This document shows, piece after piece, positions 1 through 64,000 of a stretch of DNA of 64,000 nt. The notes beneath the pieces were generated by a model. It saw nothing but the letters and a program-made list of their open reading frames with translations. It made no database searches and was not told where the DNA came from. This DNA comes from Anadara kagoshimensis (Eukaryota > Mollusca > Bivalvia > Arcoida > Arcidae). Each line of letters starts with the position of its first letter. Position 1 is the first letter of the stretch. The DNA is taken from positions 8,404,704-8,468,703 of the forward strand of contig CM037869.1 of the NCBI GenBank assembly GCA_021292105.1, given 5' to 3'. Both the position numbers and the translations under genes were made by a program.

Positions 1-19
1 AATCACACCGAATTGAAAT

Positions 20-720
20 CAAATACCTGTCTGTCTCCGGTTTGATTGAAGATGTTAAGGTGTACAAGGCAAGGACTACACGGGTACATGTATATGTTAA
101 CTTCGATTTGAAATATTGACAATTCTAACAATATGATGTAATAAATCATAAGTTATAAATAGAGTGTCTATGTTTTGACATGTGCCTAAACATTAACATT
201 AGCTTAACATTAAAACAGGTATCATTCCGGAGAACCCGGTCTCGTTTTTCTGTGACAGTTTGCGTGTTTAACCTTGATTTGGTAATTCCAATTAGTTTTG
301 GGATTGTGAATTTTGACATGTAATGATATGTTGTTTTCATTGACAATAGCATAAGCATATTACATGGAGAGAGAGAGAGAGAGAGGGGAGAGAGAGAGAG
401 AGAGACGATTGTAGGTAGATGGATAAAAGTTCCGGGCCAATCTCCTGTTTAGTTCCTCTTTGACTCAAGATATTTGGATCTATGATCTTGATCAATATAT
501 CGAAATGAGCGATACATTTTAATATATACATCTTTTCCGGATAATTAACCACTTCAGTATTCTAATGGACATAAAATTTTAAACTTCCTTCGGAAAATTA
601 ACTTGTAATATCAAAATAATTGTTTTATCATACTTCGTCTAGTGGTTTATTTATAAATTGTCTGCGATATAACTGATTCGTATCAGTTAAGCATTAGTTT
701 AATCAAGGGACCCTCAAACA
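20..720 (+). repeat. Mosaic of Penelope-like-related and LINE 3'-tail sequence
   Basis: No intact gene. The stretch about 20-545 is a diverged paralogue of about 2990-3660: same order of motifs, such as ACTACACGGGTA, AATATGATGTAAT and CATTCCGGAGAACCCGG. Positions 180-350 resemble the tail of the Penelope-like element found elsewhere in the window. Positions 366-404 are an AG-rich microsatellite. Positions 545-720 match the 3' end of the I/Nimb-like LINE at 59.3-61.5 kb, including its last codons (ILNFLR-type) and the 3' UTR words TGTTTTATCATA and AAATTGTCTG. This LINE tail is an uninterrupted copy of the site occupied by the THAP transposon at 3.7 kb. Confidence 0.6.
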
Positions 721-1003
721 AGTTTATGGCCGCCATGAAAGTATTAATACTATTAATAAGTCTGATGTCTCTGTCAAGGATTGCCCTTTATATTTTTGAC
801 GTCCCATAGTTCAAATATCACAAAATTTTGATTATACATCTGTCGGGTGTAGCTAGCTAAACAGGAGGTGCTTACCTTTCCGGAGCACCTGGTCTCACTT
901 CCCTGATTGAAGTTCACGTTTCTAACCTAATTTTTAGTTTCATAGTTTTTACTTTGCTTCTGGATTGCGATTCAGACACGGATTAGTATGTTTGTTTTTG
1001 ATT
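717..1003 (+). repeat. 5'-truncated Penelope-like element tail
   Basis: Collinear with 48966-49249, the end of the RT ORF plus 3' UTR of the Penelope-like copy. It shares the GATGTCTCTGT, GATTGCC, TGACGTC, GTAGCTAGCTAAACAGGAGG, GGAGCACC and GTATGTTTGTTTTTGATTA words in the same order. The coding remnant is out of frame. This is a dead 3' fragment. Confidence 0.75.
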
Positions 1004-1498
1004 ATGTGTTGTTGCATTAGTTATTTTTCATAGTACGTTTTATTGAATCAGATCTGTGACCTTGATCTATAGCTATCAACCAATATCAGCATTATATAAA
1101 CATACATTATTTTATATTTATGTGTTATACAAAAAGCATAAGTGTTTTAAGATTTAAGTCATTTCAATAATCTTATACCTCTATCATCGTTGAATCCATA
1201 ACTTGAATCTAAACACAGCCATCCCTCTTTATAAAGACTAAGTTCGCTTAAAGGTGATTTTGTCGTTATCAATGCATTGCTGTTATGACAAAACACATAA
1301 ACATAGTTGTCCCTCCAACTGTACATAATTTTGCTTCACAATGATTTATTAAATATTATTGTCCTTTACCTAACCTATGCTAATATCACAAGTTTTATCA
1401 AATGTATACTTAACAAATTAAAATTATAGTTAACTACTTTTTAAGTCAAAATTGCATAAGTGAATTTAGGAGAAAGTTATGTAAAATAATTGTGAAAC

Positions 1499-1640
1499 TT
1501 AATTAGATCCTTTATTTAATTCAAATAAAAAAGTTTGTTTTGACAACGGTTGTATTGCATTTTCATGACTATAGAATATAAAATATTGAAAAATGGAACA
1601 ACGCATCAGCCGTTCTTTGTTACATACATGCATATTTGTA
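1499..1640. repeat. Interspersed repeat, pair with 6985-7135
   Basis: About 140 bp shared in direct orientation with 6985-7135, including TTGACAACGGTTGTAT-like, GCATTTTCATGACTATAGA and CCGTTCTTTGTTACATACAT. The copies are about 85-90% alike by eye. No protein family is recognised in either strand. Confidence 0.6.
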
Positions 1641-1738
1641 TCGCAATGTGGGTTTACTAGTACAAATAAAAAGTATTTAATTAAGTATAAGATATCTGAT
1701 TTCACTTAAATTATTATTTTATTAGTCATAAAATTAGT

Positions 1739-1866
1739 CTTCCGGAGCACCCGGCCTCACTTCCCTGGTGGAGGTTCACGTGTCTAACCTAACTTGTCAG
1801 TTCCAAAGTTTTTACTTTGCTTCTGGATTGTGATTCGGAAATGGATAAGTATGTTTGTTTTTGATC
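1739..1866 (+). repeat. Short Penelope-like 3' tail
   Basis: Matches the last ~130 bp of the Penelope-like 3' UTR (49121-49249) almost exactly, from TTCCGGAGCACCCGGCCTCA to GTATGTTTGTTTTTGAT. It has no coding part. The high identity suggests a recent copy. Confidence 0.75.
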
Positions 1867-2029
1867 ATAGCGACTCACTGTATATTGGAATTTTCGAGTG
1901 TCATGTTTGAGGGATACAGTTAGGAACCTAAGTTAATATTCATAAATATTACTGTAATGTCACTCTTAAGATTGTACTTTCGGAGCCATGAGAAATAATA
2001 AAAAAAAATATAGAATGGTTTATAAAATA

Positions 2030-2535
2030 TTAAGCACAGTTATAATCCCTCGTGCAAATTATTTCCTTAGCTAAATTTGGTAAAATAGGTCCTTTAGGTA
2101 TCCTGAAAACAATTTTTGGTTTCATAATTTTAGTCCAAGCACTACTGATGAGTAATTGTATTCCGAAACGGCAGTGTAGTGATGTAAAAATTAAAACTGA
2201 TATATGTAATTTAAACCACTGAGCCGGTATCTCTACTGGTGGCTGGTGCCCTAAGCATATCACAAACTAACTAGGCAATAATTGAGTATTATTGTTAGAA
2301 ATATAGTATTGTCTAAATTGCTGCCAGTTAAAATTTTAAATTCTACAAAACAAAGGTATACCCCCTTATGCAAAGTATTTTCTTGGCTAAATTTGGTAAA
2401 ATATATTTTGGTCCTTTGGGTAATTTTTCAACATCTTGAAAGCAATTTTGGTTTCATAATTTTGGTCCAAGCACTGCGGTCTAGTGCTGTAAAATTAAAA
2501 CTGGTATATGTAATTGTTTTTGAAATCTGACAATC
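2030..2535. repeat. Two tandem copies of an unclassified ~230-bp repeat
   Basis: Copy 1 (about 2030-2262) and copy 2 (about 2305-2535) share TGCAAA..ATTTCCTTGGCTAAATTTGG-type sequence, GGTCCTTT.GGTA, TTTGGTTTCATAATTTT and GTCCAAGCACT. A third copy lies at 45930-46150. Copy 2 keeps an extra leading segment (CTGCCAGTTAAAATTTTAAA) also seen at 45920. No protein similarity is recognised. Confidence 0.65.
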
Positions 2536-2828
2536 ATCTGGCGATCATTTTCAAACCGATATATTTACAATATGACTGTACCTGTGTTCGATGAAATATA
2601 CAGAAGCACTTGTATTTCAATTCCCAATGAAAGACTATGGGGGTCATGACCCTTGATGTGTATCAATTTTCCCGCAATATTACGTCATGGCCTATACAGG
2701 GGGTCGCGTGGTCATGTGAGACACGCCGATCTCGCATGGCTAAAAACCCTAAATCACACGAGCAAATATGGAAAAAATAGCGCCAAGGTACAAAATATTT
2801 ATTAAAAAGAAAGAATTGTAAATTTAAG

Positions 2829-2979
2829 AAATGACATTTCTGCTCATGGTATTTCAAGGGGTAATGAAAGATAGTGTGGCGCGTGCCAAATTAAAAATGA
2901 AGGGCCCTTCATTTTAATTTGGCACGCGCCACACTATCTTTTATTACTCCTTGAAATACCATGAGCAGAAATGTCATTT
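2829..2979. repeat. Near-perfect 76-bp hairpin palindrome
   Basis: The arms 2829-2904 and 2905-2979 are reverse complements with almost no spacer; the centre is AGGGCCCT at 2901-2908. Only one single-base indel and about two mismatches are visible across the arms. Transcribed or single-stranded, it would fold into one long stem. It may be a foldback MITE or two fused ends of the same repeat. Confidence 0.85.
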
Positions 2980-2989
2980 TTTATTTGAA

Positions 2990-3690
2990 ACCAAATACTT
3001 GCCTGTTTTTGAGTGGTGATGTTACGGTGTGTAAGGCACGGGCTACACGGGTATATGTTCGATTTTAAATATTTTATTGCCAATTGTACCAATATGATGT
3101 AATTAATCATAAGTTAAAATAAAGTGTTTATCTTTTTGGCATGTGTACCTAGCTAAACAGCCGAATAGGAGGTACGTATCCTTCCGGGGAACCCCGTCTC
3201 GCTTCCCTGGTGAAAGCAAGCATGTTTAATCTTAATTTGCCAGTTTCTAAGGTTTAAGTAGTTTTTTTTTGGAGAGTGATTTTGACATATACTAGTGTTT
3301 GTTTTTCATTGGCATTAGCATAAGCATATCACATTACATTGCATCAGATCACGTTGCATGTTTTATAACATGTAAACATATGATTGCGAGATAGTGTGTG
3401 TGTGTGTGTTAGAGAGAGAGGCGATTGTAGTTAGATGAATAAATGCTCCGGACGCACCTCCTGTTTAGTTGGCTGCAACCGCCTATCCCGTCCCGTCTCT
3501 GTGACTAAAGACATTTGCATCTATGACCTTAATCTATATATCGAAATCGCCTATCCCGTCCCGTCTCTGTGACTAAAGACATTTGCATCTATGACCTTAA
3601 TCTATATATCGAAATGAGCGATATATTGTTATATACAAAGTTGTGTTTTACAGAAATTTACTCACTTAAGTATTCCAATGGGCATAAATT
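2990..3690 (+). repeat. Second copy of the 0-0.6 kb mosaic, with a 68-bp duplication
   Basis: Paralogue of about 20-580, interrupted at 3691 by the THAP transposon and resuming at 5271. It contains a GT microsatellite and an exact 68-bp tandem duplication (3480-3547 and 3548-3615) absent from the 0-0.6 kb copy. The right part (3660-3690) is the I/Nimb-like LINE tail in which the transposon sits. Confidence 0.7.
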
Positions 3691-3859
3691 TTAAAGAGGT
3701 TATAAACCCTAATTTTAAAATAATATATATTGTTAGGATTGATAGTAAGTATCAACATTTCAACACTTGTTTATGTTTATTCTGCTCTAATTATCAGCAG
3801 TTGATAGATAAACCTGACACAGTGGAGGTCGCCATGATTGTATACAGAGCAGCCTGACT

Positions 3860-3878
3860 GTGACGTATATGTGGCACT
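3860..3878 (+). repeat. Subterminal inverted 19-mer, left
   Basis: GTGACGTATATGTGGCACT, exact reverse complement of 5046-5064. It lies 84 bp upstream of the THAP-domain ATG at 3963. It is a plausible transposase or THAP binding site; that role is inferred. Confidence 0.85.
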
Positions 3879-3962
3879 ATCTTATTACATACTACATACA
3901 CCAGCATCTATACATAATAGTTGGACACTATCCCTAAAACACACACAAATTTTTATTCAACA

Positions 3963-5042
3963 ATGCCTCAGTGTAAAGCAAAATTTTGTTCTGTGAAACG
4001 AGGACAGGGTATAAGCACCTTTCCAATACCCGACCCCACTAAAAATAAGGAATTATGTGAACAGAGGATTCATAAGTTGGGGATTGAAAATTTAAATATA
4101 AAAACTTTCAAGTTTTCCAGAGACAGTATTGTATGTGCCAAACACTTTGAAGAACAATGCTTTAAAGAAGATGTCCAGGCCAAGATAATGGGGTACACAC
4201 CTAAATATAAATTTTTAAAAGCAGATGCCATTCCAACCATTTTCGAAGACACAGAACAAACCAAAGGAAGGGAGAGTAGCAAAAATAGATTTCAAAAGAA
4301 ACAAAGGCAGAAAATGGTAGAGGAAATGTTGAAAAATGATTTTGGAGAATCAACAAATTCGTCATTTGAAGAAATAATGTCAAGAAATAAAAGAAAGCAC
4401 GAAAAACAACCATCAGGAAAACAAAAACAGAAGAAAGAAATGACAAAATTTGTAGATGTAGCTGAACAGACGCAAACAGATGTTTCAAACATGGCTACAT
4501 CATGCAACATTTCATCTGACTTCACTTACAATGACTGTCCAAACTGTTATGCACGGGAAAACCCAACATATGCTTTAAATGACCACTCATATACTGATAC
4601 AGCAATTTTGGAGACAGAAAATAGAGTCATAGCAAAAACACCACCTAAGAAAGTTAATACAACTGAAGAAAATGTTAAAAATATGGAAGATAATGAAGTT
4701 TTTGAATTCAATACACCGGAAAAAGAATACAGAGATGACCCAACATATAAACCAGTAGGAAGTTATGATGCCTCCCCGATTGTTTCTCAGCACTCTGCAA
4801 GTCTTGCTGATGGAAATCGATCTAAAAACTTTGTAGAGGAGAAAAAATTCATTGTATTTTCAAGTTGTTTGGTCACACTATTTGGCATGGTAGTCTGTAT
4901 TGATTGCAAAGATTCTATTGATATTGATGATATACGGTACCGATTCGATGGCACATGTGTTCAAAATCACTGTCATCAGACGACATTATTATGTATTTTT
5001 TTTATTTCAACATACTATTTATCAACATTAACTAAGTTGTAA
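3963..5042 (+). CDS. THAP-domain protein, truncated transposase N-terminus
   Basis: Open frame from 3921; I prefer the ATG at 3963 because THAP domains typically begin MP.C, giving about 359 aa. Residues 1-85 form a THAP zinc finger: Cys pair in MPQCKAKFC, then CAKHF (C-x2-H) and the closing hydrophobic AIPTIF motif. Next comes a Lys/Glu-rich low-complexity linker with a QTQTD motif, then a segment beginning KKFIVFSSCLVTLFG. That segment is typical of the region just before the catalytic part in longer THAP transposases, from memory of the family. The protein then ends with unrelated residues, so no DDE catalytic core is present. An AATAAA overlaps the stop (5041-5046). The protein probably binds DNA in the nucleus. 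A P-element-KP-like repressor role is a hypothesis. Confidence 0.8.
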   Translation: MPQCKAKFCSVKRGQGISTFPIPDPTKNKELCEQRIHKLGIENLNIKTFKFSRDSIVCAKHFEEQCFKEDVQAKIMGYTPKYKFLKADAIPTIFEDTEQTKGRESSKNRFQKKQRQKMVEEMLKNDFGESTNSSFEEIMSRNKRKHEKQPSGKQKQKKEMTKFVDVAEQTQTDVSNMATSCNISSDFTYNDCPNCYARENPTYALNDHSYTDTAILETENRVIAKTPPKKVNTTEENVKNMEDNEVFEFNTPEKEYRDDPTYKPVGSYDASPIVSQHSASLADGNRSKNFVEEKKFIVFSSCLVTLFGMVVCIDCKDSIDIDDIRYRFDGTCVQNHCHQTTLLCIFFISTYYLSTLTKL

Positions 5043-5045
5043 TAA

Positions 5046-5064
5046 AGTGCCACATATACGTCAC
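5046..5064 (-). repeat. Subterminal inverted 19-mer, right
   Basis: AGTGCCACATATACGTCAC, exact inverted copy of 3860-3878, beginning 4 bases after the THAP stop codon. Left and right copies therefore bracket the ORF tightly. Confidence 0.85.
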
Positions 5065-5274
5065 GATTGCTACCGACATCTGGTCTTTGTACAGTAGGGG
5101 AGCTTATCAGACTGTTAAGATGGCGATGCCCAGCATCACAGTTATACAGTATTAAATGAACCAGTAATTACTTACACAGACCGCTAATGAGATTAAGGAC
5201 TGTGAATTTGACACAGTCTATTAATATGCATTAGATAAAGAATGAGAAAAAAATAGGGTTTACTATCACTTTAA

Positions 5275-5950
5275 ACTTCCTTCGGGAAATTAATTTGTTA
5301 TATAAACAAATTGTTTTATCATACTTCTATCTTTACATAAAATATAGATGGTTTAATTGTTTGGAGGATAAAGCTGTTTGTCGCCCCTGCATACTAGAAA
5401 CGTTCATTAGTAGATTTAGAGTTATCCCCCATTAAAATAAATTGTCCAACAGAGGGAGCTGTTGTTTTCCCACCATTTTAGCAACAAAGAAGAATTTTTT
5501 GGGGTAATAATTGTTAGAAATAAGAGAATTTATTAATTTTGAAAGTCTATCATGTCTCTATACTTGGCTTGTATTTCCACAAGTGTTATCATGTTATTAT
5601 GCTGTCGGGATGGCAGAAATTTAATCTGATTACACCCGATTTATATTATCCGTCTTAACCCCTCCCCTTTGTCTTGTTGCTTACACGTGGCCTTTAGCCT
5701 TCATGTGCGATCAACAATAACTCTTTAAATTCTCAGAATTTACGATAATTTAATACAAGCGCCCAGCCTGTACATCTAATTTAACCCATCACACAGTCGG
5801 TATGTATTGGTCGTACCCTAAAAGCATTTCCCCAATCTGTTACTTTCTTAATTTTCCTATATGGATACTTGTTTGTATTTAAATCGGGTATGAAGCATCT
5901 ACAGTACAGATTTTTACGCATAACACATGTTCCGACTCCCTTTTTTCTTT
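5275..5950. other. LINE tail end, then unassigned AT-rich DNA
   Basis: 5275-5335 continues the I/Nimb LINE tail interrupted by the THAP element. From 5335 to about 5950 I see no coding signal, repeat copy or RNA gene. Confidence 0.5.
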
Positions 5951-5984
5951 CGTTTTGGATCACCTTCAACAAACAATGCTGAGG

Positions 5985-6529
5985 AGAAGTTCTCGCAAGA
6001 GACGGCTGACGGCAAAGGTATATTCCAAGACAATTAACAATGCTGCTGGAAGAGGGACAACTACAGCAACTACTAACACCTGTGGGAATAAGCAGAGAAC
6101 CTACTCCCAGTACTGCTTCAGCTCTTCCTCTTGCAATTGCCGGTCTAACTACTTATACAGAAATCACTCCATCAATGGCGACTTCAACATCAGGTATAAG
6201 TGGTTCTATTGTTAATGTACCAACACCGACAACAATGAAAATAGTAGTCACATGAATTTGATTCGCCCTTACATACAGCTAAGATGGAAGTTTGCATAGA
6301 AAATCAGCCTCCGCATGTCACAATGCCAATCCAAATTTCAAGTGTTCACTGTTTGCTTAATTCGAATGTCTCGCAAACTAGCAAACAGAAAAGAATTTCC
6401 GGCCAGTTTATAGATTTGGATTTTATGCTAGATAACACTATCATCCCAAGTGTGCGAAAACAGCTGATCTACATAAGGCAAGGGGAAATAGTCTTGTGTC
6501 GGATTGCGCGGCTCAAATCATTAAAATAA
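5985..6529 (+). pseudogene. DIRS-type gag fragment
   Basis: Two short frames, 6040-6255 (Ser/Thr/Pro-rich) and 6284-6529. The second contains RISGQFIDLDFMLDN followed by a RKQLIY..QGEI-like segment. The same IISGQYIDLATLLDN-type motif occurs in the DIRS gag remnant read on the minus strand at 41.8-41.9 kb. The ORF track is broken by stops, and no RT or recombinase follows. This is a 5' fragment of a DIRS-like ORF1. Function of the motif is unknown. Confidence 0.55.
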
Positions 6530-6589
6530 AATAAAATAATTATAAAGTTATAAAATAACATAAATTTTTTACTTGATCGCGCAATACCA

Positions 6590-6900
6590 GGATCAAGTGT
6601 TTCCAATATGATGCCATTGTAAAATTGTTTTATTGCATATTGTGGTGAAAGTAGTCATTGAAATTGCAAAAATAAAATGATACATTTCTAGTTGTTCGCT
6701 GATATACCAGGATCAACTATTTTATTTGCTTTAACTTTAGAGTTGGTGAACAGTGATAAGTGATAGTGTTGGTGAACAGTGATATAGTCTTGGTGACTAG
6801 TAATGAATAGTGATGGTGAACAGTGATAAAAAGGCTTGCCCAGTTGTATTATTGGTAGCCTTGTTGATTATATTTAGCAGTCGTGCCCAGATAAGCACTG
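6590..6900 (+). repeat. Short degenerate tandem repeats
   Basis: TACCAGGATCAA occurs at about 6584 and 6707, each preceded by TCGC-like words. From about 6740 to 6830, GGTGAACAGTGATA recurs four times with drift. No gene is seen. Confidence 0.55.
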
Positions 6901-6984
6901 CCAATAAAATTAAAATAAAATCAATTCTGTTCTTTTATCCTATCTTCAATTAATCATCTAGCGTTTTATTTATAAATTGTCTGT

Positions 6985-7135
6985 AAATTTTGAAACAAAA
7001 TTAAATCCTTTATTAAACTCCAATAAGTATTTAAACACGTTTGTTCTGACAACGGTTGTATGGCATTTTCATGACTATAGATTATAAAATGTTGAAAAAA
7101 AGAACAAGGTATCGACCGTTCTTTGTTACATACAT
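6985..7135. repeat. Interspersed repeat, pair with 1499-1640
   Basis: Second copy of the ~140-bp repeat described at 1499. It is preceded at 6955-6985 by TTTATAAATTGTCTG, a word from the I/Nimb LINE 3' UTR. Confidence 0.6.
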
Positions 7136-7523
7136 AAATAATTTAATTCCATGCATCTTTTCAATACGGTCCTTTTTAAATTTATTTGTGATAGCAAATG
7201 TTGGTCACGTGATTAATAGCCAAAATGACGGACTATTTTTTTATGTTTGGTTTTTGCGGTAGAAAAAAAAGTAACAATGTAACGCTTTTCTACATGTGGT
7301 TTGTTTTGATAGCTCAGAATACCGATTTCCTATTTTGTGACGAAATCTAACCAATTTGATCACAGAATTACATTTCTTCTGTCGTTTTCATTAAAAATAA
7401 ATATCGTCTGCATTCTTACAAAAATAAAAACTTGTTACTTGTTTTCTCTTTTTTAACAAAAAAATTATTGTAATTTTGTTATGTATTCATTATATGTTGT
7501 ATTTTACATGTTTTTCTTTTCAG

Positions 7524-7642
7524 GAAATGTGGTGACAAAATTTGATAATTGGGACCCAGAAGTCATAATATACATGGCCATTTTTGTTTATTTTTTCTCT
7601 ACTGGTTACTCCATCCTGTTAGCACAGAATTACTTGTGTTAG
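7524..7642 (+). other. Possible terminal exon, weak
   Basis: A strong acceptor-like tract (TTTTTCTTTTCAG ending at 7523) precedes a 38-codon open stretch ending in TAG at 7642. The peptide has a hydrophobic segment (VIIYMAIFVYFF) that could span a membrane. No matching upstream exon is recognised, so this may be chance. Confidence 0.2.
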
Positions 7643-7727
7643 TAGTTCAAACTTTAGTCAAAATTATAATATTTTTGCAAAAATGAAATAAAGAATTTTG
7701 ACCTTGATGATGTAAACGAAATATTTT

Positions 7728-8005
7728 AGAAATAGAAAAAGTTGCAGATATCGATTTCACAGACAATGTAAACATAAATGCATCAACAGGAACTAATAGA
7801 GCAACGAAAGAACTGAATCTTGTTTTGGAAAACATGACAGCCAAAGAAAATGACAAGATAAAGAGTGAAATGGAAGAGAAAAAAAAATCTGAACAAAAAG
7901 AGATTTAAAACACTGTTAGAGGAAGATCTGTGCGCACCAGAAACAACTAGAAGATCCAAATCAACAATGAAAAGCACAAAATTGGGCGTTATAGTTTGCA
8001 GCGAA
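7728..8005 (+). pseudogene. Charged coding-like remnant, unknown
   Basis: Plus-strand reading gives a Lys/Glu-rich stretch (NLVLENMTAKENDK, then MEEKKKSEQKEI) with one apparent frameshift near 7905, after which LLEEDLCAPETTRR continues. The composition suggests a former protein-coding segment such as a transposon linker region. I do not recognise the family. Confidence 0.3.
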
Positions 8006-8105
8006 AACTTTAAATGAAGACATGCCCCAGGCGCATCTCTTGCATAGTTAGGTTAACACTATACGCCTCTGTGACGATTCATCAGGTTAGTCTATATATC
8101 AAATT

Positions 8106-8222
8106 GAAAACAAACATACTAATCCATGTCCGAATCAAAAACCAGAAGCAAACTAAAAACAAGTTAGGTTTGACAAGTTAATTTCCATCAGGGATTTAGG
8201 CTGGGTCCTTCAGAATGGTAAG
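8106..8222 (-). repeat. Penelope-like 3' tail, minus
   Basis: Reverse-strand match to the 3' UTR of the Penelope-like element (words GTATGTTTG, CATGGATTAGTATG reversed, AACTTTGG-like). It is one of three adjacent fragments of the family in alternating orientations. Confidence 0.6.
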
Positions 8223-8236
8223 CTTGATTAGCTTGA

Positions 8237-8399
8237 TTTTGATTAAAGACGTGGCGGATGTAGCAAGCTAAACAGGAGGTGCTTACCCTTCCGGCCTCAC
8301 TTCTTTGGTGAAAGTTCACGTGTCTATCCTGTTAGTTCCAAAGTTTTTACTTTGCTTCTGGATTGTGTTTCGGACATGGATTAGAATGTTTTTGTTTTT
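8237..8399 (+). repeat. Penelope-like 3' tail, plus
   Basis: Plus-strand 3' UTR fragment beginning TTTTGATTAAAGACGTGGCGG, with GCTAAACAGGAGGTGCTTAC and CACGTGTC. It lacks the usual GGAGCACC word (small deletion). Confidence 0.7.
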
Positions 8400-8410
8400 T
8401 TTATTTATTT

Positions 8411-8510
8411 CAAAGGCAATCCTGGACACAGAGACATTAAACTTATTAACAATTCTGTGATGACGGCCAAAAAACTTTCGAGGGGCTTCATAAGCCTAGG
8501 CTTGCAATAT
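8411..8510 (-). repeat. Penelope-like RT C-terminal fragment, minus
   Basis: Matches 61927-62030 in the same orientation (CAATCCTGGACACAGAGACAT, CATAAGCCTAGGCTTGCAAT). It represents the last codons of the RT ORF on the minus strand, broken. Confidence 0.65.
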
Positions 8511-8569
8511 ATCAAGATATATCGATATATTCTAATTTATAGAGAAAGTAAGGTTTTACAAATAAATAA

Positions 8570-8720
8570 TTACTTCAGTATTCTAAAGGCAGTTGACATA
8601 AAAATTTAATTTTCCTTCGGGAAATTATTTTGTTTAATAAAATCTAATTGTTGTATTATATATCATCTGACTTGTTTGTCGTATAACCGATCTTATCAAT
8701 TACGTATTGTTTATATTATC
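8570..8720 (+). repeat. I/Nimb-like LINE 3' tail
   Basis: Shares ACTTCAGTATTCTAA..GACATAAAA.TTTAA..TTCCTTCGGGAAATTA with the tails at 550 and 59.5 kb. Confidence 0.6.
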
Positions 8721-8968
8721 AACTTTTTTGTATTGTTTAATTAGTTTAATGTTTTCATAGTATGTTAAATTGGAATATGTTATGATATTCAAAATAATGT
8801 TTTGCGATAATTTACAATTTATTCATTCACTTTATGACTTCAGAATCTATAAATGCATGGATCAATTACATATTAATATACGATTGTTAATTTTACAGAC
8901 TAAAGGGTCGTTTAGGAAATATGATCACTACACCAATATATTCAACATTCCAGTACACAAGGTAGAGT

Positions 8969-9220
8969 ATTGTTGATAATTTTGATGTCTATGTGTCCAG
9001 GATTGCCCTGAAAATATTTGACATCCCATAATTCCATTAGCACAATTTAGATTACACACGTGGCGGGTGAAGCTAGCTAAACAGGAGGTGTTTACTCTTC
9101 CAGAGCACCCAGTCTCAAGTCCTGGTGAAAGTTCACGTGTCTTGCCCGACTTGCCTGTTCCAAAATTTTTAATTATCTTCTGGATTGTGATTAGGTCATG
9201 GGTTAGTATGTTTTTTGATA
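8969..9220 (+). repeat. Penelope-like 3' tail
   Basis: Begins in the RT C-terminal coding end (TTTTGATGTCTATGTGTCCAGG) and runs through the 3' UTR to GTATGTTTTTTGATA. It is more diverged than the 1.7-kb or 49-kb copies. Confidence 0.7.
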
Positions 9221-9224
9221 ATTA

Positions 9225-9920
9225 CGTCATTAAATGCCTTTTCTAGATCATTAGAAACACAGATATACTTGGTCCGAGTTGCTTAAAAAATACACTCGCA
9301 TGAGCAAGGTACAATTTTGATATGATTGACATAGTTTATCCTGGTCATCATGTACAGTAACAAGACACTTTTGTCAAACTTTGTGTTATTATTGTATTAA
9401 ATATTGGTACATGTAGGTTAGGGTAGTAGTGAAACAGGTGTAGTTCCACTGCCAGCTGGTCATTGTTGTGCAAGACTTTATGCAAATTAATTACCTTATA
9501 TGGCCAATTTTTACCTGCCCATGCTGTGAGGTGAGAGTTGATAGCAGACCATGTGCTGGGAAGGTCCTGTGTGGATGGTCATTTTTAAGAGAATGGTCCG
9601 ACATTTTTTTAGTTAAATACTTTGTCTGTGTGACTCTAAAATAATAGATATTTAAACATGTGTGGTTAAAACGTTTAAAATAGTGTGTGGTTAAAACATT
9701 TACGCCTGTGTGGTTCAGCTATTTTATACCTGTGTGGTAGTATGTGGATAAATTTGGTATGGAGATTTGCATTAATTGACAGCGGTAAGTTTTTTATTAT
9801 GATTCCCCACCACCAAAGGCAATCACCAAATGACCATTCCACACGATACATCTAAATGCACATGATATAAAGGAATATCAGTAAATATATAAGAACTGAA
9901 CATCATTCAACTATCATTGC
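9225..9920. other. No gene seen
   Basis: AT-rich. GTGTGGTTAAAACGTTTA-type words recur at 9661-9740 (three loose repeats of CTGTGTGGTT). I see no coding evidence. Confidence 0.5.
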
Positions 9921-9924
9921 CAGT

Positions 9925-10600
9925 GACATATGGTATTTGACTAAAGGCATTGAAAAAATAACCAAAATTCTCGGTAAAGAGACTAAAAGAAAAGAGGTAT
10001 TAACTGGCATGAGGAGTTGGCAGACAAAGCTGGATCAATAAAAACATTTATATGGACTATGGAAATTGCAATTCAAATGCTCAACAACTGAAAGATAATC
10101 TTCTCAATCTAATACAACATTACAAAGGTAGCCATCAAAATTGTTTTGAAACTGGATGCTGTGAAACTGACGAGTTCGTTCTATGAACCATTAAAATATC
10201 TGATAACTGAGCCAAGTGCTGAAATCGGTTTCGATATTTTTAGAGTCTGAAGATATTTAAGTATGCAGAACGCTACAGATATTGTTTAGATACACATTTT
10301 GTGGAATCTTTTAACATTGCCTTATTGCAATTTCATGATAAGCGCATTGTGTACGGTAAAATTTATATTGCATGAGACGTTTAGCAATGCTGGATTGGAA
10401 TGAATGTAAGCAGGGGACACACATCGATAAGACAATTTCAAGAGACTTTACACCCAAAAAAAAAATATATCGATGAAGGTCCTCTATTCGTCAGGCCCTA
10501 CGTTCGCCACCATTTTTCCCGCAATATTCTCGCAATTTCACCTAATCAAAAGCCCCCTATGTTGTTTGTGGCAGTGACTGTCCACGCCAGGCTATAACAA
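9925..10600 (+). pseudogene. Decayed transposase-like gene
   Basis: Plus-strand reading across several frames gives WYLTKGIEKITKILGKE, a Cys-rich HQNCFETGCCETDEFV, then CLDTHFVESFNIALLQFHDK followed by RIVYG, and after a frameshift a SRGHTSIRQFQETLHPKKK segment. The block FVESFN..L..FHDKRI.YG resembles the C-terminal region of a transposase-like protein family in invertebrate genomes; I recall the pattern but cannot name the superfamily. At least four stops or frameshifts make it dead. Confidence 0.45.
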
Positions 10601-11045
10601 CTGACGAGTCTGGTAATATTGCCATTTTATGAAGTTACAGTGCCAGTGGGATGGCATGTATTCATTTTCTGGTAAAAAGATGATGCCAGATTTATTATTT
10701 AGTAGTGTTGTTCCTGGTGATGATAGAGCGAGTCCGGGTGGTCTACTCAGAGATATTTCACTTGTATCTTAAAAACTTAATTAAGCGATCGTATCATTTT
10801 TGAAGATTCCAACACTCATACAAATATAGTTTAAGCGTTTCAAGTAACCTTAGTGTAGTAGAATTAACTAGAAACAATTGAGATCTGTGTTACTTAAATT
10901 TCAATATATTTCTACATTAAAAAAGTATCGAAAGTATTGTCGAAATACACGGACAAGAAATTTTGAGAAGCGGGAAAAGTTGAAAAACAAAAACCAGACA
11001 AGATCAAAGGGAAGACCTAGTGACATATTCGTTACGTTTGGTGGA
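10600..11045. other. No gene seen
   Basis: No repeat copy or coding region recognised. The short frame at 10878-11069 is Lys/Arg-rich and lacks support. Confidence 0.4.
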
Positions 11046-11048
11046 ATT

Positions 11049-11238
11049 ATCAAAAACAAAACATTCTAATCCGTGTCCGAACCACAATCCAGCAGCAAAG
11101 TAAAAACTTTGGAACTGACAAGTTAGGTTAGACACGTGAACTTCCACCAGGGAAGTGAGGCCGGGTGCTCCGGAAGGGTAAGCACCTCCTGTTTAGCTAG
11201 CTACACCCGCCAAGCGTTTAATCAAAATTGTGTGAAAT
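11049..11238 (-). repeat. Penelope-like 3' tail, minus
   Basis: Near-identical reverse match to 49061-49249, from CAAAAACAAA to ATCAAAATTGTGTGAAA, including AGGCCGGGTGCTCCGGAAGG. Confidence 0.8.
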
Positions 11239-11411
11239 AATACGCTATGGTAAAGCTCGTCCAAATACAGGGGCTCTATACAACGAAGATATTTTGTATT
11301 AATACAAATTATGCATTACCTCATTATATATCACAACCGGTCATTATTACCTTTAATGAAACAATGAATAAAATGAATAGTTGTGCTGCTTATAAACTAT
11401 TTATCCAGAGA

Positions 11412-11465
11412 TATGGCAAGCCAAGCTTATCGGGGCCTTCAAAGTTTTAGGACACAATAATGTTG
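11412..11465 (+). repeat. Small Penelope-like RT fragment
   Basis: GGCAAGCCAAGCTTATCGGG plus CCTTCAAAGTTTTA matches the RT coding end near 48935-48970. It is in the opposite orientation to the tail at 11049-11238. Confidence 0.5.
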
Positions 11466-11929
11466 ACGAGATTTTACCGCGGGTGGCGACTTTAATAAAT
11501 CTTCTTGTATGAACAATGTTTTATTCAGCAAAATTAATGTAGAAAACTTGTGAAAAGAAAACCCGAAGAACGCTATGAGAAGAAGATGGTGAAATTTCTA
11601 AATATAAGTTTTCCAATTGATTTTGCCACGGTAAATACATAGTACAACGGAAAAGGACTTAAAAAGTACTACCAGAAACTGCGACGGCTAGTGTTATACT
11701 TTAAAAACCCAGTGATTACTAAATACAAACAATTTTTCAAAAGACTGTTATTCATTTAATCATTTCATTTTATTGATTAAATCTTATGCGTTGAGTTTAA
11801 AGAGAATACATGTACATTTGTATATATATTTGTATATTAAGATAAATATTTATTATTGTCTTTGTTCATTTAAAATTAATTGATATTTGAATACAAATAA
11901 CTTTCTATTTACTCGATTTTATATTCTAC

Positions 11930-13460
11930 GGTTCGATGTTTCACAAGAAGAAAACACCCGGTCAAGATAATTCACTTATATTAATACACGTGTGGATTCT
12001 TAATAACCATCAGAAAAAACAATTCACGTATTTATTTAGCAGATACACAAATATCCAGTCGGGATAATTATCTTGTGTATTGATAAACATGAGGAAATCC
12101 TATGTATATATAACCCAGTCAAGATTTTAGCATATATTTGTATATTAATGCACATTTTATCACATCATACTTAATTGAAACCTAGACAAATTCACTTATT
12201 TTTTTAGCAGATATTTTGTATTAATACAAATTATGCATTGCCCCATTATATATCACAACCGGTCAATGTTACCTTTTAATGAAATAATGAATGAAATGAA
12301 TAGTTGTGTATTGACACACATCTATCAAACAGAAAATGGCCGTGTTTGTTATTATATTTAGTAACTCATTAGGAAGATTTGAAACATTTTGTAAGGGTAA
12401 TATAAGTAGGAAAATTCAAGTGAAAACCGTTTGGTTAAAATGCGTGAAAGAGGGATATAATTAAGAAATTACCTACACAAGAGTGAAAATTTATAAATAA
12501 AAATAAAGTAGGAGTTTAAGAGTTTATAAAATATTTGTTGCATTTTTAAAGAAAATTGTACAAAAATACACGTGTTGGGAAAAGCAGCTTACACCTTGAA
12601 TAAGGAATTAATTTTAAAAAATGAGTTTGTTAAAGAATACGAGGTTTTTGAAAACTTGACAATTTACGGTGGAGGTTTCCTATGATTTGTTTTCCTTTTA
12701 AAAATGCGTGTACCAGGCGTGATAGTTCATATTCAATGGCTACCAACGATCTGAGGAAGGATTATAAAAGCTAAATTTGTATATTACTAGATTATTGTTG
12801 AGGCATATTCGGCTTTATATAGTTTAACATTGTTCACACCAAACAATATCCACCTCAATTCAAATAGAACAGTATTGTGTGACCGTGCACTTTTAGTGAC
12901 CTGTTGTATTTTGGATTATAAGTGGCCTTAGAATATAAATATCACGCCTGGTACACGCATTTTTAAAAGGAAAACAAATCATAGAAAACCTCCACCGTAA
13001 ATTGTAGAGTTTTCAAAAAACCTCGTATTTCTTTAACAAACTCTGGTCCCTTTGCACTGCTGTATAACGTTGACTATCTTAATATCTTTTCATTTTTTTA
13101 AAATTAATTCGTTATACAAGGAGGTGTAAGCTGTTTTCCCCAACACATGTATTTTTGCACAATTTTCTTTAAAAAATGCAACAAATATTTTATAAACTCT
13201 TAAATTAACAATTCCTACTTAATTTTTATTGATAAATTATCACACTTGTGTAGGTAATTTCATAATTATATCCCTCTTTCATGCTTTTCAACCAAATGGT
13301 TTTCACTTGAATTTTCCTACTTACATTACCCTTAAAATAATTTCAAAATTAATTCAAATATGATTGATAGGTATACAAAGGAATTAAGTATCTAGCATGC
13401 ACACAAACTTCCGTGGCACATTTCATTTTCTATGGCATGAAATTTCCCATATTTTGAGTA
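11930..13460. mobile_element. Decayed relative of the 19.1-21.1 kb Mutator-like element
   Basis: 11930-12390 matches the reverse complement of 19490-20040: the GTGAATTATCTTGAC-type minisatellite, then AACTCATTAGGAAGATTTGAAAC. 13390-13440 resembles part of that element's TIR (GCACACAAACTTCC, GGCATGAAATT). A ~100-bp repeat (TATTTTGTATTAATACAAAT onward) occurs at 11288 and again at 12210. The interior holds the long inverted repeat listed next. No coding sequence is seen. The boundaries are uncertain. Confidence 0.45.
12391..13334. repeat. Inverted repeat with ~340-bp arms
   Basis: Left arm 12391-12725 and right arm 12939-13334 are reverse complements over their length: GTAAGGGTAAT.TAAGTAGGA at the outer end, ACCAGGCGTGATA at the inner end. 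The right arm carries a ~55-bp extra segment near 13040-13090. The spacer is ~213 bp. A further single-arm copy lies at 18725-18890. This is a foldback-type structure with no ORF. Confidence 0.8.
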
Positions 13461-13477
13461 GAACAAATGGGATTACA

Positions 13478-13600
13478 GACGTTTCGTCCCATAGGACTTT
13501 TCGTCCCATGCCATTTCGTACCATATTCAGGACTTTTCGTCCCATATTTGTAAGACGTTTCGTACCATAGGACTTTTCGTCCCAAGACATTTCGTAACAT
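13478..13600. repeat. Left inverted array of TTTCGTCCC motifs
   Basis: Seven copies of TTTCGT(A/C)(C/A)CA, alternating as CATAGGACTTTTCGTCCCAT and GACATTTCGTACCAT, form the left end of a 4.7-kb unit. It is the inverted counterpart of 17981-18204; the outer ~70 bp are near-identical. Confidence 0.85.
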
Positions 13601-14164
13601 TGTTATATTATCTAAAAGAGATAAATAAATATTATTTATTCATTTGTTTTTTGTTTTATTATTATATTATTATTTTGTGAATAAAATTTAATTATTTTTA
13701 TATTAAGTCAAACACAGCTTGGAGATATTTATTTTATTTTATTATTTTTTTAAATAAAATTTAATTATTTTCATATTAAGTGAAGTTGAATAAACTTTAA
13801 AGCCATAAACAGATAAACTGATCGGAATACTGATTTTTTTTTTTCACGAAAAATGAAAACAAACCATTTTTCCACAAGCTTTTGTTGTTCGGTATGTTTG
13901 TTAAGCAGTGTGGGTTAAGATGCAAAATATTGGGATAGTCATTTCACAGGGAACATTCTACAAACACAAAGAAGCGTGGGCATCAAAAGAGACATACTTC
14001 AAATAAATCTTATGAAAAGGGTATTGTATATGTAAATATAGCAATAATAGTTTATTTGCATAAAATATTAACAACTTGTAGCAATATTACAAAAAATATA
14101 TAAAGATAGATAGCGACAGAATACAATTAACCTCAAATACATATATTAGGTACAGTGTGTTATA

Positions 14165-14634
14165 CTTAATTAAACTGTTGAATATAATTTTGTCTTGCAT
14201 GAAATAAATACTTTGATAATTTTAAAATAAGAGACTCTGAATTACAAATAATAAGATTATAAAGTTTATATATACTAGGCCAATGATTATAATATTTTGG
14301 TAAAAACTGTTTCCTTATTTCTTGATATAGTGGACATGAGTATAGAATGGTATTCGTCTTCTAAAAAGTTCATGTTGCAGCATCTACAAATTCTCTGCTC
14401 TCTCGGAATATTTAGGTATCTACCCGATTCTATAGATAATTTTAAAGACCCACATCTAAGTTGTGCTATTAAAGAAGAATGGTCTATACACAATAAGTCT
14501 AAATACGATTCAAATTTAAAATTACGTTTAACATTTTGGTATAACAATAACTGTGATTTGGTACTAATAGAATAATGCCAGTGTTGAATGTACTGGTCAT
14601 GTAAACGCTGTATTATTAATTCCACACTAATCAA
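14165..14634 (-). pseudogene. LINE RT C-terminal fragment
   Basis: The minus frame 14287-14634 encodes LIIQRLHDQYIQHWHYS, IAQLRCGSLKLSIESGRYLN and RICRCCNMNFLEDEYHSIL. This is the RT-distal domain with a C-x2-C...H zinc-binding end typical of metazoan non-LTR elements. After a frameshift near 14290 the reading continues as YKLYNLIICNSESLILKLSK to about 14170. The upstream RT core is absent: a 5'-truncated dead copy. Confidence 0.65.
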
Positions 14635-16964
14635 AGGGCTAAATTCGTTTTGCGCCTGTATCGGCCTAAATTTTAGTAAAAAATAAAGACAGAATAATCA
14701 CCAAAATATCTTTCGTTTTATATTAAGTAATATCAGTACTTGCACCCTGTGTGGTTTTTTTTCAGCAAAATATTACCCAGGATTATGATAAATCGCCATA
14801 AAGTTGGTTAGAAACGCACAAAATTGAGAAAATGTGCATTTTTGTTGCACACATTTCAAAAATTTGATATGTGCGCATTCGTTAACCACCACCATTTTTT
14901 CAGTATTAAATGGTTTTTGTAATATCTTTCGATCTATATACAACATTTTGTGGTTAATGGCTGCGCACACCCTTCATTTTAACAAAATGTGTGTGAAAAA
15001 TTGTCAAGAATTCAATAATGGAAGCTGTCAGACCACAAACCTCCAAAAAGTCAAAAAATTAAAATGGGGGTTTAGTGGGCTGATTAGTCGGACTAGTATT
15101 AACTTGTTCCAACTAAAATACCAACTCGTATTGATCAACTTATTTAAAGTTTGTCAGTATTAAATTGTTCAATGTTTTAGTCACGCGGCTGGTAAATTAG
15201 ACAAAATGTACTTAAATATATAATTCAACATTTCCTAAGACGCATATGAAAAGTTTTGGTTATATATTCCTAGTTAGGTTTTGTTATATAACACTAAAAT
15301 ATACTCTTTCACATCGGAAGCTAAAGCTCGTAATTGGCAAAGTTGGGAAAATATTCACTATGCGAGGGTACCTTTAAATATCAAACTATTAGAAAAAGGG
15401 TATTTTTGAACCAACCCCGGAAGGGAATTAAATACCTACTTTTAAAATTTCCCGGATGATTAATTTTATAGGATAAGTAGTCAAATATGAAATATACTTC
15501 CCTCGGTTAAGGCATTTAAAATAATGTTAATGCAGCGTTCGGTAAAAGTGTCTCACCGACGAGTGTTGTACCCTTACAGATCATGTCACATATTTGTACA
15601 AGTACCTTCTTGATGCGTTAATGTCACAAGTAATTTTGCGACATATGTATAGCGTGTAGATATTGGAAACATTTTTAAAAACTCGACCAACACTAGTGAT
15701 GCGCGGAATATATACCTATGTAAATACAAAACTCGCGTCCCCGAATTTACGGTAAGTTAGTTGACGCTAGTTTTTATCCCGCATTGTTGCTGGTGTCCCC
15801 ACTACTTTAAGAATGTGATGTAGCTAAAATTGCCTCAATATCAACATTTTGACCATCTCTCTCATCATCATCAGCAGCAGCAGCAGCATCACCCACATCA
15901 GCATTTGTGATTGAATGAGGGCCGATGGTTCACTGCTAATTTATTAATCCGTGTCAGTAGAGTTTTTGAAAATATGGGGGAGTCTATACAATGCAAATAG
16001 GGATCATACTTGATAAATGAACACATTCAGGCGTGAATATACGCATACAATAACACGGTTTGAATAGATTTGCCCCTGTTTATAAACACTATGCCAAAAT
16101 ATCGTATTTTTGTAATTTTTTTAAAAAAAAAGTCTAAAAGCAAACGTCTTATATGAAGCAAGTACACCCTGTACTTCATAATCGAGCATTCTTAATAAAT
16201 ATTTAAATTGAAGGTCAAGTGACAGGGTCAAACTTGAGCCAAAGGATCCATATGCCGCTGCTACTGCATATGAAATATTATCGTTATTGCCAAGTTTACT
16301 ATTTCTTAGATTGATTGAATGTGGGTTTAACGTCGCAGTCAAGAATAATTCACTTATATCGATACGTCACTAGGTAAAAGTGAAGTGACATTTGACATGT
16401 GCTCAGGGCAGTGTACAGGGGTGATGGTTCTTTGGCGTGTCAAGCCTACAGTGACACGAGGCATCGGTGTTAAGGTCCCTGTGGTGGCTTGCATTTTTAA
16501 ATGCCAGTGTTTGTCGAAATAACGGTCTCTAAATACTTCAAAGTTTTTGTCATTACCGGTCGCGACCTCCCACATATAGAATGAGCTACCGTTGTGTTTA
16601 AATTGTTATGAACATTGAACATTCTGCAGTTTAAATAGGATGATTATATCAATATTTATGTACAGTCAGTTTTTCATTTACACCATGTCGATCAGTACCT
16701 GGATGAAGTAAGACACCAGCGTATCCGGATAAATGTGATCCGCGAACCGACAGACGAAATTGACCTTTTGTTTTAAATTGGTTAGTGGCTATTACTATAG
16801 CAACTAGTGTTTTTTTCTAAAAAGACCTTTTCATCAAAAGAAAAAAAGAAAATGTTAAAAAGAATATGCATGCTTGGTAATATTGTTTAAACCTCACACT
16901 ATGCCAATAAAACGAAAAGTCAAACTTCATTATTAACATGGTCATAATATATTGCACCCGCATC

Positions 16965-17377
16965 GTTGCTATGGATACGTATTATTTTTTTTTTTACCTA
17001 AAATGTTGTATTTTGTTTTTAAAGGAAATCGCATTATCATAGAATTCTGTAATAATGATTTTTTGAGAACACGTCCTCTAAATTGATATAAAACTATGTG
17101 TGTGTTAAGGCATTGGAAAAATAAAACAAAGATGTTTCATAGTACTGAAACTAGTATTTTGGTTGCCATGACAACAAATAAAAATATTATTTTATCAAAT
17201 TATGTATTTTTTTTGATTGAGTAATAAGTTAATCCTATTCATGCAATTTTGGATTGTTTCAAAACGATTTTTATAAATATAACAATGATATGTATGCAAA
17301 TGTCATTGTTTCAAAAGCACCAAGTTCAGATTTTACCTGAAACAAGGGGTCTGTTTTTGATCGGTTGCCATGGTAAC
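16965..17377. promoter_or_regulatory. Three X-box-like palindromes at ~200-bp spacing
   Basis: GTTGCTATGGATAC (16965-16978), GTTGCCATGACAAC (17162-17175) and GTTGCCATGGTAAC (17364-17377). The last fits the RFX-factor X-box consensus well. Surrounding similarity is weak, suggesting an old tandem repeat. Regulatory function is only a possibility. Confidence 0.4.
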
Positions 17378-17980
17378 CAACGAGGAAAATTATCTGTATA
17401 AAATACATTTTGTGTTTCTATACTACTTATAAAATCATAAGAGTGAATTCGGGCCAAATCCGAGATTAGGCCAAATATGCCCCTTCGTGAACCTAGTCCT
17501 TTGGGTTTTGACAATTCCAAAATTCTGGAAATCCGAGACTACATATAAGATTTTTTACATTATACACCCAGTTAATTTTACCATTGTTAGCATCAAACAA
17601 TAATACACTATAAATCTTAAAAATTATACTATCATGGTTTTGTAAAATTTTAAACTAATATTTAATAATACGTTCTTGTTGTTTAATAAACATAGGATAA
17701 CGACCCAGTTCGCCAAGCATTGCATCAACAGGCGTTGATTTACTAACATTTAGAACATTTCTGCAAAATTTATTATGAATAATATCATTATTTTCAGATT
17801 TGTGGAAGCCTCAAATTTCTGATGCATAACAAAGTATTGAAACACACATAGAATCGAACAACTCACATTTTTGTTTCACGGACATGGGAAAATTATTGAA
17901 CACTTTAAATAAACTAAATAATGCATCGTCAAATTTCCATTAAAAATCGCACAATAACACCAAGATAAACGTTAAAACGA

Positions 17981-18204
17981 ATGTAACGGTACGAAAAACC
18001 AAGGACAAGCTACGAAATGTTATGGTTAATCTTAAAATTATGGAACGAAAAGTCCTGAAAATGTTACGAAATATCATGGGACGAAAAGTCCTATGGTACG
18101 AAATGTCTTACGAGTATGGGACGAAAAGTCCTGAATATGGTACGAAATGTCCTGAATATGGTACGAAATGGCATGGGACGAAAAGTCCTATGGGACGAAA
18201 CGTC
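17981..18204. repeat. Right inverted array of GGGACGAAA motifs
   Basis: About eleven copies of TGG(T/G)ACGAAA, ending at GGGACGAAACGTC. The open frames across this array (18022-18426 and 18116-18379) only reflect the repeat periodicity and are not genes. Confidence 0.85.
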
Positions 18205-18724
18205 TTGCACCCAACAAATGTTACATTTGCGTTTCACTGTGATGTATCAATTGTTCGATCCCATCACATTTTGTTCCCAATATGTAGACCTCTTAAACAT
18301 AATTTTTGGTCTTCTTTCACCGAGTCACAGTTCCCATTACGTTATTATCATTATACAGTACATGATAAGGGCGAGTTGACAAAGGCGTGGTTAGGACTGA
18401 ATTTGTTAGGGTGTTGTTTTCTGTAACTTGATCTTGTAGAAATGACCTTCACATGTAACTCCCGGTCATAATTTACAATGGGGTAATATTTCTTAACGTT
18501 ATTCAATCTTGTATTGAAGATGATTAAGTAGGTAATATTTCAAATGAAACAACTAGCAACCAGCCTGTTGGAATTCTGTCGGATCTATTCAATAGGAGAA
18601 AACCTTCCGGATGATCAATCACTCAAATCTTCGGTCAGGTGAGCTAATTTTTGAGTAGGTAATGACTAGTTTTTCGTTCATTTGACTAAAGCTAGCATGA
18701 GATTATGGCATGATGCGGTGTGTG

Positions 18725-18890
18725 TTTTTGCACAATTTCCATAAAAATGCAAAATATTTTTAAAAATCTTAAATTATCTTCATTTATAAATCTTCGCACT
18801 GGTGTAGGTAGTTTCATAATTGTACCCCTTCTTTCACGATTTTCAACCAAATGGATTTCACTTGAATTTTCCTACTTATATGACCCGTAA
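18725..18890 (+). repeat. Single-arm copy of the 12.4-13.3 kb inverted repeat
   Basis: Matches the right arm of that structure (TTTTTGCACAATTT, GTGTAGGTA.TTTCATAATT, TTTTCAACCAAATGG, TTTCACTTGAATTTTCCTAC). The rest of 18205-19005 shows no gene. Confidence 0.65.
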
Positions 18891-19590
18891 ACAACATCTC
18901 CTGAACCAGTTGACATGTTTTGATGATCATCCACGAGAAATGACATTTAAAAATTGCGAAAATCGCTGACCCTGACCTTCGTAAAAATACCCAAAATGAC
19001 TTCTCATGAATCGCATACCTGCCAACCCTATTTGAAAGTTTGGAGGAACACAGCGCCGAAGGCTCTGTATCGAGACACCGAAGGTGTCGAGGGGGGGTCT
19101 GCCTAAATCATGCCAAGGATGATTTCATGCCAAGGTAGACGCCAAGGGAAATGAAACGCGCCAAGGAAGTTTGTGTGCAAGCTAGAAACTTATTTTTTTG
19201 TATACTGAATTATTAATGAATAAAGAATATATTCTGTATTCTATTAGTCATTTTGTTGATTAATAATTGAATATTTAAATATTTCTTATTGCACTGTTGA
19301 CTGGTTACAATATGGCCGTTATTCTGTGCTGTTCTTGGTAATCCCTCCTTATAATGGAGCACGTTCTTGGTAAATCCTTCCTAATAAAGGAGCTGTTTAT
19401 GTGCTTTAAGACTGCTGTTATTTAATAACACATTAAGAAGAAATCAAACGGTTGTGTTCATAATATTATTTGATTTAATTTTGAAATAAGTGTTTCAAAT
19501 CTTCCTAATGAGTTATTAAATTTTCTTTTTGATAGAGATGGGTCAATACACAGCAATACATTTCATTACTGCGTTCATATAATTTTCTAG

Positions 19591-19773
19591 ACCGGTTTTA
19601 CAATCATTCCTTAGCTAAGATTTTTCTTAACTTAAATTAAGCAAATTTCTGGAACTATTGATGAATATTTTTATCAAAACTAAATGCAAATGTTTTAATC
19701 TTGATGCGATCTTAAAATTTTGCCAGATTTAAGTTCAGGAAAATCTTAGCTAAGGAATGATTGTGAAACCGGT
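19591..19773. mobile_element. 183-bp MITE with ~48-bp TIRs
   Basis: Arms 19591-19640 and 19725-19773 are reverse complements (ACCGGTTTTACAATCATTCC at the left end; TAAGGAATGATTGTGAAACC then GGT at the right end). No ORF is present. It sits inside the Mutator-like element. Confidence 0.75.
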
Positions 19774-19784
19774 GCCGGGTGTTA

Positions 19785-20030
19785 TATAAAAGTGAATTAT
19801 CTTGAGCGGGTTGTGTGTGTTAATACACAAATATAAGTGAATTATCTTGACATGGGTGTTATAAGAATCCATGTGTGTATTATACACAAATAAGTGAATT
19901 ATCTTGACGGGGTGTTATAAGAATCCATGTGTGTATTAATACACAAATAAGTGAATTATCTTGACGGGGTGTTATAAGAATCCATGTGTATTAATACAAA
20001 AATATAAGTGAATTATCTTGTGAAACCGTC
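19785..20030. repeat. ~60-bp minisatellite
   Basis: Four to five copies of GTGAATTATCTTGACGGGGT followed by GTTATAAGAATCCATGTGTG and TATTAATACACAAATA. Related sequence occurs at 11945-12170 in the other orientation. Confidence 0.8.
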
Positions 20031-21542
20031 ATTTTTACCAAATACCGTAGTACAATAAAAAAATATGACAATCCAGTAAATAGAAAATTGTTTATATTCA
20101 AATATCATTTAATTATACAAATATAGTAAGACAGTCCTTTGATGGTACGTTAATGACACCAATTATCGGATTCAATACCATCTGATTAGTAACCAAGTGT
20201 TTTGAAAAGATCAGTCCGTGTACTTGCCGGTCAATGACTGGGTTTAAAGAATCTTTTGACCATCAATTATCGGATTAACACCTGTTTATAAACCATGTGT
20301 TCTCACGCGACAGGTAATTACAGTTAATTAGCCAATTATGGGATTAACTTCGGTATACACACGTGCGGCCTGAAACCATACCAACTCTTATGAGTCCCAT
20401 TTTCCTGTTTAAATATGTTACGAAATACTCAATTTTTTGGCGAAATAATTACAATAATTTTTTTTCCATTTAATAATATAATAATTTTTTTATGAAAATG
20501 TGACGGTAGAGTTTAATAGCCTAAAACGTAATTGATGATCCCCATTTTTAGGGCCCAAAACAGTAAAAATTGTAAATGTAATAGGCTAAAAATACGATAT
20601 AATAATAATTTAATAAAATTAGAAATATATTTTCAATATAACATACACTGAAAACTACTGATAAAAAATCACGGTAAATACAATAACAGATTCTCTTCTT
20701 TTAATTGCATGAGTTAATAATAATGTTCATTATTAGAAGACAACGAAGAAACAACATTTTTTTTATTATTTATTAACAATAATAATAATATTAATAATAA
20801 TAATAATAATAATAATTATAATTTGAACAATGAAATTCCATTGTTAAACCAGTTCGACTATATACATATATGTAGAAAAACTAGAGTTACCTCTCTTTCG
20901 TCATAGAATTTACACGGGCAAGGTCAAAGTTGGAATAACTCGGCTTTTTACCAAAAAATTATTTCCATTTTTTCAGAACATATTCTTTATTCATTAATAA
21001 TTCAGTATACAAAAAAATAAGTTTCTAGTTTGCACACAAACTTCCTTGGCGCATTTTATTTCCCTTGGCGTCTACCTTGGCATGAAATCCTCCCTTGACA
21101 TGATTTAGGCAGACCGTCGAGGGGAGAGTGCGGGAGGGGTGTCCCCTCCCGTTCTGGGGGGGGGGGCCTCCCCTAGAAATTTTTTTTAAATTTTGATGTA
21201 AAATGGTGCATTCTAGTGACTTTAAATTGTAAAATTCAATGCTATATTTTTTGTGAAATAATCAAATTTAATTCTTTTAAATCAACAATGAACCAAATAC
21301 CAAATTGATATGAACATAACATAAAATTGTGTAACATTAAAATGCATTTATGTACAAAATCTGAGCAAATTAAAATGACTAGAATAAAATTTAATTAACT
21401 CAATTTGATAAAACATGACTAGAATCAAAGTCAATTAACTCAATTTGATAGAACATGTTAAATGCTACTTGGCACATATAAATTGTATGAGCTAAAAATG
21501 CTCCGCAATACTAATTGGCAAAGAATGTTCAATGATAAATTC

Positions 21543-23765
21543 TGAAAACAATACTTCCGCGCATAGCTGAAAGATTGAAAAAGGTATTACCGTTTATTAT
21601 TTCAGAAGATCAGACAGGATTTATCAGTGGAAGATATATTGGTGAAAACACTAGACTAATTTATGACCTTATGCAATATACAGAGGAAAAAAATATACCA
21701 GGGCTACTTTTAATGATTGATTTTGAAAAGGCATTTGATTCAGTGTCCTGGGATTATATTGATAAAGTGCTTGATTTTTTCAATTTTGGTGAATCTTTTA
21801 TAAAATGGATTAAAATATTTCGACAAGATATTATGTCAGCAGTCCTACAAAATGGAATTATTTCTGAATTTTTTAGTATAACAAGAGGTTGTCGTCAAGG
21901 GGACCCTATTTCACCCTACATATTCTTAATGTGTGCTGAGATTCTGTCTGTTCTTCTGAAAAATAATAAAAATATCAAAGGTACTAAAATTGATGATGAA
22001 GAATTTAAACTGTCACTTTTTGCAGATGACACTACTGTCATACTGGATGGAGCAGAGTCATCATTACAAGAAACTTTACATGTCCTAGATGACTTTGCCT
22101 TGCTTTCCGGTTTAAAATTATAATAATAAAACAAGAGCAGTGTGGATTGGATGTAATAAATATAATGGCGAAACTTTTAATCATCGTTTTAAATTAGATT
22201 GGAACCAAGGTCCATTTACACTGCTTGGAATAAATTTTTCTGTTGATTTAGACAGAATGATAAAAATAAATTATGATATTAAAATACAAGAAATAGAAAA
22301 AAGCTTAAAACAGTGGTCAAAAAGAATTTTAACTCCTTTAGGTAGAATAACCATTTTGAAAACACTGATAATTTCCAAACTAAACCATTTATTTATTGCT
22401 ATTCCAAATCCACCACTGGAAATAATAACAAAACTTAATAAAATGTTTTTTAACTTTATTTGGCAACATAAAAATGATCGCATAAAAAGAGAGTTAATGT
22501 CACAGAGCTATGAAAAAGGAGGCTTAAAAATGATAGACATCAAACATTTTATAGCATCACTCAAAATAACATGGATTAGAAGACTACTTCAAATTGAATC
22601 CAAATACAGAAAGTTATTTGAGATTTCATATTCTAAAATTGATAATTTCTTAAAGTATGGAAATGATTATTTTAATAAAATAAAACAAAATAATCCTAAT
22701 AATTGTTTTTGGAATAATGTTTTTGAAGCCTGGAATTTCTTGTCTATGAGACAAAAACCTGAAAATATAAAATGTTAAAGATGTAAGTATCTGGTACAAT
22801 AAAGATATCTGTATAAATAAAAGTCCAGTATTCTACAAGTCTTGGTCTAACTGTGGCATATATTTCATAAAAGATTTACTTAACGAAGATGGAAATATAA
22901 TTTCATATAGAGAATTTAATAGAAGATATGCTGCTGTCAGGTCAAACTTTGTTGAATATAATGGTATAAAGTCCACCATTGAATCATATATTAAAAGATT
23001 AAATATACAAAACCAACCAGTTAATTTATTACAAATTGATATGCCATATTTTTTCAGAATAGTTTTTAAAAGTAAAAAAGGGAGTAAGGACTTTTACAAT
23101 CTATTTAATAATAATAACAGAATTGTCAAAAGTCAAGAAAAATGGAAATCCATTCTAGACCTTGATATTGACTGGAAATCACTATATAATATCCCCTTTA
23201 AAACTTGTAAAAATACCAAACTACAATGGTTTCAATACAGGATAAACCAACGAATAATTTCTACAAATGATTTTTTATTCAAAATTAAACTAAGGGATAA
23301 TAATCTCTGTACATTCTGTAACAATACAGCTGAAAAAATAGAACATCTGTTTTGGTATTGTGAGATAACTAATAACTTTTGGATAGAAGTGGAAGATTAT
23401 ATATATAAAAAAATAAACCGCTACATCAATATTTATAGGGAAAGTGCTATCTTTGGACTTATTGACCAAAAACAGAAATATAAACCTCAAAATTTTCTAC
23501 TTTTAACTACCAGACTTTACATATATAAGTGTAGAATTGATAAAAAACTACCAAATTTAGATACATGGAAAATGAGTCTTAAATATCAGATTGGTATTGA
23601 GAAAATCATTGCAATAAAAAATAATCTTTATGCCAAATTTCTGGAATTTTGGGACCCATGGATCAATATCTTTGACGAATGATATACTTTCTTTATCTGA
23701 TGTGACTGTGTTGTTAGTACTGCAGAAGTGGTAGTAGAAATAAATCATCAACATTTATAGTTTAT
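21543..23765 (+). pseudogene. L1/Tx1-type LINE ORF2, 5'-truncated, two breaks
   Basis: Reading starts KTILPRIAERLKKVLP at about 21547 and passes through RT motifs: LLLMIDFEKAFDSVSWDYID (motif A region), ITRGCRQGDPISPYIFL (motif B) and LSLFADDTTVIL (FADD catalytic site), before breaking at about 22120. The second frame (from VWIGCNKYN to 22778) is the RT thumb/connection region, with GGLKMIDIKHF. The third (about 22770-23682) ends in a zinc-binding segment CTFCNNTAEKIEHLFWYC. The endonuclease and ORF1 are absent. No poly(A) is seen after the stop. It sits within the hAT composite. Confidence 0.85.
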
Positions 23766-23836
23766 AAAATGTTTCCTGATGCTTAGAACTATACCTTTAT
23801 CATGAAAATTGTTTGTATCTGAATCTCATAGGGGTT

Positions 23837-23837
<1 letters not shown>

Positions 23838-23871
<34 letters not shown>
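23838..23871. repeat. AC microsatellite
   Basis: Uninterrupted CA dinucleotide run of about 34 bases. Confidence 0.95.
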
Positions 23872-23874
<3 letters not shown>

Positions 23875-23934
23875 TAAACAAAAACCCATACAAAACTGAA
23901 AAGAATATACAAGTAAAATACCAAAGGAAATATA

Positions 23935-24370
23935 CAGTATAACCTGCTTTAGAGTCCACCTCTGTATAAAGTTCACCTGTCTATAGCAACCAGTATGAAG
24001 TATCCCCAATGGATTTTACTATATAATGACCCGCCATATAAAGTCCACCTGTCTTATGTGAATGGAGTCCCTTTTTAGTAATCAGGTGTACTGTCCATTA
24101 AGATTATAATAAGCTTTTCAAATATCTTCTATAAGAAATAATAAATAATAATTTATTTTTTGAAAATATCATAAAAATAATTTTAACAATATTAAACAAA
24201 AGGATATTTTAATAGGTATCATAATAGCTATTGTTTTCATTTCTTTGTATACCAGTAATAACAATACATTTTTACTCCTTCATAAGACGAACCTCTATAT
24301 AAAGTCCACCTGTCTATTAAGTCCACTCTTGATCAGTCCCCTGGGTGGTCTTTATACACAGGTTATACTG
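23935..24370. mobile_element. pogo/Tigger-like MITE
   Basis: 12-bp perfect TIRs CAGTATAACCTG (23935-23946) and CAGGTTATACTG (24359-24370), flanked by TA on both sides (23933-23934, 24371-24372). TIRs starting CAGT with TA duplication are typical of pogo/Tigger elements. Inside, the words TATAAAGTCCACCTGTCTA and TATAAAGTTCACCTGTCTAT recur near both ends. It is 436 bp with no ORF. Confidence 0.8.
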
Positions 24371-24588
24371 TAATAGATAAAATGTTGAAAATATAGGAAA
24401 CAAAACTATATATTTGTTATTTTCTTAGGTACTTTATGGTGTGTTGTATATATATATAGATGTGTTGTATTTGTAAAATTGTCCTTTTGTTACCCGGCAA
24501 GTGAACCCAGTGGCCCCAACCCTGGCACTTGACCATCCCTAGTTTATGTATGGGACAATAAAAACATGAATTACAAAAAAATACTTCC

Positions 24589-24857
24589 GCGTTGATAACA
24601 CCATTGTCGTCATTTGAAGTTTGGAAAAAAGATGAAATTTTCGAACTTTCTGCTACTGCTCCATTGTTTTTATGTTTCACGGTTTCAATATGTCTCTTTA
24701 TGTCTGTCAAGCCTCCATGTGGAATAGTAAAGTCCAAGCGACAGAGTTTACAATGAGCAAAATAGCAACTACGTGTCGAACTCGCGATGATTCCATTGAA
24801 TTCTTTTGAATAAGAATCCCTAAATTTTTGCCTTCGTTTCAACGATTGATCGGCATC
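24589..24857 (-). pseudogene. hAT transposase N-terminal zinc-finger exon
   Basis: Minus-strand reading starts MDADQSLKRRQKFRDSYSKE and contains a BED-like finger: CKLCRLDF then GGLTDIKRHIETVKHK (C-x2-C...H-x5-H), then a Ser-rich segment, ISSFF and VINAEVFF. This order (finger, SFF, AEV) is that of the N-terminus of a hAT-type transposase associated with TIRs of the CATACCTGCCAACC kind. Homology stops at about 24589. The frame runs on to 24417 with unrelated residues, so the rest of the transposase is missing, probably lost with the LINE/MITE insertions. Confidence 0.65.
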
Positions 24858-25311
24858 CATAAAGATAAACAACTTCTGTTTAATCACCACCGTCGTGTAT
24901 AAATTTGCAATTGATCAGTCTGGATCCGATCGTTCAGAAGATTTACAGTTAAATAATAAACTTATAAAAGCATAAAACGTTTTAATGAGCTAGCACAACA
25001 AAGATGTAAACCATTAGTTTTCTCCGAATTTTATGGAAGAGCTCGTTTGTTTTACATCAGTTAATATAGGCTTAAGTGGATCTTCTAGACAACTTAAAAT
25101 AGTTAGTTGGATATGACGAATGTATTCACAAGATGCAGTGCATTTCGTCGAGCAAGGTCTTAAGTAAAGTTCAAAATGAAAACAAAAAGAGGAAAAACAG
25201 GAAATGTAACATTTTTACGGAAAACGGAACAATTAGGCACAAATCCGGAACGCGGAATTAGAGTCTCAAAATCGGAAAGTTCCGCGAAAATCGGAATGGT
25301 TGGCAGGTATG

Positions 25312-25560
25312 GAATCGAAATACCTAGGATTATACATAATTAACATGTCAAGCTCTACAAATTTGGGAATAGATTTGACCTTGACCCAAGTTCACAGTGA
25401 CTTTGTATAAACGCTATAGATGACTTCTCATGAAGCAAATGGGCTATGGACAACAGACATCAGATATAGAATCAGTGTGTCGAGTTCTACAAACTTTGCA
25501 AATAGATTTGACCTTAGTTTAAGGTCACAGCGACCTTGTGCCGCAAAAAGAATCAAGTCA
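25312..25560 (+). repeat. Two copies of a ~125-bp repeat
   Basis: TTCTACAAA.TTTG..AATAGATTTGACCTT....AAGTTCACAG and the next unit from GACTTCTCATGAAG at 25421 are copies of one unit. The first copy was split by the hAT insertion, its beginning lying at 18997-19013. Confidence 0.6.
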
Positions 25561-25593
25561 CCATTGAGAAGTAGTCTCTCCTGCATTTTACAG

Positions 25594-25782
25594 GTTTCTC
25601 TAAATGAACCACCAAAAGAATCCACTGAATGCAAAGCTTTGCCGGAGGAGGCATCAACAATTTGGAGACGCACACATGTTAGAAACATACCACCACTAAA
25701 ACCATTATCAGAAACTGAAGGAACTTACTTTTTGAAGAGTTCGGGCAGATGTGTCAATTTTAAAGTAGATTGTGGGGTCCAG
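25594..25782 (+). CDS. Candidate internal exon, unknown product
   Basis: Open plus-strand frame bounded by an acceptor-like tract (CTCCTGCATTTTACAG ending 25593) and a donor CAG/GTAAAT after 25782. It is exactly 189 bp (63 codons). The peptide includes EPPKESTECKALPEEAS, WRRTHVRNIPPLKPLSETEG and LKSSGRCVNFKVDCG. I do not recognise a family. It could be an exon of a host gene or of a degraded element. No neighbouring exon was identified. Confidence 0.3.
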
Positions 25783-25863
25783 GTAAATTTGAAAGAAATT
25801 GAAGGTATGATGATAATTCATAATCTTATGAGAGAAGACATGCCATTAAATATAGCTTCATAA

Positions 25864-26479
25864 GTTAGATGACCATCTCTAGTAAAAATCAAATAATGAG
25901 TTTTGTATGATATAAATATTATTCTTTATAATCATATTTCTTGAGAGCATACATACCTGTTATCATTAAAATAACTTCACAAATCAGATGGTCATTTAAA
26001 AATACCCAGGTTAATTTTTTTTAAAGAAAACCTGCTTCATTAAGTAATTCATGTTAAAATGAAGACAAACATTGTTTTACAATTTATGTTACTAGCTAAT
26101 TGCCTATTCTGGGGATTTGATCAGTACGGACAGTATGTTATATGCTGGATTTTTGACTGCTAATGAACGTATTTAAGTGTTAAAGTTTTTACTATGTTTC
26201 TCAAAACATCTTTCCTCAATAAATCTGTTTCAGATGATGATGCAGCTGATAACACATAAGAAGAACTTGATAAGAATGATTATGTAATGGTTGGGGATAA
26301 AATGAAGATAGAGAAAATGAAATTGTTCATTCAGCAGAGGCCGCTTAATTGATATTCACAATTACATCTGACAATCTTGACTCGCTACGAGTAAGATTTT
26401 CAGGATGAATTTTGAGCAATTTTTTCTGATATAAATCTCACTTCATTGATTTATATGATGAATTTGGAATTAAACTGAT
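25864..26479. other. No gene seen
   Basis: AT-rich, with a coding-like plus-strand scrap around 26234-26350 (acidic, DKNDYVMVGDKMKIEKMK) that I cannot assign. Confidence 0.35.
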
Positions 26480-26792
26480 AACAAAATTTTGACGATTCTT
26501 GTATGCAGATAAGACAAGATCAAAACAGAACCAGAACAAATATTTATATCACTTCTTGACTTTACGACATATGCAGTATTGCATGCGTTTCTTATCAGTA
26601 AGATCAACTTCAAACATATACATGTTGTACTGTTCAAAAACGCTAGGTGCAGGGAAATCTGTCTTTGAACCAAATTTTTGTTTTCTCTTGACCTCATGTG
26701 TTGTATCACAACATGTACTTGTGTATGTCACGAATTTTTTCTATCTTGGTTTTAATTGTGCAGCTTTTATTGTCTCTGACAACCCTTTCCTG
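26480..26792 (-). pseudogene. piggyBac transposase fragment
   Basis: Minus strand: NRKGLSETIKAAQLKPR, a stop, then FVTYTSTCCDTTHEVKRKQK, then VFEQYNMYMFEVDLTDKK and YCICRKVKK, followed after a stop by YLFWFCFDLVLSAYK. The order matches the piggyBac block NRKG..P......K....V..LST.H, P.(V/I)..YN..MGGVDL.D....Y...RK..KW...F....D.A..NAY. The GGVD is FEVD here and two stops are present, so it is inactive. It abuts the gypsy integrase directly at about 26793. Confidence 0.7.
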
Positions 26793-28950
26793 TTAGCGCT
26801 CTTGATACTCGAAAGTTCAGCGACTTCGAAATAGTTGCTATAGTAGTCAACAAGATAGTCCCTACTGTTCCATAGAAATAAATCGGTGGCAACCGTTTGC
26901 CAAGGATACTCTGGGGTATCGTGCGGCACCATGGGTTCTTTTTTATTCAAGTTACGGTTCTCGAGACAAATGTCACAACTATTTACCAACTTGGTTATGT
27001 CAGTGGTCATTCCAGGCCAGAATAAGACGTCACGTGCCCTAGACAAACATTTCTCGATGCCCATATGCCCAGAATGTGCAAAATCTAACATACAAGAACG
27101 CATGACTTGCGGTACAACCACACGAATTCCTTTCAGAATGACGCCGTCAATGACTGACAATTCATCGCGGTAGTTCCAATAATCTGAATCTTGTGGTGAA
27201 CAATCGCTTCTTAGACAAGGCCACCCACCCGTTCATGATTACAGTCGATAACTGTACAAGTACTTAATCGGCAGCAGTTTCAGACTTAATCTCCTGGAGA
27301 CTGATGACACCGATAGAAATACTTGACATGATGCATGTACTTGCGCATCGATATTTTTCGACAACTCTAAGAATCGCTTGCAAAATGTATCGGCCAGTGG
27401 AATGCATTTGCCCGTTTTGTCAAGATCATATTTCTAAATTTGTAGTAACATACGCTGAATACGCGGTGGTGCAACGTAAAGTGGTTTTCTTGTGATAATC
27501 TCGAAAGAACGGTGATCAGTCTCTACCGTGACTGGACGACCATATATATATATTGATGGTATCGCTTGCAACCAAATACAATCCCGAACATTTCTTTCTT
27601 GATTTGAGCGTAATTTATTTCAGATGGTATAAGCGACTTTGACGCATATGCGATAGGTTTGCCTTCCTGGATTAAGGTGGCTTCCAGCCCATATTTTGAA
27701 TCATCTACTTGTAGTGTCAACGGTTTGATGTGATCGTAGAAAGCTAAAACCGGTGTGTCGGTTATCATAGGTTTAACCTTCTCAAAAGCCTGTACTTTGG
27801 GAGCGTCCCATATAAATTCTGAATCTTTATTTAGAACATCACGCATAGAATTTGATAAATCACTAAGATTTGGCGCGAATTTGGCCAAGTAATTGACCGT
27901 GCCTAATATCGTTTTAAGTTGGTTCGTGTCCTTATGTGCTTTCATGTCTTTAATAGCGGATATTTTCGCGGGGTCTTGTTTCAAACCTTCAGCGGATAAG
28001 ACATGTCCAAAGTACTCAACTTCAGTGAGACCAACCTCTAGTTTTTCATCATTAAGACGTATACCTCTCTCTCTCTCGAGTTCTAGCCAGTACGTTGCGG
28101 AGGTTTCGGTCGTATTCTGCTCCATCGCGACCATAGACAGGAATATCATCAACTATCGCGGCTACGTCATCCAATCTTGGGAACACTTAAGGCCAAATGG
28201 TAGTCGGAGTTACCGGTACCGACCAAAGGGGGTGTTAAAGGTACATGTAGTTAAAATCGAAGACTTGTCGTCTTATATAATGCCCCAGTAACCCGATCGA
28301 GCGTCTAGTTTAGTGAAATATTTTGCACCCGTGAGCTGTGGTAGTACATCGTCTAAAGTACGCATAGGATAGTGCGGGCTCAAAGTCGCTCGGTTCAGAT
28401 CCTTTTCTCCATGCGATCGAGCTCGGTTTTTAATTTATCGCGAAAAGCTACCGGTACGCGACGCGGCGCATGAACAACAGGTGTAACGCTTTCGTCAACG
28501 CAAATAGTACATGCACCAGGAAACGTACCGATTCCTTTAAATACATCTGAATAGTCTTGCAAGACACTGTGTTTAGTCAAAATAGTATTATTACAATTAG
28601 TGGGGGCAGGTGTGACAACGGGGGTTGTTGGCCTTGGTTCACTATATTGCAACTTAGGTGGGAGTTTTGTATCAACTGAGGTGGGAGTTTTGTATCAACT
28701 GAGTAAACAATTTGAATCAATTCTAAATCCATGCATGATTTAAGACCAAATATGGGTGGGTAATTAGTATCAACAATATAAAACTCAGCCTCATACTTTG
28801 TATCTCTGCATATACATACAAGGTTACAGACACCAGATACTTTAAGGGTATTGCCACTGTATGATGACAATGTGCGGCTTTGCTTCCTAAGTACATTGGT
28901 AGTACCAAGTGTGCGAAAAATAGAAAGGGGAACAATATTGACCTGTGACC
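26793..28950 (-). pseudogene. Ty3/gypsy pol: PR-RT-RNase H-integrase, 3'-truncated
   Basis: Protease near 28930 reads LDTRSQVNIVP, so the expected DTG site is DTR. RT: HAPRRVPVAFRDKLKTELDR, PMRTLDDVLPQLTGAKYF, TKLDARSGYW, then IVDDIPVYGRDG (catalytic DD). Tether/RNase H: VEYFGHVLSAEGLKQDPAKI, LQVDDSKYGLEATLIQEGKP and, after a break, TDHRSFEIITRKPL. Integrase: HSGHMGIEKCLSRARDVLFW then CDICLENRN (HHCC zinc domain) and YPWQTVATDLF (first Asp of the catalytic core). The core is lost at the piggyBac junction. Multiple frameshifts and stops. A 22-bp tandem duplication lies at 28659-28700. Confidence 0.85.
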
Positions 28951-28961
28951 TTGTGTCAAGT

Positions 28962-29853
28962 TTAAACTTGAGTGTGGTTAGGACCTATCTGGAGATTACC
29001 GAATGCTTGGTCACATTGGGTAGAATTAATATAATCAATAAACAGTTCAGGGTCACTATCTGAATTGTCCGGCAGTGTGTGACACTCAATGTTAATCTCA
29101 TTCACTTCCTTTGACGTACAAACAGAAGCACAATGATTCAATTTATGACACAAATTACATGTTTTGCCTTTGGCAGAATAATTGTCCGATTTAGAATGTT
29201 TATTTCCACAGTGGCCACACATTTGTTTATTTTGGGAATTCTGTCCATTTTTGCCACTTCCGGTTCTTGTGTGTGAATCCTGACGAGTTCCGTTTCCATG
29301 TCGACGCTTTCCTTGTCCCGGGAATCCTGATGATTTGTCCTTATATCTCGTGTTCTCCAATGAATGTACCTCAGATATCGTAGTTTTAAGCTGCTTCATA
29401 TGACTAGGCAATGTCAATACATTTTTTGAGTGTCAACTTCTCGCCCTCGTTGATAAGTTTCTCTCTCACACGCGAGTTATTTGTCCCAAACACAATTCTA
29501 TCACGAATCATCTCTTCCGGATCCTTAAAAGTAATCTGAGTTTTGTGATAATTGTTCAAGTCATTGACTTGTACCTTGTTGAATCTGAATCTAGCAAATA
29601 TGGGATTCAGTTTTGGTTGGACATGGTCCTGAAATCTATCATAATATGTTTGCAATTTGTTTATGTCCTCTTTGGGAATTGTCCAAGTATTAAATATATC
29701 ACGACCAGTGTCGCCAATCCATAATAGCAAATAGTTGACGAGAACGTCCTCGTTCTTACTTTCCAGAGGCCCTTTGGACACCAAGTCCTCGTATGTGCAA
29801 ATTTTTTTCCACGCTTCTGGCAGATTTTGAAGTTTTCCAGACAGATTTGCCAT
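28962..29853 (-). pseudogene. Ty3/gypsy gag with zinc knuckles
   Basis: The ATG at 29851-29853 starts MANLSGKLQNLPEAWKKI. The first frame runs to 29404, and a second overlapping frame continues with SLENTRYKDKSSG to the nucleocapsid CGHCGNKHSKS..., CNLCHKLNHCASVC (the latter a perfect C-x2-C-x4-H-x4-C knuckle). A frameshift near 29410 separates capsid and nucleocapsid. It is followed by the protease, as expected for gypsy order. Confidence 0.8.
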
Positions 29854-29860
29854 ATTGTTT

Positions 29861-29872
29861 CTTCTGACACCA
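29861..29872 (-). promoter_or_regulatory. Primer-binding site
   Basis: On the minus strand TGGTGTCAGAAG immediately follows the LTR end. It is complementary to a tRNA 3' end of the form ...CTGACACCA, as in tRNA-Leu-primed elements. It lies 7 bp before the gag ATG. Confidence 0.65.
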
Positions 29873-30253
29873 TGTAATAGTTTATGGTTACGATGTGGAC
29901 ATGTTCTTTCTTTTATTTCCGCTCATCTGCGGGGTTTACATAAATTAAAGCAGAACATCTAAGAGAGATAACTCTATAATCATGGCACTTCGATTAAAGA
30001 AAGATAAATCCCTCAAGAATGCACATTATTATTAGTAATAATGTTACATATGCGTTATTTAATTGTTGTTTGGACATGAAAAGAAACTTTATTAGGGACC
30101 ACTTGCAACAAATTAAGTAATATGCTCTATACATAAAACATTTGTGATTTACACATAGTAAGGTGCTAAATAAATAAGACCTCTCTTTCTCAAAACGCGA
30201 ACAAAAGATTATGATACAAATACGCCTATTTGGGCAGTGCACAGACTATAACA
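29873..30253 (-). repeat. 5' LTR of the gypsy element
   Basis: Bounded by TGTAATAG (29873-29880) and CTATAACA (30246-30253), i.e. TG...CA termini with short inverted ends, abutting the primer-binding site. It is 381 bp. No second LTR is seen left of the integrase because that end is truncated. The outer boundary is inferred from the inverted termini. Confidence 0.5.
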
Positions 30254-30439
30254 ACATTAAAACTTTAAATATGTAATGTTTACCGATGGAATGCATTTAT
30301 AATGCAAAGAATCAACAAAAACGGTACAATATTTATATACTATTAAAATGTATCAAATTTGACTATGTAATATGAAGGGTCTTAAGTCTATTGGCTCTTA
30401 CTGTAAACGTTATTTATAAACCTTGCAACTGCGGTGGGG

Positions 30440-31480
30440 CCTTCCGCATTAGAATTTTTTTAAAGGTGTATAAAACGTTCCTGTCTATACGGTGCGTTTT
30501 TTACCTGAGCCGTTGCACAAATTGCAGATACGCAATGGAACAAGACTTTTTTTGTGTCGACCTTGTTCAAAATTTAAGTCTATGTAGACTTGGCCTAAGT
30601 TTAGTCAAACAAATACGGTAAGAGATATTTTTAATATTATTTGGATATGGAGCGAATTCCATGTATGGGTTTAATTTATAGTAAGTTCTTAATTTGCTGG
30701 AGGGGTTTAACTTTTCGGAAGCCAAAAGTTCGTAGTATTGTAAAAAGAAAATGTTTTTGTACATCGTTTTCAAATTGATTGTTTAGACTTAATGGCTAAA
30801 TAGCCCACAATATTTGTCATTGTAGATGTAGTGGAATACTTCACTCCTGCTAATAATACCTTATATAAAAGCTTTGTTTTGTCCATATTTGTTTTTTACA
30901 AAGCCAGTATTTTTGTAGCTGGTTACCTACATACAGGAATAAAGGGAATATAATACCCAGTTCTGCAACTGCTCCTATATTGGAGCATCTCTTTGTTACT
31001 TGTAAAATTGATTTACTTATTTTGTAAATGGTGTCATCGCAAATATTTTTGTCCCAATTTTGGAATAAATAAATTTTAACCTCTTTTACTATTGATACAT
31101 ATATAATAATATTGGTATTATTAGAGTTTGATACACTTTAGTAAGTACTAACAGAGGTAGAATTGTTAGTGCCGAGTTTATGTTTGATATTAAACCATGC
31201 ACGGATGCCTTTATTTTTGAATGCTGTTTTGCCAACTTTAAAAGTTCCATCACAACAAAAGTGGAAACCAAGATAGGGATATGGCTGAACCAGTTCAATT
31301 GGATTATTTTAAAATGGTATTTGAATTTGCGTACGCTTTTGTTAAATGATGAGCCAAAGATAACAATTTTACTATTAATTGTTAATTTCCAATCATCACA
31401 GAATTTACTTAAAGGATTTACACTTTCCTATGTATTGGATTCCTATGTATTGGAAATAAAATTGGGACGAGTTTGACAAG
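30440..31480 (-). pseudogene. LINE RT fragment, heavily broken
   Basis: Minus strand: FCDDWKLTINSKIVIFGSSF (post-catalytic RT), LLKLAKQHSKIKASVHGLIS, VYQTLIIPILLYMYQ, then ELGIIFPLFLYVGNQLQKYW and further to RHKKSLVPLRICNLCNGSG (zinc-like C-x2-C). The order matches the C-terminal half of a CR1/Jockey-like RT. The catalytic core is missing and there are more than five breaks. Confidence 0.6.
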
Positions 31481-31489
31481 TATAGGGCG

Positions 31490-34060
31490 TGGTAATGGTA
31501 TGGATCGACAACTCGCACATGTTCACTAGTACCAACTTGGAGAAGGGACAACTTGATAGTGCTAACTGGTTAAGAAATGCGATGTGGAAAGAAATTCTAT
31601 ACAAGATAGTGAAATGCAGTTGACTTTACACCGTATTAAGACTGTTTTAATTATCTTGATTGTCGGATCAATTTAACTCGTGTAGTCATTTCGGACTTAT
31701 AGACATGGTAATGATTTGAGGAACTGTTATGGTGTTTCGTAGTGCCACGTGGAACAATATATCACATTCCTTTGTGAATTATTTTTGGCGTTATTAGTCA
31801 AGACCACCACGATTACGAAGAAACCCAAGTTCTCATCTGCCGGACCGGCCTTCGATTTTCCAGATCGGTCCTTATATTATATGTTGTATGGTCACATAGA
31901 TGGTATTATAATGTTGACATCTTTAATAACTTGTATAGTGTAGAAACCACAGGCACTTGTTAACAACACTATACTAAACATAACACAAGGTATCTATCTT
32001 TCGGTTAACGTTCTGATTGGCTAAATCAATCTTTTGAGTGTTTGAATCTGTTATCCCTATGTACTCTAACTTTTATCCAGTCAGAACGTTTACCGGAAGT
32101 TCAGTACGGGATCACCATTCCCAGTTGACTGGCCATTTCAGAAAGTGCAATTTAGAGACGACAATGATGGACATATTATATACATAAATCTTTAGAAGTA
32201 GAAAAGAATGGTATATGTTGTGCTTTTGAATTTCCAAGCATTACGTTAAAAAAAAAACAAAGAAAAACCAAAGGGGGGGGGTCAACGTTTTGGATAGACC
32301 CCCTCAACGTTTTGGATAGCGTGAAGATGGATACCTTGTATTATGTTTAAGTATAGAGTGTTATTTTTTTAATATCAGAAACAAGTGCTTGTGGTAGCAA
32401 CATCAATACTTAAATAATCTTATTATATATATTTTTTTAACTTGATAGAAGTAGTCAAGGGGAGATAAATCTTAGGATAAATGAATTCTCGGAGACTAGG
32501 TTGTGGTGTGAAGAGGAGATGGACTATTGTGCTGCAGATTGTTTTTTGTTTTTAAAAATTCATAGTTTCATGTTCTTTTCACACAATTTTGATTACACAC
32601 GTGGCGGATGTACAATTAGATGAGCCTGCTATATATCTTTCCGTGTATGGATTTTATGGAGTTAAGAATCCAATGCAAGTAAGGAAGGTCAAGTTCTTCC
32701 TCTTTAAAAATGATAAAGAAAGACTTGAAACTCATCTATGGTTGGACAAAAATTATCATTGGTAAAATAACTGACTAAAGTTTAACGTCAGTCAACATAT
32801 TTGTTATTAAAATGACTATTTGCTGTTAGCTCAGGATAATCATTATGCAGTTATAAACTTGTCGGCAATTTGCATATTTCACGATATGATGTAACATTCA
32901 TTTATTCTACAAGGGTTTAAACGTGGGGTTTAAGTCATTGGAACTGAGGATGGATATGTGAGGAGGGATGGATACTTTTGCAGTGATGTTTATTAGTGCT
33001 AGGGTTTCGGAAAAGTCCAGGAACGTTATTGGTGTTCCCATTCCAATTCTGGATATAATCCATTCCAAAATTGGATATATTCATCTGACAGTGTTCTATT
33101 CGTTGATCTATATAAATGTTTAATTTCCCTACATCATTATTGAAGGACTTTTTGACCATCTCATGCACTTACTTTTATGATACCTAGGTTGTTGGTGTTT
33201 ATTTTTTCAATCTATTACTTATTCAATCTGTTTCGTGTTTGTGAGTTTAATTGCGATTATCAGTAATATATAGACAAAAAATATGAAGTACAGTATAGCA
33301 ATCGAACACGTCTATCAGTATTTTATCACGCGAGTGGTAGATTGTTGCGTAACCATAAGTTCTTTCCTTAATGTAATAATAATGTAACATCTTGCACAAA
33401 TTGTTCACTTGTCAAACGCTACGCCGTGATGCAAGTATCAAGTGTTGATCAGAGATTCTGGTTATTAAGTCCAGTATAATACAGATTCCAAACAAAAATA
33501 TACTATATTTGTTGTGTTTGGTAATACCTGTTCACTTTATAACGTAAGAGTGTAACTTTGGTAACAAGGTGTTATATTGTATACATTTCGTATAATTTAG
33601 TACAATACAGAAAAGATTAAGTTTGAACATATTTCATTCACTTCCATTTGAAAAAAAATGTTGCAAAAATGATCGATCTTTGTAGTGTTTATTGTTTTGT
33701 AAATTATTTAATTTTACCATTCCCACTTATTTCAATAAATATGTGGTGTCTTGATACGTCCTTACGTTTGATCCGATTTCGACAAAGTTTGGTTTCAGCA
33801 TTCCCAGGAAACCGAGCTACCGTCAATGTAACCACTTCTTACTTGGAGTAAATAGGTAATTTTCTTTATAAACTGAAAAAAGAAAATATATGTCAACTGA
33901 AAGTTTAGTTATTTACATATTTTTCAGGCAAGCTTAAAATACAAATTTTTAATTAACTTGTTCACATTAGATATTTAAAAACACAGTTATGTTGCAATGG
34001 ATGCATTTGCCATTATTTTTACGAACATAACATTCAAAATATTAATATTAATGCCTATTA
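31490..34060. other. Mostly unassigned, with two Penelope-like scraps
   Basis: 32561-32612 matches the Penelope-like 3' UTR (CATAGTTTCATGTTC, ACAATTTTGATTACACACGT). 33437-33530 matches its RT coding region with an internal deletion (AGATTCTGGTTATT, GATTCCAAACAAAAATATACT, TTTGTTGTGTTTGGTAATA). 32277-32325 has a duplicated CAACGTTTTGGATAG. No gene recognised elsewhere. Confidence 0.5.
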
Positions 34061-34074
34061 AAATTTCTTATTTT

Positions 34075-37000
34075 TAATGTTGCAGTCAAAACTCTCTGTC
34101 CTTTGATTTGCTAATTTATGGAACACCCATATTTATACGCTACAGGAAATGCGTATGCCTCCCTGGTTGGTCATAACCCGTTAAGACAAAATTGACATTG
34201 CTGGATTGATGATCAATAATGCTAGTACCATTTTAAGTTTAAAAAAGTAACCTTATTCAGTATTCGCTATATTTATGGTACACTAGGCCTACTAATTGAA
34301 TCGAGTGATATTTTCAACAAAGAAAAGAGAAAAAAAAAAAACAAACAAAAAAACTTCTATAGTGTGACAAGCACGACCACATTAAAGGGACTGGTACCGG
34401 AAGATCGGACAGACGTTTTTATGATGCCTATTTTAATATGTATTCTTCTAATTCATTGTTGAAGTAAAAGTCTCTGTCCTTTGATTGGCTAATTGATGAA
34501 TCGCCGATATCTATACGCTACAGGGAACCCATATGCTTCCATGGTTGATCCAAAGCCGTTAAGCCAAAATTGGCATTGCTGGATATATGTTCAATATTGC
34601 TGGTACCATTTTTAATTTGAAAAGTTATACTGGTTCAGTCTTCGATATATTTATGGTATACTAGGCGCACTTATTTTATCAAGAGGATTGGGATGCAATA
34701 TGAAAAAAAATCTTTATTTCACTTGTCCCATTGCATATCTTAAAAACACATTACTCTTATAACGAACGAATGAACAATTATTTTAATGAACATAATATTC
34801 AAAAATATAAATACTGATTATGCCTATTCAACTTTTCTTTTGTGCTATAATCCATTATTGCAGTAAAAACTTTCCTTTGATTGGCTAATTTATGGAACAC
34901 TCATATCTATACGCTACAGGAAACACGTATGCCTCCCTGGTTGATCCAAAACCGTTCAGCCAAAATTGGCATTGCTGGATATATGTTCAATATTGCTGGT
35001 ACCATTTTTAATTTGAAAAGTTATACTGGTTAAGTCGGACGAACATTATCATAACGCCTATTTATATTCCCTTTCCTATATTCTATTATTGCAGTAAAAG
35101 GTCTCTGTCCTGTGATTGGCTAATTTATGGAACACTAATATCTACGCCACAGGAAACACGTATGCCTCCTCGGTGGGTCCAAACCCGTTAAGCCGAAATT
35201 TGCATTGCTGGTTAGATGTTTAAAAATGCTGGTACCATTTTTAATTTAAAAAGTTATACTGGTTCAGCCTTCGATATATTTATGGTATACTAGGCGCACT
35301 TATTTTATCAAGTGGATTGGGATGCAATATGAAAAAAATCTTTATTTCACTTGTCCCATTGCATATCTAAAAACACATTACTCTTATAACGAACGAATGA
35401 ACAATTATTTTAATGAACATAATATTTAAAAATATAAATACTGATTATGCCTATTCACCTTTTCTTTAGTTTTATATGTTGTGTTATAATCCATTATTGC
35501 AGTAAAAACTTTCCTTTGATTGGCTAATTGATGGAACGAACACTTATATCTATACGCTACAGGAAACACGAATGCCTTCCTGGTTGATCCAAAACCGTTC
35601 AGCCAAAATTGGCATTGCTGGATAGATGTTCAATAATGCTGGTACCATTTTTAATTTTAAAAGTTATACTGGTTCAGTCTTCGATATATTTATGGTACAC
35701 TAGGCCTACTAATTGAATCGAGTGATATTTTCAACAAAAAAAGAGAGAGAAAAAAACCCAAAAAAACTTGTCTAGTGTGACAAGCACGACCACATTAAAG
35801 GGACTGGTACCGGAAGATCGGACAGACGTTTTTATAATGCCTATTTTAATATGTATGCTTCTAATTCATTGTTGAAGTAAAAGTCTCTGTCCTTTGATTG
35901 GCTAATTGATGGATCGCCGATATCTATACGCTACAGGGAACCCATATGCTTCCATGGTTGATCCAAAGCCGTTAAGCCAAAATTGGCATTGCTGGATATA
36001 TGTTCAATAATGCTTATACCATTTTTAATTTGAAAAATTATACTACTTCAGTTTTCGCTAAATTTATGGTACACTAGGTTCTTATTGAATTGAGTGAATT
36101 GTGACAACGAAAGTTGAATTTTCCAAAGAAATAATAAAAAAACCACTTCTCTAGTCGGACAAGCACGGCCACAATTTTTACGGACTGGTACTGGTCGGAC
36201 AAACATTATTATGATGGTCATATTTCCGTTATTCTTAACATGTGGTATAATCCATTGTTGCTGTAAAAACTCTGTCCTTTGGTTGCGTTATTTATGGAGC
36301 ACCCATATCTATATACGCTACAAGAAATGTGTATGCCTCCCTGGTTGGTCCAAACCCGTTAGTCAAAATTGACATTACTGGATAGATGAAAAATAGTACT
36401 AGTACCACTTTAAATTTGAAAAGTTATACTAGTTCAGTCTTAGCTATATTTATGGTAAACTAGGCCTATTTAGTTTATCGAGTGAATTATGAAAATGAAA
36501 GAGAATATTTGTCAACTAAAGTTTAGTAAAGTTTAGTTATTTACATATTTTTAGACGAGGAAATTAAAAAATATTTCAAAGATAATTGCTATAAAATACA
36601 AATTTTAAATTCATTTGATGTTTAATTCATTTGACGTTTACATTGTATATCTAAACATAGTATTGTTATGACAGGTGCATGTGCCATTATTTTTATGAAC
36701 ATAATATTCAAAATATTTATACTGATGATACTTATTCATATTTCCTTTATTTTAATATGCTTTGCTATGAACCATTGTTTCAGTAAAATGTTTTTGTCCT
36801 TTGATTGCCTAATAGATGAAACACCCATACCTATACGCTACAAGAAATACACGTATGCCTCCCTGTTTGGTCCAAACCCGTTAAGCCAAAATTGGCATTG
36901 CTGGATAGATGTTCAATAATGCTGATACCATTTTTAATTTAAAAGTTATACTGGTTCAGTCTTCGATATATTTATGGTACACTAGGCCTACTAATTGAAT

Positions 37001-39250
37001 CGAGTGATATTTTCAACAAAAAAAAGAGAGAAAAAACCAAAAAAACTTCTCTAGTGTGACAAGCACGACCACATTAAAGGGACTGGTACCGGAAGATCGG
37101 ACAGACGTTTTTATGGTGCCTATTTTAATAGGTATGCTTCTAATTCATTGTTGCAGTAAAAAGTCTCTGTCCTTTGATTGGCTAATTGATTGATCGCCCA
37201 TATCTATACGCTACAGGGAACCCTTATGCTTTCATGGTTGATCCAAATTGGCATTGCTGGATATATGTTCAATATTGCTGGTATCATTTTTAATTAAAAG
37301 TTATACTGGTTCAGTCTTCGATATATTTATGATATACTAGGCGCACTTATTTTATCAAGTGGATTAGGATGCATTAGGAAAAAAATCTTTATTTCACTTG
37401 TCTTATTGCATATCTTAAAAACACATTACTCTTATAACGAACGAATGGATAATTATTTTAATGAACATAATACTGATTCTGCCTATTCACCTTTTCTTTA
37501 GTTTTATATGTTGTGCTATAATCCATTATTGCAGTAAAAACTTTCCTTTGATTGGCTAATTGATGGAACACTCATATCTATACGCTACAGGAAACACGTA
37601 TGCCTCCCTGGTTGGTCCAAACCCGTTCAGCCAAAATTGGCATTGTTTGATAGATGTTCAATAATGCTGGTACCATTTTTAATTTTAAAAGTTATACTGG
37701 TTCAGTTTTTGCTTTATGTATGACAAACAATGTCTCCTTATTCAAAAGAGTGAATTGTTATGAATTGTGAACACGAAACTGGACTTTTCAGAAAATAAAC
37801 TATAGTCGGACAAGCACACTGTACGGAGACTGGTATCGGACGAACATTTTCATAACGCCTATTTATATTCTCTTTCCTTTAATCTATTGTTGCAGTAAAA
37901 GGTCTCTGTCCTTTGATTGGCTAATTTATGGAACACTCATATCTACGCTACAGGAAACACGTATGCCTCCTCGGTGGGTCCAAACCCGTTAAGCCAAAAT
38001 TGGCATTGCAGCATAGATGTTCAATAATGCTGGTACCATTTTTAATTTAAAAGTTATACTGGTTCAGTCTTCGATATATTTATGGTACACTAGGCCTACT
38101 AATTGTATCGAGTGATATTTTCAACAAAAAAAGAGAAAGAAAAACCAAAAAAACTTCTCTAGTGTGACAAGCATGACCACATTAAAGGGACTGGTACCGG
38201 AAGATCGGACAAACGTTTTTATGATGCCTATTTTAATATGTATGGTTCTAATTCATTGTTGCAGTAAAAATTCTCTGTCCTTTGATTGGCTAATTGACGG
38301 ATCGCCGATATCTATACGCTACAGGGAACCCTTATGCTTCCATGGTTGATCCAAATTGGCATTGCTGGATATATGTTCAATATTGCTGGTATCATTTTTA
38401 ATTAAAAGTTATACTGGTTCAGTCTTCGATATATTTATGGTATACTAGGCGCACTTATTTTATCAAGTGGATTGTGATGCATTATGAAAATAAATATCGT
38501 TAATTAACTTGTCCCATTGCATATCTAAAAACACATTACTTTTATAACGAACGAATGAACAATTATTTTAATGAACATAATATTCAAAAACTTAAATACT
38601 GATTATGCCTATTCAACTTTTCTTTAGTGTTATATGTTGTGCTATAATCCATTATTGCAGTAAAAACTTTCCTTTGATTGGCTAATTGATGGAACACTCA
38701 TATCTATACGCTACAGGAAACACGTATGCCTCCCTGGTTGGTCCAAAACCGTTCAGCCAAAATTGGCATCGCTGGATAGATTTTCAATAATGCTGATACC
38801 ATTTTTAATTTGAAAAGTTATACTGGTTCAGTCTTCGCTATATTTATGATATAAAAGGTGCACTTATTTTATCAAGTGGATTGTGATAATTTGTGCAATT
38901 TGAAAATAAAAATCTTTTAATCCACTTGTCCCATTGCATATCTAAAAACACATTACTCTAATAAAGGACGAATAAACAATTACAAATAAACATAATATTC
39001 AAAATATAAATACTGATAATGCCTTTTCACATTTTGTTTATATGTTGTGCTACGAGTATAATCCATTGTTGCAGTAAAAAGTCTCCTTTGATTTGCTTAT
39101 GGATGGATCACCCATATCTATACGCTACAGGGCACGTATATGCCTCCCTGGTTGATCCAAATTGACATTGGTGAATGGATGAGCAATACTACTAGTACCA
39201 TTGTTAATTTGAAAAATTATAGTAGTTCAGTCTTCGCTATGTTTTTTTCG
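34075..39250. repeat. ~384-bp satellite array, about 14 units
   Basis: The core (GTAAAA...CTCTGTCCTTTGATTGGCTA, ATCTATACGCTACAGGAAAC, TATGCC.CCCTGGTTGGTCCA, GCCAAAATTGGCATTGCTGG, TTATACTGGTTCAGTCTTCG) starts near 34102, 34480, 34876, 35109, 35516, 35892, 36273, 36798, 37172, 37547, 37912, 38280, 38671 and 39090. Spacing is mostly 365-420 with one 233 and one 525. Inter-core modules come in three types: AAAGGGACTGGTACCGGAAG, TTTATTTCACTTGTCCCATT, CGGACGAACATTATCATAAC. They are shuffled among units. No coding capacity; the short frames at 36668 and 38164 are chance. Confidence 0.9.
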
Positions 39251-39334
39251 AGTGAATTGTGATGAATTATGAAAAAAGAAAAAAGCTTCTCCCGTCGATC
39301 AAACCTTCACGTGTCCGGACTGGAACCGGACAAA

Positions 39335-39450
39335 CGTTATTGTCGAGCACTGATGTATGCTCAGTTGGTAGAGTGCTTGCTCCGTGTATCGGCAGCCCTG
39401 GGTTCGAACTCCGACCGGATCTGTCCAATATTTGAAAATATATTTCATCA
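39335..39450 (+). repeat. tRNA-derived SINE head
   Basis: GCTCAGTTGGTAGAGTGCTT (A-box region, ~39359-39378) and GGTTCGAACTC (B box, 39401-39411) at tRNA-like spacing. The T-stem does not pair well (CCTGG with CTCCG), so I do not call a functional tRNA. The tail ATATTTCATCATAATCAAAC follows. Confidence 0.55.
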
Positions 39451-39699
39451 TAATCAAACATTGTAGTGTATGAACTTTCATAATTTAATAATTTATATTA
39501 ACATGAACCCTATTAAATTAGTAAAAGCGATAATTGATTGAAGTTAGAAACATTTTATTATGAAATCATTTTTCTGTTTCTAATTCTAAATGCAATATTT
39601 AATATTTAAGACTGTCAATGTCGTTCCATTGGTAGTGACGTGACTTTCCTACCCTGGATCTGGTGTCAGTAATCATGTATATCTTTTAAAGTCATTCGT

Positions 39700-40920
39700 C
39701 TATCGGTGGACAATTCCAAAAAACAAATTTCATTTTTAATGTTAATTAAAATTCGAGAATAAATATGTGGAACTTTCTGTGTATGGCACTTTTTCACCAA
39801 GGAATGAGACTACGCATTCAAAACGCTTATCACTAACATCTATGTAGATGAGACCTACCGAGTTTTGGACATGGATTGTATAAATTCAATTCGCAATGCT
39901 CCTTAAATAGTCTAAAATATGCAACCGTTGCATGAAAACCATCCGAGACATAATTTTTCTATTGGTGGCATTTTTCACCTGTCCAAGTAACCAAGGAATC
40001 CAGACTGTACCCGTTCCAAACGCTTATCACTAACATCAACATATGTGAGTAAATCTGAATTTTGTTTGTTCTGTCTCTAATTCAGATTTTAAATCAACAT
40101 CAGTCAAAAAGAAAATTGGAATCCCTAAAATAGTTGACGGTTTCAAAAACAATCATAATTTATTTCCTCCGGACAACTGTTCCAGTCAGTACTTGTGCTG
40201 CTGAATGAACTTTCATGTAAATAAATGAGAAAAGATCTAGACGAGACCTGCTGAGCTTCGGACATGGATTGTATAAAATCAATTCGCAATGCTCCTTAAA
40301 TAGTCTCAAAATATGCATGCAGCTGATATTTTTTCCATTTTTCCAAAGGCGATGGATCGTTTTGTGCGAATATGATTTGCTCAAAAGATGCGGTACCTAA
40401 GAAATAAAGAAAATATTTGCATCATATGTGTTTATTATAATTAAAATACATCAACATCAGATGTTTATGGCACTTGGCACTTTTATTCAATAACACTTTC
40501 TAATGTGGTAAAAAAAATTTCTACACGATCGAGTTCAAAAACTCATCTAACATAAACTTAATACATATTTTAAATAACTCGTAGTGTCAATCCATATATA
40601 AACGATGGCCGAGTAGCATAGAAACTTTCTGAGACGTACTCCAATACCTATTTCGTAAATCTGGATTTCGTTGTTCCGTTCCTTACAATTTTTACATCAA
40701 GATCAGTCAAAAAAATCGATTGGAATTCCTATTTAAATTGACGGTTTCAAAAACAACCACAATACATTAGCAACTGTTCTACTCAGTACGTGTGCTGTTA
40801 AATTCACTTTCATGTAACATCTAGACGAGACCTTACTGACTCTCTGGCATGGATTGAAAATTTAATTTGATATGCTCCTTAAATAATCTTAATATATATA
40901 TATATATGCAACCATCTGAT
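39700..40920. repeat. Three diverged tandem units
   Basis: ATGAGACCTACCGAGTTTTG, ACGAGACCTGCTGAGCTTCG and ACGAGACCTTACTGACTCTC, each followed by GACATGGATTG-like sequence and ATGCTCCTTAAATAGTCT, at about 39848, 40238 and 40824. Each has an upstream GGTTTCAAAAACAA and CTTTCATGTAA part. Function unknown; no coding sequence. Confidence 0.6.
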
Positions 40921-41117
40921 ACCTGTATTAAAATGTATTAGTGGTTTTCATATTAAACAAAGTTCAGTACATAAAGTTAAAAATATAGCCAATGTTCATA
41001 TACTACAAACAATAGATTTATATTTATAATATTCATGTAACTAGTAAAAGTAAAAACATATACAACTCAAAGTAAAACAACAACTCAATAATTCACATAT
41101 TATTTATATTTATATTA

Positions 41118-41400
41118 GCGAAACATGGTCACGGCTTAATTTTCGGAGCATCGACCAACATGTAATGGCAGCTCCCAACAAATTCAACAATTCAACATTC
41201 TTTTGTTTACCAAATTGTTAATTAATTACACGTGACCCTGGGAACAAAGGTCAAGTGCCAACAAAAAATGTCTTTTTACATATGATTTTGAATTTGGCGC
41301 ACTATGCCATATGACCTGGAATCGTGACTTTACTTTTTCATGTCACATTTCCAGGTCACCGCCACAAACGGGGGCATGGCTGATTGTGGGGAACGAAAGG
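41118..41400 (-). repeat. DIRS 3' terminal region, copy 1
   Basis: 41118-41275 matches 47338-47505 (CACGGCTTAATTTTCGGAGC, GACCAACATGTA, GACCCTGGGAACA.AGGTCAA). 41290-41385 matches 49262-49345 (GAATTTGGCGCACTATGCCA, TTTCCAGGTCACCGCCACA) and contains a short hairpin (ATGACCTGGAA...TTCCAGGTCA). Confidence 0.55.
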
Positions 41401-42000
41401 GCGTCCTTGCAATCCCGCAGATCAGCATTGAATGGGGCCTACTGCATTTAATACATGTATAATTGTACCAACATGGGTGTTTAGAGTATGTTTCTTTGAA
41501 GTTAAAGTCGTAACACTTATTGAAGTTATTAGATGTTGAACTAGCCACAATAGAGGAAGTTGGCTGACTGCTGACCATATAAAATAACCAAAGTTCGTTG
41601 TCAACTGTTGCCCAAGAACTAGCCGGGTCAAAACTCTTTTTAGACGATACTGTTCGTCATATGATCGAACAAACCCCGGGTAACGGGAAGCACCTAAACG
41701 AACAGTACATATGTATTTCAATAATTCAGATGCTTTATCTGGATGTGCCGAAATATAAAGATAGCATCCGTCCACTTTTCGATTGAGGATATTTTAGTAG
41801 ATTTAGTTTCTTTTAGAAACAACTCTTTATTTTTTATATAAAGCTGTTGCCCGTTTGGAGAGGGCGTTGTTGAATTGTCCAACAATGTGGCCAAGTCGAT
41901 GTATTGACCGCTTATAATTATTTGTTTAATGGCGGTTGAAACGCCAAAACTTTAGGGGTTAAATATGGGTGTTGGTTGAGTTAGCACGCACCGGAATAAT
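41401..42000 (-). pseudogene. DIRS-type gag fragment
   Basis: Minus strand: IISGQYIDLATLLDN..T near 41880, KISSIEKWTDA-like residues, then ISAHPDKASELLKYICTVRL, SYDEQYRLKRVLTR, and a CCCH-like/zinc knuckle zone (SKHPCWYNYTCIKCSRPHSM). This order matches the copy at 52.2-52.8 kb. No RT or recombinase is attached, so it is a partial copy. Frameshifts occur near 41600 and 41790. Confidence 0.65.
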
Positions 42001-42129
42001 ATTTTGTACCGGAAGAGGCAGCGTTCTCCACCGCAGCATCCTTCGTATTTGGCTCCGCCGTTTGCTTGGCCTGGCTACTAGCAGACCTTTTCTTTGCCTT
42101 TTATTTTGCTTGGGTATGGAATTCCGATC

Positions 42130-42760
42130 GGATATAAAAAAGAAATTAGCTTGATTTTTATATCTTTATATATGAAGTTGCAGTAGTATTATATGATTGG
42201 TAAGGGTGCTGCAATGTAAATGTTCAATGTGGCTTCGAAAGGAAAAACACGTGTTTATTTTTAACGTACCTACCAACAAAAAATAAAAAAATAAAGGGGT
42301 AACTTATAATCTATTTGAATCGCATATACCAAAGAAGTTGTGAAGACATCCTATGCGCAAAGTGAAAAACAAAACATAGCATGACTGAAATTAATATGAT
42401 TTAAAATTAAAAATACGTTAATTATAACAAATATCACGATTAACAACAGATTGGGTGATTTCTCACCTTGCAAATGGCTGAACGAAGAAAAGAGGGGGAT
42501 AACCGGTACTTTTATGTGACAAACTACGTGTAAAGGGAGATAAACCTAATAGACTAACTGTAATATGTAAGGCACACAGTTAACTTTCCTTTAATTAATG
42601 CAACTATATTATAAGAAATAGTTGCTATTATCATAATAACTACTATGATTATTTAAAAAAAGTTTGATTGATGTAATGAACTCTATATGGACGCGGTTGA
42701 CGTCTAGCAGATATAATGGCATCAACATTCTGTTTTGGGATATATATGTTTTGTTTTTTA
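42130..42760. other. No gene seen
   Basis: AT-rich, without recognised repeats or coding signal. Confidence 0.4.
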
Positions 42761-42769
42761 ACGGCCCGG

Positions 42770-43120
42770 CCCGTTTAATAGTGCTGTAGATGGTTTGTTT
42801 TTAACAACTCGTTCAATAGTGCCGTGGATGCTATCGGACCAAACCGTTCTAAATATTTTTGTTCAATGTGTATTTTGTATTTGTCGGAGAGCATTTCATT
42901 CCTGTTTTGGTTACTAGTAGTACATCCGTCACTGTACAGTATTATATTCTTAATACCTTCTAAATTCTGGTGCTCGATGTAATCAAATACACACGAGGCG
43001 AATGTATTAGCGATTAAATCTGTTGCAGTTTAACTATTAATAATATAACATGTTGAACAGGTTCCATTCAGGAAGTTAGACTCTAGACTTAAAATTAAAT
43101 GTTGTCTGTCCAGCAACATC
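42770..43120 (-). pseudogene. Decayed transposase-like gene (SDGC..NQNRN type)
   Basis: Minus-strand reading: FLNGTCSTCYIINS, TFASCVFDYIEHQNLEGIK, IILYSDGCTTSNQNRNEMLS, IHIEQKYLERFGP. The block ilYSDGC...QNRN...L and hIEQKYLE is characteristic of a widespread invertebrate transposase-like protein; I know it only by pattern. It is broken by stops. Confidence 0.5.
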
Positions 43121-44250
43121 ATTTAAAATTATTGCTGTTATATTTCAGAAGCAGTGTAGAAGGAATAATGATAATTGTTTGAACAAGGTAACTATCATAG
43201 CTTCTAGTTTCAACAAATCTGCTGTATTCTTAATGATGTCATGAATGTTTAGCGCCATTCAATTCGTTGGGAATTGTCTCAAACTACTAACAAAAACTCA
43301 CTACTATGCAAATTGTCAGACTAATAAAAATTATCATACTGATGTAACCATGGAATGTGATTAAGTGGACCACTTACCCATATCAAACACATGACAGATT
43401 GTAGGTAAAAACAATATGACAAATAAATGCCAATCTCCGTTTTAAATGCCTTACTTTTTCAAGACAGGATCCATTGATTATTTTTGAGACAAAACTTTTG
43501 GTATATTATCCAGATGACATTATATCCCCAAATCTAGAACTAGTCGGCCTTCCTTTATGGAAGGTAAACCACATACTGCAATTTCTGTTCCCTTGTAGTT
43601 TTATATGACATTTACTAATCTTGATCAATCGTCTGTGTTGGCCCTAGTTTATTTTTTTTATTCAATTTTAAGACCATGTACCTACACATTTTCAACAGAT
43701 GTAGGTTTTTTTCGCAAGTTATATCATGCCCATTTCTGTTAATTTTGATATATATGTATTAATGTAATTGAAATACAAAAGATTATTGTTGAATTGTTAA
43801 ACTAAATTACAACTTACAAGCAATTTACATTTATTTGTTGACATGCAAGTTTACTATATTTTGAGATATATTGAAATAACCTCTTGTGATTTGCATCAAT
43901 AGAAATTGGATATTTGCATGGTTTTTGTGACATATACAAATCACAAGAATAATTTAATATTTTTAATTATTGAAGTCATTTTACAATGAGAATTTGTAAG
44001 ATAGCAAATAAAATAAAGGAAAGTTTTATATACAGATACTCAAGTATTGTGGTGCAATGAGGTACATGTGGTTTGGTATACTATGAAGTTTCTGCTCTAT
44101 CTTGTACTAGCATGCACGTTGAGCAACGTAGTCGCAAGTTTACTGGAACAGTAGCTAAAAACTAACATATCATTAAATACGGTTTATTATATGGACAATG
44201 GCTAACCGGTCACCATCTGAACGCCGATGGTAAGGTGAGAAAATAGTTTT
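43121..44250. other. No gene seen
   Basis: AT-rich DNA; CAAATCACAAGA-type words and runs of A/T only. Confidence 0.4.
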
Positions 44251-44254
44251 CTAT

Positions 44255-44330
44255 TTGACGCGGCCCACAACCTCCTGGTCTCAAGGTGGATGCTCTACCA
44301 CAAGACACCCGGGCGATCGTTCACCTGGTA
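44255..44330 (-). repeat. tRNA-derived SINE head, minus
   Basis: Minus strand: GTGTCTTGTGGTAGAGCATC (A-box), CACCTTGAGACCAGGAGGTT and GTGGGCC (degenerate B box). This is the usual layout of the GGTAGAG...CTTGAGA...GGAGGT SINE type seen in molluscs. Confidence 0.55.
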
Positions 44331-44429
44331 ACAAGGATTTTACACTAAAACGGAAATTTAAGGTTCTAGTGATTGTATGTATTTCATTTGTATCATGAAA
44401 TACATACAAGGATATTAAATGGCTTTTAC

Positions 44430-44835
44430 ATTAATTGGTAATATTTACATTCAAACAAATATAGTACCCGTTTTAGGAAATATCTCCTTCAGTTCTATCA
44501 AATTTTGCGGGTTTTATGATGATCTGGTTCAATGTCTGTCATTTGTGTGGCGAGGATCAAATTCAAAAGATGTAGATTTTACTGGCTTTGGATTAACAGT
44601 TGACAATTTTTGTTTGGTAAATTCCAGTCGGTTGATGGGTTTCGGGTCAAGGTGCATTTTTCTTGGTTTCTTCTAAACTGCCAGGTTTGATATTCATGCC
44701 AGTTGCATATCTTTGAGCTTTTTGTCTAGTGTAGTCATTTAGGGCAAATAAAACACCACTAACATGACTACAACACTGTGCAAGTGTGTGACAGTACTCC
44801 GCGTAAAAGCGTGAGTGTCACCACCCAGGTATTGT
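44430..44835 (-). pseudogene. SWIM zinc-finger (YqaJ-associated) protein fragment
   Basis: Minus strand in shifting frames: YCHTLAQCCSHVSGVLFALN (SWIM-like C-x-H followed by LLFAL), DYTRQKAQRYATG, KPINRLEFTKQKLSTVNPKP, FEFDPRHTNDRH, and NLIELKEIFPKTGTIFV. SWIM finger followed by an FDPR..DR segment is the architecture of SWIM/YqaJ-domain proteins common in mollusc and cnidarian genomes (from memory). The YqaJ nuclease part is not present. Frameshift and stops make it non-functional. Confidence 0.5.
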
Positions 44836-45925
44836 TTAAAATCATAAGTCCATGTAAATTTATTTAACATTTACTATTATACCAAAAACAATAATTATTT
44901 CCACGTTGTGTTTTCAAAGTGCTTCTAATTATTAATTTAATTAATTTTAATCCAATTATGTTAATTTCTTGTTAACTCGTGTTGCGCAAGGAGAAGTCTT
45001 ATCTACATAGTCCAAAACCGCACACACAAAACTCTCGGATTCCTCTTTTTATACTCAGATAAGTTAATACATATTCATGATTCCAGGTGTTTCATATCAC
45101 TTTAATTTCCAACAGTATGTTTGTAAATATTTATCATGATGAGGCATATGGAAGGGAACTTTGTTACAAGTCTGCAAAATATAAATAAGATTTAAATAAA
45201 CTTATAGTAGCTAATCCTAATTACTAAATGGAATTCTAGACATTAATCAATCGGTCATTGAGTTATTTAAGAATATGCTAATTGCAGCAGCTAAACTGCA
45301 GAATGCACGATTGAGTGAGGTTATACATGTTTGTTATGTCTGCTAATACATAGCCTTGGCCATGAATACTAGCTAGTATGTAATTGAAAATTAAATTAAT
45401 ATCAGGAATACTTTGATCAGTCATTCACTATTTGAGTAATTGTTGGAAACCAGTTTGAGTAAATACATTAATTACCGTGTTTACAGATTTAGATAGTAGA
45501 CTTTGAAAATACTGATATTGACAAACAATGTTATCATTAAGATGCATGATACAATCTTGGAGAATGAGAACCTTTGGTAATAATAATATAAATAACACTG
45601 TGTTATCTATTACAATTATTTTTTTTATTTAAAAAAGTAATAATAATATAAATAATAAATAAATAAATATTAAAAAACATATTTTGCCTTGGGTCTTCAG
45701 AAAATGACGTTTTTAAATTTGTAATGATCAAGTAAGCATAGTAAAATCACGTGATACATGAAAACTTTCAGTTGTACTTTCAAATTTGGGAGACCAAAAA
45801 CACTAAGATATGGAAACATTTTTCAAATTATTTAATTCTTTACGAACTGGGGATTTCCCCGAGTATATCGCAAACTCAATTGGCAATACAAACATGTTGT
45901 TGTGTATTTTTATCTGAATTTGCTG
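44836..45925. other. No gene seen
   Basis: Several AT-rich blocks (AATAATATAAATAA repeats at 45585-45670). No coding signal beyond chance frames. Confidence 0.4.
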
Positions 45926-45929
45926 CTAG

Positions 45930-46150
45930 TTAAAATTTGAAATTCTTAAAAAAAAAACTTGGGTACACACTCTCATGCAAAGCATTTACTCAGCTAGATT
46001 GGGTAAAATATATTTTAGTTCTTTGGGCATCTCTTTAACATAAAAAACAACTGATTTCACTATTTTGGTCAAAGCACCACTGATGAGGAAATGTATCCAA
46101 AAACGGCCGTCTAGTACTGTAAATTTCAAACTGATATGAAAATGTAATGA
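45930..46150. repeat. Third copy of the 2.0-2.5 kb repeat
   Basis: Shares GCTGCTAGTTAAAATTT, GGGTAAAATATATTTTAGTT, GTCAAAGCACCACTGATGAG and CGTCTAGTACTGTAAA with 2035-2530. Confidence 0.65.
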
Positions 46151-47330
46151 CGTTTAAATATTACAAAAACACATTTTGTCAAATGTTTGCGAGCCAGTTA
46201 ATAGATATTTCCAAATTAATTGTTTAGGTATGAACTTAAATGCATATTTGTGTTGTAGTAAATGTCTGAAATACTTGCAAGCTGAATATCTACAGCTGAG
46301 TTTTATATATTTCATGATGTAGAAAATAAGGTATTGGAAGAACAAAGTTGGAGTGTGTTGCGTTTCAGGGAAACGAAATGTAGTTGATAATGAAAATACA
46401 TTGATGCACTCTCTAGAAAGAGCTTTACTATTACAAGAAGAGTATTCGGAAGCCAAATTTAATTTATGTTGCAACTACAAACGAGAGTTCTAAGAAACTC
46501 TAAACACAGTTTCAGTTGAAACTGTTGTGTTTTATCTACGAACATAGTCACTGTAACAACATCAATTCTGTCGAGTGAAATGTTTAAGACAGACATCTGA
46601 AGAAACTAGGTAGTAAAAGTACATATGTAGTAGATCATAAACAGATTGCAAAATAAATTTCCTCTTTACAACAGAAATAGGCTTAAGAAATTCGGTATAT
46701 CAGCTGTGGTTCTGATGAAAATATTTTCATCGTCACTAAAACTGAATTGACTTGAACAAATTCCTTAACACCCATGGGTGTTGTAATGGATTTCCAAGAG
46801 TCCACACCAGCGAATTTTATTTGCAACAAAGTTTTTGTCGTATTCGTTTGTAGCTGTTTGCCTTTACAAGTCTTTCATAATTGAATTTGTTTCGTCTCTT
46901 ATATTTGCTTTTGAATATCCTCGCTCTGCAACCAATGTTTAGAGGTTGCATTTGATGGTCGACAAAAGTGTTATAACTTGCAGAAATTCTTGCTTTAACG
47001 AATCTCGTTTCTGTCCGAGATCAGTGAAAACTTTTCCAGCCATAGCATCCATACATGTCGGTATAGCCGACTTGTACAGTTCACTTACATCTGTGCGGTT
47101 GGTTGCTCTCGTTAAGTATCTCAGCAGTTTCTCATATTGGAATGACACCTTTAACGAGCAGTTTCTGTGTGTTGGAAATGTGTAAATCTCTCTCTGAAAT
47201 ATTATTAAAGAGAAAGATAACAAATCCATAATATATATTTACAATTGTTTATATCAAAGTCAAACTTATTTACATAAAATTTCTAGTAAAACATGAAACT
47301 ATAATTCTTTATATTGTAGTATTTAAATGT
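46150..47330. other. Unassigned; possible coding scrap on minus at 46939-47190
   Basis: The minus frame 46939-47229 has protein-like composition (YLTRATNRTDVSELYKSAIP, CMDAMAGKVFTDLGQKRDSL) but I recognise no family. The rest is AT-rich without signal. Confidence 0.3.
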
Positions 47331-47337
47331 TATTGGC

Positions 47338-47505
47338 GAAAAACTTGATAACGGCTTAATTTGGAGCGCCGACCAACATGTATGGCAGCTATCAACAACA
47401 TACAACCAATCAACATCAAAGCACAGAAATTACAAATTAACAAAAAGTTTCAAGTAAATGCACATGACCCTGGGAACAGAGGTCAAGTGCCAACAAAATG
47501 TTTAT
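47338..47505. repeat. Fragment shared with the DIRS-flanking repeat at 41.1 kb
   Basis: ACGGCTTAATTTGGAGCGCC, GACCAACATGTATGGCAGCT and GACCCTGGGAACAGAGGTCA match 41133-41255. Confidence 0.65.
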
Positions 47506-47733
47506 TACAAAAAGTATAAATTTTTGCAAATCTCCTTCAATTTGAGAATTTGACTTGTCTCTCAAAAGTACAAAAATCCTTACTTTTCTATCAATTTTTG
47601 ACAATGTCGCTATTTTCCTAGTGTTTCATGCATGTTTCGTCTACAATGGCATAATCATTGCTAAAAACGTTCTGATGTTAAAATGCAGTGTATTTATATT
47701 GCTGTATTAATTATACCACACAAATCAGTCTTT

Positions 47734-48126
47734 GATTAAATTTAATCTGATGTGGTCTTAAGCAGAATGAATTTTGTTTTTGAATTTGACCAATAACACA
47801 TTGCCTCAACATTAATAAAATTAATACTCTCAAGATAATTTTCTATCGTACAGCATAACACCTGATCAAAATTTCCTTGATTAAATTTAATCCCAACATA
47901 ACCACAACTCGATGCATATTGTAGTAAGTAAAATCATCTAAGATTAAATTTAATCCATATCTTGTTAACAGTTTACGAAGATTAAATTTAATCCATGTCT
48001 TGTTGACAATTTACAAAGATTAAATTTAATCCACACAGGCACTCCAGATGGGATCGCCAGATTACCTACACCTTAAAATAAACAATACTTAACATTCAAC
48101 ACATTAGTATGATAAAATTTAATCCA
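47734..48126. repeat. Palindromic GATTAAATTTAATC repeats
   Basis: The 14-bp perfect palindrome GATTAAATTTAATC occurs at 47734, 47879, 47942, 47980 and 48018, with a GATAAAATTTAATC variant near 48111. The last three exact copies belong to a 38-bp tandem repeat (47942-48055) with CCATATCTTGTTAACAGTTT between palindromes. It lies just upstream of the Penelope-like RT copy. Confidence 0.85.
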
Positions 48127-48174
48127 ACATGCACATCCGAAATCTAAGACTAAGGGAAATAAAAAAGTATAAAA

Positions 48175-49050
48175 ACATTTGATTTTTCTACACTATACAC
48201 CACAATTCCTCATTCTAAATTGAAAGAACGTCTTAAAGAAATTATTCACTTGTCTTTCTTCTACAAAAACAGTAAGCCAAGATACAAATATCTGGTGCTG
48301 AACAGGGATTCTGGTTATTTTGTCAAGCATCATACGGATTCCAAACAAAAATATACTGAAGATACCATTAACAAAATGTTGGAGTTTTTGATAGATAACA
48401 TATTTGTTGTGTTTGGTAATATAGTTTTTCAGCAAACAATCGGTATACCAATGGGTACAAACTGTGCACCATTGCTTGCTGATTTGTTTCTTTATTCTTA
48501 CGAAGCAGAATTTATGCAGAACCTTGTTAAATCTGGAGAGAAAACTGTCGCCAAATCATTCAACTCAACATACAGATACATAGATGACGTTCTGTCTCTT
48601 AACAATCCTACATTTGGAGACTATGTAAATGTCATCTATCCTAGTGAGCTTGAAATAAAAGACACGACTGATTCCTCAAGTTCTGCTTCGTATTTAGACT
48701 TATACCTGAATTATGACGCACAAGAAAGGCTACATTTGAAACTGTATGACAAACGTGATGACTTCAATTTTTCTATTGTCAACTTTCCTTTTTTATGCAG
48801 CAATATACCTGCTTCTCCTGCTTATGGTGTATTAGTTTCCCAATTAATACGCTATGGTAGAGCCTGTTCCCACTACGGGGAATTCGTACAACGAAGTAGG
48901 CTGCTTGCAAATAAATTGTTGACTCGGGGATATTGCAAGCCTAGGCTTGTCGAGGCCCTCAAAAAGTTTTATGCCCGTCATCACAGTATCGTTGGTAAGT
49001 TTGATGTCTCTGTGTCCAGGATTGCCTTGGATATATTTGACGTCTCATAG
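48175..49050 (+). pseudogene. Penelope-like reverse transcriptase, 5'-truncated
   Basis: Open for ~290 codons but starting inside RT: TFDFSTLYTTIPHSKLK (motif A region), VFQQTIGIPMGTNCAPLLAD (motif B), YRYIDDVLSLNN (catalytic DD), LEIKDTT...SASYLDLYL (the YLDL of motif D/E), KLYDKRDDFNFSIVNFPFLC, ISQLIRYGRACSHYGEF-like tail, then FYARHHSIVGKFDVSVSRIA to the stop. The arrangement resembles Penelope-like RTs; no GIY-YIG endonuclease follows. The true N-terminus is missing: an upstream stop lies at 48160. Class assignment is by pattern; the copy is likely dead though its frame is intact. Confidence 0.75.
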
Positions 49051-49249
49051 TTCCATGTTCCTTTCACACAATTTTGATTACACACGTGACAGGTGTAGCT
49101 AGCTAAACAGGAGGTGCTTACCCTTCCGGAGCACCCGGCCTCACTTCCCTGGTGGAAGTTCACGTGTCTAACCTAACTTGTCAGTTCCAAAGTTTTTACT
49201 TTGCTTCTGGATTGTGATTCGGAAATGGATAAGTATGTTTGTTTTTGAT
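49051..49249 (+). repeat. Penelope-like 3' UTR, reference copy
   Basis: A 199-bp segment from the stop to GTTTGTTTTTGATT with GTAGCTAGCTAAACAGGAGG, CCGGAGCACCCGGCCTCACT, GTTCACGTG and TTTTTACTTTGCTTCTGGAT. The same segment is found at least seven more times in the window. No poly(A) tail; copies end at the same TTTTTGAT word, so 3' ends are precise. Confidence 0.8.
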
Positions 49250-49261
49250 TATATAAATAGA

Positions 49262-49735
49262 TATGTTTGAATTTGGCGCACTATGCCATATGAACTAGAA
49301 ATGCTTTCATCTTGTTGATTATGCATTTCTAGGTCACCGCCACATAGTGGGGGAGTGCAACCAAATTCACTACAGCCCTGCCAAAGTTTTCCACCAAATA
49401 AAAATTATGAGGGGGGAGGATATACAGACCCTCTGTAATATGAAAATGCTCTAATGCCCCCTGCAAAGTGTTTAAGAATAAAGCATAGTGAAAATCCGCA
49501 GTTATGCGCTGCAGCAGTTTTAACTTTAACTTGATCTGTGTGAATTGCAATCCACTGTAACCCTGTCACCATAACTTAAGACCAAACCTTTCTAAGCCCA
49601 AATTGGTACCTCCTGGTCTGTTTCTTGAATGAGAAAATGCGTGTTTGGTGATAGAGGAACCGACACACCATACAGCAGATAAATCTGGTATACTTAACAA
49701 CCCTGTTAGTATATATCTAACACAGTACAATGTAT
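49262..49735 (-). repeat. DIRS 3' terminal region, copy 2
   Basis: Begins GAATTTGGCGCACTATGCCA, immediately after the Penelope-like tail, with the hairpin ATGAACTAGAAATG...CATTTCTAGGTCA. It is the downstream (minus-strand 3') end of the element whose genes lie to the right. Confidence 0.5.
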
Positions 49736-50498
49736 TCACTGGATTAAATCTGCGGGTATATGTGTCAATGGACAGCGTATGTACGATTTATAGACCTGAG
49801 ATTTCCACCTGCCGGCACATTGTATAATGTCTGGGGGGTGACCAGCCATTGCAGCAGTTGTTGCCGCCCCTATTCTAAAGGAATGACATCTGAACCTTGA
49901 TAAAACGATTCCCAAGAATCTCAATGACTTCTGTAGAAAACTGATAACGGGTGAGGGGTTGGCCTCCGTAATGACAAAACAAGGGACCCTTAAAACTAGG
50001 CCGAACTAGCAACAAAGTTTGAATTTTTGTAACTGGACAGATAGATACGTTAACAGAGGGGATTATCATTGTAATTCCTGTGTTTAATTGATCAGTTTTG
50101 GAATGGCGTAAATGAAGTTTGATTGCTTTACTTGGAGCCCAGTCAGAAATGAGAACATCATGGATTGCTATGATATCGTTTTGACTGGTGCCTTTTGTCG
50201 GTGACAATTCCCCGACGCGGAGAAATCCAAAGAAAGCTAATGAAATTGCTGCACTAAAGAGCTTAGCTTCATACAAATTTGAACAGGTTTGAAGTAGCAC
50301 TGTCATTAACTTAGATAATAATTTTGCCGTGATTGGTAAACGGGCATCTGCTTTGTGCTTTGTTCTCTTAATTCCCTCTAGTAATTTTGTTACAATAAAT
50401 TTTTTTGTTATATCCAACACCCCCAACAATTTGCATTGGTTCGATATTGATGAAATATACAAACGAACTGTGTTATGGGTCAAACCTCGCATTGACAA
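49736..50498 (-). pseudogene. DIRS tyrosine recombinase
   Basis: Minus strand: GLTHNTVRLYISSISNQCKL (core-binding domain), then FFGFLRVGEL (first catalytic Arg), LHLRHSKTDQLNTG (K region), and after a frameshift CHSFRIGAATTAAMAGHPPD (H-x-x-R), IIQCAGRWKSQVYKSYIR (W and nucleophilic Tyr). All catalytic residues of a YR integrase are visible, but in two frames (break near 49900). This enzyme integrates the DIRS circle without target duplication. Confidence 0.8.
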
Positions 50499-50644
50499 TG
50501 ATGCAATGAAACTAACTACCTGGTCTAAGCGAGGTGGCCAAGAATTGGGAAAGCCCTGTTCAATCCTAAATGATGAAAATGCTGCAAGCGCAGTTGCATA
50601 TGCGTCATGCCTATTTTTTTAATATGCTGCCTCCAGAAGTCTGG

Positions 50645-51371
50645 TCACTTCAGACTGGAAATCAGGTCTAGACAATTCCAGGGGATGACATCTGGTTTGG
50701 CCCGTGCTGTCGGTGCCAAGTTGCGAAAACGTTCCCATTGCTGTCGAGAAATAGAGTCAGCAATATTATTTGAGATACCGTATATGTGTTTTGCTCTGAA
50801 TAGAATGTTCTCTTCCATTGTTAGGAGAATTAGTGGGCGCATAAGGGACATAACTCTTTGAGATTTGGAAGTTTGTTTATTAATGATGGAAACTAAAGCG
50901 AGGTTGTCTATTTGCAACAAAAGTTTTTTATTTTTGAAATATTTGCCCCACACAGTAAAAGCTAGGAAATGGGTACCAGCTCTAGGAAGGTCATATCAAG
51001 GAATATATCTGTTTCAGATGTTTTCCATACTTCTGGCCACATCCCAACTGGGGGGAACCCGCACTAACCGTGAAACGCTGGAGAAAGTTATTGGACAACC
51101 AAATGCTTTCTGGAAAGCAGGACACTCCATTGTATTTGTCCAAACATTGAAGCCATGTGACTAAATCTAATTTGATTTCTTTTGTAATCCGAATAAAATG
51201 ATAATGCCTGATTGCTCTACAGACAAAATTTAGGGACCCAATTAACGACTGGAGTTCACGAAGGGTTATTTTGTTCTTGTTAGACACATGGTTAAGGAGG
51301 GCCTTTAATTGAGTGAGCTTTTCAGGTGGTACACGAACCAACATGTTTCCAAATCCAAAAATGTCAAACAC
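50645..51371 (-). pseudogene. DIRS RNase H domain
   Basis: Minus strand: GFGNMLVRVPPEKLTQLKAL, ITLRELQSLIGSLNFVCRAI, then in another frame LLLQIDNLALVSIINKQTSK, ILFRAKHIYGISNNIADSIS, WERFRNLAP. This is the connection/RNase H part of DIRS RTs (IDN..LV..IN..TS, HI.G..N.IADS.SR). Frameshift near 50960-50990. Confidence 0.75.
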
Positions 51372-51379
51372 TTTTTAGG

Positions 51380-51960
51380 GCCTGTGGTTTCTTCCTCTTT
51401 AATTGGGACCCCCCAATTTATTACAAATTGATCTAAAAGATGACATTAAGATTTTGCAACCCTCATACGACTAGGAATAAAAAATAAAGTCATCAAGGTA
51501 GTGAGACAAGATAGTACTTTCAGAATCAAATGTTACCGCCCATTCAAAGAACTATGAAAACTTCTCGAACAGTTGACATGAGACGGAACACCCCATTGCT
51601 AAGCAGTTATCAATATAGAACTGATTATCAAATTTTACTCCCATCAGGTCAAAATCACCTGGGTATATTGGTAAAAGTCGAAAGGCATTTTTTAAGTCCA
51701 TTTTAGCTAAGTAGGTTCCTGGACCCATTTCTGACATTTTGTCAACAACTTGATCAAATAAAGTACATTGAACTGTGGAATACGCTGGGTCAATATAATC
51801 ATTTATGCCATGGGAAATGGGGTAAGACAAATGAGTTATAAGCCTCCATCCCCATCTGACTTGGGAACAACGCCAATGGGGGAAACTTGTAGATGAGAAA
51901 TTGGTTTGTTTTTAAATGGGCCACACATTCGTCCTTCTAACATTTCAGTATTGATTTTTT
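51380..51960 (-). pseudogene. DIRS reverse transcriptase
   Basis: Minus strand: EGRMCGPFKNKPISHLQVSP, IGVVPKSDGDGGL, frameshift, LSYPISHGINDYIDPAYSTV, YLAKMDLKNAFRLLPIYPGD (motif A Asp), FYIDNCLAMGCSVSCQLFEK (motif B), and HYLDDFIFYS (catalytic DD) after a further break at about 51550. This is the DIRS order, immediately before RNase H and the YR gene. Confidence 0.8.
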
Positions 51961-52139
51961 TCTAACTTCATCAGTATGTTGCCGAGCAGATAACAAGTTT
52001 TCACTATAACGGCTAATACGAGGACCAATATAATGTAATCTAAAACCACTAGAAAAACCCCTCAATAATTCATCTGCTTCAGTTTTTATTGGGTAATGCA
52101 TCATTAATTTTTCAAGCTCGGAAATTTTGATTGGAGATT

Positions 52140-52850
52140 GCCCTGGGGCCCAAATATCTAGTTGCTGGCTGCCTGGTAGTGCGGCTTTGGATGGGCTGTC
52201 GCTGAGCCGCATTGGCTGTGTGTGGGGAATTGAACCGCAGGCGAAAGAATTGCAAGTTGGAACGAAAAGGCATTTTAGTTATCCCACATGACTGCATAGA
52301 GTGCAAACCACCGCACCTAAGACAAATGTGTTGGTATTGACACGGGTTTCTGATACAGGCACCCTGAAAGTTAAAACCATAACACTTGTTATAATTGGTG
52401 TTTGATTCGGATGTAGAGGGTGTCAGTGGTTGACTGCTGACCATGTAAAACAGCCACAACTCATTGTCAACCACTGCCCAAGAGCTAGCTGGGTCTAGGC
52501 TTGTTCTGAGCCTGTACTGTTCATCATAATTTTTAAAACCAAGCCCGGGATACCTGGATGCCCAAAGTCAAACTGTGGACATGTATTTTAGAAGTTCGGA
52601 GGCCTTATGTGGATGGGCAGATATATAAATACTCATAAAATTATAAATGCATCTGTCCACTTTTCGATGGTATTGATTTTTGTGGATACCTTTTCTTTTG
52701 TCACCAGTTCCCCATTATGAATAAAGATGTTTTGCTCTCTGGTAAAAGTAATACAGGAGTTTTCCAACATCGAGGACATCAATATACTGGCCACTGATAA
52801 TTTTTTTGTTTAATTGATGGGGAAATATTGTTCCCTAATGAATCTGTTAC
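52140..52850 (-). pseudogene. DIRS gag (ORF1)
   Basis: Minus strand: KIISGQYIDVLDV near 52780, ISAHPHKASELLKYMSTV near 52600, then frame 52112-52474 with NYNKCYGFNFQGACIRNPCQ, QHICLRCGGLHSMQSCG (two Cys-rich knuckles) and a basic tail. Same layout as the 41.4-42.0 kb copy. Several frameshifts. Confidence 0.7.
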
Positions 52851-53560
52851 ACTAGGGAGAGGTGTCGTTATGGAATCTCCAGATGTAATTGGAGGGGGTG
52901 TACTATGTATCAAGCCCTGGCCAGAAGGGGTAGAATCAATACTCAAATTGCTGTGCAGTATTTGTTGTTCTGTACCTGGTGGACAACTTGATGATGATGG
53001 CGGCTCTGGTATCGTGGCCTCTTTCCTTGTGGTTTCTTCCTCCCTGTTTGTGACCGCATAAGGTCTTGTTGATTTTCTTTGCGATTTCCTTCCTTTTAGC
53101 TAGCTTATAACTTTTTCTTCCCTCGGGATATAGAAATTCAATATGAAAATAAACAAATTATCAATTAACTACTTTATAAATAATTATAGTTTATTTATAA
53201 TCATTATTTTTGTATTATAATTATATATATATAGATCTATATTAAAAAAGAATTATTATATATTTAATGCCAAATAATGTTTTCTCTTTTTTTTATTGTT
53301 TGAAGTACTTATTAAATTTATTTATTTATTTGCAATTGTTATTCATTACTTAAGCATTTACTTTGAATTATGACCAGACACAAAGATGACCACATGGAGC
53401 ATCTAAGAACAAAGAAAATATTGAAAATAAAATCCAGCTGCATCAAGCTTTTTGACACAAAAAATATTAGATCAAAATGTGGCATCTGTAAAATATATCA
53501 CTTAATAGATACAAAATCTATTATTTTAAATCAGATGTGTGAAAATATAAAAGATATCCA
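52851..53560. other. DIRS 5' flank and AT-rich DNA
   Basis: No gene recognised. CATATGGCATAG at 53568-53579 is the inverse of CTATGCCATATG in the DIRS 3' end (49282-49293) and could mark its 5' inverted terminal repeat. The plus frame 52828-53061 is a chance shadow of gag-proximal sequence. Confidence 0.35.
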
Positions 53561-53574
53561 TTTTTAGCATATGG

Positions 53575-54080
53575 CATAGCGTAGCGTGTGTATGTGCGTG
53601 CGTGCGTGCGTGTGTGCGTCGTTAACACCTATTTTCGACTTCTCCTCTGAAACTACTGGACAGTTTTTAATGAAACTTTGTCAGAAGTATATATGGGCCG
53701 GTGCAATTCAGATTTGTTTGTGGCGTTGCTATGGCTACCATAACTAGGTCAAGTTGACCTACGGGTGCCAGAATCTTAAAAAATCTTCTTCTCCGAAAGT
53801 ACTGATTGGAGAAAAAATCTGATGTGATATTTGGCTTCTCTAGGGTCTTAAGCCTTTAGTTTATTCATTTTGTGAAATTCCGATAAAAAATAGGTTACGC
53901 GTTTTTGCGTTAAATTTTGAAAAAATCGTTAAATAGCTTCAAATTGTTATAACTTGACTATTTGACCAGATAATGACATGGGGTTTTCAGTTTTGACATC
54001 TTCTTTTTAGTATCTTCAAAATAATGTCAAGGTCAATTGTGAAGGTCGTAACCTAATTTTTTTTTACCTCTGATTAAAAT
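53575..54080. repeat. Leader of the 142-bp array element
   Basis: GTGCGTGCGTGCGTGCGTG microsatellite followed by ATTTTCGACTTCTCCTCTGA, GCGTTGCTATGGCTACC (X-box-like) and non-coding DNA, before the array. Confidence 0.5.
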
Positions 54081-55320
54081 AATTATTTCGAAAACCATAA
54101 ACTTATAATTATTTCGAAAACCATAAACTTTTTGTATAGGCATGTATATTAGAATGTTGTAGGTATCGATACAACGATCATTTTGATGTATAGAAAAGTC
54201 ATTGGTTCAAAGGTCACAGATGCAAAACAATACTGAAATGTTTAATTATCTCGAAAACTATAAACATGTATATTAGAATGCTGTAGGCATTGATACAACG
54301 ATCACTTTGATGTATAGTAAAAGGTCATGGGTTCAAAGGCCAAGGTCACAGATGTGAAACAATAATGAAATGGTTAGTTATCTCAAAATCTATAAACTTT
54401 TAGTATAGGCATGTATATTAGAATGATGTAGGTATTGATACAGCGATCATTTTGATGTATAGAAAATGGTCATGGGTTCGAAGGTTAAGGTCACAGATGC
54501 AAAACAATACCGCAATGGTTAATTATCTCCAAAACTATAAACTTTTTGTATAGGCGTGTATGAGGTATTGATACAACGATTATTTTGATGTATAGAAAAA
54601 GGTTATGGGTTCAAAGGTCAAGGTCACAGATGCAAAACAATACTGAAATGGCAAATTATCTTGAAAACTATAAACCTTTTGTATAGACATGTATATTAGT
54701 ATGTTGTAGGTATTAGTACAACGATCATTTTGATGTATAGAAAAAGGTCATGGGTTCAGGTGTGAAACAATACTGAAATGTTTAATTATTTCGAAAACTA
54801 TAAACTTTTTGTATAGGCTTGTATAATAGAATGTTGTAGGTATTGATACAACAATCATTTTGATGTATAGAAAAAGGTCATTGGTTGAAAGGTCAAGGTC
54901 ACAGATGCAAAACAATACCGAAATGTTTTATTACCTCGAAAACTATAAACTTTTTGTATGGGTATGTATAATAGAATGTTGTAGGTATTGATACAACAAT
55001 CATTTTGATGTATAGAAAAAGGTTATTGGTTTAAAGGTCACATATGCAAAACAATACCGAAATGTTTTATTATCTAGAAAACTATAATTTTTTTGTATAG
55101 GCATGTATATTAGAATGTTGAAGGTATCGATACAACGATCATTTTGATGTATAGATAAAGGTCATGGGTTCAAAGGTCAAGGTCACAGATGTGAAACAAT
55201 ACTGAAATGGTTAATTATCTTGAAAACTTAACTTTTTGTATAGGCATGTATATTAGAATGTTGTAGGTATTGATACAATGATCATTTTGATGTAAAGAAA
55301 AAAGTCATTGGGGTTTAGTA
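54080..55320. repeat. ~142-bp tandem array, block 1
   Basis: About nine units of: TCGAAAACTATAAACTTTTT, GTATAGGCATGTATATTAGA, ATGTTGTAGGTATTGATACA, ACGATCATTTTGATGTATAG, GGTCATGGGTTCAAAGGTCA, AGGTCACAGATGCAAAACAA, TACTGAAATGGTTAATTATC. Many units contain AGGTCAAGGTCA. No ORF. Confidence 0.9.
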
Positions 55321-55990
55321 TTTATGTTTTCTTTAAATCTATCAACTAGCCATTAGTTATCAGGTGAGCGTCTTATCAGGACCTCTTGTTATAAAACTGA
55401 TAAACAAATGTGCTTACCACTTAGACAATGGCTGCTGGAACAAGGGGCAGATAATTAGCAGCATCTTCAGAGATGACAGGCAAAGGGGAGATAAGACTGA
55501 CAGGATCAGTGAATTTCCTGACAAATAAGCACAACAGAGTTATCTCTCCTCAAATAACTGCAACTATTCTCTAGCAATAGTTGCTAATATTTACTTTAGG
55601 GACTGTTAAATTATTAAAGTTCCCAGGTCTACCATATTTTAGCTCACCCGAGCCATAGTCTCAGATGAACTATTGCCATCTATCTCCGTCCGTTTTGTGT
55701 AAACGTTTCACATTTTATTCAACAACTCCAAAACTACAAAGCCAAATAAAATATTTGGCAGTAATGATGGGTAGGTGAGGGGCTTCAGATTTGCACAAAT
55801 GAAAGGATTTTGTCCCCTTGGGCCTCATAGATGGGAAACTTTAAAAATCATCTCCTCTGATAGTAACAAGAGATATAGTTTTGATAGTTTATCTTAAACA
55901 TACTTAGGGCACCTAGTTTCAGATTTGCACACATCGTAACTCTAGGGGCCAAAATGAGGAAATGGCAAGGTACTTAAGGGGGAAATTGTT
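55321..55990. repeat. Spacer with element ends
   Basis: Ends of a repeat (TCAGGTGAGCGTCTTATCAG, GACCTCTTGTT) at 55360-55391, unique DNA, then a start-like AGCTCACCCGAGCCATAGTC at 55641 and AACAACTCCAAAACTACAAA. Confidence 0.5.
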
Positions 55991-56760
55991 TTAATTAATG
56001 TATTAGTCAAAATATATCTTGAAAACTATAAACTTTCTGTATAGAATCTTGTAGGTATTTGCACAACGATCGCTTTTATATATGAATCAAGGTTGGTTTC
56101 AAAGGTCAAGGTCATAGATGCGAACAAATACTGAAATGGTAAATTATCTCAAAAACTATCAACTTTTGTATAAGCATATATATTGGAATATTGTAGGCAT
56201 TGGCCCCACAGCATTTTGAGACATGAATGAATGTCATAAGTTCAAAGGTCAAGGTCACAGATGCAAATAAATACCGAAATGGTTAATAGTCTCAAAAACT
56301 ATAAACTTTTTGTATAGGAATATATATTGGAATATTGTAGGCATTTGCACAACTATCATTTTGATGTATGAATGAAGGTTATAGGTTCAAAGGTCAAAGT
56401 CATAGATGAAAACGAATACTGAAATAGTTAATTATCTTAAAAACTATCAACTTTTTGTATAGGCTTATATTTTGGAATATTGTAGGCATTGGCCGCACAT
56501 CATTTTTATACATGAATGATATTTAAAGATCAAGGTCACAGATGCAAACGGATACTGAAATGGTTATTTACCTAAAAAACTATAACTTTTTGTAAAGACA
56601 TGTATGTAATAGGCATTTGCACAACGATCATTTTGATATATGAAAGGTCAAGGCCATAGATGCGAACGAATACTTAAATATCTCAAAAAACTATAAATGT
56701 TTTGTATAGGCGTGTATATTAGAATATTGTATAAACGATCATTTTGATATATAGACGTCT
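55991..56760. repeat. ~142-bp tandem array, block 2
   Basis: About five more diverged units (TCTCAAAAACTATAAACTTT, AAAGGTCAAGGTCACAGATG). The element ends near 56980 with GATGGGCCTCTTGTT, matching the terminus at 55391. Confidence 0.8.
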
Positions 56761-56999
56761 TAGCTGTTTATAAATACTATATTGTAGCTAGACTTTAGAT
56801 GTGTTATATTTAGTATTCTTAGGACAAGTTATAATTAATTTGCAAAAATCCTTGCATATAATTGGCACTTACTGCTGAAAATTTGGACATTTTTTTAATT
56901 AATATCATTGACCATTTAACCTTACTATGAGATATGTACTCAGCCTCAGATAAGCGTTAAGGCCGATGGGCCTCTTGTTGTAATAAGGCCCTTCTTTAT

Positions 57000-57990
57000 G
57001 TAGTTTCTTCCGAAAACACAAGATTATCAATGTCAGACAGCTAATCAAAATGTTATTTTTTTATGTTCTCTTCATCACTTAATGTTTCCGAAAAAGTCGG
57101 ACATTAAACTGCCAATATCAAGGCCATTATCTAACTAATCGTTGGAATTAGATAATACTTTTGACATACCCGACGACCAATTTTCATCCAGATCATCAAG
57201 ATGACTTGGTTTTTGCCCTGCCTATTTTCTGCTGTTGAATCTGAAAAAAAAACGGCTGTCTGCATTCACATGCACGTTTTTCTCATTGTTTTGCTGGCTT
57301 TATGTAACTAACATCACTTGCAATTGTTCCTAAACTATTTTCGAATTCAAATGAAAGAAAGTATACAAATTTACCATGGTAATATCTCATGCAAGTTCGA
57401 ATTACGGTTTTTGGAGTGAAATAGATTTTAAAGAATTTCTGAGGGAAAGTGGAATTTCAACAACAAATTCCAGCAAATCAGCGCAAGTGCAATTATTTAA
57501 GAGGACGATACAAAGATATATATCTCTTAATTGCAGGACGGCTGTAGGTACATACGGTTTCGATTTAACATTGCTTAAGTTTATGACAACGTAATTCGCT
57601 CATAAATGAATGATAAATCGGGGACTCACAAAATACAAAACGTGGAATAAGCTATTTGTTTCAGTATAGATTTTTAGGTTCTCTCCAAAATAGTTACACA
57701 AGTTGCATATGAATCAGTAACCAATGGTGAATTTCATATACCAGAGTTGTGAAACTGCTTCTATATGCTTTCTGCGTTTAACTAATTTTTTTATCATCCT
57801 CTATACCAATTGTAGAGTGCACATATTACATTATCAAGAAAAGCTGGAACATGAGTATGTGAAATATTACTCTTCATTTTTGCCTGGCTGTATGGACATT
57901 TATCTTTGCCACCGATAATAGCAGATGCACATGTTCTTATGAGGCTGAATATCTATGCAAAGTTTTAAAAAATTGGACCATATATAATTA
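57000..57990. other. No gene seen
   Basis: AT-rich DNA. Frames 57376-57594 and 57724-57918 show no motif or neighbour support. Confidence 0.4.
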
Positions 57991-58002
57991 ACACAAGAAG
58001 AA

Positions 58003-58125
58003 AAGTCACCTTTAAGGATCCTTAAAGCCCCCTTAAAGACTGATTAAATGGGCTTTAAGGATCTTTAAGGACCTTAAATGTGTCTTTAAGGTCTCTTTTA
58101 GGACATCCTTAAAGATCCTTAATGG
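58003..58125. repeat. Cluster of CTTTAAGG/CCTTAAAG palindromes
   Basis: Contains the perfect 18-bp palindrome CTTTAAGGATCCTTAAAG (58010-58027) and about eight further CTTTAAGG or CCTTAAAG words in both orientations within 120 bp. Confidence 0.85.
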
Positions 58126-58393
58126 AACTGAAATTTCATTTCATAAATTAGAGACTTACCTGACATATATAACGTTAGGATTTCAATCTCGTTCCCATAT
58201 AACGCCCGGAAGTAAAAATCACGCTACTAACTGGACAGTTATACTACTTCCGGTTAGTAGCGCCCTCGTCAGTTTTCTTTCTCGGCGCAAGAAAAGCCAC
58301 ACGTGCTCGCTCGTTACTCTCCGAGAATTTGTTTTTGGATATTTTGTCCATAGTTTTTTATTGTGGAATAGACTTCTTTCATTAGTATTTGCA

Positions 58394-58985
58394 ATGAATG
58401 AAGACCACCACACTTCGGAAATAGCAGAAGATGGTTTTTCGTCTACTCATGAAACACGTGGTCAGGAAAATCTCGTAATAAGCGTAAGTCTAAATACAAA
58501 GCTCTTGAAGAAAAATGGGAGCAAAAATTTGATAGTTTGACTGGTAAATTGTCAGATATCTTTAATTTCATTCAAAATCAGCAGTCGACAAGTGCCGAAA
58601 ATGACGAAAATCTCCACCCCGGGCACAGAGCTCAAATGTGGATTCTGACGGAGATGAAGAAATTTATCTCCAACCAGGTCAAGAGGAATCTTTGGACACA
58701 GAGTCCATTAATGATGGTAACGATTTCGACACAAAGTCGGATAGTGACACTGAACAAGTACATGTATCAGAAAAAACTAAAAAGTGTCTTTTTGAACTTT
58801 TTGGGGATGATGCTGAAGCGAAAAAAACTGAAAAGAAAAATGGTATTGTCATGGATAAATCCCACAAAGAAGTCCTTCTAGGTCACTGGCGGTCAGATAA
58901 ACCAAATTTAATAACCGCATTCAGTGAGGAAACTAAAGATGAGTTATACAATATAAAACATCCGACTGTAATCAATTATAGATGA
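58394..58985 (+). pseudogene. Element ORF1-like (gag-like) remnant
   Basis: Starts MNEDHHTSEIAEDGFSSTHE, shifts frame near 58475, continues KYKALEEKWEQKFDSLTGKL (coiled-coil-like), shifts again near 58640 to an acidic region SDGDEEIYL...ESINDGNDFD, then CLFELFGDDAEAK and VLLGHWRSDKPNLITAF. Coiled-coil plus acidic region plus a W-containing capsid-like block is common in DIRS/Ngaro or similar ORF1 proteins of molluscs and cnidarians. That is family knowledge by pattern, not certain. Confidence 0.45.
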
Positions 58986-59033
58986 CCAGTAGATAATGAA
59001 ATTTTAGAAAAAGCTGTTGGCATTTTTTCCAAT

Positions 59034-59165
59034 GATTTTGTACATGATGCAAATGCATTTAACCATTTCTTGAAAGTAATACATAGCCATTTGACAAAGA
59101 ATATAGATTTTGTACATGATGCAAATGCATTTAACAATTTCTTGAAAGTAATACATAGACATTGA
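59034..59165. repeat. 72-bp tandem duplication
   Basis: GATTTTGTACATGATGCAAA through GAAAGTAATACATAG occurs twice, period 72 bp, differing by one or two bases. Each copy has the octamer ATGCAAAT. Confidence 0.85.
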
Positions 59166-59280
59166 GGAGTCATTTGTCATTAGTGACGACTGTACATCAC
59201 AATACAAATTTAAGACAGCATTAATGGAAACTAGCACCGACATAGAAAGTTAAGTTGTAGCTATAGAAAGAGATTATCAA
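59160..59280 (+). pseudogene. Decayed transposase-like (SDxC..QYK) fragment
   Basis: Plus strand: IEESFVISDDCTSQYKFKTA, LMETSTDIES, stop, AIERDYQGTGRS. The SD.C.SQYK motif and following IER resemble a transposase-like protein family of invertebrates, by pattern. The reading resumes at 61482 after the LINE insertion, so the LINE disrupted it. Confidence 0.4.
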
Positions 59281-59294
59281 GGCACGGGAAGAAG
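59281..59294. repeat. LINE target duplication, left
   Basis: GGCACGGGAAGAAG, exact copy at 61468-61481. Confidence 0.85.
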
Positions 59295-61467
59295 TGAGTG
59301 AGTGAGTGAGTTATTGTTTAAAGCCGAATCAGCATTAATGCAGCTATTCGCGGCTGGAAAAAGTAAAAGATACAATAGTATCAATAACACAAAGTATTAA
59401 AATGTAAAGTTAAAAATAACAACAAATACATTTTTTAATAAAACTATTGCTAAACTGATAAAAACCAGTTATATCACAGACAATTTAGAAATAAAACATT
59501 GGCTTATATATGATAAAACAATTATATTTTATGATACAAGTTAATTTCCCGAAGGAAGTTTAAAATTTGATGTCCACTGACATTACTAAAAAGATCTTGC
59601 ATTGATAATGCTGAATAAAAAGTATCCCTTGTATGTGCAAAGTCAACACAATCCAGCAAAATGTGCTGGATAGATTGTTGACCTTGACAAGGGATACACT
59701 GGGGAGGTTGTTCTCCTTTCAATATAAAAGAATGTGTAAAATAACTATGGCCGATTCTACAGCGCCGAAGAACAATACTTTCATGCCTATTGTACTGGGA
59801 CAAAGGTGTAAATCCCAGACAAGGCTGAATTGAAAATAATGTATTACGTTCTTGGCTATTCCAATGACTTGACCATTGATCATTGATATAATTGTATATC
59901 AATGGTTTTAAATCAGTATGCGGAATTGCGCAAGAAGTTATATTTTTAGACAATGCTGCTTTAGCAGCTGAATCGGCTTTTGTGTTGCCTTTAATACCAA
60001 CATGGTTAGGCAACCAACAATAATGTATTATTTTATTAAAGTCTGAAACTGCATATGTAATTGAAGTATGCAATTCCAGAATTTCACTGATTAGAGGGTG
60101 ATCAAAATTTCTGCTCTTTATTGCCCGAAGGACAGATAGAGTCGGAGCATATAATAAAATTGTTATGAGGCGATTTTGAAATAAACTGTAAAGCAAGCAA
60201 TATTGCTTTAGCCTCAGCTGTGAATATGGAGCTTTCATTTGGAAGGCGAATACTTATTGTTTCGTCTCCAATAACTGCGGCTGCTGATACCCGACCAGCA
60301 GTTTTGGATCCATCAGTATAAATTGGATGCCACTGTCGTAGTTCCTCTCTAATAATTGGAGGAATTAAACGACTATATCCATCTTTAATAAAAGCAAATT
60401 CCTGTTAATAAACGTCTTGGCTTGTTTCTGACTTTTTATAGTTTGTTAAATCCAAATTGACTTCTGGTTTATCAAGAAGCCAAGGTGGATCATCTGTTAA
60501 TTTGTGTTTTTTAATACGATTTAGTTGTAAATTACATTCCTCCAAATGTGGTTTTAAACGTATTCCTAAAGGTGCAATAGCATTAACCTTTTTATTGTAT
60601 AGCTCTTGATAAGGAGGATTAAAAACACAGTGAAATGCCGGATTTGATGGATTTGCAAATAATTTTGTGGCATATTGCAGAGATAATTTAGTACGCCTTA
60701 AATGCAGTGGAGGTTCATTAGCTTCCACGTACAATCTATCAATTAGAGACGTTTTAAAAGCTCCCAAACATATTCGTAGACCTTGGTGATGAATTGTATC
60801 AAGGTCTTTTAAATATGATTTACGGGCAGATCCATACATAATAGACCCGTAATCCAGTTTAGATCTGATAAGTGACCTGTATAAATGAAGTAACGTTGGT
60901 TGATCACCACCCCAGTGTGTATTGGATAAAACCTTTAAAATATCCAATGCCTTAAGACATTTAGCCTTGAGACTTTTAATATGGGGAATAAAAGATAATT
61001 TGGAATCAAATAAGATTCCTAAAAACTTAGCTTCTTTTACGACTTTAATAATACTGCCATTGATATAAAGTTCAGGGTCATTATGCATTTTGCGTTTATT
61101 ACAGAAATGGATACATGAAGTTTTAGTTTTTGAAAACTTAAACCCGTTTTCTAATGACCATTTTTGTATTTTGTTGAGGCAAAGTTGAAGTTGCCTTTCA
61201 ATAGCATGCATATGTGTCCCTCTACAGGAGATGCCAAAGTCATCAACAAAGAGAGATCCATCTATGCTATTGTTTAAAACTTTAGCTAAGCTATTTATTT
61301 TAATGCTAAAAAGAGTTACAGATAAAATACTACCTTGCGGGACACCCATCTCTTGATCGAAGACATCAGAGAGGGTTGACACCAACCGAACTTTGAATTC
61401 TCGATTTTCGAGAAAGTTTTTAATAAAATTAGGAGTATGACCCCTAAGACCCATATCATGAAGATCT
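59295..61467 (-). pseudogene. I/Nimb-like LINE, 5'-truncated, with TSD
   Basis: Minus strand. RT frame 60405-61472: MGLRGHTPNFIKNFLENREF, GVPQGSILSVTLFSIKINSL, DGSLFVDDFGISCRG (VDD rather than ADD), SKTKTSCIHFCNK, KFLGILFDSKLSFIPHIK, LYRSLIRSKLDYGSIMYGSA. Then, in a second frame, RNase H: HPIYTDGSKTAGRVSAAAVI (Asp) and IFTAEAKAILLAL (Glu), YCWLPNHVGIKGNTKADSAA (Asp). Finally zinc-like CIPCQGQQSIQHILLDC and the end ILNFLREINLYHKI at 59525. RT followed by RNase H suggests the I group. The 3' UTR ends in a TGAG/CTCA microsatellite (59295-59310). Breaks near 60170 and 60405. Confidence 0.85.
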
Positions 61468-61481
61468 GGCACGGGAAGAAG
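61468..61481. repeat. LINE target duplication, right
   Basis: GGCACGGGAAGAAG, exact copy of 59281-59294; marks the 5' (truncated) end of the LINE. Confidence 0.85.
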
Positions 61482-61712
61482 CGTTGTGACAGAGAAGGGA
61501 GATCTTAAATTCTAAGGTTTCTAGAGCCATACGAAATAGAGAAGGTATTGGTAATGATGCAATGTTTGCAGTGTACTGTTGAGAATCTTTTTTGAGCGAA
61601 AGGAAATGTTGAAAGTGGAAAATGTAACCATAAAAGGCGCACAATTATATCTGTTGATCAAGATATAAAGTCGAAAATTTATAACTGGATTTTTGGATAC
61701 GGTTGTGCATAT

Positions 61713-62351
61713 ATCAAAAACAAACATACTTATCCATTTCCGAATCACAATCCAGAAGCAAAGTAAAAACTTTGGAACTGACAAGTTAGGTTAGACACGT
61801 GAACTTCCACCAGGGAAGTGAGGCCGGGTGCTCCGGAAGGGTAAGCACCTCCTGTTTAGCTAGCTACACCCGTCACGTGTGTAATCAAAATTGTGTGAAA
61901 GGAACATGGAACTATGAGACGTCAAATATATCCAAGGCAATCCTGGACACAGAGACATCAAACCTATCAACAATACTGTGATGACGACCATAAAACTTTT
62001 TGAGGGCCATGATAAGCCTAGGCTTGCAATATTCCCGAGTCAACAATATAATTTGCAATCAGCCTACTTCGTTGTACAAAGTCCCCGTAGTGGGAACAAG
62101 CTCTACCATAGCGTATTAATTGGGAAACAAATACACCATAAGCAGGAGAAGCGGGTTTATTGCTGCATAAAAAAGGAAAGTTGACAATAGAAAAATTGAA
62201 GTCATCACGTTTGTCATAAAGTTTCAAATGTAGCCTTTCTTGTGCGTCATAATTCAGGTATAAGTCTTAATATGAAGCAGAACTTGAGGAATCAGTCGTG
62301 TCTTTTATTTCAAGCTCACTAGGATAGATGACATTTACATAGTCTCCAAAT
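61713..62351 (-). pseudogene. Penelope-like element, second long copy
   Basis: Minus strand, near-identical to 48610-49249: LEIKDTTDSSSSASY then a stop (YLDL reads Y*DL), KLYDKRDDFNFSIVNFPFLC, SQLIRYGRACSHYGDFVQRS, a break near 62040, and the complete 3' UTR (61713-61905). 5'-truncated further than the 48-kb copy. Confidence 0.8.
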
Positions 62352-62439
62352 TTATTCAGGAATATTTTCAATTGTTAAATTTGAACTTTAAATTTTGTTA
62401 AAGATGAGTTTTGATTGGCATAAATTTCATGATAAATTC

Positions 62440-63220
62440 GGTTGGAAAACTTATTACCTATAGAAGTAAGTAATGTATTTAAAACTCGACATATATTACA
62501 GGATAACTTGCGTGCAATTTATCAAAGACTAGTACAGTATATACAACTTGCAACACGTATAGATGAAATTAAAGCCGATATATATACTGTAATACCCAGC
62601 AACAACAAGCATGCAAGATTTTATCCAGACAACTGTCCAGGACAAAACCGGAACCAATTTATTGCCACTGTTACATTTTTACCAAACATAGAAACGATAG
62701 ATTACATTTTAAGAGCAAGGACACACTCAGATGGAATATGACAGGATGCATTCCGCTATTGGGTTAGCTTAAAAACATGCAGAGATGTATGTACCACAGG
62801 AGTAGGCATGCAAAACATACCCATACTTGGTTGTGGCATTAAAACACGTTGACATCTGGGATTTTAAAGCTTCCAGACACAGTGCATGGAATAAAGCACA
62901 GTTGAAGCAAGTGGCTTCTAGATCAACTGTCTAAAAATGAAATGGCTGAGGTTTGTAAAAGAAGACCCAGATACCATCCAGTTAAAATACAATTATGATG
63001 AGGATTTTAGGAAAATGAAAATATCTGCGGCTGGAAAAAGGGGACTGCCTGCTGAAACAACGAAAGGACTCTCAAAGTAATACACGAAGTAGCAATCAAT
63101 TTCAGCAGCAAAAAAAGAAAGATATCATTATGTTCAACGGAGGTCATTCCATCGTTTTGTCATCTACCTCCAATGTTCGAGATAAATTGCCTGATTCAGA
63201 CATGGAAGACTGAGTGTTAA
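62440..63220 (+). pseudogene. Decayed transposase-like gene (DNCPGQN type)
   Basis: Plus strand frame 62442-62741: LQDNLRAIYQRLVQYIQLAT, then RFYPDNCPGQNRNQFIATV. Later frames give WLRFVKEDPDTIQLKYNYDE and ISAAKKKDIIMF. The order DNC.GQN.N..., W..F.....D......, I.A.KK.DI. matches a widespread invertebrate transposase-like protein (pattern from memory). Several stops. Confidence 0.5.
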
Positions 63221-64000
63221 CAGTTTATACAAGTGCCATTCGTAAAGACACTTTATTGAGAAGTAGAATTAAACATGGAATAACTAGTAATTTACATTTA
63301 ATTAATTAATGACTTCAATGTAATTTTTTAGGTTAAGTTCATTTTATTTGGTCTATTAAATAGTTATCATATAATCAAAAACAAACATACTTATCCATTT
63401 CCGAATGTCCATAACTGTTAAGGAAATGATACATGACAATCTGTTATCTCATAAAACAGTTTTATAAAATTAATATTGAAATGCTAAAACTGGTTATTTG
63501 TCTGTGTTGTTTGGCAGAAATATACATGTCTGTTTAAAAACAACCCGCTGTATTGTGTGTAGAGGTTTATATATTTTTTACAGATGATATTTAATTTCTA
63601 AAAAGCCAAACTCTAGCATATTCAGATAATGCTTAATGGCACTAATGTACATACTCATTTTATAATGGTAGTGAATGCCATATTATGCATGCTATAAATA
63701 TAAAGACTTTCACAATAAATACAGCTACTATGCAGGTTTCAATTGGAAAATAAAAGTAATAATTTAAAATTTATGATTCTTTTTTTATTATTCAATCTAT
63801 TGATACAGGACATTATTTGTGTATAGATAACGCGTTTTTCTGTTTCATACTCATCTGTATTTTTATTATCTTTTCAAACTTTATTCCTCTAATTGTGCAT
63901 AATGTAAGTTGTTGGAGATACTAGGTTGTGGCTTTAACCCATCGATATATACATGTATATTATTCTATAACGGGACTGAAACAGCTGTTGTACGTATTTG
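63221..64000. other. No gene; one Penelope-like end
   Basis: 63374-63407 (ATAATCAAAAACAAACATAC, TTATCCATTTCCGAA) is the last ~35 bp of the Penelope-like tail in minus orientation. The remainder is AT-rich with no signal. Confidence 0.5.

Follow-up and report, generated by a model that had tools for sequence, protein, structure and literature searches.

An open THAP frame in the bivalve Anadara kagoshimensis is very probably the remnant of a young, internally deleted Kolobok transposon

An open reading frame with a THAP domain, lying in a 64,000-nucleotide stretch of Anadara kagoshimensis DNA (the window), is very probably a transposase remnant inside a young, internally deleted, non-autonomous Kolobok copy of the Kol0 type. 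A previous sequence-only reading had proposed two more consequential roles for it, as a natural repressor-type derivative or as a step towards a host THAP gene. Since a damaged-looking THAP finger here sits in a leftover transposase frame, the element is most likely an ordinary dead Kolobok derivative, with neither a functioning repressor nor a new host gene in it.

Read directly from the sequence, the element occupies positions 3695–5270 (1,576 bp) between two copies of TTAA, at 3691–3694 on the left and 5271–5274 on the right, exactly as the sequence-only reading had it. Repeat searches and a genome-wide search with the end patterns placed its terminal inverted repeats at 3695–3716 (plus strand) and 5249–5270 (minus strand). 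They have the imperfect AG.G.T starts noted before (AGAGGT.. and AGTGAT.., matching at 17 of 22 positions), and together with TTAA they form a repeat of 26 nt that is 81% complementary. When the two flanks are joined with a single TTAA, they align across the junction to window positions 456–636 (plus strand, 82% identity), to 59579–59509 on the minus strand (85%) and to 8507–8660 (72%). As the joined flanks match paralogous sites with one TTAA, the empty site is demonstrated and both insertion and target are genuine, in agreement with the earlier proposal of empty LINE tails near 575 and 59550. The site at 456–636 lies in a LINE-like tail and the one at 59509–59579 where a LINE frame (59522–60238) ends, adjoining the frame 60405–61472, which has a reverse transcriptase match (RVT_1); the insertion target resembles a LINE tail. 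Directly left of the element, inside the LINE-like tail, positions 3480–3615 hold a perfect 68-bp tandem duplication (100% identity between the two copies).

These ends suit Kolobok, whose features according to Kojima and Bao 2022 (PMC9587614) include a TTAA target and RR..YY termini. The element begins with AG and ends with CT, its target-site duplication is the 4-bp TTAA, and a sibling copy on contig C15, described below, likewise has TTAA on both sides. A piggyBac-type or other TTAA element that had captured a THAP domain would share the target site, as the same authors indicate, but the RR..YY termini are Kolobok-like and unlike those of piggyBac (PMC9587614), and the gene content, with a MULE/P-like core bearing DxxH in the relatives and KolX in the sibling, already contradicts such a reading. 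We rejected piggyBac membership on termini and gene content, and regard capture of this kind as extremely improbable. The identification of a TTAA-bounded THAP transposon thus stands, with Kolobok as its superfamily.

The open frame runs on the plus strand from an ATG at 3963 to a stop at 5040–5042 (359 codons plus stop, or 373 codons if counted from an upstream TTG). Open reading frame lists, Pfam and alignments assign residues 1–332 to the N-terminal part of a Kolobok transposase and residues 333–359 to antisense read-through. A THAP domain was detected at residues 4–94 (positions 3972–4244, plus strand; Pfam PF05485, 38.5 bits against a cut-off of 23.9, E 2e-9), whereas Pfam found no transposase domain in the frame, matches to DUF3736 and CIS_TMP falling under their cut-offs. 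The single 359-residue frame with THAP and without a catalytic domain is therefore as the sequence-only reading described it. Both by Pfam and by the point at which homology stops, after the motif DGTC, the DDE catalytic core is missing from the window copy itself, which makes it a non-autonomous derivative and not an autonomous Kolobok member. In a protein search with the frame, three of 504 candidates matched at E ≤ 1e-3, one of them an assembly protein and the others predicted in Ostrea edulis and Saccostrea cucullata, which by themselves suggest a bivalve host; among solved structures there were two weak THAP matches only, THAP2 (E 0.022) and THAP1 (E 0.038). The sequence-only reading had also held that an open frame stands out in this window. 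It is indeed the longest of 18 frames of at least 120 residues, but the argument is thin, as the LINE frame at 60405–61472 is nearly as long (355 residues).

Several hallmarks of the THAP finger are kept, namely the zinc ligands C4, C9, C58 and H61, residues P23 and F62, and the AIPTIF box. The core tryptophan is lost: codon 35 (positions 4065–4067, plus strand) reads AGG, arginine, in the window copy and tryptophan in all 13 other aligned rows that have this position (the C15 copy and 12 others). The four full-length relatives P0004–P0007 begin downstream of position 35 and were excluded from this count. Their predicted methionine starts fall within the THAP domain at nearly one place (window residues 1–78), which hints at an intron there in their species; in the window and C15 copies the coding sequence runs through this point unbroken. 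Mutation of the THAP tryptophan abolishes DNA binding in THAP1. Our literature search returned no measurement of the effect of this tryptophan. According to a report cited in PMC7334247, mutating the hydrophobic core of THAP1 can reduce its folding and stability. Hikosaka and Konishi (PMC6004289) list C2CH, P-W-F and AVPTIF as key THAP residues of Kolobok transposases; P-W-F is retained by 33 of the 38 copies in X. tropicalis and by all 24 in X. laevis. A copy without the tryptophan is thus not unheard of, as the X. tropicalis figures show. The Pfam THAP score falls from 49.9 bits in the C15 copy to 38.5 in the window copy. W35R has probably damaged the finger, and with the core tryptophan lost the protein, if made, would most likely be non-functional.

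To place the element in its genome we searched a 1.115-Gb assembly, in which all match counts are lower bounds. The element gave six DNA matches, the window copy included. The left-end pattern occurred at three places, with 0, 0 and 1 mismatches (a reversed control also gave three, at up to 3 mismatches), and the right-end pattern at two, with 0 mismatches (control 0). One of the left-end places, C1:13431555, was discarded as a copy, as it shares only about 54 bp and no right end of the family was found in the 4.4 kb downstream. The search for same-ended copies that had been suggested as a check thus returned a single further copy with both ends, of 2.7 kb, at C15:34399864–34402583, making two both-ended copies in 1.115 Gb. 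This sibling is identical to the window copy at 942 of 953 bases on the left (98.8%) and, on the right, at 309 of 314 aligned columns, the other 5 being gaps. It carries a different internal deletion: window positions 4644–4959 are missing from it, and about 1,450 bp are present that the window copy lacks. The extra DNA encodes a transposase C-terminus (62% identical to P0004 residues 518–706, with one internal stop) and, on the opposite strand, two KolX exons with Pfam P2RX7_C scores of 28.8 and 41.8 bits (the P2X7 intracellular/ballast domain). Joined through an apparent 256-nt GT-AG intron, the exons would give 190 codons, and the two-exon KolX gene appears intact (positions 4494–3669, minus strand, of locus C15:34397800–34404800, L007). 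At 2337–3023 on the plus strand of that locus lies a THAP-only frame of 228 residues that keeps W35 and all THAP motifs and ends soon after the copy's own deletion junction.

The deletions of the two copies are not nested, so both copies must descend from a longer parent, and as these near-identical copies each keep parts that the other has lost, the parent's gene content can be shown: a THAP-bearing transposase on the plus strand with a convergent KolX gene (P2X7 ballast) containing one apparent intron. In the window copy the deletion junction falls at 4959–4961, to within a few ambiguous bases; the match to C15 restarts at 4960, and homology to P0004–P0007 ends after DGTC, at residue 332. 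The window DNA that follows is antisense to the first nine codons of KolX (MSSDDSDFE; positions 4960–4986, minus strand; compare L007 from 4494 downwards, P2RX7_C) and to the region upstream of KolX, and for this reason the frame's final 27 residues are accidental and not transposase.

P0004–P0007, relatives from other genomes, align with the window frame up to DGTC and continue into a zinc-rich stretch followed by GDGRCDSPG, TDRH, DVWH and LExYH. The suggested check, whether a full-length relative runs on past KKFIVFSS into a DDE core, therefore gave a positive answer: these relatives continue in this way after KFIVFSSC. Across 41 rows, in P0007 numbering, D413, D417, D481 and D502 are invariant and H505 and E628 are conserved in at least 90%. 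A DDE core with the C/DxxH signature is present in these full-length relatives; the assignment of a D, D, E triad is our reading of the motifs together with the DxxH signature of PMC9587614. In an AlphaFold model of P0007 (mean pLDDT 72.9, core mostly above 90), the best of five Foldseek matches with E ≤ 0.001 were to the transposases of ISCth4 (E 4.6e-8) and the P element (E 8.9e-5), with TM-scores that are low (0.20–0.26) when normalised to the model used as query. With the missing parts carried by C15 and by the relatives, the view that the element is a truncated derivative of a longer one is upheld. According to passages of Kojima and Bao 2022 (PMC9587614), the Kol0 lineage combines a DDD/E transposase with KolX, which has a P2X7 ballast fold; KolX with this domain was found in C15, and the window copy keeps its nine start codons only. 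Our putative Kol0-type assignment comes from the gene pair of transposase and KolX, not from a tree.

No full-length parent was found in the 1.115-Gb assembly, and we infer its exact sequence, the mechanism of deletion and any microhomology where the ends were joined. Interrupted gap repair is the mechanism of internal deletion in P elements. On this model, a longer Kolobok copy would have inserted by cut-and-paste at a TTAA in the LINE-like tail, and its middle would later have been lost, probably through interrupted gap repair after excision. The deletion would have fused codon 332 of the transposase to KolX codon 9 read in antisense, the frame then running on for 27 more codons by chance. 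Through its intact ends the window copy could once have moved in trans.

A target for repression was sought in the same assembly. P0004 gave at least 58 matches (63 of 103 first-look candidates were scored), none of which, outside the two siblings, exceeded 44% identity; over P0004 residues ~360–520, the core region, identity was at most 43%. Used as a DNA query, the C15 element yielded at least 13 matches including both siblings, the others being two older copies (79–88%), an end piece (81%) and scraps of about 45–80 bp. In these lower-bound searches we found no autonomous or catalytic-core copy of the window family. Kolobok frames of other, distant families are present in the assembly: at C6:50637130, C16:31752056, C11:7511391 and C14:40426533 (genome G000) lie Kolobok-like frames of ~580–600 codons without stops, 24–25% identical to P0004, which may represent active or domesticated families. 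On contig C13, two loci at 4.81 Mb and 3.57 Mb (L008 and L009) are 93.5% identical over about 3.8 kb and contain a degenerate transposase C-terminus and KolX exon 2; they look like one old insertion duplicated on that contig, in which the left part of the element was not found at the thresholds used.

We also identified an inner inverted repeat that is absent from the earlier reading. Its arms, at 3860–3891 (plus strand) and 5033–5064 (minus strand), match at 84% over 32 nt, with 19 nt exact; their distances to the element ends are about 165 and 206 bp. Exact repeats of at least 16 nt with arms at least 100 apart occurred in 0 of 1,000 mononucleotide shuffles (14 nt in 7 and 12 nt in 99 of 1,000); when any distance and palindromes were counted, repeats of at least 14 nt arose in 321 and of at least 18 nt in 22 of 2,000 shuffles. 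An 18-nt core of the repeat recurs in both arms of the C15 copy. Passages of PMC3688188 place binding by the Galileo THAP domain ~70 bp from the element end and by that of the P element at 53–63 and 41–51 bp. By analogy the inner repeats are candidate THAP sites; they are placed upstream of both gene starts, transposase and KolX, which makes a promoter role equally possible. In degenerate form the right arm survives in both C13 loci.

Does selection maintain the frame? Over codons 1–227 (681 coding nt), the window and C15 copies differ by eight changes, five replacement and three silent. Five or fewer replacements are expected in 28% of neutral cases (P 0.28), and the 5:3 ratio is thus not different from neutral. 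The dN/dS comparison across copies that had been suggested as a check could be made against C15 alone; it yields a crude 0.48, which on eight changes can neither prove nor exclude constraint. The clearly polarised replacements, at codons 35, 117 and 168, are all derived in the window copy, judged by the nearest homologues. Codons 10 and 223 are not polarisable, codon 10 being serine in several distant homologues but threonine in the nearest two that are named. A single change creates a stop in about 5% of cases, and after eight random changes no stop would be expected with probability 0.66 for codons 1–227 and 0.68 for all 359 codons (kappa 2). As the frame stays open in about two-thirds of cases, no selection is needed; by this reckoning it appears to be open because the copy is young.

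These results bear directly on the two proposed roles. A KP-like repressor would be a THAP-only protein that occupies the end sites and blocks mobilisation of full-length Kolobok elements. Passages of PMC12393704 describe P-element repressors as interrupted transposases with a DNA-binding domain, and the window copy is itself an interrupted transposase whose open frame keeps C4, C9, C58, H61 and AIPTIF and whose inner inverted repeats near both ends could serve as binding sites. However, W35R strikes the THAP core, the derivative was found as a single copy with no sign of spread, the assembly search brought up no catalytic-core copy of the family that it could repress, and the clearly polarised replacements are all its own. 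We consider the repressor role very unlikely and do not retain it. In the literature searched we found no KP-like regulator for Kolobok, the Kolobok papers PMC6004289 and PMC9587614 containing no 'repressor' within that search. Harder still to credit, and highly improbable, is an emerging host THAP gene whose frame selection maintains because it serves the host: this reading could appeal to the longest frame in the window list and to the crude dN/dS of 0.48, but the changes do not depart from neutrality, the copy is very young and sits in a LINE-like tail, the THAP tryptophan is gone and 27 residues of its tail are accidental. The step towards a host gene is accordingly not borne out.

Were a THAP-only repressor to exist in this family, the C15 sibling (228 residues, tryptophan kept) would be a better candidate than the window copy. 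Its frame stops near the deletion junction beside an apparently intact KolX, and the assembly resembles an experimental P-element population (PMC12393704) in which full-length insertions were missing from at least 6 of the 11 individuals sequenced. Yet C15 too is one copy, and an intact domain in a remnant diverged by 1% is expected without any function; a repressor role for C15 is quite unlikely. The extended scenario, in which the Kolobok invasion disabled itself, with the C15 THAP protein acting as a KP-like trans-repressor on the 19-bp subterminal repeats and the window copy as its decayed version, we likewise rate as quite unlikely. An ordinary dead derivative remains our preferred reading of the window copy.

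Set beside known systems, the window family resembles Kol0 elements of the Kolobok-1_XT type, as described in parts of PMC9587614 and PMC6004289, in its TTAA target, RR..YY ends, the relatives' THAP-DDE transposase and the sibling's KolX, which in this family lies on the strand opposite to the transposase; unlike them, the window copy has no catalytic core, nearly no KolX and no THAP tryptophan. Internally deleted P elements such as KP (PMC12393704) likewise combine an internal deletion and an interrupted transposase with both ends and the THAP-coding part. They belong to another superfamily, and the window copy, found as a single copy, has a mutated THAP core residue. With the Xenopus T2-MITEs (TTAA, AGGRR ends; passages of PMC6004289) it shares non-autonomy and Kolobok-type ends, but those form an amplified miniature family, whereas the present element is long, single-copy and derived by deletion, and its frame is open.

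Our analysis, of value mostly as annotation, identifies a low-copy Kol0-type Kolobok family with opposite-strand KolX in a bivalve genome, and two independent internal deletions of one parent. As a candidate site for binding by a Kolobok THAP domain, the subterminal inverted repeat is open to test. More generally, the case cautions against taking an open THAP frame in a young transposon as a sign of co-option.
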